Positions 1-64,000 of a stretch of 64,000 nt of DNA are shown here, piece by piece. Location: the NCBI RefSeq assembly GCF_009467795.1, contig NZ_WIAX01000008.1, positions 62,001 to 126,000 on the forward strand, in the 5' to 3' direction. How positions within the stretch are numbered: position 1 is the stretch's first letter; each line of letters opens with the position of its first letter. The stretch is from Nesterenkonia halophila. GTDB lineage: Bacteria; Actinomycetota; Actinomycetes; Actinomycetales; Micrococcaceae. The notes below the pieces were generated by a model. The model was not told the origin of the DNA and made no database searches. It was given only the letters and a program-made list of their open reading frames with translations. The position numbers were made by a program, and so were the translations under genes.

Positions 1-343
1 GCTCGCCGGTGTGGTTCCGGGAGACGCGGGCGCGGCGGCGCGCGGCATGGTCGGCCACCGCGTCGCGGGCATGCTCGACCTGCTCGGCCGGCGCCCAGTG
101 GGAGGCCATGAACTCCTTGAAGGCCTGCGAGGTCGGCTTCTGCGACCGGTTCGACCCGCGCTCCTCGAGGGGCTGACCCTCGGCGTCGGCGGCCTCGTCG
201 GAGGCAGTCTCCTGGTCCGGGCCCGCGGGGGTGAGCGTGGTCCGCTCGACGGAGGAGACGACGTCGAACTCCTCCGCGGGGCCGGCCGATCCGGCGGACT
301 CGGAGGACTCGTGGGAAGACGGATGATTCTGCGAACTGACCAT
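1..343 (-). CDS. Xaa-Pro aminopeptidase (aminopeptidase P family), N-terminal part
   Basis: Only the first 114 codons are in the window; the rest lies to the left. The protein starts MVSSQNHPSSHES, runs through an acidic Ser/Glu-rich stretch and then reads RSNRSQKPTSQAFKEFMASHWAP, split by a loop of Glu/Gln, followed by an Arg-rich helix. That RSNRS...AFK.FM...W.P pattern is the usual N-terminus of actinobacterial aminopeptidase P proteins, metalloenzymes that remove residues preceding proline. The metal-binding domain is outside the window, so activity cannot be judged. The ATG at 343-341 has GGAG four bases upstream. The gene diverges from the PHP gene across a region holding a large palindrome. 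Family assignment is from motif memory of the N-terminus alone. Confidence 0.72.
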   Translation of the reverse strand, partial: MVSSQNHPSSHESSESAGSAGPAEEFDVVSSVERTTLTPAGPDQETASDEAADAEGQPLEERGSNRSQKPTSQAFKEFMASHWAPAEQVEHARDAVADHAARRRARVSRNHTGE

Positions 344-422
344 GCTCCATAGTCTGTCACTTCGGTGCGCGCGGTCCCACCGGGGCAGTCCCGCCGGCGC
401 GGGGTCGGCCTGGCTCGTCGTG

Positions 423-496
423 CCGGATGTCACGTCCGCACCGGGTCGTCACGCCCGGGCCCGGACGTGACGACCCGGTGCGGACGTGACATCCGG
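423..496. repeat. 74-bp near-perfect palindrome between divergent genes
   Basis: The two 37-base arms pair around position 459/460 with one mismatch (454 against 465) and no loop. Each arm carries two copies of the hexamer GTCACG, so the element contains four CGTGAC/GTCACG units in alternating orientation. It lies between the divergent starts of the aminopeptidase gene and the PHP gene, 80 bases from the first and 98 from the second. It could be a cruciform-forming interspersed palindrome or a multi-site operator; no U-tract is present, so a simple terminator is less likely. Confidence 0.85.
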
Positions 497-581
497 GCTG
501 GGCAGGGGGCTGGGCAGGGGTCGGACCGGGGTCAGCCGGCGAGGCGCGACGTCGTCGGTCTGCGCGGCGCTTCCGCGGGGA

Positions 582-587
582 TACAGT
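582..587 (+). promoter_or_regulatory. -10 box of a leaderless promoter for the PHP gene
   Basis: TACAGT fits the actinobacterial TANNNT consensus and ends 7 bases before the ATG at 595, so transcription should start at or next to the start codon. No convincing -35 was seen. Confidence 0.55.
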
Positions 588-594
588 GAGGGGC

Positions 595-1452
595 ATGGGC
601 GTCGACCTGCATGCGCACTCCTGGTACTCCGACGGCACCGAGCCCCCGGCGGCCGTGGTGGCCGCCGCCGCCCGCGCGGGGCTGGACGGCATCGCGCTGA
701 CCGACCACGACACCACCGCCGGCTGGGCGGAGGCGATGCGTGCCGCGGGGGAGCACGGGGTGCTGCTGGTCCCGGGGACGGAGATCACCACGCTCTCTGC
801 GGACGGCATCAGCGTGCACGTGCTCAGCTTCCTCCACGACCCGCACGAGCCCCAGCTCGCGGAGGCGATCCGCGGGGCCCGCGGAGGTCGCTGGGAGCGG
901 GCGCGGCGGATGACCGAGCTGCTCGCCCAGGACTTCCCGCTGACCTGGGAGGACGTCCTGGCGCACGTGGCCGACGGCGCCACGCTGGGCCGACCGCACC
1001 TGGCCGACGCACTGGTCGCCGTCGGGGTCGTCGCCGATCGGCAGCAGGCCTTCGACCGTCTGCTGCACCGCAGCTCGCCCTACTACGTCCCGCAGCTGAA
1101 CATGCGTCCGGACGAGGCGATCCGGCTGATCCGCCGGGCCGGGGGAGTGCCGGTGCTCGCCCACGGGATGGCCTCCGCTCGCGGCCGGACGCTCGCGGCC
1201 GAACACCTGGAGGACCTCGTCGAGGCCGGGCTCGGCGGCGTCGAAGTCCGTCATCGGGACAATCCGCCGCAGGGGCGGCAGGTGCTGCTCGAGCTGGCCG
1301 CGCGCCACGATCTGCTGGTCACCGGGTCCTCGGACTACCACGGTGCCGGCAAACCGAACCTGATCGGGGAGAACACCACGGATCTGGACACTGTCGCCGA
1401 GCTACTCGATCTCGCCACCGGCGTCCCGGCGTACGGACATCTGCCGCGCTGA
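595..1452 (+). CDS. PHP-domain metal-dependent phosphoesterase
   Basis: A 285-residue single-domain PHP protein, related to the polymerase/histidinol-phosphatase superfamily and to actinobacterial 3',5'-nucleoside bisphosphate or RNase AM-like enzymes. Metal-ligand motifs are visible in order: DLHAHSWYSDG at residues 4-14, LTDHDT near 40, an Arg-rich GRPHLADAL in the middle, LAHG near 185 and the final TGSSDYHG near 245. The substrate cannot be told from sequence. The ATG at 595 was chosen over the in-frame GTG at 586 because the TANNNT box at 582-587 would put the transcript start at the ATG. It faces the same way as the TetR gene, 83 bases downstream, which has its own promoter. Confidence 0.85.
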   Translation: MGVDLHAHSWYSDGTEPPAAVVAAAARAGLDGIALTDHDTTAGWAEAMRAAGEHGVLLVPGTEITTLSADGISVHVLSFLHDPHEPQLAEAIRGARGGRWERARRMTELLAQDFPLTWEDVLAHVADGATLGRPHLADALVAVGVVADRQQAFDRLLHRSSPYYVPQLNMRPDEAIRLIRRAGGVPVLAHGMASARGRTLAAEHLEDLVEAGLGGVEVRHRDNPPQGRQVLLELAARHDLLVTGSSDYHGAGKPNLIGENTTDLDTVAELLDLATGVPAYGHLPR

Positions 1453-1521
1453 GGCGCGGGCGAGGTGGGGCCGGAGCGGCTGCTCCGACCCCACGGGCGG
1501 ACAGCCGCGGGCGAGGTCCCG

Positions 1522-1527
1522 TAGACT
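1522..1527 (+). promoter_or_regulatory. -10 box for the TetR gene
   Basis: TAGACT ends 8 bases before the ATG at 1536. A GGGAGG run (1528-1533) lies between them, but with this spacing the mRNA is probably leaderless or nearly so. Confidence 0.5.
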
Positions 1528-1535
1528 GGGAGGCC

Positions 1536-2204
1536 ATGACCGACGACGTGCTCCCCGCCCCCGCCCCGCAGCGGGCCCGGCGGCTGCCGCGCGCCCAGCG
1601 TCGGCGCCAGCTGCTCGACAGCGCGCTGCAGGTCTTCGTCGCCAAGGGGTACCACAGCACCTCGATGGACGACATCGCCGAAGTCGCCGAAGTCTCCAAG
1701 CCGGTGCTCTATCAGCATTTCCCGGGCAAGCATGAACTCTTCCTGGATCTGCTGGAGACGCATCTGGGCCAGCTCGAGGAGATGCTGGTCGCCGCGCTGA
1801 GCTCCACAGAGGACAACAAGGAGCGCGTCACGGCGACGATGACCGCCTTCTACGAGTTCATCTCCCGCGAGGACGAGGCCTACCGGCTGCTGCTCGCCTC
1901 CGGGATGGACAACGACGAGGCTGTCGAGTCCCGGCTGGACCGCTTCTTCGACCGGATCGCCGTCCGGATCGCCGAAGTCATCGTCGACGACACCGGCCAG
2001 CCGATGGCCGAGGCCACGCTGCTCGGCCACGGGCTGATCGGCATGGTCACCGCGGCCGCGCGGCACTGGTCCCGGCTCTCGGAACGTCCTGACCTCGACG
2101 TCTCCTCACAGCTGACGGCACGGCTGGCCTGGCGGGGGATCTCGGGCTTCCCGAAGGAGGCCGAGGCCGCCTCCGGCGACTCGGCGGCCTCGGCCCCCGA
2201 GTGA
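1536..2204 (+). CDS. TetR/AcrR-family transcriptional regulator
   Basis: A 222-residue one-component regulator. The N-terminal TetR helix-turn-helix is clear: RRRQLLDSALQVFVAKGYH, then the pair TSMDDIAEVAEVSKPVLYQHF around residues 42-62, followed by GKHELFLDLLE. The C-terminal ligand and dimer domain is all-helical and ends in an Ala/Ser-rich tail. The ATG follows a TAGACT -10 box closely. No transporter or enzyme gene is directly adjacent that would reveal its ligand, and its targets are unknown; the downstream DUF3107-helicase cluster is constitutive in most relatives. The family is certain, the role is not. Confidence 0.9.
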   Translation: MTDDVLPAPAPQRARRLPRAQRRRQLLDSALQVFVAKGYHSTSMDDIAEVAEVSKPVLYQHFPGKHELFLDLLETHLGQLEEMLVAALSSTEDNKERVTATMTAFYEFISREDEAYRLLLASGMDNDEAVESRLDRFFDRIAVRIAEVIVDDTGQPMAEATLLGHGLIGMVTAAARHWSRLSERPDLDVSSQLTARLAWRGISGFPKEAEAASGDSAASAPE

Positions 2205-2321
2205 GTCGGAGACGGCGCGGGCCGACGTCGCGCCGACCGCCGACCCGACCGCTGTCCCGACCACCGACCCGTCCACGGGACCGCTCGCCGGTCCGGTGAG
2301 GTGCTGAGCCGACGTGGTGGG

Positions 2322-2327
2322 TAGTAT
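2322..2327 (+). promoter_or_regulatory. -10 box and structured 5' UTR of the DUF3107-helicase operon
   Basis: TAGTAT is a good -10 match. The ATG of DUF3107 is 119 bases further on, giving an untranslated leader of about 110 bases. The leader contains a 9-bp inverted repeat at 2397-2405 and 2417-2425 with an 11-base loop. Such leaders are common ahead of helicases, but regulation here is only suggested. The rest of 2205-2320 shows nothing I can name. Confidence 0.45.
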
Positions 2328-2445
2328 CGGGGAGGATGACGATGTCGCCCCACTGGCCGTGCGCGGCCGCGGGGGCCGGCGTCGGAGCGGAGACGTCAGG
2401 GCCGCGCGGGCTCCGTGCGGCCCTGCAGAGACACGGAGGAGCACC

Positions 2446-2679
2446 ATGGAAGTACGTATCGGAGTGCAGAACGTCACCCGCGAGATCGTCGTCGAGACTG
2501 ATGCCACCGCCGAGGACGTGCAGCAGCGCGTCGCCGAGGCGGTCGAGCAGAACAAGCCGCTGCTGAGCCTGCAGGACCGTCGGGAGAAGACCATCGTGGT
2601 CCCCGTCGCGTCCATCGGCTATGTGGAGATCGGCTCCGACACCAAGCAGACTGTCGGCTTCGCCGCAGTCGCCGAATGA
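2446..2679 (+). CDS. DUF3107 family protein
   Basis: A 77-residue protein beginning MEVRIGVQNVTREIVVETD and ending GSDTKQTVGFAAVAE, which is the full length and pattern of DUF3107, a small beta-alpha-beta protein found only in Actinobacteria. Function is unknown. The ATG at 2446 has GGAGGAG (2436-2442) at normal spacing. Its stop codon overlaps the possible helicase start by four bases, so the two are translationally coupled; this gene order (DUF3107 next to a DEAD-box helicase) is widespread in Actinobacteria, which suggests a shared RNA-related role, an inference only. Confidence 0.88.
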   Translation: MEVRIGVQNVTREIVVETDATAEDVQQRVAEAVEQNKPLLSLQDRREKTIVVPVASIGYVEIGSDTKQTVGFAAVAE

Positions 2680-4364
2680 AAGAACCTATGACTGAACAGA
2701 CCACTGCACCGGCCGATGAGGCCGAGTCCGCTGAGACCGTCGAGGCGCCGCAGACCGCCGAGGAGCAGGTGACCTTCGCCGACTTCGCGGTCCGCCCCGA
2801 GATCGTCGAGGCGCTGGATCAGAAGGGCATCGTCACGCCCTTCCCGATCCAGGCGGAGACGCTGCCCATCGCGCTGGGCGGCAGCGACATCATCGGCCAG
2901 GCCAAGACCGGAACGGGCAAGACCCTCGGCTTCGGCATCCCCGCGCTGCAGCGGGTGACCACGCCCGATGACGCCGGCTTCGACGAGATGGAGGCGCCGG
3001 GCTCCCCGCAGGCGCTGATCGTCACGCCCACGCGCGAGCTCGCCGTCCAGGTCGCCCAGGACATCAGCGTCGCCGGCGCCAAGCGCGGCGCCCGGGTGGC
3101 CACGATCTACGGCGGCCGGGCCTACGAGCCGCAGATCGAGGAGCTGCAGCGCGGCGTCGAGATCGTCGTCGGCACCCCGGGCCGGCTGATCGACCTGCAC
3201 CGTCAGCGCTACCTGAAGCTGAAGAACATCAACATCGTCGTGCTCGACGAAGCCGACGAGATGCTCGACCTCGGCTTCCTGCCCGACGTGGAGAAGATCC
3301 TCTCGGCGGTGCCGGAGATCGGCCGCCAGACCATGCTGTTCTCGGCGACCATGCCGGGGCCGGTGGTCTCCATGGCCCGCCGCTACATGACCAAGCCGAC
3401 CCACATCCGCGCGGCGGATCCGGCCGACGAGGGCGTGACCAAGAAGGACATCCGGCAGGTCATCTACCGGGCCCACCAGCTGGACAAGGACGAGGTCATC
3501 GCCCGGATCCTGCAGGCCGAGGGCCGGGGGCGGACGATCATCTTCACCCGGACCAAGCGGCAGGCCGACAAGCTCTCCGCCGAGCTGATCTCGCGCGGCT
3601 TCGCCGCCGGGGCCATCCACGGCGACCTGGGCCAGGGCGCGCGTGAGCAGGCGCTGCGGGCCTTCCGCACCGAGAAGATCGACGTGCTGGTGGCCACCGA
3701 CGTCGCCGCCCGCGGCATCGACGTCACCGATGTCACCCACGTCATCAACCTCACCGCGCCCGAGGATGAGAAGGCCTATCTGCACCGCGTCGGCCGCACC
3801 GGCCGCGCCGGGCAGAAGGGCACCGCGGTGACCTTCGTCGACTGGCAGGACGTCCCGCGCTGGAAGCTGATCAACAATGCGCTGGGTCTGGGCGTGGAGG
3901 AGCCGGTGGAGACCTACTCCTCCTCGCCGCACCTCTACGAGGACCTGGACATCCCGAAGGGCACCAAGGGGCGCCTGCCGCGCCACAAGCGCTCGAAGAC
4001 CGGACTGGACGACGAGACGCTCGAGGAGCTGGGCGGCGCCGACGCCGACAGCCGCAAGAGCTCGGCCTCGCGCGGGCAGAGCCGGGACGACGCGGCGCAG
4101 AGCGGTTCGGGCCGGGGCGGCTCGGGACGCGGCCGCCGACGGCGCACGCGCCGGTCCTCCGAGGAGGCCGGAGGCCGGAACGGCCAGGCCGAGGGCCAGA
4201 ACGGCCAGGGCGGTGGCACGGCGGAGACCGGCGAGTCGACCCCGAACGGATCCGGCGGCGGTCAGCGGCGCCGGCGGCGTCGTCGTCGCGGCGGCTCCTC
4301 GGGCTCCGGCGCGGAGAGCGGCTCCACGAACGGCGACGGCGGGCAGGCGGGCTCGGGCGCCTGA
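2676..4364 (+). CDS. DEAD-box ATP-dependent RNA helicase
   Basis: A 562-residue SF2 helicase that remodels RNA duplexes using ATP. All motifs are present: Q motif around 34-64 with PFPIQ, Walker A AKTGTGKT near 76-83, PTRELAVQ, GTPGRL, DEAD at 191-194, SAT near 223, IIFTRTKRQAD, and HRVGRTGRAG near 370-379. The last 130 residues are a disordered Gly/Ser/Arg tail with runs of Arg, typical of RNA-binding tails in cold-shock-type helicases (RhlE/CsdA-like). The ATG at 2676 overlaps the DUF3107 stop; an in-frame ATG at 2688 is an equally possible start. The methyltransferase gene follows after 28 bases. Confidence 0.95.
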   Translation: MKEPMTEQTTAPADEAESAETVEAPQTAEEQVTFADFAVRPEIVEALDQKGIVTPFPIQAETLPIALGGSDIIGQAKTGTGKTLGFGIPALQRVTTPDDAGFDEMEAPGSPQALIVTPTRELAVQVAQDISVAGAKRGARVATIYGGRAYEPQIEELQRGVEIVVGTPGRLIDLHRQRYLKLKNINIVVLDEADEMLDLGFLPDVEKILSAVPEIGRQTMLFSATMPGPVVSMARRYMTKPTHIRAADPADEGVTKKDIRQVIYRAHQLDKDEVIARILQAEGRGRTIIFTRTKRQADKLSAELISRGFAAGAIHGDLGQGAREQALRAFRTEKIDVLVATDVAARGIDVTDVTHVINLTAPEDEKAYLHRVGRTGRAGQKGTAVTFVDWQDVPRWKLINNALGLGVEEPVETYSSSPHLYEDLDIPKGTKGRLPRHKRSKTGLDDETLEELGGADADSRKSSASRGQSRDDAAQSGSGRGGSGRGRRRRTRRSSEEAGGRNGQAEGQNGQGGGTAETGESTPNGSGGGQRRRRRRRRGGSSGSGAESGSTNGDGGQAGSGA

Positions 4365-4392
4365 GCCCGGGGCCGAGTGAGGACCTGCATCG

Positions 4393-5334
4393 GTGACGAC
4401 CGCATTCGACCCGGACGGTCCGTCGCTGGTGCTCGAGGGCGAGAACCTCGAGCATCTGCGCGGGCTGCCGGACGGCGGCTTCGCCATGATCTATCTGGAT
4501 CCGCCGTTCAACACCGGTCGGGCCCGGACCAGCGTCCGCACCAGCACCACCCGGCACGCCGAGGGCGCCCATGTCGGCTTCGGCGGTCGGCGCTATGAGA
4601 CGGTGCGTCGGCTGCTGGCCGCCTACGACGACTCCTTCACCGACTACTGGGAGTTCCTCGAGCCGCGGCTGCTGGAGGCCTGGCGGCTGCTCGACCGGAC
4701 CGGCACGCTGTATCTGCACCTGGACTACCGCGAGGTGCACTACGCGAAGGTGATGCTCGATGTCGTCTTCGGCCGCGAGTGCTTCCTCAACGAGATCGTC
4801 TGGGCCTACGACTACGGCGGCCGGACGAAGAAGCGCTGGCCGACGAAGCACGACACCATCCTGGTCTATGTGAAGGACCCGCAGGGCTATCACTTCGACG
4901 CCGAGGCGGTGGACCGCGAGCCGTACATGGCGCCCGGGCTGGTCACCCCGGAGAAGGCCGCCCGCGGCAAGCTGCCCACCGACGTCTGGTGGCACACCAT
5001 CGTCTCTCCGACGGGCCGCGAGAAGACCGGCTATCCGACGCAGAAGCCCACCGGTCTGCTGCGCCGGATGGTCACCGCCTCCTCCCGGCCCGGCGACTGG
5101 GTGCTGGACTTCTTCGCCGGTTCCGGCACGCTGGGCGCAGTCGCCGCGGAGACCGGACGGCGCTTCGTCTGCATCGACTCCTCGCCGCACGCCGTCGAGG
5201 TGATGGGCCGCCGGCTGGGCGCCCACGCCGAGGTGCGTCCGGGCGCGCCGGAGCAGGGCCCCGGCGCAGGGGCGGACGGGCCTGCGGGCACACCGCCCGG
5301 ACCGCCCACCGAGGGACAGGAGGCGCTGTCGTGA
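4393..5334 (+). CDS. Solitary site-specific DNA methyltransferase (beta-class N4/N6 type)
   Basis: A 313-residue SAM-dependent DNA aminomethyltransferase. The catalytic motif IV DPPFN is at residues 36-40 and the SAM-binding motif I, DFFAGSGTLG, follows at about 239-248; this IV-before-I order marks the beta class (CcrM/HinfI-like N6-adenine or N4-cytosine). YPTQKPTGLLRR (motif X region) is also present. The GTG at 4393 has GAGG at 4378-4381. No restriction enzyme gene is adjacent, so this is an orphan methyltransferase. Its stop overlaps the GTG of the ABC ATPase (GTGA), so it is coupled to the transporter genes, an odd pairing. The recognition sequence cannot be predicted. The acidic/Pro-rich last 40 residues are probably disordered. 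Confidence 0.9.
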   Translation: MTTAFDPDGPSLVLEGENLEHLRGLPDGGFAMIYLDPPFNTGRARTSVRTSTTRHAEGAHVGFGGRRYETVRRLLAAYDDSFTDYWEFLEPRLLEAWRLLDRTGTLYLHLDYREVHYAKVMLDVVFGRECFLNEIVWAYDYGGRTKKRWPTKHDTILVYVKDPQGYHFDAEAVDREPYMAPGLVTPEKAARGKLPTDVWWHTIVSPTGREKTGYPTQKPTGLLRRMVTASSRPGDWVLDFFAGSGTLGAVAAETGRRFVCIDSSPHAVEVMGRRLGAHAEVRPGAPEQGPGAGADGPAGTPPGPPTEGQEALS

Positions 5335-6179
5335 TCGAGTTCCGTCAGGTGTCGAAGACCTACTCCGACGGCACCGCCGCCGTGGAGGACTTCAGCCTCA
5401 CCGTTTCCTCGCACACCACGACCGTGCTGCTGGGCTCCTCGGGCTGCGGCAAGACCACGCTGCTGCGGATGGTCAATCGCATGGTCGAGCCCACGGCCGG
5501 CTCGGTGCGCATCGATGACGTCGACGTCGCCACGGTGCGGCCGGTGGCGCTGCGGCGCAGCATCGGTTACGTCATGCAGAACTCCGGGCTGATGCCGCAT
5601 CGTCGCGTGGTCGAGGACATCGCCACGGTGCCTCGGCTGAACGGCGCCCCTCGGGCCGAGGCCCGCCGGCGCGCGATGGAGCTGATGGAGGTCGTCGGCC
5701 TCGATCCGCAGCTCGCCCGGCGCCATCCCGGCCAGCTCTCCGGCGGCCAGCAGCAGCGCGTGGGCGTCGCCCGCGCGCTGGCCGACGACCCGAACATCCT
5801 GCTGATGGACGAGCCCTTCGGCGCCGTCGACCCGCTGGTGCGGCTGGAGCTGCAGCGGGAGCTGCGCCGACTGCAGGACGACCTGCGCAAGACGATCGTC
5901 TTCGTCACCCACGACATCGACGAGGCGCTGGCCCTCGGCGACCAGATCGTGGTCCTCCGGCCCGGCGGCCGCACCGCCCAGACGGGCACGCCGCGCGAGC
6001 TCGTCGAGGCGCCCGCCGACGACTTCGTCTCCCGCTTCCTGGGGCTCGACGCGGGGCGGCGGAAGCTGCGGGCCGCGCCGCGCCCCGGCGGCGGACAGGT
6101 GGTCACCGACGACGCCGGTCGGCCGCTGGGCGTGCTCGACGACGCCGACGGCGGACCCTCCGCCGGCGCCGGGGAATGA
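5331..6179 (+). CDS. Osmoprotectant (glycine betaine/choline-type) ABC transporter, ATP-binding subunit
   Basis: A 282-residue ATPase of the quaternary amine uptake (OpuCA/ProV-like) group. Walker A GSSGCGKTT near residues 35-43, Q-loop YVMQNSGLMPH, signature LSGGQQQRVGVARAL, Walker B ILLMDEPFGAVD and the H-loop VTHDIDEA are all intact. VMQNSGLMPH and FGAVDP are typical of the QAT group. There is no clear C-terminal pair of CBS domains; the tail after about 240 is short. The GTG at 5331 overlaps the methyltransferase stop and has AGGAGG upstream. The stop overlaps the first permease ATG. It energises import through the two permeases that follow. Confidence 0.93.
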   Translation: MIEFRQVSKTYSDGTAAVEDFSLTVSSHTTTVLLGSSGCGKTTLLRMVNRMVEPTAGSVRIDDVDVATVRPVALRRSIGYVMQNSGLMPHRRVVEDIATVPRLNGAPRAEARRRAMELMEVVGLDPQLARRHPGQLSGGQQQRVGVARALADDPNILLMDEPFGAVDPLVRLELQRELRRLQDDLRKTIVFVTHDIDEALALGDQIVVLRPGGRTAQTGTPRELVEAPADDFVSRFLGLDAGRRKLRAAPRPGGGQVVTDDAGRPLGVLDDADGGPSAGAGE

Positions 6180-6874
6180 CCGCCGTGCAGTGGATCCTGG
6201 AGAACCTCCCGCAGATCCTGGAGCTGACCGTCGACCACCTGCTGCTCACCGTCCCGGCGGTGCTCGCGGCCTTCCTGCTCGCGCTGCCGCTGGGCCGGCT
6301 CGCCGTGCGGCTGCCGCGGCTGCGCGAGCCGCTGGTCGGCGGCATCGGGCTGCTCTATGCGATCCCCTCGCTGCCGCTGTTCATCGTGCTCCCGCTGATC
6401 CTGGGCACCAGCATCCGGGAGCCGCTGAACGCCGTGGCGGCGCTGACGCTGTTCGGTCTGGCACTGATGGTGCGGTCGGCCGCCGACGCCTTCGGCTCGG
6501 TGGAGGAGGACGTGCGGCTGGCCGCCGTCGCCGTCGGGCACTCCGCCGCCGGCCGCTTCCTGACCGTCGAGCTGCCGCTGGCCGGTCCGGCGCTGCTGGC
6601 GGGGCTGCGGGTGGTCTCGGTCTCGACGATCAGCCTGGTCAGCGTCTCGGCGGTGCTGGGCATCACCAGTCTCGGCTCGCTGTTCACCGACGGCTTCGAA
6701 CGGGGCATCGTCGCCTCGATCGTCGCCGGCATCGTGATGACCGCCGTGCTGGCGCTGGTGCTGGATCTGCTGCTGGTCGCCCTCGGCCGGGTGCTGATGC
6801 CCTGGCGGCGGCCGGCGCCGCGCCGTGCCGGCTCCCGAGAGCCGGCGCAGGTCGGGGAGCGGGGTGCAGCATGA
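6176..6874 (+). CDS. Osmoprotectant ABC transporter permease 1
   Basis: A 232-residue membrane protein with about five to six hydrophobic helices and a BPD_transp_1 pattern. The EAA-like loop reads VRLAAVAVGHSAAGRFLTVELPLAGPALLAGLRV around residues 115-148. It matches OpuCB/YehW-type permeases of quaternary amine importers. ATGA overlaps join it to the ATPase before it and the second permease after it, so all are made together. An Arg/Pro-rich tail of about 25 residues follows the last helix. Substrate is inferred from the system, not visible in this subunit. Confidence 0.9.
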   Translation: MTAVQWILENLPQILELTVDHLLLTVPAVLAAFLLALPLGRLAVRLPRLREPLVGGIGLLYAIPSLPLFIVLPLILGTSIREPLNAVAALTLFGLALMVRSAADAFGSVEEDVRLAAVAVGHSAAGRFLTVELPLAGPALLAGLRVVSVSTISLVSVSAVLGITSLGSLFTDGFERGIVASIVAGIVMTAVLALVLDLLLVALGRVLMPWRRPAPRRAGSREPAQVGERGAA

Positions 6875-7533
6875 CCTCGCTGCTGGAGGCGCTGGACTGG
6901 GTGCTGACCGCCGACTCCTGGACGGGGCCGGGCGGGCTCGGCGTCCGCGCCGGCGAGCACCTGCTCTACTCGCTGCTCGCCGTCGGGCTCTCGGCGCTGG
7001 TCGCGCTGCCGGCAGGGCTGTTCATCGGCCATACCGGCCGCGGCCGGGGGATCGCCGTGGTCAGCACCGGAGTCACGCGGGCGCTGCCCACGCTGGGGGT
7101 GATCACCCTGGTGGCGTTGGCCGCCGGGATCGGACTGACCGCCCCGATGGTCGCCTTCATCGTGCTGGCGGTCCCCTCGATCCTCGCCGGCGCGTACTCC
7201 GGCGTCGAGGCGGTGGACCCGCAGATCGTCGACGCCGCCCGCGCCCAGGGGATGAGCCCGCGGCAGGTGCTGCTCGGCGTGGAGGTGCCGCTGGGTCTGC
7301 GGCTGATCCTCGGCGGCGTGCGGCTGGCGACGCTGCAGGTCGTGGCCACGGCGACGCTGGCCGCCTACGTCGGCGCCGGGGGCCTCGGCCGGCCGCTGTT
7401 CCTGGGTCTGCGCAACCACGACTATGCCATGATGCTGGGAGCGTCGATCGTGGTGATCCTGCTGGCCGTCGTGCTCGATGCGCTGTTCGCCCTCGGCCAG
7501 CGCCTGCTCGCCCGCCGGCCCGGGACCGCCTGA
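6871..7533 (+). CDS. Osmoprotectant ABC transporter permease 2
   Basis: A 220-residue BPD_transp_1 permease, OpuCD/YehY-like. Hydrophobic helices alternate with the conserved TRALPTLGVITLV segment and the EAA loop VDPQIVDAARAQGMSPRQVLLGVEVPLGL near residues 117-141, ending in the GAGGLGRPLFLGL motif characteristic of glycine betaine/choline permeases. The ATG overlaps the stop of permease 1. Two separate permeases plus a free lipoprotein is the standard OpuC-type layout, as opposed to OpuA fusions. Confidence 0.92.
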   Translation: MTSLLEALDWVLTADSWTGPGGLGVRAGEHLLYSLLAVGLSALVALPAGLFIGHTGRGRGIAVVSTGVTRALPTLGVITLVALAAGIGLTAPMVAFIVLAVPSILAGAYSGVEAVDPQIVDAARAQGMSPRQVLLGVEVPLGLRLILGGVRLATLQVVATATLAAYVGAGGLGRPLFLGLRNHDYAMMLGASIVVILLAVVLDALFALGQRLLARRPGTA

Positions 7534-7555
7534 TCCACCAGGAAGGGGAACGACC

Positions 7556-8509
7556 ATGAATCATGCCTCGCCTCGCAGCACCCGTCTCCGCGGCAGGTCG
7601 GCGAGCGTCACCTCGCTGGCGGCCGTCGCGCTGCTGGGCCTGACCGCCTGCTCCTCCTCGGATCCGCTGGCCGAGGGCGACGGCGGCGACGGCGGGGGAG
7701 CGGGCGACGGCTCGGCGATCGTCGTCGGCTCGCAGCAGTACTACTCGAACACGATCATCGCCGAGCTCTTCGCCCAGCGGCTCGAAGCCGAGGGCCACGA
7801 GGTGGAGCGGGAGTTCGAGATCGGACAGCGCGAGGTCTACATGCCCGAGGTCGAGTCCGGCGCCATCGACCTCTTCCCGGAGTACGCGGGCAACCTGCTG
7901 CAATACCTGGACTCGGAGGCCGAGGCCGCCACGCGTGAGGAGATCCTCGCCGGTCTGGACGAGGCACTGCCCGAGGGCGTCGAGGCGCTGTCCGCCGCCG
8001 AGGCCACCGATCAGGACGCCTACGTGGTCACCGCCGAGTTCGCCGAGGAGCACGATCTGTCCAGCGTCGGCGACCTCGCCGACCTCGACGGCGGGGTGCG
8101 CATCGCGGCCAACTCCGAGTTCGCCACCCGGCCCTACGGGCCCGAGGGGCTGGAGGAGGTCTACGGGGTCGACGCCGAGGTGGTGCCGGTGGAGGACTCC
8201 GGCGGGCCGCTGACGGTGCGCGCGCTGACCGACGGCGACGCCGACGTCGCCGACATCTACAGCGCCGACCCCACGATCGAGGAGAACGACCTGGTCGTGC
8301 TCGACGATCCCGAGGAGCTGGTCCCGCCGCAGCCGGTGGTCCCGCTGGCCTCCGAGGCCGTCGGCGAGCAGGCGCGCGCGGCCGTCGAGGACGTCACCGC
8401 CGAGCTCACCAGCGAGGAGCTGCTGGCGCTCAACGGGCGCAGCATCGACGAGCAGGCCGCGGCAGAGGACATCGCCGCCGACTGGCTCGCCGAGAAGGAC
8501 CTCGACTGA
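7556..8509 (+). CDS. Osmoprotectant ABC transporter substrate-binding lipoprotein
   Basis: A 317-residue OpuAC-type binding protein. The signal peptide has Arg residues, a hydrophobic core and the lipobox LTAC, so Cys near residue 28 would be lipidated and the protein anchored outside the membrane. After a Gly/Asp linker the mature domain begins IVVGSQQYYSNTIIAELFAQ, typical of quaternary amine binding proteins (glycine betaine, carnitine, choline, proline betaine). The composition is strongly acidic (many Glu/Asp), as often seen in halotolerant Actinobacteria. The ATG at 7556 has AGGAAGGGG upstream, and lies 22 bases after permease 2. It is the last gene of the operon before the sulfur region. 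Confidence 0.92.
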   Translation: MNHASPRSTRLRGRSASVTSLAAVALLGLTACSSSDPLAEGDGGDGGGAGDGSAIVVGSQQYYSNTIIAELFAQRLEAEGHEVEREFEIGQREVYMPEVESGAIDLFPEYAGNLLQYLDSEAEAATREEILAGLDEALPEGVEALSAAEATDQDAYVVTAEFAEEHDLSSVGDLADLDGGVRIAANSEFATRPYGPEGLEEVYGVDAEVVPVEDSGGPLTVRALTDGDADVADIYSADPTIEENDLVVLDDPEELVPPQPVVPLASEAVGEQARAAVEDVTAELTSEELLALNGRSIDEQAAAEDIAADWLAEKDLD

Positions 8510-8512
8510 ACA

Positions 8513-8546
8513 CATGAACATTCATGACGATATGTGACATGTCGTC
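8513..8546. promoter_or_regulatory. Two overlapping palindromes upstream of the sulfur operon promoter
   Basis: A 14-bp palindrome (8513-8526, six paired bases each side) abuts and shares one base with a 21-bp palindrome centred on 8536 (8526-8546, nine of ten pairs). Both lie just upstream of the TAGCGT -10 box at 8571-8576, where a repressor or activator of sulfur genes would bind. The regulator is not identifiable from the site alone. Confidence 0.6.
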
Positions 8547-8570
8547 TTCTCTTCCTCCGGGGACCTGCAG

Positions 8571-8576
8571 TAGCGT
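8571..8576 (+). promoter_or_regulatory. -10 box of the sulfur-assimilation operon
   Basis: TAGCGT matches TANNNT and lies 24 bases before the 5' strand of the riboswitch P1 stem, so the transcript would start near 8583 and carry the whole aptamer. Confidence 0.5.
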
Positions 8577-8596
8577 GGGGCCCTGAACAACAGAAT

Positions 8597-8707
8597 GACC
8601 CATCCAGAGCGGCTGAGAGATCTGGCTCGACGATGCCGCAGCAACCCGGATGACGTCCCTGCCGAGCAGGGCTTCGTGCCGGGTGCTAACGCCAGGACCG
8701 ATGGAGG
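8597..8707 (+). promoter_or_regulatory. SAM-I-type riboswitch with the ribosome-binding site in its P1 stem
   Basis: The region carries the core pattern of the SAM-I (S-box) aptamer: an AGAG bulge after the 5' P1 strand, GAGAGATCTGGCTCGACGAT in the P2 kink-turn/pseudoknot region, GCAACC, a P3 hairpin (CCCTGC/GCAGGG) and GGTGCTAACGCC in P4. P1 is formed by CCATC (8600-8604) and GATGG (8700-8704). The last two bases of that strand, with AGG after them, are the GGAGG Shine-Dalgarno (8703-8707) of sirA. SAM binding, which stabilises P1, should therefore hide the ribosome-binding site; no separate terminator is seen. The aptamer class is from motif recognition, SAM-I versus SAM-I/IV not resolved. 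Confidence 0.85.
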
Positions 8708-8712
8708 ATCCA

Positions 8713-10440
8713 TTGAGCACTGACGTGCCCGCGAAACCCGCAGCGCCCCGCCCGACCAAGCGCCCCAACGGGCAGTGGAAGGTCGACGGCACCGACCCGC
8801 TGAACCACAACGAGGAGTTCAAGCAGGAGGACAACGGCCTCAACGTGCGTCGCCGCATCGAGGAGGTCTACTCCAAGCAGGGCTTCTCCTCGATCTCGAA
8901 CGACGACCTGCGCGGCCGCTTCCGCTGGTGGGGGCTGTACACCCAGCGGCGTCCCGGCGTGGAGGCCGGCGCGCACAACTCGCTGCCGCCCGAGGAGGTC
9001 GACGACGAGTACTTCATGCTGCGCGTGCGCATCGACGGCGGCGGGCTGAGCACCGAGCAGCTGCGCGTCGTCGGCGAGGTCTCCCGGGACTTCGCCCGCG
9101 ACACCGCCGACGTCACCGATCGACAGAACGTGCAGCTGCACTGGGTCGCCGTCGAGGACGTCCCGGAGATCTGGCGCCGGCTGGAGGCGGTCGGCCTGCA
9201 CACCACCGAGGCCTGCGGCGACACCCCGCGGGTGATCCTCGGCTCGCCGGTGGCCGGGATCTCGGCCGACGAGGTCATCGACCCCACTCCGGTCATCCGC
9301 GAGATCTCCGACCGCTACATCGGGGATCCGGAGCTGGCGAACCTGCCGCGCAAGTACAAGACCGCGATCACCGGCCACCCCAGCCAGGACGTGGTCCACG
9401 AGATCAACGACTGCTCGCTGGTCGGCATCGACCACCCCGAGCACGGCCCCGGCTACGACCTGTGGGTCGGCGGCGGGCTGTCCACCAGCGCCCGGCTGGC
9501 CGAGCGGCTCGGCGCCTTCGTGACCGAGGAGCAGGCCGCCGAGGTCTGGCACGGGGTCACGCGGATCTTCCGCGACTACGGCTACCGCCGGCTGCGCAAC
9601 AAGGCCCGGCTGAAGTATCTGATGGCCGACTGGGGTCCGGAGGAGTTCCGGCGCGTGCTCGAGGAGGAGTACCTCGGCTACGCGCTGTCCGACGGCCCGG
9701 CTCCGCCGACGCCGACCGTCCCCGGCGACCACATCGGCGTGCATCGGCAGAAGGACGGGCTGAACTACATCGGCGCCGCGCCGACCGTCGGCCGGGTCTC
9801 CGGCACGCTGCTGGTGCAGCTGGCCGATCTGCTCGAGGCCCACGGCTCGGCCCGGCTGCGCACCACGCCCTTCCAGCACCTGGTGATCCTCGACGTCGCC
9901 GACGAGCACGTCGCGGCGGTGCAGGCCGGACTCCGCGAACTGGGCCTGGACCCGGCGCCGTCGGTGTTCCGCCGCTCGACCATCGCCTGCACCGGCATCG
10001 AGTTCTGCAAGCTGGCCATCGTCGAGACCAAGGCCAACGCGGCCACCGCCGTCGGCGAGCTCGAGGAGCGGCTGGCCGACGTCGCCGAACAGATGCCGCA
10101 GCGACTGACGCTGCACATCAACGGCTGCCCGAACTCCTGCGCCCGCATCCAGACCGCCGACATCGGCCTGAAGGGCCAGCTGCTGCCCGACGGCGACGGC
10201 GGCAAGTCGCCGGGTTATCAGGTCCATCTGGGCGGCGGGCTGACCTCCGAACAGCGTGACGACCCGGGACTGGGCCGGACGGTGCGCGGACTGAAGGTCA
10301 CCACGGAGGAGCTCGTCGACTATGTCGAGACGCTGGTCCGCCGCTTCCTGGCGGAGCGGAGCGCCGACGAGACCTTCGGCGAGTGGGCTCACCGCGCCGA
10401 CGAGGAGCGGCTGCAGAAGGAGGAGGTGACCGCCGCATGA
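8713..10440 (+). CDS. sirA: Ferredoxin-dependent sulfite reductase (siroheme/4Fe-4S)
   Basis: A 575-residue assimilatory sulfite reductase reducing sulfite to sulfide with six electrons from ferredoxin. The cluster/siroheme cysteines are CTGIEFC (426, 432) and CPNSC (472, 476). Tyr76 in GLYTQR and Cys168 in TEACGDTPR are 92 residues apart, exactly the spacing of the covalent Tyr-Cys pair described in mycobacterial SirA (formerly NirA), which favours sulfite over nitrite as substrate. The TTG at 8713 was chosen because GGAGG at 8703-8707 is five bases before it; an in-frame ATG at 8701 would place the SD inside the gene. First gene of a four-gene overlapping operon under a SAM riboswitch. Confidence 0.92.
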   Translation: MSTDVPAKPAAPRPTKRPNGQWKVDGTDPLNHNEEFKQEDNGLNVRRRIEEVYSKQGFSSISNDDLRGRFRWWGLYTQRRPGVEAGAHNSLPPEEVDDEYFMLRVRIDGGGLSTEQLRVVGEVSRDFARDTADVTDRQNVQLHWVAVEDVPEIWRRLEAVGLHTTEACGDTPRVILGSPVAGISADEVIDPTPVIREISDRYIGDPELANLPRKYKTAITGHPSQDVVHEINDCSLVGIDHPEHGPGYDLWVGGGLSTSARLAERLGAFVTEEQAAEVWHGVTRIFRDYGYRRLRNKARLKYLMADWGPEEFRRVLEEEYLGYALSDGPAPPTPTVPGDHIGVHRQKDGLNYIGAAPTVGRVSGTLLVQLADLLEAHGSARLRTTPFQHLVILDVADEHVAAVQAGLRELGLDPAPSVFRRSTIACTGIEFCKLAIVETKANAATAVGELEERLADVAEQMPQRLTLHINGCPNSCARIQTADIGLKGQLLPDGDGGKSPGYQVHLGGGLTSEQRDDPGLGRTVRGLKVTTEELVDYVETLVRRFLAERSADETFGEWAHRADEERLQKEEVTAA

Positions 10441-11195
10441 GCGCCGCGACCGACCGCGCCTGCGCCGTCGCCGAGGCGCCCGTCGGCGTCGACCGACTCC
10501 GTGCGCTGGCCGCCGAGGGGGCCGAGACCCTGGGCTGGGAGGCCTCCGCCGAGGAGGTCATCGCCTGGGTGGGCGAGCACTTCTCCGTCGAGGACCTGGC
10601 GGTGGCCTGCTCCATGGCCGACGCCGTCGTGCCCTCTCTGGTGGCCGACCAGTTCCCCGGCGTCGACGTGCTCTTCCTGGAGACCGGATACCACTTCACC
10701 GAGACGCTGGCGACCCGCGACGAGGTCGCGCGCCAGCTCGACGTGACCGTCGTCGACGTCACCCCGAAGCTCAGCGTCGCCGAGCAGGACGCCGAGCACG
10801 GCAAGGACCTCTTCGCCAGCGATCCGGCGGCCTGCTGTCGGATGCGCAAGGTCGAGCCGCTGAACGATGCGCTGGCCGGGTACCGCGTCTGGTTCTCCGG
10901 CGTGCGCCGCGAGGAGGCCCCGACGCGGCTGAACACCCCGCTGGTGACCTTCGACGAGGCCCACGGGCTGATCAAGGTCAACCCGCTGGCCACCTGGCGC
11001 CACGAGGACCTGGTGGACCACTCGGCCCGGCGGCGGCTGCCGGTGAACCTGCTGCGCGACAACGGCTACCCGTCGATCGGCTGCAAGCCCTGCACCCGAC
11101 CGGTCGCGCCGGGAGAGGACCCCCGGTCCGGCCGCTGGTCGGGCAGCGGCAAGATCGAGTGCGGCATCCACACCGCCGCCGCGACGGAGAGCTGA
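10437..11195 (+). CDS. cysH: Adenylyl-sulfate (APS) reductase
   Basis: A 252-residue member of the PAPS/APS reductase family, making sulfite from activated sulfate. Two cysteine pairs, CC at 133-134 and CKPC at 216-219, bind a 4Fe-4S cluster and mark the APS-using group rather than the PAPS-using one; the catalytic Cys242 sits in the C-terminal ECGIH. The reductant is normally thioredoxin. The ATG overlaps the sirA stop (ATGA) and its own stop overlaps the next ATG, so expression is coupled. Sulfate activation genes (cysD/cysN) are not in the window. Confidence 0.95.
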   Translation: MSAATDRACAVAEAPVGVDRLRALAAEGAETLGWEASAEEVIAWVGEHFSVEDLAVACSMADAVVPSLVADQFPGVDVLFLETGYHFTETLATRDEVARQLDVTVVDVTPKLSVAEQDAEHGKDLFASDPAACCRMRKVEPLNDALAGYRVWFSGVRREEAPTRLNTPLVTFDEAHGLIKVNPLATWRHEDLVDHSARRRLPVNLLRDNGYPSIGCKPCTRPVAPGEDPRSGRWSGSGKIECGIHTAAATES

Positions 11196-11974
11196 TGAGC
11201 ACCGGACACGTCGCCCTGATCGGCGGCGGGCCGGCCCCGAGCGAGCTGATCACCGTGCGCGGCCGTGAGCTGCTGACCGCCGCCGACGTCGTCGTCGCCG
11301 ACCGGCTGGGTCCGCGGGGCCTGCTGGACGAGCTCGGCGCGGACGTCGAGGTCGTCGAGGTGGGCAAGGAGCCCGGCCGGCAGTCGGCCACGCAGGACGA
11401 GATCAACGAGCTGCTCGTCGACCGCGCGCGGGCCGGCCGCCGGGTGGTGCGGCTGAAGGGCGGCGATCCCTATGTGCTGGGCCGCGGCGGCGAGGAGCGC
11501 GAGCACTGCCGCGCCCACGGCGTCGACGTCGAGGTGGTCCCCGGCATCACCTCGGCCTCCGCGGTGCCGGCGGCCGCCGGGATCCCGCTGACCCATCGCG
11601 GGCTGGCCCGCGGCTTCACCGTGATCACCGGCCACGAGGATCTGGACGTGGTGCCGCGCTCGGCGCAGCACACGCTGGTGATCCTCATGGGAGTCTCCAC
11701 GCTGCCGCGGGTGAGCCGCCAGCTGATGGCCGACGGCCACGACCCCGAGACGCCGGTGGGCGTGGTGGAGTCCGGCGGGACCGAGGCGCAGCGCGTGACG
11801 CTGGGCCGGCTGCACAGCATCGCCGAGACCGCCGCTCAGCGGCAGGTGGCCAACCCCGCAGTGATCGTCGTCGGGCAGGTGGTCACCCTCGCCGACGACT
11901 GGACCGACGAGATGACCGGCGTGACGACGCCCCCGCGACCCGCTTCAGACACGAAGGACGGACACAGACCATGA
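11195..11974 (+). CDS. cobA: Uroporphyrinogen-III C-methyltransferase
   Basis: A 259-residue SUMT that doubly methylates uroporphyrinogen III to precorrin-2, the first step towards siroheme, the cofactor of the sulfite reductase in this operon. Tetrapyrrole methylase motifs are clear: VALIGGGPAPSELITVRG at the N-terminus (SAM loop), VVRLKGGDPYVLGRGGEE near residue 85, VPGITSASAVPAAAGIPLTHR near 120 and the ESGGTEAQR region. It lacks the CysG dehydrogenase/ferrochelatase domain, so oxidation and iron insertion must be done by a product encoded elsewhere. It overlaps both neighbours by four bases. Confidence 0.93.
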   Translation: MSTGHVALIGGGPAPSELITVRGRELLTAADVVVADRLGPRGLLDELGADVEVVEVGKEPGRQSATQDEINELLVDRARAGRRVVRLKGGDPYVLGRGGEEREHCRAHGVDVEVVPGITSASAVPAAAGIPLTHRGLARGFTVITGHEDLDVVPRSAQHTLVILMGVSTLPRVSRQLMADGHDPETPVGVVESGGTEAQRVTLGRLHSIAETAAQRQVANPAVIVVGQVVTLADDWTDEMTGVTTPPRPASDTKDGHRP

Positions 11975-13437
11975 CTGCTGACAACCTGACCGCCGCGTCC
12001 GAGTTCATCCCCGACGCGGCCCGCCGCATCGCCGTGATCGGCTCCGGACCCGCAGGGGTCTACGCCGCTGACAACCTGGCCCGCTCCGAGGGCGGCGACG
12101 CGCTGGCGATCGACCTCTTCGACCGCTACCCGACGCCCTTCGGGCTGATCCGCTACGGCGTCGCGCCGGACCATCCGCGCATCAAGGGCATCGTCAAGGC
12201 CCTGCACAAGGTGATGGAGCGCGACGGCATCCGCTTCATCGGCAATGTCGACTACGGCACTGACATCACGCTCGAGGAGCTGCAGCGCCATTACGACGCC
12301 GTAGTCTTCGCCACCGGTGCGATCGACGACGCCGCGCTGAACATCGAGGGGATCGATCTGAAGGGCTCCTTCGGGGCGGCCGACTTCGTCTCCTGGTACG
12401 ACGGCCACCCCGACTACCCGCGCGAGTGGCCGCTGGACGCCACGGAGGTCGCGGTCATCGGCAACGGCAACGTCGCCCTCGACGTCGCCCGGGTGCTCTC
12501 CAAGCATGCCGACGACCTGCTGACCACTGAGATCCCGCAGAACGTCTACGAGGGGCTGAAGGCCTCGCCGGTGACCGACGTGCACGTCTTCGGCCGCCGC
12601 GGTCCCGCTCAGGTGAAGTTCACCCCGCTGGAGCTGCGCGAGCTGGCGCACTCGAAGGACGTCGACATCGTGCTGCACCCGGAGGACTTCGAGTTCGACG
12701 CGGGCTCCGACGAGGCGATCAAGTCGAACAACCAGGTCAAGACCATGGTCAACACGCTGACCAACTGGCTGGTCGAGCAGGACGAGCGCGAGGAGGACCC
12801 GGACCACCAGCCGGCCTCGCGGCGGCTGCACCTGCACTTCCTGCAGTCGCCGACCGAGATCCTCGCCGGCGAGGGAGAGGAGACCGGGAAGGTCGCCGGC
12901 ATCCGCATGGAGCGTCAGGAGCTGGACGGCACCGGCAACGTGCGCGGCACCGGCGAGTTCCTCGACTACCCCGTGCAGGCGGTCTACCGCGCCGTGGGCT
13001 ACTTCGGCTCGCCGCTGGCCGACGTGCCCTTCGATGCCGACCGCGGCGTGATCCCGAACGAGGCCGGCCGGGTGCTGGACGCCGACGGCGCCGCCGTGCC
13101 GGGGGTCTACTCCACCGGCTGGATCAAGCGCGGCCCGGTCGGGCTCATCGGCCACACCAAGGGCGACGCGATGGAGACCGTCGCCTGCCTGCTCGAGGAT
13201 CTGCCGCAGCTGCCCGGTCGCGGGGCGGCAGCCGGGGACGTCGACGTCGTCGAGGTGCTGGAGTCCCGCGGCGTGCAGACGACGTCCTGGGCCGGCTGGC
13301 TGCAGCTGGACGGCCATGAGCGCGGGCTCGGCGAGGAGGCCACTGCGGACGGTCCCGTCGAGCGCGAACGGGTGAAGATCGTCCCCCGCGAGGACATGGT
13401 CGAGGTCTCCCGGCAGAGCGCCCGCGTCACGGCCTGA
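11971..13437 (+). CDS. fprA: Ferredoxin/flavodoxin--NADP+ reductase, adrenodoxin-reductase type
   Basis: A 488-residue FAD/NADPH enzyme of the FprA/adrenodoxin reductase family. The FAD-binding Rossmann motif is GSGPAGVYAADNL near residues 24-36; the NADPH site is GNGNVALDVARVL near 165; the closing TGWIKRGPVGLIGH motif near 390 is diagnostic. DRYPTPFGLIRYGVAPDH is also typical. As the last gene of the sulfur operon, ATG overlapping the cobA stop, its likely job is to pass electrons from NADPH to the ferredoxin that feeds SirA. No ferredoxin gene is in the operon. Confidence 0.93.
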   Translation: MTADNLTAASEFIPDAARRIAVIGSGPAGVYAADNLARSEGGDALAIDLFDRYPTPFGLIRYGVAPDHPRIKGIVKALHKVMERDGIRFIGNVDYGTDITLEELQRHYDAVVFATGAIDDAALNIEGIDLKGSFGAADFVSWYDGHPDYPREWPLDATEVAVIGNGNVALDVARVLSKHADDLLTTEIPQNVYEGLKASPVTDVHVFGRRGPAQVKFTPLELRELAHSKDVDIVLHPEDFEFDAGSDEAIKSNNQVKTMVNTLTNWLVEQDEREEDPDHQPASRRLHLHFLQSPTEILAGEGEETGKVAGIRMERQELDGTGNVRGTGEFLDYPVQAVYRAVGYFGSPLADVPFDADRGVIPNEAGRVLDADGAAVPGVYSTGWIKRGPVGLIGHTKGDAMETVACLLEDLPQLPGRGAAAGDVDVVEVLESRGVQTTSWAGWLQLDGHERGLGEEATADGPVERERVKIVPREDMVEVSRQSARVTA

Positions 13438-13459
13438 GCGGCGCGGCGGGCGTGATCGG

Positions 13460-13486
13460 GCCGGTCCCGGTCCGGCCGGGGCCGGC
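13460..13486. terminator. Possible bidirectional terminator hairpin
   Basis: A 10-bp stem (13460-13469 with 13477-13486, one G-T pair) and 7-base loop in the 55-base gap between the convergent fprA and the NTF2-like gene. GC-only stem without a T-run, so weak evidence. Confidence 0.4.
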
Positions 13487-13492
13487 GGGGGC

Positions 13493-13867
13493 TCAGGGCG
13501 TCGCCGTCTGCTGGTACAGCACCAGGCGGGGCACGCCGTCGAGGAAGCGGTAGGTGCTGGTCATCTGCGCCCGGAAGGGCTCCTGGCCGGCGCGCGTCGC
13601 CTCGGCCCGGTAGGCCAGCGCGGCGACGTCGCGGCCCAGATCCAGCGCGCGCGGCTCGGCCAGCGCATAGTCGTCCCACGGCGGGGCATCGTCGAGCGAG
13701 GCGACGACGGCGTCGCGATCGAGGATCGAGCCGTCGACCAGGATCATCAGCCCGTCCGGGGTCATCAGGGTTCCGTAGTGGGCGCCGCCGCGCTGCGCGC
13801 AGAGAGCGCGCCATCCGGCATGCTCGACCTCCAGCAGCGTGGTCAGCAGTTCGTCGGCGCGCGTCAT
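13493..13867 (-). CDS. NTF2-like (DUF4440/SnoaL-type) small protein
   Basis: A 124-residue protein with the cone fold pattern of DUF4440: an N-terminal helix MTRADELLTTLLEVEHAGWRAL, then DGLMILVDGSILDRDAVVASLDD, and alternating strands ending FRAQMTSTYRFLDGVPRLVLYQQT. Such proteins act as small enzymes or ligand-binding domains; this one has no visible catalytic set and its role is unknown. The ATG at 13867 follows a TACGTT -10 box (13880-13875) by 7 bases, indicating a leaderless mRNA. It lies 13 bases downstream of the hemA stop, on the same strand. Confidence 0.75.
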   Translation of the reverse strand: MTRADELLTTLLEVEHAGWRALCAQRGGAHYGTLMTPDGLMILVDGSILDRDAVVASLDDAPPWDDYALAEPRALDLGRDVAALAYRAEATRAGQEPFRAQMTSTYRFLDGVPRLVLYQQTATP

Positions 13868-13874
13868 GCCGACG

Positions 13875-13880
13875 AACGTA
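13875..13880 (-). promoter_or_regulatory. -10 box of a leaderless promoter for the NTF2-like gene
   Basis: Read on the minus strand, TACGTT ends 7 bases before the ATG at 13867. The box lies in the 13-base gap and just touches the hemA stop region at 13881. Confidence 0.5.
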
Positions 13881-15341
13881 TCAGGAGGCCTGCGCCTCGG
13901 TCAGCCGCTGGGCGACCTCGAGCCGCTCGACCTGGAACTCGCCGGGGCTGTGGTGCCGGCAGAAGCCGCCGTCGGGGACCTTCTGCAGGTGGGCCGCCAT
14001 CTGGGCCAGCTCGGCGGCGGAGAACTCCTCGGCGCGGCGGCGCTTGGCCGGCTGGCGCCGCTCGGTCTCCTCGCGCGAACCCACTTCCAGGCCGAAGAGG
14101 TCCTCCAGGGCCTGGACGTAGTCGTCGGAGCGGCCCTCGGCGGCCATCTCGCGGGCCCGGACCGTGGGAGTGTGCAGCAGCTTGCGCACGATCCGCCGGG
14201 CGGCGAACTCGACCTCCTCGGCGGCGGCGGTGCAGCCGTGCTGCCTGCGGACCTTCTCCATCTCGCCGTCGAGCAGCTGCTGGGTGTGCTTGCGCAGCGC
14301 GACGATCGCGTCGTCGGCGGTGCGGCGGCGCCGCTCCTCGAGATACTCCCGGACGGAGGCCTGCACGACCTCGCGCGCCTGCTCCACCGAGTTTTCGGTC
14401 TCCTGCGGCGCGGCCATCTTCACCGACTCCAGGGTGATCAGCTCGACGTCGTCCAGCTCGGCGACCTCCGGGGTGAAGTCATGGGAGAGCGCGAGGTCGA
14501 TGACCGTCAGCGGACGGTCGCGGCCGTCGTCGCCGACGCCGGCCAGCCGCCGGATCTCGTCGGCGGTGATCTGCCGGTTGCCGCCCGAGCAGCCGACGAT
14601 CACGTCGGCGCCGGCGAAGGCCGCCGGCAGCTCCTCCATGGCCAGCGCCCGGGCCCCGCCGCCGCGCTCGGCGACGAACTGCCCGGCGCGTCCGGAGCCG
14701 GAGAAGACCGAGATGTCGGAGACGCCGCGCTCCTGCAGCTGGGCCAGCGCGGTGCCGGCGTAGGCGCCGGTGCCGATGAGCACCACGGAGGCCCCGGGGT
14801 AGAAGGCGGCGCCGTCGCCGTGCAGATCGCCGGCGACGTCGAGGGCGACCGAGACGATCGAGCGGCCGCGGCTGCCCAGCGCCGTGCGGGCGCCGACGTC
14901 TTTGGCGGTGCGGGTGGCCGACTCGAAGAGCCGGGTGAGGGTGCCGTTGACGGTGCCGGCCTCCTGGGCCTCGGCCAGCGACTTGCGCACCTGGCCGGCG
15001 ATCTCCCGCTCGCCCACTACGGCGGAGTCCAGTCCGGCGCCGACTTCGAAGAGATGGCCGACGGCGTCGTCCTCGACCAGCGTGCGGAAGGAGGAGGAGA
15101 TGGTGTCGCGGGCGACCCCGGAGGCCTCGGCGACGGCATCGACCAGCTCGTCGCGGCTGGCGGCGAGGTCGTGCTTCGACTCGGAGGGGGCCTCGGCGTA
15201 GATCTCCAGGCGGTTGCAGGTCGCCAGCGTCACGGCAGGAACGTCCACAGAACCGGCCACATCGGCCGCTCCTGAGCTGAGGGTGCCGACAGTCTCGAGA
15301 TCGAGATCGGCATGCGTCGCCACGAGTGAGAAGAGAACCAC
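13881..15341 (-). CDS. hemA: Glutamyl-tRNA reductase
   Basis: A 486-residue enzyme that reduces glutamyl-tRNA(Glu) to glutamate-1-semialdehyde with NADPH, the first committed step of C5 tetrapyrrole synthesis. The catalytic Cys42 is in LATCNRLEIY; the NADPH site GTGAYAGTALAQL is near residue 185; the C-terminal dimerisation helices follow after 300. The last 60 residues (basic, then a helix with a Cys-His-His stretch) are an actinobacterial extension. The GTG at 15341 has a TAGAAT -10 box 9 bases upstream. It diverges from hemE, so the two halves of the heme pathway share a 157-base control region. Confidence 0.95.
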   Translation of the reverse strand: MVLFSLVATHADLDLETVGTLSSGAADVAGSVDVPAVTLATCNRLEIYAEAPSESKHDLAASRDELVDAVAEASGVARDTISSSFRTLVEDDAVGHLFEVGAGLDSAVVGEREIAGQVRKSLAEAQEAGTVNGTLTRLFESATRTAKDVGARTALGSRGRSIVSVALDVAGDLHGDGAAFYPGASVVLIGTGAYAGTALAQLQERGVSDISVFSGSGRAGQFVAERGGGARALAMEELPAAFAGADVIVGCSGGNRQITADEIRRLAGVGDDGRDRPLTVIDLALSHDFTPEVAELDDVELITLESVKMAAPQETENSVEQAREVVQASVREYLEERRRRTADDAIVALRKHTQQLLDGEMEKVRRQHGCTAAAEEVEFAARRIVRKLLHTPTVRAREMAAEGRSDDYVQALEDLFGLEVGSREETERRQPAKRRRAEEFSAAELAQMAAHLQKVPDGGFCRHHSPGEFQVERLEVAQRLTEAQAS

Positions 15342-15350
15342 GACTTCCCG

Positions 15351-15356
15351 ATTCTA
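15351..15356 (-). promoter_or_regulatory. -10 box for hemA
   Basis: On the minus strand the hexamer is TAGAAT, the best -10 match in the hemA-hemE gap, 9 bases before the GTG at 15341. The mRNA would be leaderless or have only one to three extra bases. Confidence 0.55.
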
Positions 15357-15485
15357 CAGCCTGGGCGATCATCTGTGGGGAGAAGGTGACATACGAGACG
15401 CTCGCGCCCGCGTGCTGTGTGTACAGGGGTGGTGGGGAGCAGGGGCGAGGGTGAGGCCCCGGTGCCGCCGAACCCCGGGGCGCAG

Positions 15486-15491
15486 TAGGCT
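15486..15491 (+). promoter_or_regulatory. -10 box of a leaderless promoter for hemE
   Basis: TAGGCT ends exactly 7 bases before the ATG at 15499. No Shine-Dalgarno sequence is present between them. Confidence 0.55.
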
Positions 15492-15498
15492 GGTCGGC

Positions 15499-16674
15499 AT
15501 GACTCCCTCCGCCTTCCACAGCATGGCCGCCTCCTCGCCCTCGACGGTGCCGACCCGCCCGGTCGCCCCCGCCGCCGCGACGCTGCCGGCCGAGCATCCG
15601 CTGCGCACCGGGGCCACCGCCGATTCCTCGCTGCTGGTGGAGTACCGCGGCGGACGTGACTCGCAGGGCCGGCCCGCCCGGCCGCAGCGCCGCCCGGTGT
15701 GGTTCATGCGCCAGGCCGGCCGCTCGCTGCCCGAGTACCGCGAGCTGCGCGAGGGCACTGCGATGCTCGACGCCTGTCTGGACCCGGCGATGGCCTCGGA
15801 GATCACCCTGCAGCCGGTGCGCCGCCACGACGTCGACGCCGCCATCTTCTTCTCCGACATCGTGGTGCCGCTGCGCCTGGCCGGCATCGACGTGGAGATC
15901 GTCCCCGACGTCGGCCCGGTGCTGGCGCATCCGGTGCGCACCCGCGCCGACGTCGAGGCGCTGCCGACGCTCGACGACGACGCCTTCGCCCCGGTCGCCG
16001 AGGCCGTCCGGCGCACTGTGGCCGAGCTGGGCTCGACCCCGCTGATCGGCTTCGCCGGCGCGCCCTTCACGCTGGCGGCCTACATGGTCGAGGGGCGGGC
16101 CTCCCGCGACCATCTGGGGCCGCGGACGATGATGCACGCCGACCCGGAGACCTGGGAGGCGCTGGCCTCCTGGGCCGCCGACGTCTCCGGCCGCTTCATG
16201 CGCGCCCAGCTGATGGCCGGCGCCTCGGCCGCCCAGCTCTTCGACTCCTGGGCCGGCTCGGTCGGCCGCGCGGACTACGCCGCCCATGTGCAGCAGCACT
16301 CGGCCGCCGCGCTGTCCCACGTGCAGGGACTGGGCGCGCCGCTGGTGCACTTCGGCACCGGCACCTCCGAGATCCTGGACCTGATGAAGGACGCCGGGGC
16401 CGATGCAGTCGGCATCGACTACCGGCTGAGCCTCGCCGAGGCCACCCGCCGGCTGGGGGAGGAGACTCCGCTGCAGGGCAACATCGATCCCGCGCTGCTG
16501 GCCGCCGGGCCCGAGGCGCTCGAGGCCCACGTCCGCGAGGTCGTCGCCGCCGGATCGTCGGCCGCCGGCCACGTGGTCAACCTCGGCCACGGCGTGCCGC
16601 CGTCGACCGACCCCCAGGTGCTCACCGACCTGGTCTCGCTCATCCACCGGATCGAGGACGAGCGCGAGGCATGA
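15499..16674 (+). CDS. hemE: Uroporphyrinogen decarboxylase
   Basis: A 391-residue enzyme decarboxylating uroporphyrinogen III to coproporphyrinogen III. The family signature RRPVWFMRQAGRSLPEYR is near residues 67-84; IFFSDIVVPL, GFAGAPFTLAAYMVEG and the C-terminal LGHGVPPSTDP are all present. The first 45 residues are an Ala/Pro/Thr-rich extension not seen in compact homologues. The ATG at 15499 fits the leaderless promoter. First gene of the long hem operon; its stop overlaps the hemY start (ATGA). Confidence 0.96.
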   Translation: MTPSAFHSMAASSPSTVPTRPVAPAAATLPAEHPLRTGATADSSLLVEYRGGRDSQGRPARPQRRPVWFMRQAGRSLPEYRELREGTAMLDACLDPAMASEITLQPVRRHDVDAAIFFSDIVVPLRLAGIDVEIVPDVGPVLAHPVRTRADVEALPTLDDDAFAPVAEAVRRTVAELGSTPLIGFAGAPFTLAAYMVEGRASRDHLGPRTMMHADPETWEALASWAADVSGRFMRAQLMAGASAAQLFDSWAGSVGRADYAAHVQQHSAAALSHVQGLGAPLVHFGTGTSEILDLMKDAGADAVGIDYRLSLAEATRRLGEETPLQGNIDPALLAAGPEALEAHVREVVAAGSSAAGHVVNLGHGVPPSTDPQVLTDLVSLIHRIEDEREA

Positions 16675-18143
16675 GCCGCACGCTGATCGTCGGCGGCGGC
16701 ATCGCCGGGCTCACCGCCGCCTGGGACCTGGCCGGCGCCGACCGGGCGGTGACCCTGGTCGAGGCCGCCGACCGGCTCGGCGGCGCCGTCGGCGTCCACC
16801 ACCTGGCCGGACTCGCCGTCGACGCCGGCGCCGAGTCCTTCGCGACCCGGTCGACGGCGGTGCCGCGGCTCGTCGAGGAGCTGGGGCTGCAGGAGCAGAT
16901 CATCGAGCCCCGCCCCGACGGCGCCTGGCTCCGACTGCCCGACGTCGCCGCGCCGATGCCGCCCACCGGCGTCCTGGGCATCCCCGCCGATCCGCACGGG
17001 GACGAGGTCGTGCGACTGATCGGCGCCGAGGCGGCCGAGCGCGCCGCGCAGGACCTGGTCGCCGACGTCGCGGCCTGGCGGGGCCGGGAGGCTGTCACCC
17101 TGGGCGAGGTCGTGCGCGACCGGATGGGCGAGGCCGTGCTCGAGCGGCTGGTCACTCCGATCGTCTCCGGAGTGCATTCGGCCCGCGCCGACGACCTGGA
17201 CCTGGAGACCGCCGCCCCCGGGCTCTTCGCCGCGATGCTGCGCGAGGGCTCGCTGGCCCGCGCCGTCGCCGCGGTCAAGGCCCAGGCTCCGGCCGGCTCG
17301 GCGGTGCAGTCGCTGCACGGCGGGCTGAACACGCTCGTCGACGCATTCGCCGAGCAGCTGCCGCAGCGCGGAGCCCGCGGCGTCGACGTGCGGACGGGGC
17401 GGAGCGTCGACGCGCTGCCGGAGCTGCTGGCGGAGCTGGCCGCCGAGGACGCCGGGCCGGTGACCGACGTGGTGCTGGCCGTCGACGCTCCGACCGCCGT
17501 GCGGCTGGCCGCCGGGCTCGTCGAGTTGCCGGACTCCGGGGAACACGACGGCGACGCCGACCACGCCGCCGACCACGCCGACGGCCGGGACGCGCCCCCG
17601 ACGGGCCGCGGCGTCGCGCTGGTCTCGATGGTGCTCGATGCCCCGGAGCTCGACGACCGTCCGCGCGGCACCGGCATGCTGGTGGCCCCGTCGACGCCGG
17701 GGATCGCGGCGAAGGCGATGACCCACGCCAGCGCGAAGTGGGAGTGGCTCGACGCCGCCTGCGGCCCCGGCCGGCATCTGGTGCGGCTGTCCTACGGGCG
17801 GGTCACCGACCTTCCCGGCTCCGGCGCCCTCGGCTTCGCCTCCTCGGACGAGGAGCTGCTCACCGCGGCCGCCGCCGACGTCGGGACGCTCTTCGACCGG
17901 CCGATCGCCGCCGCGCAGATCCTCGACGCCGACGTGGTGCGCTGGCAGAAGGCGCTGCCGCGCAGCGCGGCCGGCCAGGCCGGGCAGATCGAGCGGCTGC
18001 GCGCCGGGCTGCGCGAGGCCCCGGCCGATCCGGACGCCGGGCTGCCGCGGCTGCATGCCGCCGGCTCCTGGTTCGCCGGCACGGGGCTGGCCCGGGTGAT
18101 CCCGGACGCGCGCGCCGTCGCCGGCGAGATCCTCGCCACGTGA
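16671..18143 (+). CDS. hemY: Coproporphyrinogen III oxidase (HemY/CgoX type)
   Basis: A 490-residue FAD enzyme. The dinucleotide-binding motif VGGGIAGLTAAWDL is at residues 6-19, and VDAGAESFATR and the C-terminal ARVIPDARAVAGEIL are typical of the HemY family. Because hemQ and hemH lie directly downstream, it most likely oxidises coproporphyrinogen III to coproporphyrin III (the CgoX role) rather than protoporphyrinogen. An Asp/His-rich insertion near 285-300 (DGDADHAADHADGRD) is unusual and could be a disordered or metal-binding loop. It overlaps the hemE stop. A 142-base gap with a new promoter separates it from hemQ. Confidence 0.93.
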   Translation: MSRTLIVGGGIAGLTAAWDLAGADRAVTLVEAADRLGGAVGVHHLAGLAVDAGAESFATRSTAVPRLVEELGLQEQIIEPRPDGAWLRLPDVAAPMPPTGVLGIPADPHGDEVVRLIGAEAAERAAQDLVADVAAWRGREAVTLGEVVRDRMGEAVLERLVTPIVSGVHSARADDLDLETAAPGLFAAMLREGSLARAVAAVKAQAPAGSAVQSLHGGLNTLVDAFAEQLPQRGARGVDVRTGRSVDALPELLAELAAEDAGPVTDVVLAVDAPTAVRLAAGLVELPDSGEHDGDADHAADHADGRDAPPTGRGVALVSMVLDAPELDDRPRGTGMLVAPSTPGIAAKAMTHASAKWEWLDAACGPGRHLVRLSYGRVTDLPGSGALGFASSDEELLTAAAADVGTLFDRPIAAAQILDADVVRWQKALPRSAAGQAGQIERLRAGLREAPADPDAGLPRLHAAGSWFAGTGLARVIPDARAVAGEILAT

Positions 18144-18231
18144 CCCGGTGCAGGACGTCATCGCCCCAGGTCAGAATGGGGTGAGCAGGAATGTGGCGTG
18201 CCACGCGCGGTGCGCGCCGGCGGCTCGACGG

Positions 18232-18237
18232 TAAGCT
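18232..18237 (+). promoter_or_regulatory. -10 box for hemQ-hemH-hemC
   Basis: TAAGCT in the 142-base gap after hemY would start a transcript near 18244, with a leader of about 40 bases that carries the GAAGGAGGAG ribosome-binding site of hemQ. Confidence 0.45.
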
Positions 18238-18285
18238 GGGCCCCGGTGCCGGCGACGACCCGCCGGAGCGTCGAAGGAGGAGCAG

Positions 18286-19011
18286 ATGAGCTACGGCCGC
18301 AACGCCGTGAGGACCGCCGAGGACGTCAACGCCTCGGGGCTGGACTGGTACACCCTCTACACCGTCTTCCGCCGCACCGGGCCGCGTCGTGCGGCCGCGG
18401 ACGGGCAGGCCGGCGCGCAGGTCGAGGAGTTCGACGCCGCCGTCGCCGGCTTCGCCGAGCAGGACATCGTGCTCCGCGGGGTCTACGACGTCTCGGGGAT
18501 GCGCGCCGACGCCGATGTGATGACCTGGTTGACCGGCCACGACCCGGCCGCGCTGCAGCAGGCGCTGCGCACGCTGCACCGCACCGGGCTGCTCGCCGAG
18601 ACCGAGCAGACCTTCTCCGCGATGGGCGTCCACCGCACCGCCGAGTTCGCCACCCGGCACGTGCCGGCCTTCAGCCTCGGCGTCGAGGCCGAGGACTGGC
18701 TGGTCGTCTACCCGTTCAACCGCTCCTACGACTGGTACCTGATGGATCCGGCCAAGCGCGGCGAGCTGCTGCGCGAGCACGGCCAGCTGGGCCAGGAGTT
18801 CCCCTCCGTGCTGGCCAACACCACCAGCGCCTTCGCGCTCAACGACTGGGAGTGGCTGCTGGGCCTGGAGGCCCCGGAGCTGACCGACCTGGTCGACATG
18901 ATGCGCCGGCTGCGCTCCTCGGAGACGCGCTACCACGTCCGCGACGAGACGCCCTTCTTCACCGGACGCCGCCTGAAGACCACCGCCGAGATCACCGAGG
19001 TGCTGCGCTGA
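18286..19011 (+). CDS. hemQ: Coproheme decarboxylase (HemQ/ChdC)
   Basis: A 241-residue chlorite-dismutase-family protein that converts coproheme III to heme b with peroxide, the last step of the coproporphyrin-dependent pathway. Visible family features: LDWYTLYTVFRR at the start, RADADVMTWLTGH, the long region YPFNRSYDWYLM near residue 143-154 holding the catalytic Tyr, and the C-terminal ETRYHVRDETPFFTGRR. AGGAGG lies a few bases before the ATG. It sits three bases upstream of hemH, which supplies its substrate. Confidence 0.95.
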   Translation: MSYGRNAVRTAEDVNASGLDWYTLYTVFRRTGPRRAAADGQAGAQVEEFDAAVAGFAEQDIVLRGVYDVSGMRADADVMTWLTGHDPAALQQALRTLHRTGLLAETEQTFSAMGVHRTAEFATRHVPAFSLGVEAEDWLVVYPFNRSYDWYLMDPAKRGELLREHGQLGQEFPSVLANTTSAFALNDWEWLLGLEAPELTDLVDMMRRLRSSETRYHVRDETPFFTGRRLKTTAEITEVLR

Positions 19012-19013
19012 CC

Positions 19014-20150
19014 ATGACTCCCGCATCCGACGCCGGCTCCGCGTCCGGCACCCAGCAGGCCCGCTGCGACGCCATCCTGCTCGCCTCCTTCGGCGGGCCG
19101 GAGGGCCAGGACGACGTCATCCCGTTCCTGCGCAACGTCACCCGCGGGCGCGGCATCCCGGACGAGCGCCTGGAGGAGGTCGCCACCCACTACCGCGCCA
19201 ACGGCGGCGTGAGCCCGATCAACGAGCAGAACCGCCGGCTGAAGGCCGCGCTGGAGGCCGAGCTGGCCGAGCGGGAGATCGAGCTGCCGGTCTACTGGGG
19301 CAACCGCAACTGGGATCCGTATTTCGCCGACGCCTTCCGGCAGGTGCACCAGGACGGGCACCGGAGGGTGCTGGTGCTGGTCACCTCGGCCTACGTCGGC
19401 TACTCCAGCAACGACCAGTACCTGGAGGACTTCGACCGCACGCTGGCCGAGACGGGCCTGGAGGGCGAGCTCGAGCTGGTCAAGGTCCGCGAGTTCTTCC
19501 ACGACAAGGCCTTCACCCGCCCCAACGCGGAGTTCCTGGGCGCCGGCATCGACGACGTGCGCGCCCAGCTGGTCGCCGACGGCCGCGACGGCGAGCCGAT
19601 CAAGGTCCTCTTCGTCACCCATTCCATCCCGAGGGCGGCGGCGGAGAAGCAGGGCCCGGAGCGGATCCGCGAGCTCTTCGGCACCGACGTCTACACCGCT
19701 CAGCACCAGGCGGTGGCCGACCATCTGATGGACGAGGTGCCGCAGGCCGAGGGGCTGGCGCACCAGGTGGTCTTCCAGTCGCGGTCGGGCGATCCGCGGA
19801 CTCCGTGGCTGGAGCCGGACATCAACGACCAGATCGCCGAGGACGCCGCGGCCTTCGGCGGCGTGGTGGTCATGCCCTTCGGCTTCGTCTCCGACCACAT
19901 GGAGGTCATGTGGGATCTCGACACCGAGGCGAAGGAGACCGCCGAGGAGCACGGGATGGCCTTCCACCGGGCCCCGACCACCGGAGTGCATCCCGCGTTC
20001 GTCTCCGGGCTGGTCGACATCATGGGCGAGTACCTGCGCGGCGAGGACGGCGAGCCGCGGGCCTCCGGCGAGCAGACCGTCGCCGGCGACTGGAGCGACC
20101 TGACCGGCGACGGCGGCTGGGGCGCCCTGCGGGAGGGCGAGGCGTCCTGA
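19014..20150 (+). CDS. hemH: Coproporphyrin ferrochelatase
   Basis: A 378-residue ferrochelatase that inserts ferrous iron into coproporphyrin III (CpfC role, from its hemQ neighbour). LLASFGGPEG at residues 22-31, TSAYVGYSSNDQY near 124, VLFVTHSIPRAAA near 205 with the conserved His, and MPFGFVSDHMEVMWDLDTE near 287 with the metal-binding Glu are all in place. The C-terminal 45 residues are Gly/Asp-rich and probably loose. The ATG is two bases after the hemQ stop codon, and its own stop overlaps hemC. Confidence 0.95.
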   Translation: MTPASDAGSASGTQQARCDAILLASFGGPEGQDDVIPFLRNVTRGRGIPDERLEEVATHYRANGGVSPINEQNRRLKAALEAELAEREIELPVYWGNRNWDPYFADAFRQVHQDGHRRVLVLVTSAYVGYSSNDQYLEDFDRTLAETGLEGELELVKVREFFHDKAFTRPNAEFLGAGIDDVRAQLVADGRDGEPIKVLFVTHSIPRAAAEKQGPERIRELFGTDVYTAQHQAVADHLMDEVPQAEGLAHQVVFQSRSGDPRTPWLEPDINDQIAEDAAAFGGVVVMPFGFVSDHMEVMWDLDTEAKETAEEHGMAFHRAPTTGVHPAFVSGLVDIMGEYLRGEDGEPRASGEQTVAGDWSDLTGDGGWGALREGEAS

Positions 20151-21178
20151 TGCAGACCATCCGCGTCGGCACCCGCGGCAGCCGCCTGGCGATGACCCAG
20201 TCCACCACTGTGGCCGAGATGCTCTCGGCCGCGGCGGGGATCGACCACGAGCTGGTCACCATCCGCACCGAGGGCGACGTGCTCACCGGACCGCTGGCCC
20301 AGATGGGCGGCACCGGCGTCTTCGCCTCCGCGCTGCGGCAGGGACTCTTCGACCACCGGTGCGACGTCGCCGTGCATTCGTTGAAGGACCTGCCGGCCAA
20401 AGATCTCGAAGGGCTGACCATCGCCGCGGTCCCGGCGCGCGAGCAGGTCTGCGACGCGCTCTGCTCGGCCGGGGACCTGCCGCTGGCCGAGCTGCCCTCC
20501 GGCGCGAAGGTCGGCACCGGGTCGCCGCGGCGCGCCGCCCAGCTGCGTCTGGCCCGGCCGGACCTCGACGTCGTCGACGTCCGCGGCAACGTCGGCACGC
20601 GGCTGGCCCGAGTCCGCGGCCGCGAGGACGCCGCCGAGACCTCCACGCAGGCGCCCGACTCCGCCCGCGGAGACCTGGACGCCGTCGTGCTGGCCGGCGC
20701 GGGGCTGGCCCGACTGGGGCTGGCCGACCACATCTCCGAGCTGCTGGACCCGTCGGTGATGCTGCCGGCCCCCGGCCAGGGCGCGCTGGCGGTGGAGGTG
20801 CGCAGCGAGGACGCCGCCGAGGCGCCGCTGGGACCGGCGCTGACCGCCGCCGACGACCGCCGCGCTCGGCTGGAGACCACGGCGGAGCGGGCGCTGCTGG
20901 CCTGGCTCAACGCCGGCTGCTCGGCGCCGATCGGCGGGCTGGGACGGCTGCTGGAGGCGACGGAGTCCGAGACCAGCTCCGGCGCGGTGCTGCGGCTGGA
21001 CACTGTCGTCTGCTCGCCGGACGGCACCTCCGCGCAGCGGGCCGAGCAGCAGGTCGAGCTGGGCGCGGAGCTGGGCGCCGAGGAGGAGATCGCCGCGGCC
21101 GCGGCGCTGGGCCGGCGCGCGGCCGAGCAGCTGCTCGCCGAGGACACCGGGCTGCTGGCCCACGTCGTCGACACCTGA
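20150..21178 (+). CDS. hemC: Hydroxymethylbilane synthase (porphobilinogen deaminase)
   Basis: A 342-residue enzyme joining four porphobilinogens. RVGTRGSRLAMTQ at residues 5-17, VHSLKDLP near 79, GTGSPRRAAQL near 122, VRGNVGTRL near 143 and the dipyrromethane-cofactor loop NAGCSAPIGG near 258 are all seen. The ATG overlaps the hemH stop (TGATG). After it comes a 117-base gap and then, unexpectedly, two ABC exporter genes before hemD, so the standard hemC-hemD pair has been split. Confidence 0.96.
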   Translation: MQTIRVGTRGSRLAMTQSTTVAEMLSAAAGIDHELVTIRTEGDVLTGPLAQMGGTGVFASALRQGLFDHRCDVAVHSLKDLPAKDLEGLTIAAVPAREQVCDALCSAGDLPLAELPSGAKVGTGSPRRAAQLRLARPDLDVVDVRGNVGTRLARVRGREDAAETSTQAPDSARGDLDAVVLAGAGLARLGLADHISELLDPSVMLPAPGQGALAVEVRSEDAAEAPLGPALTAADDRRARLETTAERALLAWLNAGCSAPIGGLGRLLEATESETSSGAVLRLDTVVCSPDGTSAQRAEQQVELGAELGAEEEIAAAAALGRRAAEQLLAEDTGLLAHVVDT

Positions 21179-21295
21179 GCCGCCGCCCTCCTCCACGGGG
21201 GTGAACCGGACGGCCGCAGCTCATTCTGCCGGGCGAGGTCGGATTCGCCCGCCGGGCCGATGTGCCGGACCGGCTGTGCGGGCGATGCTGGGGGC

Positions 21296-21920
21296 ATGAC
21301 GACACCAGCGACGACTCCGACGACGACATCTGTGCCGCCGGTGCTGCACGCCCGCGACCTCTCCAAGACCTATGTCGGCGCCCCGCAGGCTGCTCCGGCG
21401 CTGCACGGGGTGGGGCTGACTGTGCGGCCGGGGGAGTCGGTGGCCATCATGGGCCCCTCCGGATCCGGCAAGACCACGCTGATGCATGTGCTCTCCGGCA
21501 TCCTGACCCCCGACGCCGGAGAGGTGCAGCTGGCCGTGGGCTCCGACTCCGCCGGGCGCCCTCGGGCTGTCCGGCTGGGAGCAGCACCGCCCCGGCCAGC
21601 TCTCCGGCGGGCAGGCGCAGCGCGCGGCCATCGCGCGGGCCCAGGTCGCCGGACCGGCCGTCGTCTTCGCCGATGAACCCACCGGCGCGCTGGACTCGAC
21701 GACCTCCGCGGCGGTGCTCGACGCGCTGCTGGCCTCCACCGTCGGTCGCCGGGCGTCGCTGGTGATGGTCACCCATGATGAGACGGTCGCCGCCCGCTGC
21801 GCACGGATCATCCGGCTGCAGGACGGACGCCTGGTCGCCGACTGCGCGACCGGCGCGGAGGGTGCGGACCGCGCGCCTGATGCGGACGGTGCGGCTGCGG
21901 CGACGGGGGAGCGGCGATGA
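21296..21920 (+). pseudogene. ABC exporter ATPase (MacB/LolD-like), internal deletion with frameshift
   Basis: The first part (21296 to about 21560) encodes a normal ATPase N-terminus with Walker A IMGPSGSGKTTLMHVLSGI. Reading then has to move to another frame near 21550-21570 to continue with LGLSGWEQHRPGQLSGGQAQR, a Walker B VVFADEPTGALD and H-loop MVTHDE to the stop at 21920. The piece between, normally about 50 residues holding the Q-loop and start of the helical domain, is missing. In the first frame the product would terminate at 21676 after an Arg-rich shadow tail. Without Q-loop and with the frame broken it cannot be a working ATPase. A sequencing error could explain a shift but not the missing segment. 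Confidence 0.85.
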
Positions 21921-23062
21921 TCCGGCTCTTCCTCGCCCGGACCTTCCAGGACTGGGGCGTCTGGCCGCTGCCGGTGCTGGCCTGCATGCTGACCAGCGGC
22001 ATCGCCTTCATGGTCGTCGGCGGCTCCCGCTATTTCTTCACCCTCGAGCATCCGCTGGCCGGGTTCTACGCCGTTCTGGCCGCCGCCGGCGTCCTGGCCG
22101 GCACAGTGCTCTACGCGGTCCTGATGCCGCTGGTGGGGCTGATCCCCTTCGCCGGGACGCCGATGGGCGTCTCCGGTCTGTGGATCGGTCCCGGGCTCTG
22201 GGGACTCTCCGCGGCAGTCCTGATGCTCCTCGCGGCGGGGGCCTCGCTGGCCGGCATGCGCCGCATCGAGATCACGCCGCTGGGGGTGCGCACGATGGCC
22301 GCCCCGGCGCGGGTGCACTGGGTGCGGATCGTCGTCGCCGTCCTCGGCGTGCTGGCGCCGCAGCTTCTGGCCCAGCTGGCCGGCGTCGGCGGCATGGCCG
22401 CGGCGATCACGATGATGCTCGCCGTCGTCGCAGTGCCGCTGGTGGTGGTGCAGCTGGTCGGGCCCTGGGTGCTGAAGCTGGTCACCACCGGTCAGCTGCG
22501 GCGGGCGAGGACGGCGGAGCGGCTGATCGCCGCGCGCAGCGTGCTGGAGTCCCCGCAGCAGATGTTCAGGCAGGTCGGCGGGGTCGCGATCACCACCTAT
22601 GCCGGGGTCATCGCCGGCTCCGGACTGGGTCTGGTGAGCCTGGCCGACCCGTCGCAGGCGGATGCGGGCCAGACCCAGCTGATCGCCGACATCCAGCGCG
22701 GGGTCTGGCTGACGCTGGCGATTTCCTTCCTGATGGCGGTCTCCTCAGTGGGCATCAATCAGACCGCCCAGCTGCTGGACCGGCGCCGGCTGTACGCCTC
22801 GATGCACATGATGGGGATGAACCGCGGCCAGCTGCAGCGCATCCGCACGCTGGCGGTGATGCGCGCAGTGGGCGCCGTGGTCGGCGTCGCCCTGGTCGCC
22901 GCGGCGGTCACCGCGTTCCCGCTGGTCGGGGCGGCGGTGCTCCTCGCCCCGGCGGCGGTGGCGACCTCGCTGAGCGTGCTGGGCCTCGGCGTGCTCTGCG
23001 TGTTCCTCGGCGCCCAGGTCACGCGGCCGGCGCTGCACAGGGTGCTGGCTCCGATAGGCTGA
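21917..23062 (+). CDS. FtsX-like ABC exporter permease
   Basis: A 381-residue membrane protein with about eight hydrophobic segments and an FtsX-like C-terminal half: ISFLMAVSSVGINQTAQLLDRRRLYASMHMMGMNRGQLQRIRTLAVM near residues 274-320, where the LyaSmhmmGM pattern corresponds to the FtsX gliding motif. It overlaps the stop of the broken ATPase gene (ATGA), so the pair was an exporter. With its ATPase disrupted it may have no partner unless another ATPase substitutes. Substrate unknown; such two-gene systems often handle antimicrobial peptides. Confidence 0.82.
   Translation: MIRLFLARTFQDWGVWPLPVLACMLTSGIAFMVVGGSRYFFTLEHPLAGFYAVLAAAGVLAGTVLYAVLMPLVGLIPFAGTPMGVSGLWIGPGLWGLSAAVLMLLAAGASLAGMRRIEITPLGVRTMAAPARVHWVRIVVAVLGVLAPQLLAQLAGVGGMAAAITMMLAVVAVPLVVVQLVGPWVLKLVTTGQLRRARTAERLIAARSVLESPQQMFRQVGGVAITTYAGVIAGSGLGLVSLADPSQADAGQTQLIADIQRGVWLTLAISFLMAVSSVGINQTAQLLDRRRLYASMHMMGMNRGQLQRIRTLAVMRAVGAVVGVALVAAAVTAFPLVGAAVLLAPAAVATSLSVLGLGVLCVFLGAQVTRPALHRVLAPIG
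23055..23060 (+). promoter_or_regulatory. -10 box of a leaderless promoter for hemD
   Basis: TAGGCT ends 7 bases before the hemD ATG and overlaps the last codons of the permease gene. It would let hemD be transcribed independently of the interrupted ABC genes. Confidence 0.5.
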
Positions 23063-23067
23063 TCACC

Positions 23068-23826
23068 ATGCGTGTGGTGATCACCCGGGACGCGGCGCGC
23101 GCCGGCGGGCTCGAGGAGGGCCTGCGCGCCGCCGGCCTCGCCGTCGACTTCCTCCCGCTGACCGAGCAGCGACTCGTCGCCGACGTCGCCGTGCTGCGCG
23201 GCGCCGTCGATCGGCTGCGCGCCGGGGAGTTCTCCTGGCTGCTGGTCACCAGTGCGACCACGGTGCGGATGCTGGCCGCCGTCGGCTGGACCGGCGAGGT
23301 GCCCGCCGGCACGCGGCTGGCGGCCACCGGCGCGGCCACCGCCGCCGGGCTGGCCGAGCGTACCGGCGTCGAGGAGATCTGGACGCCGTCGTCCGAGGCC
23401 AGTGCCTCCGGCCTGCTCGCCGAGATGCCGACGCCGAGACCGGGGGAGCGGGTGCTGCTGCCGCAGTCCGCGCTGGCGACGCCGCAGCTGCGCGACGGTC
23501 TGGCCGCGGCCGGCTGGGACGTGACGGCGGTGACCGCCTATGAGACCGTCAGCCGGCTGGACGACGGTGTGCCGCCGGAGGGCGTGCCGCGGCTGCAGGC
23601 CGACGACGTCGTGCTGATCACCAGCTCCTCGGCCGCGCAGGCCTGGGTCGAGCTGGTCGCCGGCGCCGAGCGCCGCGGCGACGAGCTCGCGCCGGCGCAG
23701 GTGCTGGCCATCGGCCGGCCGACCGCCCGCACCCTGGAGGAGCTCGAGTCTCCCGCCGACGTCGTCCTCGACGCGCCCACGGCCGCCGGCGTGCGGCGCG
23801 CCCTGGGCCGGTCCTCGCCGGCGTGA
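23068..23826 (+). CDS. hemD: Uroporphyrinogen-III synthase
   Basis: A 252-residue HemD, which closes hydroxymethylbilane with inversion of ring D. This family is poorly conserved; recognisable parts are the N-terminal [35 protein letters not shown], the hinge [27 protein letters not shown] near residue 128, AYETV, and [18 protein letters not shown]. Its position between hemC and hemB supports the call. The ATG at 23068 follows a leaderless -10 box; no ribosome-binding site is evident. Confidence 0.88.
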
Positions 23827-23881
23827 GACGAGAGACAGCCGGCGACGACGCCGGCTCCGGTGCGCGACGGCGGTGCAGGAT

Positions 23882-23887
23882 TAGACT
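23882..23887 (+). promoter_or_regulatory. -10 box for hemB
   Basis: TAGACT in the 116-base hemD-hemB gap; the transcript would start near 23894, with about 50 bases of leader including CAGGAG before the GTG. Confidence 0.45.
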
Positions 23888-23942
23888 GGGTGCGCCGGTC
23901 CTCCGGCCCGCATCCCGCCCGGCGACCACAGGAGTACCCCTC

Positions 23943-24923
23943 GTGACGTTCCCCGCCGACAGGCCCCGGCGCCTGCGCCGCACCCCCGCCCTCCGCCGTC
24001 TCGTCGCCGAGACCCGGCTGCACCCGGCCGACTTCATCCTGCCGGTCTTCGTCCGCGAGGGCCTGGACGAGCCGATGCCGATCAGCTCGATGCCCGGCGT
24101 CGTCCAGCACACGGAGCAGAGCCTGCTCGAGGCCGCCGAGGAGGCTGCCGACCTGGGCCTGGGCGGGATCATGCTCTTCGGCATCCCCGCCGTCCGCGAC
24201 GCCGAGGGCTCGGCGTCGCTGGATCCGCAGGGGATCCTCAATCGCAGCATCGCCGCGGTGAAGCAGCAGGTCGGCGACCGGCTGCCGGTGATGAGCGATC
24301 TCTGCCTCGACGAGTTCACCGACCACGGCCACTGCGGCGTGCTCACCGCCGAGGGCGCGGTGGACAACGACGCCACTCTGGAGATCTACGCGTGCATGGG
24401 GGTGGCCCAGGCCGAGGCCGGCGCCGACGTCGTCGCGCCGTCGGGCATGATGGACGGCCAGGTCGCGGTGATCCGCCAGGCGCTCGACGACGCCGGCCAC
24501 CAGGACGCGGCGATCCTGGCCTACTCGGCCAAATACGCTTCGGCCTACTACGGTCCCTTCCGCGAGGCGGTCGACTCGCAGCTGCAGGGCGACCGGCGCA
24601 GCTACCAGATGGACGCCGCCAACCGTTCCGAGGGGCTGCGAGAGGCCGACCTGGACCTCGCCGAGGGCGCGGACATGCTCATGGTCAAGCCGGCCACCGC
24701 CTATCTGGACGTGCTCTCCGACGTCGCCGAGGCCTCCGACGTGCCGGTCTCGGCGTACCAGGTCAGCGGCGAGTACGCGATGATCGAGGCGGCCGCGGCG
24801 AACGGCTGGGTCGACCGCCGTGCCGTCGTGCTGGAGGCGCTGACCTCCATCCGCCGGGCCGGGGCCACCAATGTGCTGACCTATCACGCCGCCGAGGCCG
24901 CCCGCTGGCTGCGCGAGGGCTGA
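23943..24923 (+). CDS. hemB: Delta-aminolevulinic acid dehydratase (porphobilinogen synthase)
   Basis: A 326-residue enzyme condensing two 5-aminolevulinates. [30 protein letters not shown] is the standard N-terminus; [14 protein letters not shown] near residues 120-133 carries the metal-binding region; the Schiff-base lysines are in YSAKYAS near 198 and MVKPATAY near 250. GTG at 23943 was chosen for its CAGGAG; an upstream in-frame start exists but would lie inside the preceding promoter. hemL follows after 82 bases. Confidence 0.95.
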
Positions 24924-25005
24924 CCGGCTCGACGGACCGCCGCCGCGCCGGCCGACTTCGACCACTGTCCCGATCACTGTTCCGAGCACCGATCCGAGAG
25001 GACCT

Positions 25006-26319
25006 ATGACGACCAACCAGCAGCTCTTCGACGCCGCCAGCGACGTGATGCCCGGAGGCGTGAACTCCCCGGTGCGGGCCTTCGGCTCGGTCGGCGGGAC
25101 TCCGGCGTTCATGGTCTCCGCCGAGGGCCCGCGGCTCACCGACGCCGAGGGGAAGGAGTACGTCGACCTCGTCGGCTCCTGGGGTCCGGCCCTGCTGGGG
25201 CATAAGCACCCGGCGGTCATCGACGCCGTCCACGCCGCCGTCGACTCCGGACTGGGCTTCGGCGCCTCGCACCCCTCCGAGACGCGGCTGGCCGAGCTGG
25301 TGCGCTCGCGGGTGCCCGGCGCGGAGATGATCCGCATGGTCTCCACCGGCACTGAGGCGACGATGACTGCGGTGCGCCTGGCCCGCGGGGCGACCGGACG
25401 GAAGCTGGTGGTGAAGTTCGCCGGCTGCTACCACGGCCACTCCGACGGGCTGCTGGCCGCGGCCGGCTCCGGCGTGGCCACCCTCGGCCTGCCGGGGACG
25501 GCGGGAGTGACCGAGGCCCAGACCTCCGAGACCATCGTGATCGGCTACAACGACCGCGCCGCGCTGGAGCAGGTCTTCGCCGACCACGGCGGGGATATCG
25601 CCGCAGTCATCACCGAGGGCGTGCCCGCCAACATGGGCGTGGTGCCGCCGCAGGAGGGCTTCAACGCCTTCATCCGGGAGATCACGCAGAAGCACGGCGC
25701 GCTGATGATCTTCGACGAGGTGATGACCGGATTCCGCATCACCGAGGCCGGCCAGTGGGGCGCCTCCGGCCGGCAGGAGGGCTGGACGCCGGACCTGTTC
25801 ACCTTCGGGAAGGTCATCGGCGGCGGGATGCCCACTGCCGCGCTGGCGGGTCGTCGGGAGATCATGGAGCACCTGGCCCCGACCGGGCCGGTGTACCACG
25901 CCGGCACGTTGTCCGGGAACCCGGTGGCGATGGCCGCCGGCGCCGCGACGCTGGAGCACGCCACTGCCGAGGTCTACCAGCACATCGACTCCGCCGCCGA
26001 GGCCGTGGCGACCGGGCTGGGCGAGGCGCTCGACGCCGCCGGAGTGGACCACACGATCCAGAAGGCCGGATCGCTGTTCTCGCTGGCCTTCGGCACCTCG
26101 GCGACCGGCGTGCACGACTACGCGCAGGCCGGGGCCCAGGAGGCCTTCCGCTACGGGCCGTTCTTCCATGCGATGCTCGAGGCCGGGGTCTTCCTGCCGC
26201 CGAGCGTCTTCGAGGCCTGGTTCCTCTCGGCGGCGCACGACGACGCCGCCGTCGAGCAGATCCTGCAGGCGCTTCCGAGGGCCGCCCGCGCGGCGGCCGC
26301 CGCGCAGCCGCAGGGCTGA
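25006..26319 (+). CDS. hemL: Glutamate-1-semialdehyde 2,1-aminomutase
   Basis: A 437-residue PLP enzyme making 5-aminolevulinate from glutamate-1-semialdehyde. [18 protein letters not shown] at residues 13-30, the [14 protein letters not shown] motif near 112, [11 protein letters not shown] near 235 and the PLP lysine Lys269 in [16 protein letters not shown] identify it. GAGAGGACC lies before the ATG. It is the last gene of the hem cluster, though it acts directly after hemA. Confidence 0.96.
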
Positions 26320-26357
26320 CCTGCGGCGCTGTGCTCCACGCGCCCCTCCTCGGTCAG

Positions 26358-26397
26358 TAGACTCGAGTCAGCAGATGATTCGGGGATAGTGCTGACT
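26358..26397 (+). promoter_or_regulatory. Promoter with hairpin at the start of a small membrane protein gene
   Basis: A TAGACT -10 box (26358-26363) is followed at once by an inverted repeat AGTCAGCA/TGCTGACT (26366-26373 and 26390-26397) spanning the expected transcript start. It is either an operator at +1 or a 5' UTR hairpin. GAGGAGGGG for the next gene follows immediately. Confidence 0.45.
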
Positions 26398-26408
26398 GAG
26401 GAGGGGTC

Positions 26409-26786
26409 ATGACGCAGGCGGTCACCGATCAGGATGCCGAGCAGGAAGAGCCGGAGGGGGCGACGGAGGAGAAGCCGGCGCGCGGTGCGCCGCATGATGC
26501 GTATGCGGCGACGCTGCTGACGGTGGGTCTGGCGGGGTTCTTCGCGCTGTTGCAGCCCGCCATGGACGCTCCGTGGCTCACGGTTCCGTGGGCCGGGGCG
26601 GTCGCGGTGGTCATGGCGAGCTTGCCTCACCTCGAGCGGGCCCATCGTCCGGTTGGGGCGAAGAGCGCGGCGCGGCAGGATCAGCGGAATCAGACCATGC
26701 CCCTGGCCGTGGCACCGATGATCGCTCCGGCGCTCGCAGCGCACCAGTTGAACTGGCTGGTGCTCCAGCCGCTCCACGACGAGTAG
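26409..26786 (+). CDS. Small multi-spanning membrane protein, probably truncated by an amber codon
   Basis: 125 residues: an acidic Gln/Glu-rich N-terminus, then hydrophobic segments near 35-52, 57-72 and 97-118. No family was recognised. It ends at TAG (26784-26786), but the same frame stays open with host-like codon use to 26900 and encodes what looks like a fourth membrane helix (see the next entry). The ATG has GAGGAGGGG close upstream. It converges with the choline-sulfatase gene, with a strong hairpin between. What is unusual is the apparent loss of the last helix by one base change. Confidence 0.6.
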   Translation: MTQAVTDQDAEQEEPEGATEEKPARGAPHDAYAATLLTVGLAGFFALLQPAMDAPWLTVPWAGAVAVVMASLPHLERAHRPVGAKSAARQDQRNQTMPLAVAPMIAPALAAHQLNWLVLQPLHDE

Positions 26787-26900
26787 GGTACCGGCTTGCG
26801 CTGGGTGTTCGCCTGCCTGACGCTGGCCACGCTGATCGTCGCGCCGGTCCAGGCGGCCACCAGCCTGAATCCGAGGGCCCGGGAGCTGATGACCCGCTGA
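26787..26900 (+). other. In-frame coding remnant after the amber codon
   Basis: Following TAG the frame reads GTGLRWVFACLTLATLIV and on through an Ala/Leu-rich segment to a basic end NPRARELMTR and TGA. Third positions are nearly all G/C, as in real genes here, and the hydrophobic stretch has the length of a membrane helix. It is most simply the C-terminus of the 26409 gene cut off by a nonsense mutation. A separate small gene from the TTG at 26796 is possible but has only a weak AGGG upstream. Confidence 0.5.
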
Positions 26901-26926
26901 TCGGCGTCCTCCTTCCGGTCCTGCAT

Positions 26927-26974
26927 ACGACGACGGCCCCGCCCGAGGAAGTGCTCGGACGGGGCCGTCGTCGT
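26927..26974. terminator. Bidirectional terminator hairpin
   Basis: A 21-bp stem with one mismatch (26927-26947 with 26954-26974) and a 6-base loop lies between the convergent membrane-protein and choline-sulfatase genes. The arm ends TCGTCGT/ACGACGA flank a GC core, so it can work on both strands. Confidence 0.8.
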
Positions 26975-27003
26975 GCGTCACCGCGGGGCGGCGACCCGGC
27001 TGA

Positions 27004-28587
27004 TCAGCGGCGGCTCGCGTCGGGGATGGTCCCGTACTTCAGCGCCGACCAGAAGTCGCCGCGGACGTAGCGGGTCTCCGCGTCGGGGACGAAGTCCCAG
27101 TGGCGCATGGTGCCCTTGGTCAGGGCCTCGGCCACCAGGCGGCGCTGCGACTGGCTGGTGCGCACCTGGGCGTCCAGCGCGTCGAGGTCGTACCGCCGCT
27201 CGAGCTCGGCACGCAGGGTGGAGGCCACCTCGGCGTACTCGGGGGAGCGGGCGACGTTGGTGACCTCGTCCGGGTCGGCCTCCAGGTCGAAGAGCTGATC
27301 CGGGTCGCCGGGGCAGATGACCATCTTGTGCGGCCCGCGGACGATGGTCAGCTGCGGCTTCACCGTGCCCTCGGCGAGGTACTCGACGATGACGTCGCGG
27401 TCCTCGGGGCTGATGTCGCCGGCGGCTTCGCGCCGGGCGGTCTCCAGCATGGAGCTTCCCTCGGTCTCGAGCGACGGTGCGCCGCCGAGGTCCATCAGCG
27501 TCGGCATCAGGTCCAGCAGCGACACCGGAGTCTGGTAGCGACCCTGCGGCACCAGGTGATCCGGGCCGTTGACGATCATCGGCACCCGGGAGGAGCGCTC
27601 GTACGGGGACATCTTGTACCAGAGGCCCTTCTCGCCGAGCATGTCGCCGTGGTCGGCGGTCACGATGATCACCGTGTTCTCCGCCAGGCCGAGCTCCTCC
27701 AGGTGGGCGCGGATGCGGCCCACGTGGTCGTCGATGTAGCTCACGGCCGCGTAATACGCCCGCCGAGCGTTGCGGACGTCCTCGATCTCCGGGTCCCGGA
27801 CGTCGAAGCCGGCCATCGCGCGCAGGCGGTGGCTGTGCGGGTCCTCCTCGACGGCGGGCACCTGGGGGTGCTTCGGATCGGGGATCTCTCCCTCGCCGAA
27901 CCGGTCCCAGTGCTCCCGCGGCGGCTCATACGGGTCATGCGGGTGGATGAAGCTGGTGACCATCAGGAACGGCCGGTGCTCCTCGCCGTGCGCCTCGGCC
28001 CACTGGTTCGCCCGGACCCGATCGTTGAGGTGGCGGATCGTCCGGAAGCCCACCTCGTCGTCGAAGTCCTGCTGGACCGTGGCCTTGGAGACGCCGGCGT
28101 CGAAGACCGCGCCGGCCTCGTGGTACCACTGCAGCTTCTGGTCGAAGGGCAGGTCCCAGTCCGGGACCATGTCCAGGTCGGCGGGGTAGACGTCGGTGGT
28201 CAGCCGCTCCTCGAAGCCGTGGTGCTGGTCGGCGCCGATGAAGTGCATCCGGCCCACCAGAGCGGTGTGGTAGCCGGCGTTGCGCAGGTGGTGCGCGAAC
28301 GTCGGGACCGAGGACGGGAAGTCGTCGCCGTTGTCGTAGCAGCCCAGCTGCGAGGGCAGCTGGCCGGTCATCATCGACGCGCGCGACGGCGAGCACAGCG
28401 GGGTGTTGCAGTAGGCCCGGTCGAAGACCGCGCCCTCGGCCGCCAGCGCGTCCATGTTCGGGGTCTTGGCGGCCTCGTCGCCGTAGGCGCCGAGCGCCTG
28501 CGCGGCCATCTGGTCCGCCTGCACCACCACGATGTTCGGAGGGGAGACAGTTCCTGAGTTGTGCGAAGTGTCCTGACCGTCGGACAT
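27004..28587 (-). CDS. betC: Choline-sulfatase
   Basis: A 527-residue type I sulfatase that hydrolyses choline-O-sulfate to choline and sulfate. The formylglycine motif is Cys65-Ser-Pro-Ser-Arg69 in NTPLCSPSRASMMTG, with the metal-site VVVQADQMAAQAL at 20-32 and VTADHGDMLGEKGLWYKM near 300. GMRHFIGADQHHGFEER-like text near 120 (here GRMHFIGADQHHGFEER) and the DYPADLDMVPDWD stretch are hallmarks of BetC, as is the C-terminal choline-sulfatase domain. The ATG at 28587 has AAGGAGGG eight bases upstream. No signal peptide, so it acts in the cytoplasm. It needs conversion of Cys65 to formylglycine, presumably by the nearby FGE. Choline could join betaine metabolism; sulfate could feed cysH. Confidence 0.92.
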   Translation of the reverse strand: MSDGQDTSHNSGTVSPPNIVVVQADQMAAQALGAYGDEAAKTPNMDALAAEGAVFDRAYCNTPLCSPSRASMMTGQLPSQLGCYDNGDDFPSSVPTFAHHLRNAGYHTALVGRMHFIGADQHHGFEERLTTDVYPADLDMVPDWDLPFDQKLQWYHEAGAVFDAGVSKATVQQDFDDEVGFRTIRHLNDRVRANQWAEAHGEEHRPFLMVTSFIHPHDPYEPPREHWDRFGEGEIPDPKHPQVPAVEEDPHSHRLRAMAGFDVRDPEIEDVRNARRAYYAAVSYIDDHVGRIRAHLEELGLAENTVIIVTADHGDMLGEKGLWYKMSPYERSSRVPMIVNGPDHLVPQGRYQTPVSLLDLMPTLMDLGGAPSLETEGSSMLETARREAAGDISPEDRDVIVEYLAEGTVKPQLTIVRGPHKMVICPGDPDQLFDLEADPDEVTNVARSPEYAEVASTLRAELERRYDLDALDAQVRTSQSQRRLVAEALTKGTMRHWDFVPDAETRYVRGDFWSALKYGTIPDASRR

Positions 28588-28623
28588 GCCTGCATCCCTC
28601 CTTCTCCAGAGTCGTGGTGTGAC

Positions 28624-28659
28624 GCATCCGTCAGGCTGGCGGACGCGAGCACCAGAGTA
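28624..28659 (-). promoter_or_regulatory. Promoter and palindromic operator of betC
   Basis: On the minus strand TACTCT (28659-28654) can serve as -10. Directly downstream, across the expected transcript start, is a 23-bp palindrome centred on 28635 (28624-28646; nine of eleven pairs). A repressor bound here would block initiation; a BetI-like TetR protein is the obvious type, but that is inference. Confidence 0.5.
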
Positions 28660-28746
28660 CATGTCACTGGAGTTGCGTGCGTCTCAGTGCCCGCGGGTGT
28701 GAGGAGTCGCTCACGAACACGCCCTCAGCTCGAGGCCGAGGTGGGA

Positions 28747-28866
28747 TCACTCGACGATGAAGTCGTCGAGATCGTAGTCGCCGTGTGGAAGGCGCCTCGC
28801 ATCGTCGAGGAAGAAGGTCGAAAGGGCATCGGTGAGCCCGGAGCGCTCCCTCCGAGGATCCGCCAA
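28747..28866 (-). CDS. Short ORF or gene remnant beyond the DUF6318-like lipoprotein gene
   Basis: A 39-codon frame with host-like codon use begins with a possible TTG at 28866, five bases after the lipoprotein stop, and ends GDYDLDDFIVE at the TGA 28747-28749. The frame has no ATG and is closed upstream by a stop inside the lipoprotein gene. The text SGLTDALSTFFLDDARRLP before it looks like a real protein C-terminus. It could be a tiny gene coupled to the lipoprotein gene, or the 3' remnant of a deleted gene. No family recognised. Confidence 0.35.
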   Translation of the reverse strand: MADPRRERSGLTDALSTFFLDDARRLPHGDYDLDDFIVE

Positions 28867-28871
28867 GAGCC

Positions 28872-29621
28872 TCAGTCGGTTCCTCCGGCGCTGCTGTCGC
28901 TGAAGACAGCCATCTCAGCGATCCTCCAGCGGCCCCCGGCGAATGTCAGCTCGGCGTGCCACAGATCGTCGTTCATCTCATCCAGCGTGCGATGTTCGCC
29001 GGCGGTGTCGCAGGCGTCGCAGGAAGGGGCCGTGATGAAGGCCGGGCCGTTTGCGGACCCGTCTCGGTCGAGATCCACGCCCTCGGCCTGGACGTCGTAG
29101 CTGACGTTCGCATACCAGGCGTCGCCGTCGAGAACTCGGGTGACGTTCTCGATGCGTGCCTCACATGTGCCGCACCCATCTCCCGAGATGACTGAGAGCG
29201 GCTCCGTAGCTCCCGTCATCCTGGAATAGGCCAGTACCTCCCACCAGTGCTGAACGGCGGCTTCCGTGCCGGCTTCGGTCTTCTCGGCAACTTCGCCAGG
29301 CGCCTGCGGTCGCTCAAGGTGCCGGGCGGGACCTTCGGAGGGCGCGGGAGTCGGCTCGCCGGAGACCTCGGACGTGCCTGTCGTCTTCCTCGGGAAACGT
29401 GTCGCCGCAGTGTCCGGCCCGGAACTGTCATCGCCAGACTCGCCAGCTGTGGCCGACGTGCCCGGCTCCTCGGAACCGGCCTGTGCCTCCACCTCGGGCG
29501 ATCCGCCGCAGGCGCTGAGCAGCAGTGCTCCGGCGAGCACCACCCCCACCAGGGGCAGGCGGCGCACGCGGCCGGCGCCGTCGTCGGTCGTCAGGTCAGT
29601 CCCAGTGGCCACAGGTGTCAT
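28872..29621 (-). CDS. DUF6318-like lipoprotein
   Basis: A 249-residue secreted lipoprotein. The signal peptide VRRLPLVGVVLAGALLLSAC ends in a lipobox with Cys near residue 39; a long acidic Ser/Gly/Thr/Pro linker follows to about residue 120. The globular domain begins TEAAVQHWWEVLAYSRMTG and contains a Cys pair CGTC near 150 and another CDAC near 205, probably disulphides. Pattern and length resemble DUF6318 proteins of Micrococcaceae; function unknown. The ATG at 29621 was preferred over an in-frame start at 29657 for its GGGAG. It sits between the sulfatase and its presumed maturase and diverges from the latter. Confidence 0.75.
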   Translation of the reverse strand: MTPVATGTDLTTDDGAGRVRRLPLVGVVLAGALLLSACGGSPEVEAQAGSEEPGTSATAGESGDDSSGPDTAATRFPRKTTGTSEVSGEPTPAPSEGPARHLERPQAPGEVAEKTEAGTEAAVQHWWEVLAYSRMTGATEPLSVISGDGCGTCEARIENVTRVLDGDAWYANVSYDVQAEGVDLDRDGSANGPAFITAPSCDACDTAGEHRTLDEMNDDLWHAELTFAGGRWRIAEMAVFSDSSAGGTD

Positions 29622-29759
29622 GGGGCTCCCGCTTCGTCCCGGCAAGGTCAGGGGCAACCAGGCAGGGCGGAGGCCGCTCAGCCCGCCGGTCTAGAGATCA
29701 CACCAGCCGCCGCAACTCCGCCAGGTCAGCTTGTGGACGAGGCTCCGGGCGCCGGCCGA

Positions 29760-29765
29760 TAGGCT
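29760..29765 (+). promoter_or_regulatory. -10 box for the formylglycine-generating enzyme gene
   Basis: TAGGCT would start the mRNA near 29772, giving a 40-base leader with GGAG eight bases before the ATG at 29812. Confidence 0.45.
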
Positions 29766-29811
29766 GGAAGCCAACCCGCCCGCACTCGACGCATCCGCCC
29801 TGGAGCAGCCC

Positions 29812-30792
29812 ATGGACACCGCCCAGTACGCGTCATCCGACGACGCCCCTCGTCAGTCGGCCAGCCCCTGCTGCGCGCCGAGCAGCAGCGCACCGGCTGA
29901 GGCCTCCAGCGACGGGGACGCGGCGTCGCCGTCGGGATCCGTCCCCGGCCCCTCGCGCGAGCTCCTCGAAGTCCTCGCCGCCCACGCCCCGGAGCAGCTG
30001 ACGATGATCGGGCTGTCCGCGACCACCTTCCGCATGGGATCCGAGGACGAGCTGGCCTACCCCGCCGACGGCGAGGGCCCGGTCCGCGAGGTCGCCGTCG
30101 GGCCCTTCGCCATCGGAGCCGCCAGTGTCACCGTCGCCGAGTTCGCCGCCTTCGTCGCCGCCACCGGCCATCGCACCGACGCCGAGACCTTCGGCGACTC
30201 GATGGTCTTCGTCGGGCGGCTCACCGACGAGCTGCGGGCGAGCACACCGGCAGTCGCCGAGGCTCCGTGGTGGCGGCAGGTCCGCGGCGCGACCTGGTTC
30301 GCCCCCGACGGTCCGGACAGCACCGCCGCAGGTCGCGAAGACCACCCAGTCACCCATGTCTCCCACCGTGATGCGCAGGCATATGCCCAGTGGGTGGGCG
30401 CGCGACTGCCCACTGAGGCGGAATGGGAGTACGCCGCCCGCGGTGGGCTGGACCAGCGGCCCTACCCGTGGGGCGCAGTCCGCGACCCCGAGGGCGTGAG
30501 GCGGATGAACATCTTCCCGGGCGACTTTCCGGAGGACCCGCACGGCGAGGCGGGCACGATGCCAGCACGGTCCTTCGAGCCCAACGGCCTCGGCCTCTAC
30601 AACACCACCGGCAACGTCTGGGAGTGGACCGCCGGCACCTTCGGCGCCACGGGGAATCCGGTCGCCCGGGGCGGCTCCTACATGTGCCACGAGAACTACT
30701 GCCGCCGCTACCGCACCACCGGACGCACGCAGGCGACGGCGGACACCACCCTGGGCCACACCGGCTTCCGCATCGCCGCCGACGTCGGCTGA
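29812..30792 (+). CDS. Formylglycine-generating enzyme (sulfatase maturase, SUMF1 type)
   Basis: A 326-residue copper oxidase that converts the Cys of CxPxR sulfatase motifs to formylglycine. The FGE-sulfatase domain starts near residue 60 ([15 protein letters not shown]); [14 protein letters not shown] and [15 protein letters not shown] are present. The copper-binding pair is Cys292 and Cys297 in [11 protein letters not shown], which separates true FGEs from EgtB-like relatives, and GHTGFR closes the fold. A CCAP sequence in the disordered N-terminus (about residue 18) resembles the CC.P element of other bacterial FGEs. It lies 1.2 kb from betC, its probable substrate. Confidence 0.93.
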
Positions 30793-30828
30793 GCCAGCAG
30801 CGCCGCCGGCGTCACCGGCGTCGCCGCC

Positions 30829-31542
30829 TCACATCGGCCAGCTGGGATCCACCACGGCGTCGGGGCGGGTGCGGCGGAAGTACTCCTGCAGCGAGGCGGC
30901 CTGCTCGGCCTTCCACCCGACCTGCAGCTCGTGCAGCTCCTCGGCCGGGATCTGCAGCTGCGGATACTTCGCCGCCAGCGCGCCGGCGACCTCGACGGCG
31001 GCCCAGGCGTCCGGCGTCGCCGAATGGGCGTCGTCGAGCGTGATCCGGTAGTGCTCGCTGACGTGGCCCAGCGTGCGCTTGCCGCGACGGAACCGGTCGA
31101 CCTGCTTGTCGACCACCAGCGGGTCGATGACCGGGGAGGGGAGCGGCACGTCGATGCCGTGCCGCTCGGCTTCGGCGGCCAGCACGGTGAAGTCGTACGG
31201 AGCGTTGAAGACGATCACCGGGTGGCCGGCTTCGAGCTGCTCGCGCACTGCGTGGACGATCTGCGGGATCGCCTCGGCGGCGTCCTGGCCCTCGGCCTGC
31301 ACCTGCTCGGTGGAGATGCCGTGGACCGCGGTGGTCTCGGCCGGGATCTCCACACCGGGGTCGACCAGCCATTCGCGGGCGCGTTCGCGGCGACCGTCGG
31401 CGTAGACGGTCACCACCGCCGCGGAGACGATCCTGGCCACGCGGGGGTCCCGCGAGGTGGTCTCGAGGTCGAAGCCCGCTCGCGGACGGTCGTGCCAGCT
31501 CTGGCGGCTGGTCGGGAGGTCGAAGAGTGCCGGTTCATCCAC
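30829..31542 (-). CDS. DnaQ-like DEDDh 3'-5' exonuclease
   Basis: A 237-residue exonuclease of the DNA polymerase III epsilon family. ExoI AGFDLETTSRDP near residues 22-33 (Asp/Glu metal ligands), HGIS near 74, ExoII VFNAPYDFTVL near 111-121 and ExoIII HSATPDAWA near 170-178 with the DEDDh His and Asp. No polymerase or UvrC domain is attached, so a repair or RNA-processing role is as likely as proofreading. The GTG at 31542 has a TACGCT -10 box (31554-31549) six bases before it, so the mRNA is leaderless. It diverges from adnA. Confidence 0.9.
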   Translation of the reverse strand: MDEPALFDLPTSRQSWHDRPRAGFDLETTSRDPRVARIVSAAVVTVYADGRRERAREWLVDPGVEIPAETTAVHGISTEQVQAEGQDAAEAIPQIVHAVREQLEAGHPVIVFNAPYDFTVLAAEAERHGIDVPLPSPVIDPLVVDKQVDRFRRGKRTLGHVSEHYRITLDDAHSATPDAWAAVEVAGALAAKYPQLQIPAEELHELQVGWKAEQAASLQEYFRRTRPDAVVDPSWPM

Positions 31543-31709
31543 GCCTCCAGCGTATCGTCCGCCGCCGACACGTCCGCGGATGACGCTCGCACAGACGGCG
31601 AGACGCAGGATGCCTCTGTGGCAGGTGTGGGAAAGCCCCCCCGTATTCCCACGCGTGCCGCGGAGTCATCCCGTCCGGCGGCGGGGCCGTGTCGGAGGGC
31701 TCTGATTGA

Positions 31710-34700
31710 ATGTGGGCCATGAGCTTCGACGTCGCCGTCACCCCGGACGCCGCCCAGCAGGCCGTCCTCGACCGCGTCGCCGCCTGCGACCACGGCCCGC
31801 TGCTGGTCACCGGCGGGCCCGGCACGGGCAAGTCCACGCTCGCCGTCGAGCTGGCGCTGCGCTTCCTGCGCGCCGGCGGCGACTCCCACCACCTGCTGCT
31901 GCTCTCGCCCTCGCGCGCCTCCTCAGCGGCGCTGCGCGACGCGCTGGAGGCCCGGTGGGCCGCAGAGCCCGACGGCGGCTCGCTGACCGACCAGCCCTCG
32001 CGCTCCTTCGCCTCGTATGCCTTCTGGCTGCTCGGCGAGGCCCGCCGCCGCGGCTTCCTGGAGTTCGCCGCGCGGACTCCGCGGCTGCTCTCCGGCGCCG
32101 AGCAGGACCGCGAGATCGCCGCGCTGCTGGACTCCGAGCACACCGCCATCGATTGGCGGGTCACCGATCCGATCAGCGGTGCGGTGCGCATCGACCTGCG
32201 CGAGGCCGCCGCCACCGCCGGCTTCCGCAAGGAGATCCGCGAGCTCTTCGACCGCGCGGCCGAGTACGGCGTCAGCCCCGAGGAGCTCATCGCCTGGGGC
32301 GAGCAGGCCGCCTCCGGCGCCGGCCCGGGAGTTCCGGCCTGGCTGCCGGCCGGCCGGCTCTACGCCGAGTACCTCGAGCAGCTCGGCCAGCGCGCGCCCA
32401 ATGCCTTCGACCCGGCCGGGCTGATCAGCCGGGCCTGCGACGTGCTGGAGGACAGCCCGCAGCTGCTGCACGAGGAGCAGGACCGGCTGCGACTGATCCT
32501 CGTCGACGACCTGCAGGAGGCCAATCCGAACATATACCGGCTGCTGCGGCTCATCGGCGCCGGCCGTCGTGTGGTCGCCTGCGCCAACCCCGACGTCGCC
32601 GTCCAGGGCTTCCGCGGCGCGCGCCCGGACCTGCTGGCCCACTGGACCGGCACGACCGGCGACCGTCCGGCCGCGGCGCAGCATGCCGAGGACGCCGGGC
32701 AGGCCGAGATGCCGGAGGAGCACGACGACGGGACGGTCACCCTGCGCGGCCGGCGCGGCTCGATGCGCCCGGACGAAGGGCTGCCCGGCCGCATCCCGGA
32801 GGTCCTCGCCCTCGACGGCGACCACCGGCTCGACGAGCCCGTCGGCGAGGTCTACGGCCGGGTCGTGCAGCGCATCGGCGCCGTCGGTGACAGCCGAGCC
32901 CACCGCGGACGCTGGGCGCAGCTGGCCACCCTGGCCCAGCAGCGCCTCGACGCGCTCGCCGAGGACCAGCGCGCTGAGGCCGAGCGGCGCGCGGCCGCGG
33001 GGGAGAAGCCCTCCTCGGGTCGGAGGTTGAACGTCGCCTCCGACGTCGACGCCCGCGGCCGCGGCGTGCACGTCGCCGTCGTCGGCGGCCAGTACCACGC
33101 CGAGCAGATGATCCTGCAGGAGGTCCTCGACCGGCACCACCGCGGCGGCGACGCCGGCGAGCCGCTGCCGCTGGACGAGATCGCCGTCGTCGTCCGCAAC
33201 GGCCAGATGGTCCAGCAGATCACCCGGCTATTCCACTCCCACGGCGTGCCGGTGCGGCGCTCGATGAGCGAGATCGTGCTGCACGAGGAGGTCGCCGTCG
33301 CCCCGCTGCTGCGCATCCTGCGAGCGGTGACCGCCGAGGATCCGCTCACCGGCGCCGACGCGAAGCGGCTGCTCGCCGGCCCCTACGGCGCAGTGGACTC
33401 GGTGGCGCTGCGCCGCATCCGCCAGCGGCTGCTGACCGCCGAGCGGCGCCTGCGTGCGGAGACCGTCGACCAGCGCGACTCCGAGGAGCTGCTCGCCGTC
33501 GGGATCTCGGCTCCGGAGGATCCGACCGTCGCCGAGGCGCTGGCGACCAAGGACCCGGCGCTGGCCGGTCTGCGCCGGCTCGGCGCGATGGTCGCCGCCG
33601 CGCGGACGGCGTGGGAGCAGCTGGGAGAGTCCGCCGGCGCCGGCGACCTGCTCTGGGAGGTCTGGCAGGCCTCCGGCCGCGAGGCGCTGTGGGTGCGCCG
33701 CTCGACGCGCGGCGGCGAGGAGGCCCGCCGCGCCCACCGCGACCTGGACGCGGTGGTCTCGCTGTTCCAGGCGGCCGAGCGCTACGCCGAGCAGCTGCCC
33801 GGCCACAGCATCAGCGGCTTCGTCACCCACATGGAGGAGATGGAGCTGCCCATGGACACCCTCGCCGAGGCCTCCACCGCCCAGGATGCGGTGCACGTGC
33901 TCACTCCGGCGACGGCGGCCGGCCAGGAATTCGACACAGTGGTCATCGCCGGACTGCAGGACGGGGTCTGGCCGAACCTGACGCCGCGCGGCGAGCTGCT
34001 GGGCTCCTCCCGGCTGGTCGACGTCGTCGACGGCGACGATCCGGCCGCGGCCTCGACACGGGCGAAGCGGCTGCAGGTCCTGCAGGACGAGCACCGGCTC
34101 TTCGCCGCGGCGGTCTCGCGGGCGAAGCACCGGCTGGTGGGGATCGGCATCGAGAACACCGACGAGACGCCCAGCATGCTGCTGGATCTGATCCTGCCGC
34201 CGCTGCTGCGTCCCTCCTCGGAGCTGGCGCGTCCGCGGGCGATGACCGCGCCGACGCTCCTCGCCGAGCTGCGCCGGCGACTCGAGCAGCACCACAGTGC
34301 TGAGGCCCCGCAGACCACTCAGCCTCAGGCGCAGGAGGCCGCCCGGGCCCTGGCGCTGATGGCCTCCGCCGAGGATCCTCACGGCGGCGATCGCATCCCC
34401 GGCGCCGATCCCGAGGAGTGGTGGGGGACGGTGGATCCGCGCGAGGTCGAGCCGCTGATCACCGAGGCCGAGCTCGACGACGGCGCGCCGATCCGACTCT
34501 CGCCCTCGGCGCTGGACACCGCGTTCAACCAGCCGCTGCAGTGGTTCACCCAGCGTGCCGGCGGCGTCGCCCCGACCGACCAGGCGCGCAGCCTCGGGCT
34601 GCTGATCCACTCCATCGCCGAGGACCACCCCGAGCCGCGTGCGCGCCCGCACGAGACCCAGCAGATGCTGCTCGACGCGCTGGCCTCCCGCTGGCCGGAG

Positions 34701-35429
34701 CTGGGCCTGGACCCCGATTCCTGGCGCGCGGCCGGCGAGTACGCCCGGGCCCAGGAGATGATCAAGCGGATCGCCTGGTACTTGCATGCCGCCGAGGAGT
34801 CCGGGCGCAAGCACCTCATCTCCGAGGCGCACTTCACCACTGGTTCCCAGCTGCCGGTGCGCGGCACGATGCGCGAGGTCACCGTCTCCGGTCTCATCGA
34901 CCGGCTGGAGCGCGAGGTCGACGACGCCGGCGAGCCCACCGGCCGCTTCTTCATCCTGGACTATAAGACCGGCCGCCACGCCCCGCGGCGCTGCGCGCAC
35001 CACACCCCGCCCGGCAGCTCCCGGACCAAGCCCGAGACCTGCGAGCTCTGCGGCCACCTGCAGCTGGGCATCTACCAGACGATGCTCACCACCCCGGCCG
35101 AGGAGAAGACCGTCGTCCGCGGCGAGGACCCGGTGGAGCTGGAGCTGACCGGCGAGGTGCTCGGCGCGGCGCTGCTGCAGGTCGGCGAGGACCGCAAGAA
35201 GATCGAGGGGATCGAGTACCGCCAGGAGCCGATCACCGACGTCGACCGCCAGGACGACTGGCCCGACGGCGTCGAGCACTGGCCGCAGCTGGCGCTGCGC
35301 GAGGCCGCCGAGGTGGTCTCCGGAGCTCGTTTCCGGGCCGTGCACGGTCCCGGCGACCAGCAGTGCCGGGTCGGGACGCTCTGTCCGCTCTGCTCCTCCG
35401 GCGCCGAGGTCACCCAGCCGCTCGAATGA
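31710..35429 (+). CDS. adnA: AdnA-like helicase-nuclease subunit (UvrD motor + RecB nuclease)
   Basis: A 1239-residue SF1A motor fused to a RecB-type nuclease, one half of the AdnAB end-resection machine of Actinobacteria. Walker A is GGPGTGKS (35-42). Motif II reads VDDLQ (265-269), Asp replacing the usual Glu of DExQ, in keeping with the weak, non-leading motor reported for mycobacterial AdnA. Later SF1 motifs include TAAGQEFDTVVIAGLQDG and ETPSMLLDL. The nuclease motif is LDYKTGR with Asp1084 and Lys1086, followed by LQLGIYQ. Cysteines at the end are CxxxxxCxxC, not the full FeS pattern. Start 31710 has GGAGG at 11 bases; an ATG at 31719 is possible. adnB follows. Confidence 0.85.
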   Translation: MWAMSFDVAVTPDAAQQAVLDRVAACDHGPLLVTGGPGTGKSTLAVELALRFLRAGGDSHHLLLLSPSRASSAALRDALEARWAAEPDGGSLTDQPSRSFASYAFWLLGEARRRGFLEFAARTPRLLSGAEQDREIAALLDSEHTAIDWRVTDPISGAVRIDLREAAATAGFRKEIRELFDRAAEYGVSPEELIAWGEQAASGAGPGVPAWLPAGRLYAEYLEQLGQRAPNAFDPAGLISRACDVLEDSPQLLHEEQDRLRLILVDDLQEANPNIYRLLRLIGAGRRVVACANPDVAVQGFRGARPDLLAHWTGTTGDRPAAAQHAEDAGQAEMPEEHDDGTVTLRGRRGSMRPDEGLPGRIPEVLALDGDHRLDEPVGEVYGRVVQRIGAVGDSRAHRGRWAQLATLAQQRLDALAEDQRAEAERRAAAGEKPSSGRRLNVASDVDARGRGVHVAVVGGQYHAEQMILQEVLDRHHRGGDAGEPLPLDEIAVVVRNGQMVQQITRLFHSHGVPVRRSMSEIVLHEEVAVAPLLRILRAVTAEDPLTGADAKRLLAGPYGAVDSVALRRIRQRLLTAERRLRAETVDQRDSEELLAVGISAPEDPTVAEALATKDPALAGLRRLGAMVAAARTAWEQLGESAGAGDLLWEVWQASGREALWVRRSTRGGEEARRAHRDLDAVVSLFQAAERYAEQLPGHSISGFVTHMEEMELPMDTLAEASTAQDAVHVLTPATAAGQEFDTVVIAGLQDGVWPNLTPRGELLGSSRLVDVVDGDDPAAASTRAKRLQVLQDEHRLFAAAVSRAKHRLVGIGIENTDETPSMLLDLILPPLLRPSSELARPRAMTAPTLLAELRRRLEQHHSAEAPQTTQPQAQEAARALALMASAEDPHGGDRIPGADPEEWWGTVDPREVEPLITEAELDDGAPIRLSPSALDTAFNQPLQWFTQRAGGVAPTDQARSLGLLIHSIAEDHPEPRARPHETQQMLLDALASRWPELGLDPDSWRAAGEYARAQEMIKRIAWYLHAAEESGRKHLISEAHFTTGSQLPVRGTMREVTVSGLIDRLEREVDDAGEPTGRFFILDYKTGRHAPRRCAHHTPPGSSRTKPETCELCGHLQLGIYQTMLTTPAEEKTVVRGEDPVELELTGEVLGAALLQVGEDRKKIEGIEYRQEPITDVDRQDDWPDGVEHWPQLALREAAEVVSGARFRAVHGPGDQQCRVGTLCPLCSSGAEVTQPLE

Positions 35430-35497
35430 CCTGTCAGCCCCAGCACCCCGCCGGAAGCACCCGCCCAGAAGCACCCCGGAGAGGACGCGACGAGCCC

Positions 35498-38400
35498 ATG
35501 ACCTCCCAGACCGCCTCCGGCGTCGTCGGCTCCGGCCTCAGCGCCGCCGGCCTCGCCGAGATGCTCCACGAGCCGCTCGACGGCACCTTCTTCCCGCCGA
35601 CCGAGGATGAGCAGGCCCCGGTCATCGAGGCCGGGCTGGAGCCGATGCTGGTCGTCGCCGGCGCCGGCTCGGGCAAGACTGCGACGATGGCCGACCGCGT
35701 GGTCCACCAGGTCGCCGCCGGCGCGGTCAGCCCCGACGAGGTGCTCGGGGTGACCTTCACTCGCAAGGCCGCCGGCGAGCTGCGCGAACGGATCGTGGCC
35801 AAGCTGCGGCGCCTGGAGCAGAAGGGACTGCTGGACCCGGCCGATCTGCTGCCCGAGGGCTCGGCGGCCGCCGCCGTCGGCGCCGGGGGACTGGTCGAGC
35901 TGCTGGCCCCGACAGTGGCGACCTACCACTCGTATGCGAATTCGCTGGTGCAGGAGTACGGGCTGCAGCTGGGCCTTGAGCCGGAGACCACGATGCTCAG
36001 CGACGCCGATGCGTGGCAGATCGTGATGCGGCTCGTCGAGGAGCATGAGCCCTCGGACCCGCAGAAGCTGGTCGATCTGGAGGTCAGCCCGCGCAGCCTG
36101 GCCGGTCAGGTGCTGAAGCTGGTCGGCGACTGCAGTGAGCATCTGATCGAAGATCTCGACGTGGTGCGCAGCTTCCTGGACGCCGAGATCGCCCGCGTCG
36201 AGGCGCTGCCGATGGGGAAGTCCGGCAATCGGGCCAAAAGCTGGGGCGCGGCCGAGGACAAGCTGCTCGACAACCTGACCATCCGCCGGATCGTCGTCGA
36301 CCTCGCCGAGGAGTACCGCCGGCAGAAGGCCGAGCTGAAGGTCATGGACTACGGCGACCTGCTGGTCCACGCGGTGCGCATCGCCGGCAGCACCACTGCG
36401 CGCGGGGCCGAGCAGGAGAAGTACCGGCTGGTCATGCTCGACGAGTTCCAGGACACTTCGCACGCCCAGTTGGAGTTGTTCTCCCGCCTCTTCGCCGGCG
36501 TCGAGGGCATCGGCGTCACCGCCGTGGGCGACCCGAACCAGTCGATCTACGGCTTCCGCGGCGCCTCGGCGGGCCAGCTGTTCAGCTTCCTGGACCGCTT
36601 CACCTGGACCGAGTCCGTGACGACGGCGCAGCGGGTGCCGCAGCAGCTGCAGCTCACCCGCGCCTGGCGGAACGGGCAGGTCATCCTGGACGCGGCGAAC
36701 CGGCTGGTCGAGCCCTTCCGCGAGCACCAGCCGCGCTGGGCGCCGTCGTGGAAGCGGCATAAGCAGGAGCAGCGGCGGATCGCACGGCTGCGCGCCGGCA
36801 AGGGCCACCGCGGGGCGGTGCGGCTGGGCTGGTACGAGACCGGCGACGCCGAGGCCGCCGCCGTCGCCGACCAGCTCGCCGCCGAGCTCGCCGCCGGCGA
36901 GGAGTCCGGCGAACGTCCCACCGCCGCGGTGCTCTCCCGCAAGCGCAGCCATCTGAGCGCAGTGGCCGAGGAGCTCGCCCGCCGTGGGGTGCCCTATGAG
37001 TTCGTCGGACTCTCCGGACTGCTCTCCACGCCGGAAGTCGTGCAGGTGATCTCCTTCCTGCAGGTCATCGCCGACGCCTCCCGCTCGGATGCGCTGATCC
37101 GGGTCCTGGCCGGGCCGAAGTACCAGGTGCCGCCGCGGGACCTGATGCGGCTGAACCGGCTGGCCTCCTCACTGGTGAAGCGCCGTGAGAAGCGGGCGGC
37201 GCGAGCGGCCGAGGAGCGGGCGGCGGCCGGGGAAGCCGGTACGTCCGGGAGCTCGGGGACTGACGACGTCGACGCCGCGGCCCCGGTCCAGGAGGTCGCC
37301 GAGATGGCCTCGCTGGTCGAGGCGCTGGCCCAGCTGCCGGAGGAGTCCGACCACGGTGACTTCGAGGGCTTCAGCGCCGAGGGTCTGGCCCGGCTGCGTG
37401 CGGCCCAGCGGGATCTGCAGCGGCTGCGCGGTGCGGCGGGCCTGGATCTGTCCTCGCTGATCGAGCGGATCATCGAGGACACCGGGCTCGGCGTCGAGGT
37501 CCTCGCCCGGCCGGGGGAGGAGCAGCACACCGCCACCCGTCAGCTGGACGCGCTGATCCAGCATGCCGAGTCATTCGTCGCCCAGGCGCCCGGCCGGGCG
37601 GATCTGACCGGCTTCCTCGAGTGGGTCGACGCCGCTGAGGATCAGGAGAACGGGCTGGCCCAGGCCGCGGTGGAGCCGACGCCGGGGGCGGTGCAGCTGC
37701 TGACCGTCCACGCCTCGAAGGGGCTGGAGTGGGAGGTCGTCGCCGTCGTCGGCCTGCGTGAGGGCCAGTTCCCCTCGGAGAAGGCCGATCACTGGCTGCA
37801 GCGGAACGGCCAGCTGCCTGCGCCGTTGCGCGGGGACGCCGAGAGTCTGCCGCAGTGGGAAAGCGACCAGGAGACGGTGGCGCTGTGGTCGGCCGCCTCC
37901 GGAGAGGCTTCGGACACCGCCTACCGCAAGGCCGAGGCCGAGCGGCTGGGCATCGACGAGTCCCAGGTGGCGTCCTATAAGAAGCAGGTCAAGGAGTTCT
38001 CCCGGCAGGAGGAGCGGCGGCTGGTCTATGTGGCCGTCACCCGGGCCGAGCGGCTGCTGCTGGCCACCGGGGCACGGTTCTACGGGGCGACCAAGGGGGA
38101 TCTGCCCTCGGTGTTCCTGCGCGAGCTGGCCGAGGTCGACGGCGTCGAGTGGATGACCGCCGAGGACGAGACCGGCGAGTCCCGTCAGCTGCGGCTGCCT
38201 GAGGAGGTCGCCGATCCCGGTCTCGAGGAGTCGTTCGATCCTGATGACGAAGCCGTCGCCAAGGAGTTCACGAACGAGCCCAACCCGCGCGGGGCCGAGA
38301 AGCTCGGCGTCGACTGGCCGATCGATCCGTTGGCGACCACGCCGGTGCGTCGCTATACAGAGCGTCGCTTCGCCGACCAGCCCTGGCGCGCCCCGGAACT

Positions 38401-39274
38401 GGAGCCGGTCGACGACGGCGAGCCGGCCTCGACCACGCGCCGGCCGGCGGTGGAGGCGAGCCTGGAGGCCGTCCGCCGCGCCGTCGCCGAGGGGGTGGAG
38501 CCGGACCCGGCCAGCGAGGTGGAGCAGGAGGCCCAGTGGGTGGTCGACCGGTTCCTGGCCGCCCGCCGGCCCGTCGGCCGGCCGCATATGCCGCAGAACT
38601 TGAGCACCTCGCGATTCGTGGAGCTGGAGAAGGACAGCGCCGACGTCGCCCAGCAGTATCTGCGGCCGGTGCCGAAGAAGCCCTCCCACGTGATGCGCCG
38701 GGGCACGGCCGTGCATGCCTTCATCGAGGACTTCTACGGGCACAAGGCCGGCCTCGACGGCGTGGAGGACCCGCTGGAGGGCGACCAGCACCTGGACGAG
38801 GCCTTCGGGATCGCCGAGGTGCGCGAGGCGCTGGAGGTCTCGCCGTGGGGCGAGCGGCAGATGGCGGCGATGGAGATCGCGATGAAGACCTCGCTGGACG
38901 GGGTGACCATCAGCGGTCGCACCGACGCGGTCTTCGGCATCACCGCCGACGGCGATGACGTGCTGGCAGCCGACTTCGACCGCTGGCAGGTGTTGCCCAG
39001 AGACGAGCGCAACGCGCTGATGAGCCGGTGCAGCTGGCATCTGGTCGACTGGAAGACCGGGCGCGTGCCGACGGGCGACGACCTGCGGAACAAGCAGCTG
39101 CAGCTGGCGATCTACCGACTGGCCTTCAGCCTGAACTACGGAGTGGACCTGCAGCAGATCGAGGCCTCGTTCTACTACGTGGATCACCGCACGCCGGTGC
39201 ACGCGGAGAATCTGCCCGATGCCGAGCAGCTGCGCACGGTGATCCGCTCGGCGCGGCAACACTTCGCGGAGTGA
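35498..39274 (+). CDS. adnB: AdnB-like helicase-nuclease subunit (UvrD motor + RecB nuclease)
   Basis: A 1258-residue partner of AdnA. Walker A GAGSGKT (55-61), FTRKAAGEL motif Ia, canonical motif II DEFQ (315-318), VGDPNQSIYGFRGA, TVHASKGLEWEVVAVVG and VAVTRAERLLL are all intact, so this is the active lead motor. The RecB nuclease includes HAFIEDFYGH near 1075 and LVDWKTGR with Asp1184 and Lys1186. No FeS cysteines are visible at its end. It is longer than the 1100 or so residues of mycobacterial AdnB, with a charged insertion near 570-610. An in-frame ATG at 35426 overlapping the adnA stop is an alternative start; 35498 gives the usual N-terminus. Confidence 0.87.
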   Translation: MTSQTASGVVGSGLSAAGLAEMLHEPLDGTFFPPTEDEQAPVIEAGLEPMLVVAGAGSGKTATMADRVVHQVAAGAVSPDEVLGVTFTRKAAGELRERIVAKLRRLEQKGLLDPADLLPEGSAAAAVGAGGLVELLAPTVATYHSYANSLVQEYGLQLGLEPETTMLSDADAWQIVMRLVEEHEPSDPQKLVDLEVSPRSLAGQVLKLVGDCSEHLIEDLDVVRSFLDAEIARVEALPMGKSGNRAKSWGAAEDKLLDNLTIRRIVVDLAEEYRRQKAELKVMDYGDLLVHAVRIAGSTTARGAEQEKYRLVMLDEFQDTSHAQLELFSRLFAGVEGIGVTAVGDPNQSIYGFRGASAGQLFSFLDRFTWTESVTTAQRVPQQLQLTRAWRNGQVILDAANRLVEPFREHQPRWAPSWKRHKQEQRRIARLRAGKGHRGAVRLGWYETGDAEAAAVADQLAAELAAGEESGERPTAAVLSRKRSHLSAVAEELARRGVPYEFVGLSGLLSTPEVVQVISFLQVIADASRSDALIRVLAGPKYQVPPRDLMRLNRLASSLVKRREKRAARAAEERAAAGEAGTSGSSGTDDVDAAAPVQEVAEMASLVEALAQLPEESDHGDFEGFSAEGLARLRAAQRDLQRLRGAAGLDLSSLIERIIEDTGLGVEVLARPGEEQHTATRQLDALIQHAESFVAQAPGRADLTGFLEWVDAAEDQENGLAQAAVEPTPGAVQLLTVHASKGLEWEVVAVVGLREGQFPSEKADHWLQRNGQLPAPLRGDAESLPQWESDQETVALWSAASGEASDTAYRKAEAERLGIDESQVASYKKQVKEFSRQEERRLVYVAVTRAERLLLATGARFYGATKGDLPSVFLRELAEVDGVEWMTAEDETGESRQLRLPEEVADPGLEESFDPDDEAVAKEFTNEPNPRGAEKLGVDWPIDPLATTPVRRYTERRFADQPWRAPELEPVDDGEPASTTRRPAVEASLEAVRRAVAEGVEPDPASEVEQEAQWVVDRFLAARRPVGRPHMPQNLSTSRFVELEKDSADVAQQYLRPVPKKPSHVMRRGTAVHAFIEDFYGHKAGLDGVEDPLEGDQHLDEAFGIAEVREALEVSPWGERQMAAMEIAMKTSLDGVTISGRTDAVFGITADGDDVLAADFDRWQVLPRDERNALMSRCSWHLVDWKTGRVPTGDDLRNKQLQLAIYRLAFSLNYGVDLQQIEASFYYVDHRTPVHAENLPDAEQLRTVIRSARQHFAE

Positions 39275-39343
39275 GCAGAGCGGTGTTGTCGACGATGGAA
39301 CGCTAGCTAACGACGGCATAAGCGACGACGAGGGGCCACCACG

Positions 39344-40288
39344 TTGGAACAACTAGAGCAACGGTTGCGAGCGGACTTGCAGTTTCGTGAACTGGCATTC
39401 CGCTGGCTGCACCTCAAGAGTGAGGCAGCAACTCGATCCCTGCTTCGATCTGAGATTGAGGAGTTCGAAGGGCATGTCCCGGAAGCACGCTATCGACTGA
39501 TCCTCCAAGAGGGAATCTGGAAGCCGGCAGAGCTTATGGGGGCCTTGTCCCTTACGAGCGGGGCCCCTGGCGGCCGGAAGGGACGCAACGTATATGACGA
39601 CGTTCTTACGGAGCAGGGTTACGTCGAGTATGAGTTTGTGTCGTCACCGAAGAAGCAGCATCAGAACCAAGCGCTAAGGGACGCATTCCACTACGGGCTC
39701 CCGTTGATCTACTTTCGCGGAATTCGTAAGTCACTGTTTGACGCCTACTTCCCCGTGTGGATCGTGCACGTCGATGAGGAGAAGAAGCGGGTCCTTCTAA
39801 ATATTGTTGATGGCGCCACCCCCGGAGGTCGCCTGGACCTGACATTCTCCGAGCATGGTGCACTCCCCGAGAGCGAGCCGGCCTATGGTGAACACGTCGT
39901 GCGGACTAGGCTTCATCAGCGGGACTTCCGGGCCAGCGTTATGTACTCTTACCGCACTCAATGTGCAGTGTGCTCGTTGGGACACGCTCGTCTCTTGGAC
40001 GCGGCGCACATCGTGCCTGACCGAGATGGCGGGATTCCTGACGTGAATAACGGTCTGTCGCTATGCAAGATCCACCACTCGGCGTTCGACGCGAACATTT
40101 TGGGGGTGGATCCGAACTACAAGGTTCACATTCGGCACGACATACTGAACGAGGCCGACGGGCCGATGTTGAAGCACGGCCTACAGGATCACCATGGCCA
40201 GCCACTCCGGGTTGTGCCGCAGAACAGGAACGAACGCGCTGGTAAGGACCATCTCGAGTACCGATTTAGCCAGTTCCAGGACGCCTAG
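39344..40288 (+). CDS. HNH endonuclease, probably horizontally acquired
   Basis: A 314-residue protein whose C-terminal third is an HNH_2-type nuclease: Cys207-x-x-Cys210, LLDAAHIVP with catalytic His222, NNGLSLCKIHHSAFD with Asn, Cys241 and His244/His245. The N-terminal 200 residues (GGRKGRNVYDDVLTEQGYVEYEF, YGLPLIYFRGI) are not a family I can name, but resemble the sensing parts of stand-alone or modification-dependent restriction enzymes. The TTG at 39344 has GAGGGG upstream. Base composition and codons (TTG, CTA, ATA, AAT, TTT) are clearly less GC-rich than the neighbours, a sign of transfer. It sits alone between adnB and a convergent MFS gene; the link to the orphan methyltransferase at 4.4 kb is untested. 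Confidence 0.82.
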   Translation: MEQLEQRLRADLQFRELAFRWLHLKSEAATRSLLRSEIEEFEGHVPEARYRLILQEGIWKPAELMGALSLTSGAPGGRKGRNVYDDVLTEQGYVEYEFVSSPKKQHQNQALRDAFHYGLPLIYFRGIRKSLFDAYFPVWIVHVDEEKKRVLLNIVDGATPGGRLDLTFSEHGALPESEPAYGEHVVRTRLHQRDFRASVMYSYRTQCAVCSLGHARLLDAAHIVPDRDGGIPDVNNGLSLCKIHHSAFDANILGVDPNYKVHIRHDILNEADGPMLKHGLQDHHGQPLRVVPQNRNERAGKDHLEYRFSQFQDA

Positions 40289-40317
40289 GCCGAATTCCCA
40301 CTAGGAGGAGTTCCCGT

Positions 40318-41577
40318 CTATCCCCGCACGGGCTTCAGCACCGGCTGTCCGGGGTGCGCGCGGCGGGTCAGCACCACCGCGTACATCGTGATGGCCACGC
40401 CGATGACCGCTGCGATCGAGCCGACGTAGCTGGGCGCCCGCAGACCCCAGTCCAGGTCGATCACGGCCGCGCCCATGGCTGCGCCGAGGGCGTTGGCGGC
40501 GTTGAACGCCGAGTGGTGCAGCGAGGCCGCCAGTTGCGGCGAGTTCGGCGTGGCGTCGATCAGGTGGGTCTGCATCGCCGGGCCGAGGGCGGAGGCCGAG
40601 ACGCCGACGAGGAACAGGAAGAGCAGCGCCGGCACCACCACGTGCGCGGTGGCGGCGAAGAGCACCATGAACACCGCCACCAGGCCCATCGCCAGCACCA
40701 CAGTGCCCAGCACGGTCTTGTCCGAGCTCCAGCCGCCAAGGAAGTTGCCGCAGACCATGCCGAAGCCGTAGAGCCCCACGACCCACGGCAGATACGACGC
40801 ATCCAGGCCGGTCACGTCGGTCATCACCGGGGAGATGTAGGAGTACAGCGCGAACATCCCGGAGAAGCCGATCACCGAGAGCCCGATGCCGACCCACAGT
40901 CGCCGATTGGCCAGGCCCTTGAGCTCGCCGCGCTTCGAGGCCGAGGCATGCGGCTCCTGGCGCGGGGTCAGCGTGGCCACGGCGATCATAGTGATCACCG
41001 CCAGCACCATCACGATGGCGAACATCCAGCGCCAGCCGAACTGCTGACCCGCCCAGGTCACGATGGGCACGCCGATGACATTGGCGACGGCCAGACCACC
41101 CATCACCACGGCGATCGCCCGGGAACGCTTGGTCGGACCGGCCAGATGCGCGGCCATCAGCGCGGCCACGCCGAAGAACGCCCCGTGGGGCAGTCCAGAG
41201 ATGAAGCGGGCGACGAGCATCAGCTCGTAGTTCGGCGCGATCAGGCTCAGCAGATGCCCGACGGTGAACAGTCCCAGCAGGATCAGTGCGTAGCTGCGCC
41301 GCTCGCGGGTGGCGCCGAAGAGCCCCAGCACCGGAGCGCCGACGACGACGCCGAGCGCGTAGGCGCTGATCAGCAGCCCGCCCTGCGAGCGGGTGACGTC
41401 CAGATCGGCCACGGCCTCCTGGAGCAGCCCCATGATCGCGAACTCCGTGGTGCCGATCGCGAAGCCGCCGGTGGCCAGCGCGAGGATCGCCAACACCACC
41501 TGCTTGCGCGAGAAGCGCGGAGCATCGGTGACCAGCGGAGCGCCGTCGTGGTCGGGAGTCTGGGTCGAGGTTGCCAA
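40318..41577 (-). CDS. MFS transporter (DHA1/AraJ-like exporter)
   Basis: A 419-residue 12-helix major facilitator protein. The N-terminal helix pattern ATGGFAIGTTEFAIMGLL is typical of the AraJ/YdhP/sugar-efflux and drug-efflux DHA1 group; FISGLPHGAFFGVAALMAAHLAGPTKRSRAIAVVMGG in helices 4-5 carries the family motif C-like region. GFSGMFALYSYISPVMTDVTG marks the second half. The start is a TTG at 41577 with AAAGGG eight bases upstream; no other in-frame start fits. Substrate cannot be assigned. It converges with the HNH gene with 29 bases between and shows normal host codon use. Confidence 0.88.
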   Translation of the reverse strand: MATSTQTPDHDGAPLVTDAPRFSRKQVVLAILALATGGFAIGTTEFAIMGLLQEAVADLDVTRSQGGLLISAYALGVVVGAPVLGLFGATRERRSYALILLGLFTVGHLLSLIAPNYELMLVARFISGLPHGAFFGVAALMAAHLAGPTKRSRAIAVVMGGLAVANVIGVPIVTWAGQQFGWRWMFAIVMVLAVITMIAVATLTPRQEPHASASKRGELKGLANRRLWVGIGLSVIGFSGMFALYSYISPVMTDVTGLDASYLPWVVGLYGFGMVCGNFLGGWSSDKTVLGTVVLAMGLVAVFMVLFAATAHVVVPALLFLFLVGVSASALGPAMQTHLIDATPNSPQLAASLHHSAFNAANALGAAMGAAVIDLDWGLRAPSYVGSIAAVIGVAITMYAVVLTRRAHPGQPVLKPVRG

Positions 41578-41836
41578 GCAGCAGCCCTTTCATCGGTCGT
41601 CGGAGCGATCGCCTGCCCGGCTGATCGCAGCGTCAGAGTCGGAGCCGCGGCACGGCTCGGCCCCGCACACCGATGTGCAGCGCAACAGTCCCCAACCGAC
41701 GCGGCGGGGACGCCATTCCCCGCACGCGCCCGATGAGAGACAGATCAAACGGACTCCGCCGACGCCTCGGCCGGACGTCGTTGCGGAGACCACGGCCGGC
41801 CCGGGGAGAGAGCCGGCCGCAGCAGGGGAGCGGGCC

Positions 41837-43678
41837 TCAGGACTTCGGCGGTCGCAGACCCGGGAAGGTCGAGTAGACCGAGTCGGAGGTGTCCGTCAGT
41901 CGGCTCGGCCGGGAGGAGGACGACGGCGCCTCAGGTTCAGACGTCGTGTCCTCCTGCTCCTCCTGCCGCGACGGCTCGGCCGCGTCCTCCGGCTCCTCGG
42001 CGGGCTTGGAGCTCGGCGCCGGGAAGAAGCGCTTCTCCCGGGCCCGCCGGTCGGCGTCCTCGTCGGGGGCGATGGGAAGCTCCCCGGTGGTCGGTCCGGT
42101 GGTCTCGGTGGTCTCGGCGTTCTCAGCGGACTCGGCGGTGTGCTCCGGCTCCTCGGCGGCGACGGCGGGAAACGCCCCGGTGGGCTGCTCATCCGGGGCG
42201 AGGGCGGCGTCGCCGTTGTCGGGTGCGCCGGTGCCCGGCGGCGGAATCTCGCCGGTGGGCTGCTCCTCGGCCGCCGCAGGCTGCTGCGGGCGCGGCACCA
42301 GTGTCGTGTGCTGGGCACCTTCGTGCGCGACGGACGGCGAGGGCTCGGTGTCCGGCTCGGTGTCCGGTTCGCCGTCCAGCTCGGCGTCCGGTTCGGCGTC
42401 CGGTTCGGTGTCCGGTTCGGTGTCCGGTTCGGACTGCGGCCGGGGCTCGGCCGCCGGGGCGGCCGTCCCGGCGGAGGACTCGCCCGATTCCTCGCCCGAT
42501 TCCTCGCCCGCTTCCTCGTGCGGTGCGCCGTGCTCGGGCTCGTCGGCGCTGGCGTCGGTGATCACAGCCGGTTCGTCGTCGCCGACGCCGGAGTCGGACC
42601 AGTCGCCGGTGTCGGCCACTGTGGCCGCCGCCCCGGGGCGGGCCACCGGCTTCGAGTCCTGCGTCCCGGCGTGCCCGGTCTGGCCGGCCTGACCGCTCGC
42701 ACCGACCGGGTCGACGGCGTCGGTCGGCCCGCCGTCCGGCGAGCTCAGCGAGATCGGCTGTCCGCCGTGGGCGAGGACGTCCTCCTCCAGCTGGCGCAGC
42801 AGCTCGCGGGCCTCGTCGACCATCTCCTGGTTCTCGGTGGCGTGTCCGCGCACCAGCCACTGGGCCAGGGCGAACTCCGCCGAGAGCGCCGCCCGGCGCA
42901 TCAGGTGCGGGTCCGAGGGCCCCCGGCGGTGGGAGCGGTAGGCGGCCAGCACCGCGTCGGAGAACTCCACCTCCGGCGAGGCGGTCAGCCAGGCGAAGTC
43001 GGCGGCCGGGTCCCCGATGTGCAGGTCGGTCCAGCCGGTCACCGCAACCACGCGCTGCTCGTCGATCAGCAGAGCGTCCTCGTGCAGATCCCCGTGGGTG
43101 ACCGTCGGGGTGAAGTCCCAGAGCTCGCGCTCCTCCATGGCGTGCTCCCAGCGGCGCAGCAGCGTCGAGGGGATCTGGCCGGTGGTCGCGGCCTGGTCGA
43201 GCTCGTTGAGCCGGCGCTGGCGGAAGCGCTCGGCGGAGTAGCGCGGCAGGTCGGCGTCGTCGACGACGTTCTCGTCCAGGTCATGGATCGCGGCGATGGT
43301 GGCGCCGATGTCGTCGATCATCTCGGCCGGGCCGCGGTTGAGCTCCTCGAGCTCCGCCGAGTCCCCGGGCAGGTGGTTGTAGACGAAGGTGCGCAGCTCG
43401 CCGCGGCGGACGGCGCCGGCCACCGAGGGCAGCCGGAAGGGCAGCTCCGCCCGGATCCCGGTGGAGAAGCCGCGCAGCACCTGCAGCTCGGTCTCCAGGC
43501 GCATCGCGGCCTCCTGGTGCTGCGGCGAGCGCACGCGCCAGCGGCCGCCCTCGACGTCGACGACGATCGCCGAGGTGAAGTCCCGCGCATCGTCGGCGGC
43601 CGCGGCCACACCCGTGGGGGAGAGTCCCGGCACGGCGGCGGTGGCCATCGCCGCCAGCTCCATCGAAGTCCATCGCAC
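41837..43678 (-). CDS. Aminoglycoside/macrolide phosphotransferase-like protein with acidic repeat tail
   Basis: A 613-residue protein in two parts. Residues 1-310 form an APH-type kinase: MELAAMATAAVPGL, TFVYNHLPG, the catalytic loop VTHGDLHEDALLID near 200 and GWTDLHIGDPAADFAWL, where the Mg-binding Asp follows. Residues 310-613 are a disordered Glu/Asp/Pro/Ala/Thr tail with direct repeats of EPDTEPDTEPDAE type, ending in a basic patch and TFPGLRPPKS. The GTG at 43678 is 7 bases from a TACGCT -10 box, so the mRNA is leaderless; relatives begin at this point too. Similar proteins are conserved near adnAB/uvrD2 in Actinobacteria. Substrate unknown; a resistance role is not implied. Confidence 0.82.
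   Translation of the reverse strand: MRWTSMELAAMATAAVPGLSPTGVAAAADDARDFTSAIVVDVEGGRWRVRSPQHQEAAMRLETELQVLRGFSTGIRAELPFRLPSVAGAVRRGELRTFVYNHLPGDSAELEELNRGPAEMIDDIGATIAAIHDLDENVVDDADLPRYSAERFRQRRLNELDQAATTGQIPSTLLRRWEHAMEERELWDFTPTVTHGDLHEDALLIDEQRVVAVTGWTDLHIGDPAADFAWLTASPEVEFSDAVLAAYRSHRRGPSDPHLMRRAALSAEFALAQWLVRGHATENQEMVDEARELLRQLEEDVLAHGGQPISLSSPDGGPTDAVDPVGASGQAGQTGHAGTQDSKPVARPGAAATVADTGDWSDSGVGDDEPAVITDASADEPEHGAPHEEAGEESGEESGESSAGTAAPAAEPRPQSEPDTEPDTEPDAEPDAELDGEPDTEPDTEPSPSVAHEGAQHTTLVPRPQQPAAAEEQPTGEIPPPGTGAPDNGDAALAPDEQPTGAFPAVAAEEPEHTAESAENAETTETTGPTTGELPIAPDEDADRRAREKRFFPAPSSKPAEEPEDAAEPSRQEEQEDTTSEPEAPSSSSRPSRLTDTSDSVYSTFPGLRPPKS
42342..42433. repeat. 12-bp tandem repeat inside the phosphotransferase tail
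   Basis: About 7.5 copies of a 12-base unit (consensus GGTTCGGTGTCC on the plus strand) encode a four-residue unit such as EPDT/EPDA on the minus strand. A second short run of 12-base repeats (CGCCCGATTCCT-like) is at about 42480-42515. Such runs vary in copy number by slippage. Confidence 0.8.
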
Positions 43679-43685
43679 GCACCCC

Positions 43686-43691
43686 AGCGTA
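43686..43691 (-). promoter_or_regulatory. -10 box of a leaderless promoter for the phosphotransferase gene
   Basis: On the minus strand TACGCT ends 7 bases before the GTG at 43678. Confidence 0.5.
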
Positions 43692-43866
43692 TGGGACGTC
43701 ACCGGCGACGGCACGATGGGCCACGGTGTTTCCCCGAAATCGCCTCCCCGGCGGCGGTCCCGCGGCAGTCGACGGCGCGCCGCGGACGCGGACCATCCGG
43801 GTGGCCGTCCGGGAGGCGGTCCAGGAGGCGGTCCGGGAGTGCGCCCGGGCTGGAAGAATCGCAGGC

Positions 43867-44856
43867 ATGAGCGACTCTGCCGTGCCCGCGGACTCCTGGA
43901 TGCGCCGCCGCCAGGTGCCGCTGTACGTCGCCGCGCTGGTGGTCGGCGCCGTCGTCGGGCTGGCCGTGCCGTCGCTGGCCGTCGTCGCCGAGGTGCTCGT
44001 CCACCCGGTGCTGGGGGTGCTGCTCTACGCGACCTTCCTGGAGGTCCCGGCGGCCGCCGTCGGGCGTGCCGTGCGCGACCGACGCTTCCTCGCCGCGGCG
44101 CTGGGCGTCAATCTGCTGCTCGTCCCGCCGGTGGTGTGGCTGCTCTCCCGGCCCGTCGCCGACGATCCGGCGGTGCTGCTCGGCGTGCTCTTCGTGCTGC
44201 TGACCCCGTGCGTGGACTACGTCGTGGTCTTCGCCGGGTTGGCCGGGGGCGCGCAGGAGCGGCTGCTGGCGATCACGCCGCTGCTGATGATCGGGCAGAT
44301 GGCGCTGCTGCCGCCGGCGCTGTGGCTGCTCGCCGGGCCGCAGGCGCTGGCCACGTTGTCTCCGGAGCCCTTCCTCGCCGCCTTCGTGCTGCTGATCGTG
44401 CTGCCGCTGGCGGCGGCCTGGATCACCCAGGCCGCCGCGCGGCGCACGCGGCCGGCGGCGGCGCTGGAGCAGGCCGGATCCGGGGCGATGGTGCCGCTGA
44501 TGATGCTCACCCTGGCGACGGTCGTGGTCTCGCAGATCGCCGCCGTCGCCGATCAGCTCGCCGCCCTGCTGCAGGTGATCCCGCTCTATGTGCTCTTCGC
44601 AGCGATCATGGTCGTCCTCGGCCTGGCCGTCGGGCGGCTGGCCGGCATGGACGTCGCCGGCCGGCGGGCGGTGATCTTCTCCGGGGCGACGCGCAACTCG
44701 CTGGTCGTGCTGCCGCTGGTGCTCGCGCTGCCGGACCGGTTCGCGCTCGCCGCACTGGTGGTGGTGACCCAGACCCTGGTCGAGCTGGTGCTCCTGGTGC
44801 TCATGGTCCGGGCGGTGCCGCGGCTGGTGCCGCAGCGCCTCAGGGGCAGGGGATGA
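43867..44856 (+). CDS. ACR3/BASS-superfamily transporter (arsenic resistance or bile acid:Na+ symporter type)
   Basis: A 329-residue protein with about ten membrane helices. VLFVLLTPCVDYVVVFAGLAGG near residues 108-129 matches the conserved TPC.D segment of ACR3 arsenite exporters, and SGATRNSLVVLPLVLALP near 275-292 matches the later ACR3 signature. ACR3 uses the conserved Cys in TPC for arsenite, present here. However, no arsR, arsC or arsT gene is adjacent and the protein is shorter than many ACR3s, so another anion or organic substrate is possible. The ATG at 43867 has GGAAG upstream. The 3' end overlaps a small gene on the other strand by 17 bases. Confidence 0.8.
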   Translation: MSDSAVPADSWMRRRQVPLYVAALVVGAVVGLAVPSLAVVAEVLVHPVLGVLLYATFLEVPAAAVGRAVRDRRFLAAALGVNLLLVPPVVWLLSRPVADDPAVLLGVLFVLLTPCVDYVVVFAGLAGGAQERLLAITPLLMIGQMALLPPALWLLAGPQALATLSPEPFLAAFVLLIVLPLAAAWITQAAARRTRPAAALEQAGSGAMVPLMMLTLATVVVSQIAAVADQLAALLQVIPLYVLFAAIMVVLGLAVGRLAGMDVAGRRAVIFSGATRNSLVVLPLVLALPDRFALAALVVVTQTLVELVLLVLMVRAVPRLVPQRLRGRG

Positions 44857-44929
44857 CCCAGCAGTAGAACGGGTCGCCGGCGGCGGTCACAGTGGACAGC
44901 AGGGTGGCCACAGATGTCAGGAGGTTCAT
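44840..44929 (-). CDS. 29-residue cysteine-containing small peptide
   Basis: A tiny reading frame with an excellent ribosome-binding site (GGAGAGG, 7 bases before the ATG at 44929). The peptide starts MNLLTSVATLLSTVTAAG, an amphipathic hydrophobic helix, and ends DPFYCWVIPCP with two cysteines four residues apart. Codon third positions fit real coding. It overlaps the end of the transporter gene in antisense and is divergent from an orphan sensor kinase 240 bases away. Two 10-base direct repeats lie in its upstream region. It could be a signalling or membrane-active peptide, or a small membrane-anchored regulator. No family recognised. Confidence 0.55.
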   Translation of the reverse strand: MNLLTSVATLLSTVTAAGDPFYCWVIPCP

Positions 44930-44971
44930 CGGACCTCTCCTCTCTGGGGATGCGAGTGCGATGGCGAGACG

Positions 44972-44994
44972 GTCAGTCTCCGGTGTCAGTCTCC
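44972..44994. repeat. Direct repeat GTCAGTCTCC in the peptide/kinase intergenic region
   Basis: Two exact 10-base copies (44972-44981 and 44985-44994) with 3 bases between lie upstream of the small peptide gene. A 13-base period could be the binding site of a response regulator. The rest of the 44930-45105 gap shows no gene I can support. Confidence 0.5.
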
Positions 44995-45105
44995 TGCAGG
45001 ACGGTGACGGGGACCAGACCTGTCGGCTCCCGTCGGGTGACCGGCAGGTGACGATCCGGCGGCCCGACGGCGGCGATCGATGCCGGTGTCGTCGCCGACG
45101 GTGCG

Positions 45106-45111
45106 TAGGAT
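45106..45111 (+). promoter_or_regulatory. -10 box for the leader ORF and sensor kinase
   Basis: TAGGAT ends 7 bases before the GTG at 45119, the exact spacing of other leaderless starts in this window. Confidence 0.5.
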
Positions 45112-45118
45112 GCCTGCT

Positions 45119-45169
45119 GTGATCCCGGAGACGACCGCCGCGCCGGAGAAGCCGAGGAAGGGCCGCTGA
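45119..45169 (+). CDS. Putative 16-residue leaderless leader peptide of the sensor kinase
   Basis: GTG at 45119 opens a frame reading (M)IPETTAAPEKPRKGR and stopping at 45167-45169 in a TGATG overlap with the kinase ATG. The position relative to TAGGAT implies ribosomes load on it as a leaderless message and may reinitiate on the kinase. An ATG at 45110 in the same frame would lie inside the -10 box. It may be a coupling device with no function as a peptide. Confidence 0.35.
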   Translation: MIPETTAAPEKPRKGR

Positions 45170-46350
45170 TGGACCCTGTGCTGCCCCGCATCGGCCGCTC
45201 GCTGCGCCGCCATCTCAGCGCGCCGCCGCTGAGCTGGCGCACCCGACTGATCATCTGGGGATTCCTGGTCGCGTATCTCGCGCTCGAGCTCGCCTCGGCG
45301 CTGGGCATGTTCGGCGAGAACACCGCCGGCGTCGGCCGGGACGGCTTCGCCGAGGTCGCCGTGGTCGGGCTGCTGATCGTGCTGGCCTCGCTCTCCGCGC
45401 CGGCCGGGACGCTGCTGATGTTCGTCTTCGCCTTCGGCACGGTGACCGACTGGTACCCGATGAACTTTGCGATGGGCTTCGTGTTCATCGCGGCCTGCCT
45501 GACGCGCACCGCGACCTGGGGCTTCACCTGCTTCAGCGCCGTCCTCTATCTGGGCTGGGCGACGACGGTGCTGCTGACCGGCCATCCCGTCGCCGTCGCG
45601 CTGGTCTCCTTCTTCCTGGTGCTGCTCGGCACCACCATCGGCTGGTACTTCCGCGCCCACGACGCCCGGGTGCGGCGGATCGTGCAGGACCTGGACCGCC
45701 AGGCCGAGATCCGTGAGGAGGCCGTCGCCGCCGAGCGCCGGCGGATCGCCTCGGAGATGCACGACGTCGTCGCCCACGGGATGACGGTGGTGGCCATGCA
45801 GTGCTCGGTGCTGGAGACGCTCGACGAGCCCGAGGCCCGCCGCTCGGTGCAGCGCACCATCCGGGAGGCGGCCGGCCAGTCGCTGGTGGATCTGCGGCGG
45901 CTGCTGGTCGCGCTGCACGGCAGCCAGCGGTCCGACGGCGAGGACGCGCCCGACGGCGGCGAGGGCCTGGACGCGCTGCGGCGCTTCGGCGAGCGGCTCG
46001 AGGAGGGCGGCTACACCGTGCGGCTGCGCCTCGAGGCGCCCGAGGACCTGCAGCGCTCGCTGGAGCTGACCGTGCTGCGGGTGGTCCAGGAGTCGGTGAC
46101 CAACATCCTCAAGCACGGCCCGGGCGAGGGCGAGGTGTCCCTGGAGGTCGTCGCCGAGGTCGGGCAGGTGCGCGTCGAGATCTCCAGCCCGATCCCGGAG
46201 CAGCAGGCGGAGCGCAACACCGCCGGCGCCGGGATGGGGCTGGCCGGCATGGAGGAGCGTCTGCGGGTCTTCGAGGGCACGCTGGGCTGGGGCCCGGCCG
46301 ACGGACGCTGGCTGGTCTCGGCGACGCTGCCGCTGCGCGGACAGGGCTGA
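45169..46350 (+). CDS. Sensor histidine kinase, NarL/LiaS-type (HisKA_3), no adjacent regulator
   Basis: A 393-residue membrane kinase. Residues 20-165 hold about five hydrophobic segments and no large extracellular domain, as in kinases that sense membrane signals. The phosphorylated His198 is in RRRIASEMHDVVAHGM (HisKA_3), followed by a HATPase with QESVTNILKHG near 310 and GAGMGLAGMEERL near 350. It should phosphorylate a NarL-type response regulator, yet none is on either side: upstream is the small peptide gene, downstream nudC. GAAGGG lies before the ATG. The missing partner may be elsewhere in the genome. Confidence 0.88.
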   Translation: MDPVLPRIGRSLRRHLSAPPLSWRTRLIIWGFLVAYLALELASALGMFGENTAGVGRDGFAEVAVVGLLIVLASLSAPAGTLLMFVFAFGTVTDWYPMNFAMGFVFIAACLTRTATWGFTCFSAVLYLGWATTVLLTGHPVAVALVSFFLVLLGTTIGWYFRAHDARVRRIVQDLDRQAEIREEAVAAERRRIASEMHDVVAHGMTVVAMQCSVLETLDEPEARRSVQRTIREAAGQSLVDLRRLLVALHGSQRSDGEDAPDGGEGLDALRRFGERLEEGGYTVRLRLEAPEDLQRSLELTVLRVVQESVTNILKHGPGEGEVSLEVVAEVGQVRVEISSPIPEQQAERNTAGAGMGLAGMEERLRVFEGTLGWGPADGRWLVSATLPLRGQG

Positions 46351-46466
46351 GACGCCGGACGGCCGGCGCGCGACGAGGCGCCGACGAGCCGATCCGCCGC
46401 GGTCCTGCACAGTGGCCGGCTCCTGCGCAGCTGCCCTCCGGATGCGTCGGGGGCGCATCGGAGCGA

Positions 46467-46472
46467 TACGCT
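46467..46472 (+). promoter_or_regulatory. -10 box of a leaderless promoter for nudC
   Basis: TACGCT ends 7 bases before the nudC ATG. GGAGG at 46473-46477 is too close to the start to be a normal Shine-Dalgarno. Confidence 0.5.
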
Positions 46473-46479
46473 GGAGGAC

Positions 46480-47535
46480 ATGCACGTCGTCAGCTCGGCC
46501 CTCGATGAAGGCCCTCTCGCTCTGCCGCAGACCGGCCATCGGATCGACCGGCACGACGCCGACCGGCAGTGCGAGGACTGGCTGGCCGAGGTCTGGCGGC
46601 ACCCCGGGACGCGGGTGCTGCGGGTGGTCGACGACCGGGTGCGCCGCACCGCCGACGGTGCGCGGCCGGTGCTGGAGCCGGCGCGCGGCGAGCTGCCGGA
46701 CGGGACCGTCTATCTGGGCGAGGTGGACGCCGCCGATCTCGCCGCCGACGCGTCCGGCGGCGTCCACGTCGTCGCCGTCGAGGAGCCGGAGGACGACCAC
46801 GCCGACGCCGCCGCGGAGATGGTCTCGACGATCATGCTGCGCCGCGACGCCGCCGAGCTGGCCGCCGTCGACGCCGGGCTGCTCACCCAGGCCGTCGCGA
46901 TCCTCGCCTGGCATCGTGCCGCGGGCTTCTGCACCGCCTGCGGAGCGGCCACCGAGATCCGCAGCTCCGGCTGGATGCGTGTCTGTCCGCAGTGCGGCGC
47001 CCAGTCCTTCCCGCGCACCGATCCGGCGGTGATCACCGCCGTCGTCGACCGCGACGACCGGCTGCTGCTGGGCTCGGCGGTGCGCTGGGACGCCTCCCGC
47101 TACTCGACCTTCGCCGGATTCGTCGAGGCCGGCGAATCGGTCGAGCAGGCCGTCGCCCGCGAAGTCGCCGAGGAGGCCGGCGTCGACGTCGTCGAGGTCC
47201 GCTACCTGGGCTCGCAGTCCTGGCCGTTCCCGCGCTCGCTGATGCTGGGACATCTGGCGGTGGTCGACGACGCCGAGCGCGCCGTCGCCGACCGCGAGGA
47301 GATCCGCCATGTCCGCTGGTTCACCCGCGAGGAGCTCGCCGCCGAGACCGCCGCCGGCCGGATCGGGCTGCCGCCGCGCTCGTCGATCTCCCGGGCGCTG
47401 ATCGAGCACTGGCACGGCGGCCGGATCGAGGACGCCGATCCGCGCACCGGCCCGCAGCCGGCGTCCCGCAGCCGAGACGGCAGCCGATACAGCAGCCGAG
47501 ACCACCGACGAGACGAAGGGGGCGATCGCCGATGA
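46480..47535 (+). CDS. nudC: NAD+ diphosphatase / NAD-decapping Nudix hydrolase
   Basis: A 351-residue NudC. A zinc ribbon of four cysteines (CTACG and CPQCG, near residues 149-172) precedes the Nudix box GFVEAGESVEQAVAREVAEEAGV near 212-234 and the NudC-specific SQSWPFPRSLMLG near 246. It hydrolyses NAD(H) to NMN(H) and AMP and can remove NAD caps from RNA. The C-terminal 30 residues are an Arg/Ser/Asp-rich tail. Its stop overlaps the uvrD2 ATG, the same pairing as in mycobacteria, which suggests a shared stress or repair setting. Confidence 0.95.
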   Translation: MHVVSSALDEGPLALPQTGHRIDRHDADRQCEDWLAEVWRHPGTRVLRVVDDRVRRTADGARPVLEPARGELPDGTVYLGEVDAADLAADASGGVHVVAVEEPEDDHADAAAEMVSTIMLRRDAAELAAVDAGLLTQAVAILAWHRAAGFCTACGAATEIRSSGWMRVCPQCGAQSFPRTDPAVITAVVDRDDRLLLGSAVRWDASRYSTFAGFVEAGESVEQAVAREVAEEAGVDVVEVRYLGSQSWPFPRSLMLGHLAVVDDAERAVADREEIRHVRWFTREELAAETAAGRIGLPPRSSISRALIEHWHGGRIEDADPRTGPQPASRSRDGSRYSSRDHRRDEGGDRR

Positions 47536-49712
47536 CGGCGTCCGCGCAGCCCGCAGGAGCAGACGCGCAGGCGGCACAGCCGCCGGAGGCGGTGCTCGCC
47601 GGACTCGACGACGAGCAGCGCGAGGCCGCGGCGACGCTCACCGGACCGCTGTGCATCCTCGCCGGCGCCGGCACCGGCAAGACCCGGGCGATCACCCACC
47701 GCATCGCCTACGGGGTCCGCTCCGGGGTCTACGACCCGCATCGGCTGCTGGCGGTGACCTTCACCGCCCGCGCGGCCGCCGAGATGCGCTCGCGGCTGAA
47801 CTCGCTGGGCGCCCCCGGAGTGCAGGCGCGGACCTTCCACGCCGCCGCGCTGCGCCAGCTGCAGTACTTCTGGCCGATGGCCATCGGCGGGACGATGCCC
47901 GAGATCCTCGACCACAAGGTGCGGCTGCTCTCCGAGGCCGCCCGGCGGCTGCACATCACCACCGACCGGGCCGCGCTGCGCGATCTGGCCTCTGAGATCG
48001 AATGGGCCAAAGTCTCCACGCTGACGCCGGACTCGTACCTGGAGGTCGCCGCCGGCCGCGCCGAGCCCGGGGGAGTGGACCACCGCACCTTCGCCAAGCT
48101 GTACCAGTCCTATGAGGACGTGAAGCTGGACAAGCACCTGATCGACTTCGAGGACGTGCTGCTGCTGATGGTCGGCATCCTCGAGGACGACGAGCGCGTC
48201 GCCGCCCAGGTCCGCCAGCAGTACCGGCACTTCGTCGTCGACGAGTACCAGGACGTCTCGCCGCTGCAGCACCGGCTGCTCGACCTCTGGCTCGGCGGCC
48301 GCGACGAGCTCTGCGTGGTCGGCGACGCCGCCCAGACCATCTACTCCTTCACCGGCGCGACGCCGTCGTACCTGCTGGAGTTCACCCGCCGGCACCCCGA
48401 GGCGAAGGTGGTCAAGCTCGTCCGCGACTACCGCTCCACGCCGGAGGTGGTCCAGCTGGCCAACGGGCTGCTGACCGACCGCACCCGCGAGCAGGCGAGC
48501 CTGCAGGCGCGCAGCCGCGACACCGGCGAGACGGTGCCGGCCTGGCCGGACCCGCTGCGGCTGGTCTCGCAGCGCGAGCACGGCCCGGACCCGCAGATCA
48601 CCCTGCACGATGACGACGACTCCGAGGCCGCCTGGATCGCCGACCAGATCGCCGGGCTGCAACGCTCGGGAGTCTCGCTGGGCGAGGTCGCGGTGCTCTA
48701 CCGCACCAACGGCCAGTCCCAGGCGATCGAGCAGGCGCTGGCCAAGGTCGGAGTCTCCTATCAGCTGCGCGGCTCCGAACGGTTCTTCTCCCGGCGCGAG
48801 GTCCGCGAGGCGATCGCGGCGCTGCGCACCTCCTCGCTGGTGGCCGAGTCCGAGGAATCGGTGCCCAAGACCGTCCGCGACATCCTCTCCGCCCACGGCT
48901 GGCGGCGCGAGGCCCCGGAGTCCACCGGCGCGGTGCGCGAGCGTTGGGAGTCGATGGCCGCGCTGGTCTCGCTGGCCGACCAGCTCGACGCCGAGCGCGA
49001 GGACTTCACCATGCGCCAGTTCCTCGCCGAGCTGGAGGAGCGCTCGGCCGCCCAGCACGCCCCGACGGTGGAGGGCGTCACGCTGGCCTCGCTGCACTCG
49101 GCCAAGGGACTGGAGTGGGACGCGGTGTTCCTCGCCGGGCTCTCCGAGGGGCTGATGCCGATCACCTTCGCCAAGGAGCAGCGCGAGATCGACGAGGAGC
49201 GGCGGCTGCTCTACGTGGGCATCACCCGTGCGCGGAAGTACCTGAGCCTCTCCTCGGCCCGGTCGCGGCACAGCGGCGGCCGCGGGCGGCGCAGCCCTTC
49301 GCGGTTCCTGCGCCCGTTGCGCCGCGAGCTCGGGCTGGAGGAGCCGACGCGGAAGATCGCGCCGTCCTCGGGACGGACGAATCCGAATTCGCGGGTGCGG
49401 AAGTCGACGGCGACCTGCTCGAGCTGCGGGGAGGTGCTGACCACCGGCACCGAGGTGAAGCGGCGGCGCTGTGCGGACTGCCCGGCCCGCTACGACGAGG
49501 AGCTCTTCGAGCGGCTGCGCCAGTGGCGGGCCGAGCAGGCGCAGAGCCTCGAGGTGCCGGCCTTCGTGGTCTTCACCGACGCCACTCTGGAGGTCATCGC
49601 CGAGCGGCGCCCGACCACCCGCGCCGAGCTCCTCGAGGTCCCCGGTGTGGGGGAGCGGAAGTTGGAGAAGCACGGCGAGGCGCTGCGTGCGGTGCTCGAG
49701 GGCCGCGGCTGA
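47532..49712 (+). CDS. uvrD2: ATP-dependent DNA helicase UvrD2
   Basis: A 726-residue SF1A 3'-5' helicase. Walker A AGAGTGKTR near 44-52, TFTARAAAEM, motif II VDEYQD near 238, VGDAAQTIYSFTGA, LVRDYRSTPEVVQLAN, SLHSAKGLEWDAVFLAG near 515 and VGITRARKYL. The C-terminus has the tetracysteine CSSC...CADC zinc-like module near 638-658 and then an HRDC domain (VPAFVVFTDATLEVIAERRP), the two features that define actinobacterial UvrD2. The ATG overlaps the nudC stop. It converges with the M48 gene with 18 bases between. Confidence 0.95.
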   Translation: MTASAQPAGADAQAAQPPEAVLAGLDDEQREAAATLTGPLCILAGAGTGKTRAITHRIAYGVRSGVYDPHRLLAVTFTARAAAEMRSRLNSLGAPGVQARTFHAAALRQLQYFWPMAIGGTMPEILDHKVRLLSEAARRLHITTDRAALRDLASEIEWAKVSTLTPDSYLEVAAGRAEPGGVDHRTFAKLYQSYEDVKLDKHLIDFEDVLLLMVGILEDDERVAAQVRQQYRHFVVDEYQDVSPLQHRLLDLWLGGRDELCVVGDAAQTIYSFTGATPSYLLEFTRRHPEAKVVKLVRDYRSTPEVVQLANGLLTDRTREQASLQARSRDTGETVPAWPDPLRLVSQREHGPDPQITLHDDDDSEAAWIADQIAGLQRSGVSLGEVAVLYRTNGQSQAIEQALAKVGVSYQLRGSERFFSRREVREAIAALRTSSLVAESEESVPKTVRDILSAHGWRREAPESTGAVRERWESMAALVSLADQLDAEREDFTMRQFLAELEERSAAQHAPTVEGVTLASLHSAKGLEWDAVFLAGLSEGLMPITFAKEQREIDEERRLLYVGITRARKYLSLSSARSRHSGGRGRRSPSRFLRPLRRELGLEEPTRKIAPSSGRTNPNSRVRKSTATCSSCGEVLTTGTEVKRRRCADCPARYDEELFERLRQWRAEQAQSLEVPAFVVFTDATLEVIAERRPTTRAELLEVPGVGERKLEKHGEALRAVLEGRG

Positions 49713-49736
49713 GCTGATCGCGCGGGCCGCTCAGCC
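49707..49736. terminator. Weak convergent hairpin at uvrD2/M48 stops
   Basis: GGCTGAG (49707-49713) and CTCAGCC (49730-49736) form a 7-bp stem that includes both stop codons, with a 16-base loop. Possibly a terminator for both genes; weak. Confidence 0.3.
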
Positions 49737-50345
49737 CTGCGGGTTCCGCCAGCCGTAGCTGACGCCCTCGAGGAAGGCTTCGGCGGCGACGGTGTGCGGA
49801 TAGGCCGCCACCAGCCGCTGGAACTCCGCGCCGTGATCCGGTGCGATCAGATGCGCCAGCTCGTGGACCAGGACCGAATCCTGGACCCAGACCGGCATGC
49901 CGCTCAGCCGCGAGGACAGTCGGATGGTGCCCTCCAGCGCCGTCGTCGACCCCCAGAGCGTGTTCTGCCGGTCCGACCAGGTCACCGACCGGACCTCGGC
50001 GGGATCCAGAAGCCCGCCGAAGTACTCGGCGACGAGCTGGCGCGCCCGCCGCATCAGCTCGTCCTCGGAGCGCTCGCCGCGAGCGGCGCGCCGCTCCAGC
50101 TTCTGGCGGAAGGCCCGGGCATGGCCGTCGACCTGGCGGCGGGTCAGCCGCATCGGCACCCGCAGTCGCAGCACGCCGTCGACCTGGTCGGCCGAGACGG
50201 TGCGGGTCCGCCGGGAGGAGCGCACCACGATCACCGGATGGCCGTCGACCTCGACCTGCTCGGTCTCGCGCCGAGTCTGCGCCGGCTTCCGCCCGGGCCC
50301 GCTCCCGGGGCGCGGACGCCCGCGGGAGGACGACGAGGAGGCCAT
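49731..50345 (-). CDS. YgjP-like M48-family metallopeptidase
   Basis: A 204-residue protein of the YgjP/WLM type. The zinc-binding motif HELAHLIAPDHGAEF is near residues 158-172 (HExxH plus a later His), with WGSTTALEGTIRLSSRL before it, as in this family. The N-terminal 40 residues are basic and Ser/Gly-rich. Substrate is unknown; relatives sit beside type I restriction or DNA repair genes. It is transcribed in the same direction as the DUF2342 gene upstream, 11 bases away, and this trio near uvrD2 is conserved in Actinobacteria. Confidence 0.85.
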   Translation of the reverse strand: MASSSSSRGRPRPGSGPGRKPAQTRRETEQVEVDGHPVIVVRSSRRTRTVSADQVDGVLRLRVPMRLTRRQVDGHARAFRQKLERRAARGERSEDELMRRARQLVAEYFGGLLDPAEVRSVTWSDRQNTLWGSTTALEGTIRLSSRLSGMPVWVQDSVLVHELAHLIAPDHGAEFQRLVAAYPHTVAAEAFLEGVSYGWRNPQG

Positions 50346-50356
50346 CGACGCGGCGC

Positions 50357-51967
50357 TCAGGAGGTCGGAGTGCCGCCGGAGCCGCCCGGGCGGTCGGAGT
50401 CGTCGCCGGACTCGCCCGACCCGTCGGCGTCGCCGGTGTCTTCGTCCTCGGCGGAGGCGCCGGACTCGGACGGGCCGTCGTAGCCGCCGGCGAGCAGCTT
50501 CTCCAGCGCCTCGTCGAGCTCGGCCGACTCCGCCTGCCGCTCGGCGCGGCGACGGTGGAAGCCCTCGGGGTCGTCCAGGTCCTGCTCATCGGGCTGCACG
50601 TCCGGATGCGACCAGACCTCGTCGCGGCCGGAGAGGCCGTCGGCGGTGCGCAGGTGCGCCCACAGGGCGGCGGCGTCACGCAGCCGGCGGGGGCGCAGCT
50701 CCAGGCCGACCAACGAGGCGAAGGTTTCCTCGGCCGGTCCGCCGGCGGCCCGGCGGCGGTTCATCGTCTCGCGCAGCGCGCCGAGCGACTCGAGGTGCTC
50801 GGCGGCCTGGCTGACGACGTCGTCGACCCAGCCCTCGACCAGTGCCAGCGTGGTCTCGATGCGGCGCAGTGCTGCATCCTGCATCGGGGTGCGCTCGGAG
50901 GAGAACAGCCCTTCGCCCATGATCTGCTGCATCGCCTCGGGGTTGCTCGGATCCACCTGCGAGGCGGCCTCCTCGATCCGGCCCATGTCGATGCTGATGC
51001 CCGCGGCATACTGCGCGACGGCGTTGAACAGGTCCTGCTCCAGCCAGGGCGCGTGGGTGAACAGCCGCATCCGGGCGGCCTCGCGCAGCGCCAGATAGAG
51101 CACGATCTCCTGGCGGTCGACCTGCAGGCCCTCGCCGAAGTCGGCGATGTTCTTCGGCAGCAGCGCCAGCGTCCGGCCGGCCAGCGGCAGCCCGATGTCC
51201 GAGGAGGAGTGGACCTCCTTGGCGAGCTCGCCGACCGCCTGGCCGAGCTGCATGCCGAAGGCCATTCCGCCCATCTGCTCGAGCATGCCGGTGATCTGCT
51301 CGGAGCCGGCGCCGCCGAGCATGCCCTGCATCTCCGGCGGCAGCCCGGCGGTGAGGTCGCCCTGCTCGCCGAGCTGGTCCTTCATCGTCTGCGACAGCGC
51401 GGAGGAGACCGACTCGGCCACCGGCTCGGTCAGCCGCTGCCAGGAGTCGAAGGTCTCCTCGATCCACTGCGCCCGCGACCAGGCCTTGCCGAGCTGGCCG
51501 GTGGAGGCGAAGGTGGTCGCCGCGTCGAGCCACATGTCGGCCAGCCGCAGCGCCTCGTCGATCTCCCGGGACTCGCTCGGGGAGACGCTGGGGTCGTCGC
51601 CGGAGGCGGCCTGGCGGGCGGCGTTCTTGGCCATCGACCAGTTCACCGGACCCTGCCGGTCCTCCTCGGAGGAGTTCTGCATGGCGCTGAACATCGCCTG
51701 CACCTGACCCATGATCTGCTGCATCATCTGCGGGTCCATGCCCGACATGCCCATCTGCGAGGGGTCGAAGCCCTGCGCGCCGGACTGGCCGGACTGCCCG
51801 GAGCCGGGCGTGCCGGTGAAGCCGATCGACGGGCCCTGAGACGAGTCGCCCGTCCCGCTCTGATTCCCGGAGGGGTCGGAGCCGAAGAGCTGCTTGAACA
51901 GCTCCTCCATGGGGTTCTGCGGGTCCTCGCCGTCGCCGTCGCGGCGCTCGGAGTTGTCGCCATTCAT
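50357..51967 (-). CDS. Zinc-dependent metalloprotease-like protein (DUF2342/zincin_2)
   Basis: A 536-residue member of the actinobacterial zincin-like DUF2342 group (Rv3195-type by position). The first 90 residues are low-complexity (Gly/Ser/Gln/Met), then conserved helices GPVNWSMAKNAARQAA and DEALRLADMWLDAATTF, and LPLAGRTLALLPKNIADF. The site that in many relatives reads REAAHQRLF is REAARMRLFTHAPWL here (near residue 305), so the first His of the proposed metal site is replaced by Arg; activity is doubtful. The C-terminus is acidic and disordered. The ATG at 51967 has GGGAG. Divergent from ylbL. Confidence 0.8.
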   Translation of the reverse strand: MNGDNSERRDGDGEDPQNPMEELFKQLFGSDPSGNQSGTGDSSQGPSIGFTGTPGSGQSGQSGAQGFDPSQMGMSGMDPQMMQQIMGQVQAMFSAMQNSSEEDRQGPVNWSMAKNAARQAASGDDPSVSPSESREIDEALRLADMWLDAATTFASTGQLGKAWSRAQWIEETFDSWQRLTEPVAESVSSALSQTMKDQLGEQGDLTAGLPPEMQGMLGGAGSEQITGMLEQMGGMAFGMQLGQAVGELAKEVHSSSDIGLPLAGRTLALLPKNIADFGEGLQVDRQEIVLYLALREAARMRLFTHAPWLEQDLFNAVAQYAAGISIDMGRIEEAASQVDPSNPEAMQQIMGEGLFSSERTPMQDAALRRIETTLALVEGWVDDVVSQAAEHLESLGALRETMNRRRAAGGPAEETFASLVGLELRPRRLRDAAALWAHLRTADGLSGRDEVWSHPDVQPDEQDLDDPEGFHRRRAERQAESAELDEALEKLLAGGYDGPSESGASAEDEDTGDADGSGESGDDSDRPGGSGGTPTS

Positions 51968-52180
51968 CGGGTGCTCCCTGACTCGTCGCTGACCATGGGT
52001 CTGTGGAGTCTCCAGGGTATCGAGCCGTCGAGCGCGGTGTCCGCTCCACGGGCCCGAGTTCGCGCTCGGTGGACGGGAGGCGGCACGGCGCCCGCAGCCT
52101 GCCCGAGCAGGACGCCGCGGCATGGCCGACGGCGCGTTCGTCCCGTCATGGCCAGGATGAGACAATGTCCTTCGATCACC

Positions 52181-53383
52181 ATGACAGACCAGCATCAGTC
52201 GCCGCGTGCGGCGCAGCCTGCGCCGCCGGCCCAGGATCCCGGCCTCGCGCCGGCTTCCGCCGCGCCCGGGTCCGAGTCCTCCGACGACCGCCCCGCCGTC
52301 AGCGTCCCCGGCCCGCCGCGCCGTCGTCGCCTGCGCCGCGGCGTCCAGCTGGGCGCCGGGGCCTCGGCGCTGCTGCTGGGCGCGGCGTCGCTCTCGGTGC
52401 CCAGCGCCTTCCTCATCGAATCGCCGGGGCCGACCTTCAACACCATCGGCGAGACCGACGGCGACCCGATCATCACCGTCGACGGCGCCCAGACTTATGA
52501 GACCGACGGCAATCTGGATCTGACCACGGTCTACGTCAACGGCCAGCCCACCTCGACGGTCCGTGTGCCGGACATGATCCGCGGCTGGTTCGACCCGTCG
52601 GTCGACGTCGAGCCGCATGAGCTGGTCTACCCGTCGGGCACCTCCGCCGAGGAGGTCGAGCAGCAGAACGCGCAGGCGATGACCAGCTCCCAGGACCAGG
52701 CGGTGGCCGCCGCGCTGGACGAGCTCGGCATCGAGTACTCGCAGCGCCTGGAGGTCGTGGAGTTCACCGACGGCGCGGCCGTGTCCGGCGCCGACGACGT
52801 GCTGCAGATCGGCGATGAAGTCGTCGCGGCCGCCGGCGAGCGGGTGGCCGGCGTGCCGGGACTGCGCGATGCGGTCACCGACGCCGCAGGTCAGCCGGTA
52901 GGATTGGACGTGATCCGGGACGGCGAGCGGCAGGAGGTCGACGTCCCCACCTACGAGGAGTCGGACGGCCAGCACTACATGGGCGTTCTTCTGCAGGGGC
53001 GTTTCGAATTTCCGGTCGAGGTCGACATCCGGCTCGACGACGTCGGCGGGCCCAGTGCGGGGATGATGTTCTCGCTGGGCGTGATCGACACGCTCACCGA
53101 CGGGTCGATGACGGCGGGGGAGCACTGGGCCGGAACCGGCACAGTGGAAGCTGACGGGACGGTCGGCCCCATCGGGGGCATCGCGCAGAAGGTCCGTGGG
53201 GCCGCGGCCGAGGGCGCGGACCATTTCCTGGCCCCGGCCGGGAACTGCGCCGGGCTCGACGGGCGCGTCCCCGCCGGCATCGACGTCTACAGCATCGAGG
53301 ACGTCGGCCAGGGACGGTCGATCGTCCAGGCGGTTGGCGACGGCGACGAGGCCGCGCTGGACGCCGCGGAGACCTGCGGATGA
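52181..53383 (+). CDS. PDZ-containing Lon-like serine protease (YlbL family)
   Basis: A 400-residue membrane-anchored protease. After an Ala/Pro/Arg-rich cytoplasmic start a hydrophobic helix near 55-75 is followed by FLIESPGPTFNTIGE, a PDZ domain (about 190-265, DDVLQIGDEVVAAAGERV) and a Lon catalytic domain with the Ser292-Lys337 dyad in GGPSAGMM and IAQKVRGA. The 45-residue Ser-Lys spacing is standard. It probably cleaves membrane or secreted proteins. The ATG at 52181 gives the expected short N-terminus. It precedes the UPF0182 gene, as in mycobacteria (Rv3194c-Rv3193c order). Confidence 0.92.
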   Translation: MTDQHQSPRAAQPAPPAQDPGLAPASAAPGSESSDDRPAVSVPGPPRRRRLRRGVQLGAGASALLLGAASLSVPSAFLIESPGPTFNTIGETDGDPIITVDGAQTYETDGNLDLTTVYVNGQPTSTVRVPDMIRGWFDPSVDVEPHELVYPSGTSAEEVEQQNAQAMTSSQDQAVAAALDELGIEYSQRLEVVEFTDGAAVSGADDVLQIGDEVVAAAGERVAGVPGLRDAVTDAAGQPVGLDVIRDGERQEVDVPTYEESDGQHYMGVLLQGRFEFPVEVDIRLDDVGGPSAGMMFSLGVIDTLTDGSMTAGEHWAGTGTVEADGTVGPIGGIAQKVRGAAAEGADHFLAPAGNCAGLDGRVPAGIDVYSIEDVGQGRSIVQAVGDGDEAALDAAETCG

Positions 53384-53499
53384 GCGGTCCGCCGGCCTCG
53401 AGCACCACGCAGCATCACTGAAGCACTGAAGCACCGACGAGCACACCCACGACGCTGTGGGCCCCTCGGGGCCGCGGCAGAGGCGAGGAGAGGGTAGAC

Positions 53500-56400
53500 G
53501 TGAGTTTCTCCCAGGGATTCGGTTCCACGAACCCCTTCAGCGGCGGAGGCCTGTTCGGCTCCGGGAACGACGACGACAGCTCCGGAGGCTCCGGCGGCGG
53601 GCGAGGAGGCGACGGCGGCGGCTCGAACAGCGCGCACAGCGGCTCGCGCCGGCCGTCGGCGCTGACCCTGACGATCATCATCATCGCCCTGCTCATCGGG
53701 GCGTTCATGATCTTCTCGGGGTTCTACGCCGAGATCCTCTGGTACAACCAGGTCGGATACTCCGACGTCTTCTGGACCGAGCGGCTGGCCCGGCTCAGCG
53801 TCTTCGCCGCCGGATTCGTGGTGATGGGCGCCTTCGTCTGGCTGAGCCTCTTCCTGGCCTTCCGCCATCGCCCGCAGACCCTGGGGCGGCAGGTCAACGA
53901 GTCGGTGCAGCGCTATCAGCGCACGCTGGACTCGATGCGCCGGCTGTTCATGATCGGCCTGCCGGTGCTGATGGGCTTCTTCGCCGGCACGGCGGCGTCG
54001 GGCGCCTGGGACACGGTGCTGCTGTTCTTCAATCGTGAGCCCTTCGGCGACAGCGACCCCGAGTTCGGCCTCGACTACGCCTTCTACGTCTTCAACCTGC
54101 CGTTCATCGGCTTCCTGACCGGATTCCTGGTCTCGGTGGTGCTGGTGGCCGGCATCGCCGGCATCATCTGCCACTACCTCTACGGCGGCATCCGGATCGA
54201 GCCCAACGGGCGCTTCATCATCGAGAAGGCCGCCCGCTGGCACATCGCGGTCACCGCCGCGCTGTTCGTGCTGCTGCAGGGGGCGAACTGGTGGCTGGAC
54301 CGCTACTCCACGCTGCAGTCGCAGGACGGCGATTGGGCCGGTGCGATGTACACCGACGTCCACGCCGTCATCCCCGCCCAGGCCATCCTCGCCGTCGCCG
54401 CCGTGCTGGTGGCCGCGATCTTCATCGTCACCGCGGTGACCGGCCGCTGGCGCTTCTCCGTCATCGGCGTCGCGATGCTGCTGGTCACCGCGATCGTCGG
54501 CGGGGCGATCTACCCGTTCCTGGTGCAGGAGTACCAGGTGCAGCCGTCGGAGCGGACGCTGGAGGAGGAATACATCCAGCGCAACATCGACACCACCCGC
54601 TACGCCTACGGGCTGCAGGACATCAGCCAGGACAGCTACGACGCCGACGTCACCGCCGAGGAGGGCGGGCTGAGCGAGGACTCGGCCAATACGCAGAACG
54701 TGCGTCTGCTGGACCCGAACCTGGTCAGTGCCTCCTTCGGGCAGCTGCAGCAGTTCCGCCAGTACTACCAGTTCCCGGAGACGCTCAGCGTCGACCGCTA
54801 CAGCATCGACGGCGAGGCGGAGGACACCGTCGTCGCCGCGCGTGAGGTGAACGTCGCCGACGACGCCTCCTGGGTCAACGAGCACCTGATCTACACCCAC
54901 GGCTACGGGCTCGTCGCGGCCAACGCCTCCTCGGTGACCGCCGAGGGCCGGCCCGACTTCACGCTGCAGGGCATCCCGACCCGAGGCGAGCTGGCCTCGG
55001 ACGAGGACTACGAGCCGCGCATCTACTTCGGCGAGAACGCTCCGGACTTCTCCATCGTCGGCGCCCCCGAGGGCGCGGACCCGATGGAGCTGGACCGTCC
55101 GGCCTCGGGCCAGAACGAGGAGGACGCGACCTACACCTTCGACGGCGACGGCGGCCCGTCGGTGGGCGGCCTGTTCAACCGGCTGGTCTACGCCATCCAG
55201 TTCCAGTCCCCGGAGATCCTGCTCTCCGGCGACATGAACTCCGAGTCGCAGATCCTCTACGACCGCGATCCCCGGCAGCGTGTGGAGAAGGTCGCGCCGT
55301 TCCTGACCGTCGACCAGAACGCCTACCCGGCGATCGTCGACGGCCGGGTGAAGTGGATCGTGGAGGGTTACACGACCTCCGACGACTTCCCCTACTCCGC
55401 GCAGCAGCAGCTCGAGTCGGCCACCACCGACTCGCTGACGCAGGGCCAGCCGGTGCTCTCCGGCCAGGTCAACTACATGCGCAACTCGGTGAAGGCCACC
55501 GTCGACGCCTACAACGGCTCGGTGGACCTCTACGCCTGGGACGAGGAGGACCCGATCCTGAAGGCCTGGGAGAAGGTCTTCCCGGACGCGCTGCAGTCCT
55601 ACGAGGACATGAGTGCGGAGCTGATGGACCACGTCCGCTACCCGGAGGACATGTTCCGCGTCCAGCGCGAGCTGCTGGGTCGGTACCACGTCTCCGACGC
55701 CGGGGCGTTCTACGAGGACAACGACGCCTGGTCGGTGCCGGACGACCCCACCGAGGACGACAGCTCGGTGAAGCAGCCGCCGTACTACATGACGCTGCGG
55801 ATGCCGGGCCAGGACGAGGCCGAGTTCTCGCTGACCTCCACGTTCATCCCGCAGGTGACCGAGGGGGCCCAGCAGCGCAACGTGCTCTACGGCTATCTCT
55901 CCGCCAGCGGCGACGCCGGCACCGGCGAGGACGGCGTGAAGAACGAGGACTACGGCAAGCTGCGGCTGCTGGAGCTTCCGCGCGACACGGCGGTCCCCGG
56001 ACCCGGCCAGACGCAGGCGAACTTCGACTCCAACTCGGTCATCTCCCAGGAGCTGAACCTGCTGCGCCAGGGCGCCTCCGAGGTGATCAGCGGCAACATG
56101 ATCACTCTGCCCGCCGGCGGCGGCATCCTCTACGTCCAGCCGGTCTACGTGCAGTCCACCGGCACCACCTCCTACCCGCTTCTGCGGAAGGTCGTGGTCT
56201 CCTACGGCGAGGAGGTCGGCTTCGCCGACAGCCTCGACCAGGCGCTGGACCAGGTCTTCGGCGGCGACTCCGGCGCCGAGGTCGCCGACGGCGCCGGCGT
56301 GCAGGGCGAAGAGGTCGAGGAGGAGGCCGGCGTCGACGGCGAGGGCGAGGGCGACTCGTCCGACTCCGGAGAATCCGGCGAGACCTCAGGCTCCGAGGAG

Positions 56401-56655
56401 TCTCCGTCGCCGTCTCCGGACGAGTCGACCCCCGCGCCGACCGGCCCGGCGGGCGAGCAGCTGCAGGACGCCCTGGACCGGGCGAACCAGGCCATGCAGG
56501 ACTCTCAGCAGGCGCTGCAGGACAACGACTTCGCCGCCTACGGGGAGGCGCAGGACGAGCTGCAGCAGGCTGTCGAGGACGCCATGGCCGCCCAGGAGGA
56601 GATCGACGGCGGGTCCGGTGGCTCTGGAGGCTCCGAGGGCTCCGGCGGCGAGTGA
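53500..56655 (+). CDS. UPF0182 family large membrane protein
   Basis: A 1051-residue UPF0182/COG1615 protein. The N-terminus is Gly/Ser-rich, then about seven membrane helices to residue 340, the first being LTLTIIIIALLIGAFMIFSGF; the family segment YAEILWYNQVGYSDVFWTERL follows it. A large extracytoplasmic domain (about 340-910) with WIVEGYTTSDDFPYS, VKATVDAYNGSVDLY and NVLYGYL is well conserved. The last 120 residues are an acidic tail with a predicted coiled segment (LQDALDRANQAMQDSQQALQ in a helix). Function is unknown. The GTG at 53500 has GAGGAGAGGG. It ends before a strong terminator. Confidence 0.92.
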   Translation: MSFSQGFGSTNPFSGGGLFGSGNDDDSSGGSGGGRGGDGGGSNSAHSGSRRPSALTLTIIIIALLIGAFMIFSGFYAEILWYNQVGYSDVFWTERLARLSVFAAGFVVMGAFVWLSLFLAFRHRPQTLGRQVNESVQRYQRTLDSMRRLFMIGLPVLMGFFAGTAASGAWDTVLLFFNREPFGDSDPEFGLDYAFYVFNLPFIGFLTGFLVSVVLVAGIAGIICHYLYGGIRIEPNGRFIIEKAARWHIAVTAALFVLLQGANWWLDRYSTLQSQDGDWAGAMYTDVHAVIPAQAILAVAAVLVAAIFIVTAVTGRWRFSVIGVAMLLVTAIVGGAIYPFLVQEYQVQPSERTLEEEYIQRNIDTTRYAYGLQDISQDSYDADVTAEEGGLSEDSANTQNVRLLDPNLVSASFGQLQQFRQYYQFPETLSVDRYSIDGEAEDTVVAAREVNVADDASWVNEHLIYTHGYGLVAANASSVTAEGRPDFTLQGIPTRGELASDEDYEPRIYFGENAPDFSIVGAPEGADPMELDRPASGQNEEDATYTFDGDGGPSVGGLFNRLVYAIQFQSPEILLSGDMNSESQILYDRDPRQRVEKVAPFLTVDQNAYPAIVDGRVKWIVEGYTTSDDFPYSAQQQLESATTDSLTQGQPVLSGQVNYMRNSVKATVDAYNGSVDLYAWDEEDPILKAWEKVFPDALQSYEDMSAELMDHVRYPEDMFRVQRELLGRYHVSDAGAFYEDNDAWSVPDDPTEDDSSVKQPPYYMTLRMPGQDEAEFSLTSTFIPQVTEGAQQRNVLYGYLSASGDAGTGEDGVKNEDYGKLRLLELPRDTAVPGPGQTQANFDSNSVISQELNLLRQGASEVISGNMITLPAGGGILYVQPVYVQSTGTTSYPLLRKVVVSYGEEVGFADSLDQALDQVFGGDSGAEVADGAGVQGEEVEEEAGVDGEGEGDSSDSGESGETSGSEESPSPSPDESTPAPTGPAGEQLQDALDRANQAMQDSQQALQDNDFAAYGEAQDELQQAVEDAMAAQEEIDGGSGGSGGSEGSGGE

Positions 56656-56693
56656 TCCTCCGCCGCTGAGCCCGGCCGGTCGACCGGTATGAG

Positions 56694-56726
56694 AAGGGCC
56701 CGGGAGCTGACTGCTCCCGGGCCCTT
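56694..56726 (+). terminator. Intrinsic terminator after the UPF0182 gene
   Basis: A perfect 14-bp stem (56694-56707 and 56713-56726) with a 5-base loop, beginning AAGGGCCCGGGAGC. Symmetrical A/T ends allow use on either strand. Nothing else is evident in 56727-56868. Confidence 0.8.
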
Positions 56727-56868
56727 GCTCGTCCCGCGGCCCGGATCTGGGCCCCTCCGCACGTGAGCGGTCGATTCTGACGGCTCCGGGGCGGCGACAC
56801 GCCGTCGGAGGCCGCAGAGTGTCGTCAGAAGTGACCACTCAGCGTGGGGCAGGGCCGGGAGGCTCCGC

Positions 56869-57318
56869 TCAGAGCATGTTGCGGATGTCTCCCCAGACGG
56901 CTTCGGCGCCGGTGTGGCCGGAGATGAGCGTCAGGCCGACGGCGGCCAGCGCGGCCAGCACGGTCAGCGCGCCGAGGACTCGGACCGCGGGAGAGCCGCG
57001 TCGCCGGCGGCCGGCGCGACGCTGGCCCAGGTGCCAGACGACGGCCAGCACGGCGAAGACTGCGCTGGCGATGAGCGTCGGGGTTCCCCAGGGTTCATGG
57101 TCGGCAGGCACTCCGACCGTCTCGGCCAGGGCGCGCCCGCTGCGCTCGGCGACCAGCGCGGAGATCGCGCCGACGACGGCGAGGACGGCTCCGACCGGCG
57201 CGCAGCTCCGACGCAGCGGCGGCACGAGCACGGCGAGGAGCACCAGCACGGCGGACAGCGGCACCAGGACGACCACGGCGTGGACGATCAGCGGGTGGAG
57301 GGGCAGATCCAGGATCAT
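56869..57318 (-). CDS. DUF2231 family four-helix membrane protein
   Basis: A 149-residue protein starting LPLHPLIVHAVVVLVPLSAV, the hallmark of DUF2231, with four membrane helices and HP-IVH histidines that may bind heme or metal. HEPWGTPTLIASAVFAVLAVVWHL forms the third helix region. Relatives often accompany redox or heavy-metal genes; no such neighbour here. The ATG at 57318 has GGGAGAG upstream. The gene stands alone, pointing away from the tRNA gene. Confidence 0.85.
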   Translation of the reverse strand: MILDLPLHPLIVHAVVVLVPLSAVLVLLAVLVPPLRRSCAPVGAVLAVVGAISALVAERSGRALAETVGVPADHEPWGTPTLIASAVFAVLAVVWHLGQRRAGRRRRGSPAVRVLGALTVLAALAAVGLTLISGHTGAEAVWGDIRNML

Positions 57319-57521
57319 GGGCTCTCCCTGCGGTGGTGGTCGGAGGGGACGCCGGCCGGGACGTGCCGACCCTGCGGAGGGCCGAGCCCGGGCGTCTGCG
57401 GGTGGTCGCAGACTACCCGGCGGCGAGAGGGGGTGTCAGGTGGACGGGGCCGATCTGACGTGGTGCGGAGGACCTCCTCGAGGTGTGCTGCAGATCACGC
57501 AAGGAATCGTTCATCTCGATT

Positions 57522-57549
57522 TTGCGCCGCGCTCATCCATGGGTAGAGT
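57522..57549 (+). promoter_or_regulatory. Promoter of the initiator tRNA gene
   Basis: A -35 TTGCGC (57522-57527) and -10 TAGAGT (57544-57549) are 16 bases apart, about 12 bases before the tRNA 5' end. A 7-bp hairpin (57394-57413) further upstream is unexplained; the rest of 57319-57521 shows no gene. Confidence 0.6.
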
Positions 57550-57561
57550 GGAGCATGTCGC

Positions 57562-57635
57562 CGCGGGGTGGAGCAGTTCGGTAGCTCGCCGGGCTCATAA
57601 CCCGGAGGTCGCAAGTTCAAATCTTGCCCCCGCAA
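57562..57635 (+). tRNA. Initiator tRNA-fMet (CAT)
   Basis: A full cloverleaf: acceptor strands CGCGGGG and CCCCGCA, D-arm GAGCAGTTCGGTAGCTC, anticodon arm with CTCATAA loop between GGG and CCC pairs, T-arm GCAAG-TTCAAAT-CTTGC and discriminator A. The C1-A72 mismatch and the three consecutive G-C pairs in the anticodon stem are the marks of an initiator tRNA. CCA is not encoded. Single tRNA, no cluster. Confidence 0.95.
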
Positions 57636-57644
57636 CGAAGAAGG

Positions 57645-57682
57645 AGGCCCCCGGCCTGGGAGAGATCCCAGGCCGGGGGCCT
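57645..57682 (+). terminator. Terminator hairpin after tRNA-fMet
   Basis: A perfect 17-bp stem (57645-57661 with 57666-57682) and GAGA tetraloop, 9 bases after the tRNA. Confidence 0.85.
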
Positions 57683-57870
57683 TCTGCATGTCCGGGGGTG
57701 GAGGCCAGCCCGCCGACCCGGCCGCTGCAGGTGCCGGGGCGTGGCAGTGCCGTCGCATGGACTCCGGGGACATTCGCACCGAGCCGGCTGGACGAGAACG
57801 CATCAAGGGTTCTCGTCGTGTCCCGCGCCGGCACCATGAATCCGAGAAGCCATCGGACGAGGGGACCGCT

Positions 57871-58125
57871 ATGTCGATCATCCGGCCGCAGCCTGTCCAG
57901 GAGGCGCCTGTGCTGTCCTGGCTGCGCGACCATCCGCAGAACCTCGCCGAGGTCCACCGGCAGGCGTCCCAGGGCGCGCAGGGTCCCGTCCCGCGTCCCG
58001 CCGCACTGGTGCAGGAGACCGGCAACCCCGACGACGCCGTGCTGATCGTCGTCGACGGCCGTCCCGTGGGCTACATCGACCGTGAACTGGCCGCGACCTG
58101 CGCCCCGGCGCTGCGGTCGCTGTGA
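57871..58125 (+). CDS. Small HIRAN-like or unknown protein, probably truncated
   Basis: An 84-residue frame starting at ATG 57871 with GAGGGG upstream: VLSWLRDHPQNLAEVHRQASQG, then PRPAALVQETGNPDDAVLIVVDGRPVGYIDREL, a pattern like HIRAN-type domains (NP.DA..V.VDG.PVGY). It stops at TGA (58123-58125), but the same frame continues with strongly coding-like codons (AQGVDVEVPVMLHGPG...) to about 58220. The stop therefore looks like a nonsense mutation in a longer protein, or the original gene ran into the TM2 gene. Function unknown. Confidence 0.5.
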   Translation: MSIIRPQPVQEAPVLSWLRDHPQNLAEVHRQASQGAQGPVPRPAALVQETGNPDDAVLIVVDGRPVGYIDRELAATCAPALRSL

Positions 58126-58532
58126 GCGCAGGGGGTCGACGTCGAAGTCCCCGTGATGCTCCACGGCCCCGGTCAGGACAGCGTCGGGATCCCGCACCCC
58201 GCCTCGCTCGCCGCCACCAGCAGGCTCCCTCGGCATCGGTCGCTGGCGCCCCGGCCCCGGTCGGCCAGGGTGGGGTCACCGTGGTGAACACCGTGTCCAG
58301 CCCGGCGGGCGCCGGCTACGCACCCGGGCCGCCCAAGAGCTTCGCCGCGGCCGTCCTGCTGTCGCTCTTCCTGGGGACCCTCGGCGTGGATCGCTTCTAC
58401 CTCGGCCATGTGGGACTGGGCGTGGCGAAGCTGCTGCTGAGCTGGATGACGTTCGGCATCTGGCAGATGATCGATCTCATCGTCATCATCTGCAAGGGCA
58501 CGCCGGCGCTGCGGGCGATCTGCTGGGAGTAG
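58122..58532 (+). CDS. TM2 domain-containing protein, uncertain 5' end
   Basis: The C-terminal 90 residues are a clear TM2 domain: VTVVNTVSSPAGAGYAPG leader, KSFAAAVLLSLFLGTLGVDRFYLGH, GVAKLLLSWMTFGIWQMIDLIVI, two membrane helices around the DRFYLG turn. From the GTG at 58122 (overlapping the preceding stop) the first 35 residues are Arg/Pro-rich and look like a shadow of the other frame, so the real coding in this frame begins only near 58225. The likely story is a frameshift inside one longer fused gene; a GTG near 58280 could also start a minimal TM2 protein. Confidence 0.6.
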   Translation: MSAGGRRRSPRDAPRPRSGQRRDPAPRLARRHQQAPSASVAGAPAPVGQGGVTVVNTVSSPAGAGYAPGPPKSFAAAVLLSLFLGTLGVDRFYLGHVGLGVAKLLLSWMTFGIWQMIDLIVIICKGTPALRAICWE

Positions 58533-58575
58533 CGGACCACGAGGTCCGCCGCGGCACAGCTGCCGGCGTCGGAGC

Positions 58576-60045
58576 TCAGTAGGTGCTGTGCGTGCTGCGC
58601 GAGAGGTTGAAGCCCTCGCCGGTGATCTTGTTCCAGCAGGAGAGCTTCGACCGCATCGACTGGCAGGCGAAGTACTCGTTTGTCGTCGTCTGCCCGTAGG
58701 GGAGGATCTCCCGGTCGGCCTCCTCCACGGGATCCTCGCAGTCGGGCGCGGCCGTGGTGCGCAGGGTGCTCTGGTAGGTGATCAGGTCCGCCTCGTCGCA
58801 GCCCTCCGGCGCGGAGAAGTCATGCTCGACGATGCTGCAGTGCAGCCGATCGCCCATCTCGCAGCGGACGTTGCCGCTGGGCGTCATGAACGAGGCCAGC
58901 TCCATCGCGCCCTCGGCGGGGGCGTTGATCTCGATCCATCCGGTGCCCATGTCCTCGGCCGCCGCGGCGATCCCCGCGGAGGACTCGCCGGTCAGCTGCT
59001 GATGCACCTGGGCGCTCTGCAGCGCGCCGCATTCAGCCTGCAGGTCCTCCACGGTGCGCTGCACCAGCTCATCGTCCTCCGTGCTCCAGGAGTCCTCGTC
59101 GGCGGCGCGCTCGGCGTAGGCGGTGAACACGTCGACGTCGTCGGTGACGTCCTCGCAGGAGGAGGTCTGCGGCAGCTCGGACACCGCGGTGCGCAGCTCG
59201 TCGAGCGTCGGCCCGGTGGGCGAGGGGCTCGGCTCCGGCGAGGCCTCCGACGGCGAGGAGCTCGTCTCGCTCGCGGCGTCGCCGCCCGGCTCGGCCTGCG
59301 GGTCGCCGCGGTCGTCGAGGAGCATGATCACCAGCGCGGCGATCGCCACGACGGCGATGATCGGCAGGACGACGGCGAGCAGCACCAGTCCGACTCGTGA
59401 GCGACGACGGCGGGCGCGCTCCTGCAGCGCGGCCGCGCTGATGCCGGTGCCGGCTCCGGCGGCGAGCGTCGAGGCCGGCAGCGCCGGAGCAGGTTCCTCG
59501 GCTCCGTCCCCGCCGTCGGCTTCCGGCCCCGGAGATGCCGCGCCCGCGGCCGTTCCGGCCGTTCCGGTCGCTCCGGCCGTCTCGGTCGGTTCGGGTGATG
59601 TCGGCGGCTCGTCCGTCGCCTGAGTCGGAGCCGATGTCTCGGCAGGGCCCGTCGCCGCCGCGGTGTGCGCCGCCGTCGCCGCTCCGGCCGCCTCCGGCGC
59701 GCTGTCGCCGGCGTCGCTGCTCTCAGCGCTCCCAGCGCCCGCGTGCTCGTCGGGGTGCTCGTCGTCCCCGGGCTTGGCGTCGGGCTCGTCGTCCCCATGC
59801 TCGCCGTCCTCGTGCTCGGCGCCCTCCGCGGGCGCGGCCTCAGGATTGAAACGACGCATCAGCGCCGCGGTGATCGCGGGGTCTTCGAGATCGGCCAGCG
59901 CTTCCAGCAGCTCGGGATACGTCGCGGGGTTCGCCGCCACGGCGGGGCGCAGCTCAGGGTACTCCTCTGCGATCCAGTGCAGAGTGTCCCACTCGGACTC
60001 CGGGTCGGAGGCCAGGCGGCGGACATCGTCGTAGCTGAAGGTCAT
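58576..60045 (-). CDS. Membrane protein with N-terminal variant leucine-rich repeat and secreted domain
   Basis: A 489-residue type II-like membrane protein. Residues 1-65 are a variant leucine-rich (LRV-type) unit: RRLASDPESEWDTLHWIAEEYPELRPAVAANPATYPELLEAL. Residues 70-215 are an acidic Ala/Pro/Thr/Glu tail. The helix RVGLVLLAVVLPIIAVVAIAALVIML near 220 spans the membrane, and the outer part has a Ser/Pro linker and a Cys-rich domain (CEDV, CGAL, SGNVRCEMGDRLHCSIVEH, GCDEADL, DCED, FACQSM, SCWN). Such vLR-TM proteins are common in Actinobacteria; function unknown, possibly linking cytoplasmic and surface partners. Confidence 0.8.
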   Translation of the reverse strand: MTFSYDDVRRLASDPESEWDTLHWIAEEYPELRPAVAANPATYPELLEALADLEDPAITAALMRRFNPEAAPAEGAEHEDGEHGDDEPDAKPGDDEHPDEHAGAGSAESSDAGDSAPEAAGAATAAHTAAATGPAETSAPTQATDEPPTSPEPTETAGATGTAGTAAGAASPGPEADGGDGAEEPAPALPASTLAAGAGTGISAAALQERARRRRSRVGLVLLAVVLPIIAVVAIAALVIMLLDDRGDPQAEPGGDAASETSSSPSEASPEPSPSPTGPTLDELRTAVSELPQTSSCEDVTDDVDVFTAYAERAADEDSWSTEDDELVQRTVEDLQAECGALQSAQVHQQLTGESSAGIAAAAEDMGTGWIEINAPAEGAMELASFMTPSGNVRCEMGDRLHCSIVEHDFSAPEGCDEADLITYQSTLRTTAAPDCEDPVEEADREILPYGQTTTNEYFACQSMRSKLSCWNKITGEGFNLSRSTHSTY

Positions 60046-60092
60046 GATTCCTCGGCGCCGGGAGGCAGTCGGGGCTCGGGTCGTCGTGAGAG

Positions 60093-60098
60093 AGCTTA
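60093..60098 (-). promoter_or_regulatory. -10 box for the vLR membrane protein gene
   Basis: On the minus strand TAAGCT would give a leader of about 40 bases before the ATG at 60045. Confidence 0.4.
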
Positions 60099-60155
60099 CA
60101 GCGCCGAACGGCGGCGCGGCACTCCGATCCCCGGCCGACGCGCGGGAGGCCGGCG

Positions 60156-60209
60156 GAACCCGCCCGCGGGACGCCTCGGGCCGCCCCGAGGCGTCCCGCG
60201 GGCGGGTTC
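60156..60209 (-). terminator. Long terminator hairpin at the end of pdxST
   Basis: A perfect 25-bp stem (60156-60180 and 60185-60209) with a 4-base loop. It includes two bases of the pdxT stop codon (60208-60210), so the hairpin starts inside the gene end. It would stop pdxST transcription before it reaches the vLR promoter. GC-only stem, no long T-run. Confidence 0.8.
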
Positions 60210-60792
60210 AAGCTCCGGCGAGCTGCACGAACAGCGCGTGCAGGCGGTGGTCCTCGGTCAGCTCCGGGTGGAAGCTGGAGGCCATCATCCGCCCCTGGCG
60301 CACCGCCACCGGTCGCTCGGCCGCGGAGGCGAGGACCTCGACCTCGCCGCCGGTCGACTCGACGACCGGCGCGCGGATGAACACCGCCGGCAGCGGAGAG
60401 TCCAGTCCGACGACGTCGAGGTCGGCGGTGAACGAGTCCAGCTGGCTCCCGTAGCCGTTGCGCCGGGCGACGATGTCCAGGCCGCCGATCCGCTCGAAGC
60501 CCTCCAGTGCCGCGGCGTCGGAGACGTCGTCGGCCATCAGGATCATCCCCGCGCAGGTGCCGAAGAGCGCCATGCCGTCGTCGTGGGCGGAGCGGATCTG
60601 CGGCAGCAGCCCCGTCGGGGCGGCCAGCCGGGCCATCGTGGTCGACTCCCCGCCGGGGACGACCAGTCCGTCCAGACCGGCCAGCTCGGCGGGGCGCCGC
60701 ACGGTGCTCACCTCGGCGCCGACGGCCTGCAGAGCACGGACATGCTCGGCGACGGCCCCCTGCAGCGCCAGGACTCCGATCCGCGGGCTCAC
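60208..60792 (-). CDS. pdxT: Pyridoxal 5'-phosphate synthase glutaminase subunit
   Basis: A 194-residue class I glutaminase that supplies ammonia to Pdx[16 protein letters not shown] at residues 7-21, the oxyanion [11 protein letters not shown] near 46-56, the nucleophile Cys in [12 protein letters not shown] near 79 and the catalytic [14 protein letters not shown] near 172 (His, Glu) are all present. The GTG start overlaps the pdxS stop by four bases, as expected for a coupled pair. Terminated by a 25-bp hairpin at the stop codon. Confidence 0.96.
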
Positions 60793-61694
60793 CAGCCGCG
60801 CTCGGCCAGCCGGTGCGGCTCCGGCAGGTCGGCGACGTTCAGTCCGACCATCGCCTCGCCGAGGCCGCGGGAGACCTCCGTGACCACCGACGGGTCGTCG
60901 TAGTGGGTGGTGGCCTGCACGATGGCCTTCGCCCGGCCCGCCGGGTCGCCCGACTTGAAGATGCCCGAGCCGACGAAGACGCCGTCGGCGCCCATCTGCA
61001 TCATCATCGCCGCGTCGGCGGGCGTGGCCACGCCGCCGGCGACGAAGGTCACCACCGGCAGGCGGCCGTCGGCGGCGACCTGCTTGACCAGGGCGTGGGG
61101 AGCCTGCAGCTCCTTGGCCGCGACGTAGAGCTCGTCCTCGGCCATCGAGGTCAGCCGCGCGATCTCGGCGTTGATCGTGCGCAGGTGCTTGACCGCCTCG
61201 GAGACGTCGCCGGTGCCGGCTTCGCCCTTCGAGCGGATCATCGAGGCACCCTCGGTGATCCGGCGCAGCGCCTCGCCGAGGTTGCTGGCCCCGCAGACGA
61301 AGGGCACCGAGAACTTCGACTTGTCGACATGGTTGACGTAGTCGGCGGGGGAGAGGACCTCGGACTCGTCGATGTAGTCGACCTTGAGGTGCTCCAGCAC
61401 CTGGGCCTCGACGAAGTGGCCGATGCGCGCCTTCGCCATCACCGGGATGGAGACGGTGTCGATGATGCCCTGGATCAGGTCCGGATCCGACATCCGGGCC
61501 AGTCCTCCGGTGGCGCGGATGTCGGCGGGGACGCGCTCCAGGGCCATGACGGCGACGGCGCCGGCCTCCTCGGCGATCTTCGCCTGATCGGGGGTCACCA
61601 CGTCCATGATGACGCCGCCCTTGAGCATGTGGGCCAGGCCGGTGTTGACCGTCGTCGCGCCCTGTCCGGGCGACTGGGTGTTCTCAGGGGTCAC
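60789..61694 (-). CDS. pdxS: Pyridoxal 5'-phosphate synthase PdxS subunit
   Basis: A 301-residue (beta/alpha)8 synthase making PLP from ribose 5-phosphate, glyceraldehyde 3-phosphate and ammonia. [36 protein letters not shown] near 26-61 has the catalytic Asp; the second Lys is in [14 protein letters not shown] near 151. [32 protein letters not shown] completes the phosphate site. The GTG at 61694 has GAGGAG upstream. The PLP produced is the cofactor of HemL in this window. Confidence 0.97.
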
Positions 61695-61892
61695 TGATGG
61701 GCTCCTCGATGATGGATGCGGATCACGGATGCGCAGGCATCCATTGAAGCAGAGATCCGCGCGGTTTCGGCGGGATGGGGCCGCAGAACGTCATCCGCCG
61801 TCGGGCCGGGAGCGGGGGCACGCTCGGGGCACGCCCGTCGTCCAGCGATGGTGCGCCGGGTCGAGGGGGCGACGGCGGCAGGCGACGCGGCG

Positions 61893-62711
61893 TCAGCGCT
61901 GCTGCTCGGCCTCCAGGGCCGCCAGGTCGTCGGCGAGGTCGAGGTCTTCGGAGGTGGTGTCGGCGCCGTCGTCCTGACCGGCGCCCAGCGACTTGGTGTC
62001 GCCGCCGCCCTTCAGCGCCGCGAGCCGGGCGTCGACCTCCGCCTGCTCGCCGAGGTCCTCGAGGTCCTCGAACTGCGCGTCCAGGCTGGAGGCGGCCAGC
62101 TCGGACTGTCCGCGGACCTTGGCCTCCTCCCGGCGGATCTTCTCCTCGAAGCGGCCCACCTCGGAGGTCGAGTCCATGATGTCGATCGACTTCACGGCGT
62201 CGTGGACCTGGGACTGCGCCTCGGCGGCGCGGGACCGGGCGACGAGCTCGTCGCGCTTGGAGACCAGCTGCTGGCGCTTGGTCTTCATCTGCTCCAGGCC
62301 GTTCTTGAGCTTCTCCACGATCTCCCGCTGCGACTGGATGGTCGGCTCGGCGGTCTTGGCCGAGCTCTCCGCATCCATCTGACGCTGGATGGCGACCTTG
62401 GCGAGGTTGTCGAACTTCGCGGCGTCCTCGGTGTCGCCCTCCGCGCGGAGGTCGTCGGCCTTGCGCGAGGCGGCCAGCGCCTTCTGGCCCCAGGAGCGCG
62501 CGGTCTCCAGGTCCTCCTTGTGGTCGTCCTCCATCATCCGCAGATTGCCGATGGTCTGGGCGATGGCCTCCTCGGCCTCGGCGATGTTGTTGGTGAAGTC
62601 CCGGACCATCTGGTCCAGCATCTTCTCGGGGTCTTCGGCGTTGTCGAGCATCGCGTTGATGTTCGCGCGGACCAGCTGGGACATCCGGCCGAAGATGGAC
62701 TGCTTGGACAC
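61893..62711 (-). CDS. pspA: PspA/IM30 family membrane-stress protein
   Basis: A 272-residue, nearly all-helical coiled-coil ESCRT-III-like protein that protects the cytoplasmic membrane. SKQSIFGRMSQLVRANINAMLDNAEDPEKMLDQMVRDF at the N-terminus is the PspA signature; long helices continue to about 230 and the tail is acidic. The GTG at 62711 was preferred to one at 62720 since AAAGGTGATC lies before it and MSKQ.IFGR is the family start. In this suborder it is usually followed or preceded by a TPM-like gene, as here. Confidence 0.93.
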   Translation of the reverse strand: MSKQSIFGRMSQLVRANINAMLDNAEDPEKMLDQMVRDFTNNIAEAEEAIAQTIGNLRMMEDDHKEDLETARSWGQKALAASRKADDLRAEGDTEDAAKFDNLAKVAIQRQMDAESSAKTAEPTIQSQREIVEKLKNGLEQMKTKRQQLVSKRDELVARSRAAEAQSQVHDAVKSIDIMDSTSEVGRFEEKIRREEAKVRGQSELAASSLDAQFEDLEDLGEQAEVDARLAALKGGGDTKSLGAGQDDGADTTSEDLDLADDLAALEAEQQR

Positions 62712-62855
62712 GGTGATCACCTTTCATGGAGGGGGCGGGACCAGTCTAGTGAGTCCGTGGCCCGCGGCACAGGGGTGTGAACGGGCCGACGGCGGGCGGG
62801 GACGGGTGCAGGACGGGCGGGGACGTGGCCGGGCCGGGCCCGGACGGTGCTGGGG

Positions 62856-64000
62856 TCAGAATCGGCGTCGCCGGCGGCCATGACCGGGAGAGCCGAGGAC
62901 GCCGCCGAAGCCGCCCGGGGCTCCGTAGTCGCGTCCGCCGCCCATGCCGCCGCCCATGCCGCCGCCCATGCCGCCGCCCATCCCCATGCCGCCGAAGCCG
63001 CCGCCACCGGTGAGATTGCCCTCGGCACGCTCCCGTTCGGCGATCTGCGCGGCCTGCACAGCGAGCTGCTTGGCCTGGGTCGCCGACTGCAGGGCCTTGG
63101 CCGGTTCGGTGTTCTCCTGCGCCTGAGCCTCGGCGAGGCACCGTTCGGCCTCGGCCATGCGTGTGCGCGCGGTGCTGCCGACCTGACGGCGGCGCGAGCG
63201 CAGGAAGTCCACCGAGGACTGGACCTGGTTGCGGGCGGAGAGCAGCTCGGTCTGCAGCGAGGCGCGCGCCCGGCGGTCCTGGGCCTGACGGTCGCGGACC
63301 TCCTCGAGCGGTGCGTCGAGCTCGCGGTGGGCCGTCTCGAGCTGGTCGCGCAGCTCCAGCGGGTTGATCGGGGCCTCGCCGTCGAGCGCGGCGCGCACGC
63401 GGCGCACGGCCTGCTCGGTCGCGGCGATCGGACCGGCCAGCTCCGGAGCCTGCCCGGCGTCGAGGATCGCTCGGGCCTGGGCGACGTCCTGCTCGGCGTC
63501 GGCGACTTCGCCGTCCAGCCCGCGCCGGGCCTCGGCGAGCCGTCCCGAGGTCGTCTCCATCGAATCCAGCAGGTCCGCGGCGTCCGAGGCCTCCTCCTCG
63601 CCCTCGTGCAGGGCCACCACGGCGTCGGACGCCCGCGAGGCCTCCACCGCCTCGCGAGCGCGCGCCAGCGCCGCCTCGGCCTCGTCGAGCTCCTCTCCGG
63701 TGCGCCGCAGATTCGCGACGTACTGCGGGAAGGCCGACGGGTCGTAGTTCTCCCGCAGCTCGGCCAGCCGCTCCTCGGCCGCGGCCCGACGGTCCCGCAG
63801 CCGCCCCAGCTGGTCGGCCAGCTGGTCGGCGGCCGGTCCCGGGTCGCGCTCCAGGCTGCGCAGGTCCTCGAATTCGCGGCGATGCTGCTCGAGGGTCGCG
63901 TCGATGCGCCGGCAGTTCTCCACGATCTCCTTCAGCGGGCCGCGCAGGGCCGCCTCCCGCGCCTGGTCGAGATCCTCCTGGGAGGGGTCCAGATCGCGCT
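62856..64000 (-). CDS. TPM-domain-like coiled-coil protein, C-terminal part
   Basis: Only the C-terminal 381 codons are in the window; the start lies to the right. The visible part is a long charged coiled coil (repeated Glu/Ala/Arg/Leu, for example LDEAEAALARAREAVEASRA) ending in a Gly/Met/Arg tail with GMGGGMGGGMGGGMGGG near the end and a basic RRRRRF terminus. Proteins of this build in Actinobacteria carry an N-terminal TPM (phosphatase-like) domain and a membrane helix and sit beside pspA; the TPM domain itself is not visible here, so the family is inferred from context and the tail. Confidence 0.65.
   Translation of the reverse strand, partial: RDLDPSQEDLDQAREAALRGPLKEIVENCRRIDATLEQHRREFEDLRSLERDPGPAADQLADQLGRLRDRRAAAEERLAELRENYDPSAFPQYVANLRRTGEELDEAEAALARAREAVEASRASDAVVALHEGEEEASDAADLLDSMETTSGRLAEARRGLDGEVADAEQDVAQARAILDAGQAPELAGPIAATEQAVRRVRAALDGEAPINPLELRDQLETAHRELDAPLEEVRDRQAQDRRARASLQTELLSARNQVQSSVDFLRSRRRQVGSTARTRMAEAERCLAEAQAQENTEPAKALQSATQAKQLAVQAAQIAERERAEGNLTGGGGFGGMGMGGGMGGGMGGGMGGGRDYGAPGGFGGVLGSPGHGRRRRRF

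Follow-up and report, generated by a model that had tools for sequence, protein, structure and literature searches.

A two-cysteine peptide gene divergent from a DesK/NarX-type sensor kinase in Nesterenkonia: a candidate peptide-sensing two-component unit

The 64-kb stretch of Nesterenkonia halophila DNA analysed here (the window) carries a gene for a 29-residue peptide with two cysteines near its C-terminus and, divergently beside it, the gene of a membrane-bound HisKA_3 sensor kinase. It is rather likely that the two belong to a peptide-sensing two-component unit consisting of the 29-aa precursor, the adjacent kinase, and a NarL-type regulator. As such, the unit would belong to a known kind, the peptide-sensing two-component systems, with a signal peptide family that is probably new. 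No description of such a system was found in the open-licence literature; subscription papers were outside this scope, and the word "undescribed" is provisional.

The peptide gene and its signals

The peptide gene (44840-44929, minus strand), as read from the sequence and the list of open reading frames, starts with ATG and comprises 29 codons, encoding MNLLTSVATLLSTVTAAGDPFYCWVIPCP. A leader of approximately residues 1-18 precedes a conserved end, approximately residues 19-29, in which C23 and C28 are separated by four residues and followed by Pro and the stop codon. A ribosome-binding site, GAGAGGAGAGG, is present at 44930-44944 on the same strand, with GAGAGGAGAGGTCCG directly preceding the start of the ORF. 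Thus, the gene described in the initial annotation, one of 29 residues with a ribosome-binding site, a hydrophobic leader, and a two-Cys end with Pro, is indeed there. A strict signature that demands a start codon, an RBS-like motif, a hydrophobic leader, and a Cys-x(3-11)-Cys end matches just once in the entire 64-kb window, at this ORF. By eye, basic residues are absent from the leader, which sets it apart from a usual signal peptide.

Two 10-bp direct repeats, also pointed out previously, were found between the peptide and kinase genes at 44972-44981 and 44985-44994 (plus strand GTCAGTCTCC). The minus strand reads GGAGACTGAC-ACC-GGAGACTGAC and then GTCTC, and the stretch 44972-44994 is a putative binding site for a regulator at the peptide promoter. 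In both the window and Nesterenkonia sp. F, the elements GAGAC/GAGAC/GTCTC are positioned at -64, -51, and -41 of the peptide gene. The pair GAGACT-N6-8-GAGACT occurs once in the window's genome and twice in sp. F, with one copy per genome at the peptide locus; consequently, a large regulon with such spacing is not evident.

The peptide gene and a convergent SBF-type transporter gene share 17 nt at their 3' ends (44840-44856), and the arrangement is the same in sp. F. The neighbours of the locus are this transporter, the kinase, and a Nudix enzyme; as had been stated, neither an exporter nor a protease is among them.

The sensor kinase

The kinase (45169-46350, plus strand, 393 aa) was assigned using Pfam, hydropathy, AlphaFold, and profile and fold searches against the PDB. 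HisKA_3 and HATPase_c both exceed the Pfam cut-off, the H-box is intact, and a multi-helix membrane domain (approximately residues 23-160) lies in front. Hydropathy gives five hydrophobic peaks, and the AlphaFold model has about six helices before the core, with a good core and a weak sensor domain (pTM 0.42). The core is DesK-like, DesK being the best match both by profile (3.2e-35) and by fold. The divergent multi-helix kinase of the initial annotation therefore belongs to the DesK/NarX type of HisKA_3 kinases and has about six membrane helices.

At high identity, the kinase is present in two genomes, that of the window and that of sp. F (94%), the only other genome found. The next-best matches reach approximately 32% among 58 relatives and 35% among the 80 species-collection loci kept. 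A plasmid origin was rejected because plasmids yielded nothing closely matching the kinase DNA. Directly before the kinase gene is another 29-codon ORF (45080-45169, plus strand), whose TGA overlaps the kinase ATG and which, by eye, keeps 21 of 29 residues in sp. F. This ORF could couple translation.

Conservation of the peptide in Nesterenkonia sp. F

The peptide of sp. F, MNLLTSLATLITSMNAAGDPFYCWVIPCP (contig NZ_AFRW01000103.1), is 79% identical to that of the window. Its C-terminal GDPFYCWVIPCP is unchanged, and all six residue changes, which lie in the leader, are conservative. At the nucleotide level, 11 of 90 positions differ; 10 of them fall within the leader, and the remaining one is a silent change in the final Pro codon. 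Identity is complete across the start and RBS stretch (29/29, 44915-44943) and nearly so in the C-terminal stretch (41/42), with 23/33 in the leader, 30/33 in the repeats (44966-44998), and 83/104 in plain intergenic DNA. Furthermore, the annotated frame suffers the mildest changes of the six (BLOSUM loss -20 versus -42 to -61). When the same number of leader changes was placed at random, all were conservative in 1.8% of trials, or in 9.8% when the observed positions were kept, so the test of conservative change, taken alone, is moderate. From these comparisons, the peptide gene is judged to be conserved as a protein and kept with the kinase. Loss of the frame where the kinase is kept, which had been raised as a point against the gene, was not seen: both high-identity kinase holders, the window's genome and sp. 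F, retain it.

Direct searches for the peptide, whose counts include the window's own genome wherever it was searched, returned few genomes. The exact peptide is present in 2 of 58 relatives and in 2 of 30 genus genomes, and a two-row profile run on 395 family genomes gave the same two genomes as the only strong matches; the next-best match (E 0.003) was judged to be chance because matches at that level are sited in long open frames. A DNA pattern for DPFYCW was found in one of 394 class genomes, the window's own, and none was confirmed in viral contigs for the exact peptide. Opposite the transporter 3' end in seven other loci, no comparable ORF was seen, and the transporter neighbourhood is uninformative. 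The peptide family came to light only via the kinase.

Recurrence of the design in related kinases

A quickly built tree of 103 kinases groups the first 16 known peptide-linked kinases within a single 37-row clade (SH-aLRT 98), and four found later also lie inside it. In all, 20 of the 37 clade kinases have beside them a small ORF that encodes a hydrophobic leader followed by a Cys-x(4-9)-Cys pair at the C-terminus; these kinases come from Nesterenkonia and from three further genera of the same family. In 18 of these 20 units, the peptide is encoded on the kinase strand, immediately upstream; the divergent order is found in the window and sp. F alone. A mixture-model tree of a 57-row selection (24 from the 37 of the clade and 33 from the 66 others) again unites the clade with the window (support 97). 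The window branch is long, and the position of the window pair within the clade is unsettled in this tree (support 75); a 109-row tree gives support of 85 to the window together with groups A and B.

Group A (L272-L280, nine species) has a conserved ORF of 50-51 aa directly upstream of the kinase, encoding a hydrophobic helix and then Cys-x8-Cys as the very end. Approximately 40-100 nt before the peptide start, all nine loci carry a strongly conserved element, AAATTAG..TACTT.AGTC.ACTAT, which lies between the kinase operon and the divergent regulator and is likely an operator. A small-ORF scan of 304 sequences (1.77 Mb) gave L288, L289, L291, and L031, the last from another genus; four distinct matches with GTG/TTG starts look like chance. 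Forty further kinase loci yielded one more, L332, from a third genus, and a relaxed scan beside the remaining clade members yielded L285, L286, L287, and L022, the last from a fourth genus. The L285 kinase falls in two frames, and its start is consequently unsure. Examples of the ends of these analogues are VCRLLRSC, FCRVTRTC, FCYVFDRFFRNC, LCKLFRSC, VCQLLRPIYRGC, CQYVDPFYCD, and LCKVFGIFCG. By eye, the leaders of L291, L332, L022, and L031 resemble cleavable Sec signal peptides. Six analogous peptides compared with Pfam and NCBIfam gave no match over the cut-off and weak matches for two.

No peptide was found beside the other 17 clade kinases, namely the 15 of group B, L281 (on a contig of 4,409 bases), and L292, and relaxed rules with no RBS demand turned up nothing consistent there. 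In group B (L258-L271 and L282), the kinase is divergent beside a regulator, with gaps of 54 nt (L258) and 43 nt (L259), and these regulators are the ones most similar to that of sp. F; the signal of this group may be unlinked or different.

As a control, a strict rule (ATG and an RBS-like motif) was matched at 17 of the 37 clade loci (251,517 nt), the nine group-A cases being close relatives, versus none of 129 other HisKA_3 loci (938,190 nt), some of whose kinases are absent from the trees. Five shuffles of the clade loci gave one match. The rule was drawn up once the first examples were known; L031, L332, and L285 were found after it. Without the RBS demand, the clade loci give 26 matches, some of them evidently due to chance, and one lies outside. 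Together, the 20 peptide-linked clade kinases and the empty result of the strict rule at the 129 other loci support the earlier suggestion that the architecture is like that of peptide-sensing units.

Within group A, divergence is greater in the sensor domain than in the catalytic domain: sensor and catalytic identities are 68.0% and 95.9% for L278-L274, 61.5% and 91.8% for L278-L276, 67.5% and 81.0% for L278-L272, 59.5% and 82.4% for L278-L280, 93.5% and 99.5% for L278-L279, and 93.0% and 98.6% for L275-L277. The two values differ only slightly between the window and sp. F (92.8% and 94.4%), a pair without faster sensor divergence, and for L288-L289 (78.8% and 83.1%).

The candidate regulator

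In the window, a small ORF with a Cys-x(4-9)-Cys end lies beside a clade kinase, and no NarL-type regulator is adjacent. The kinase had been described as lacking any response regulator, and this holds for its contig (C19), which has no GerE match; however, a probable regulator lies at a separate locus in sp. F. GerE proteins number 8 in the window's genome, none of them on the window contig, and 12 in sp. F. Three of the 12 sp. F loci have no HisKA_3 kinase nearby: one adjoins a PspC-type sensor, one encodes a protein without a receiver domain, and the third, C114, is alone in sp. F in encoding a GerE protein that has a receiver domain but no sensor detected next to it. With regulators in 14 other Nesterenkonia, or 15 if a partial match in G016 is counted, the C114 protein shares 65-73% identity; with those in ten further Nesterenkonia, it shares 50-52%. 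In these 25 genomes, the NarL-type regulator is divergent beside a kinase matching that of the window; this kinase is the genome's best match to the window kinase in 20 cases and a lower match in five. Neither a related kinase nor the regulator was found in G006, G013, and G028 among the 30 genus genomes, and no C114-type regulator was found in the window's genome (2.19 Mb, 65.5% complete).

The genes flanking the C114 regulator match those at L258 and L259, with the intervening kinase missing, and no remnant of an A- or B-type kinase was detected there. Since the C114 regulator has no adjacent kinase in sp. F and is kinase-paired in relatives, its displaced partner is likely to be the window kinase. 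The simplest reading of these gene orders is that the kinase and peptide left the side of the regulator in the lineage of the window and sp. F, and the window kinase probably partners a C114-type NarL regulator. Alternatively, the kinase at C114 may have been lost and replaced by an unrelated arrival, the window kinase.

Several other genes were noted at these loci. A large gene at L283 (10661-13063, minus strand), by eye a siderophore-type enzyme fusion, adjoins the sp. F regulator and matches neighbours of L258 and L259. L260 has a second regulator (5160-6215, minus strand), 53% like that of sp. F, with a small ORF ending CDSRCCLLF upstream. A GerE protein without a receiver, 91% identical between two genomes and with an ATPase-like part by eye, is encoded at L241 (3992-4825, minus strand) and L252 (3125-4168, plus strand).

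Models for the function of the peptide

In the peptide-sensing model, the 29-aa precursor would enter or cross the membrane by means of its hydrophobic leader. A cut near the junction of AAG and DPFYC, placed by eye, would free about 11 residues, probably DPFYCWVIPCP, and C23 and C28 would close the released end. The membrane domain of the kinase would bind and perceive this peptide, and the kinase would then phosphorylate a NarL-type regulator, presumably the one at the separate locus C114 in sp. F. The regulator, in turn, would probably bind the GGAGACTGAC repeats before the peptide gene, creating a feedback loop.

A broader proposal, on which we are evenly divided, is that the peptides form a new Micrococcaceae pheromone class whose Cys-x(4-9)-Cys end would be disulphide-closed without a dedicated enzyme and read by a fast-diversifying DesK-type clade; the window pair would have moved away from its regulator and have a new signal of about 11 residues. 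If true, a Micrococcaceae peptide-kinase-regulator family with lineage-specific ends, and with no processing gene seen beside that of the window, would represent a testable signalling language between cells, and its short ligands would be easy to make synthetically. It would also suggest a partner both for the orphan kinase and for the regulator standing alone.

A different model, which we regard as unlikely, is that the peptide is a small membrane protein that remains in the membrane of its own cell and acts on the kinase directly, in the way that MgrB modulates PhoQ. MgrB is reported to be a bitopic protein of the inner membrane, 47 aa long, which suppresses PhoQ and in which two outer cysteines are essential (PMC10576120, PMC8404706), and this precedent of a small two-Cys protein with a kinase is matched by the group-A peptides, which resemble one membrane helix and then a two-Cys tail. 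However, the window helix is short for a membrane span, the kinase class and phylum differ from those of MgrB-PhoQ, and the Sec-like leaders of several analogues, as judged by eye, fit release.

It is quite improbable that the peptide is instead an output controlled by the kinase, such as a small bacteriocin or another membrane-active peptide, and not what is sensed. The peptide is short, hydrophobic, and Cys-containing, with a putative operator in front, all of which would suit such a role, but no immunity or export gene is adjacent. In addition, peptide and sensor domain co-occur across the clade, the peptide gene directly adjoining that of the kinase, and the strict rule found nothing at the 129 other kinase loci.

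Finally, very little credence can be given to a locus that is not a protein gene at all but a chance ORF, an RNA element, a terminator, or an attenuator leader. In favour of this reading, the C-terminal codons hardly differ in DNA sequence between the window and sp. F, GACCC/GGGTC pairing is possible by eye just after the transporter stop, and Trp, Cys, and the final Pro would suit a stalling leader. Against it, the substitutions fit the annotated frame only, analogues exist in relatives, folding is no better than that of shuffles on either strand (z 0.69, 0.40), there is no Rfam match or terminator-like site, and an attenuator leader is ruled out because nothing lies downstream on the minus strand for it to control except antisense to the transporter.

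Comparison with known systems

The peptide-sensing unit proposed here resembles several known systems in part. Agr precursors, like the window peptide, combine a hydrophobic leader with an end that contains Cys and could be cyclised, and AgrC is a kinase of a type other than HisKA_3, to which the window kinase belongs. An agr system was ruled out: AgrB (PF04647) did not exceed the cut-off in any of the 30 genus genomes, the window's incomplete genome among them, with three weak matches below it. DesK, LiaS, and VraS share the catalytic core of the window kinase; they sense the state of the membrane or envelope and are not known to have such an adjacent peptide. In the SHP/Rgg systems of streptococci, a short hydrophobic peptide gene is likewise divergent from the gene of its receptor, but that receptor is a cytoplasmic regulator, whereas the receptor candidate in the window is a kinase.

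The proposed unit would work in the manner of ComX and ComP. In the ComQXPA system of Bacillus subtilis and other bacteria, according to a 2014 census, a small variable precursor is encoded beside a multi-helix HisKA_3 kinase and a NarL-type regulator, the ComP sensor is more variable than the core, and some loci have a hypothetical comX on the opposite strand; the census found the system in Firmicutes only (PMC4008528). The window likewise has a kinase with PF07730 and PF02518 beside a small precursor, and the sensor variability of group A resembles that of ComP. However, no ComQ-like gene is adjacent to the window peptide, and the signature of that peptide is two Cys, versus the isoprenyl-modified C-terminal Trp of ComX. 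The nine group-A peptides have no Trp; in the window peptide, W24 lies near the C-terminus.
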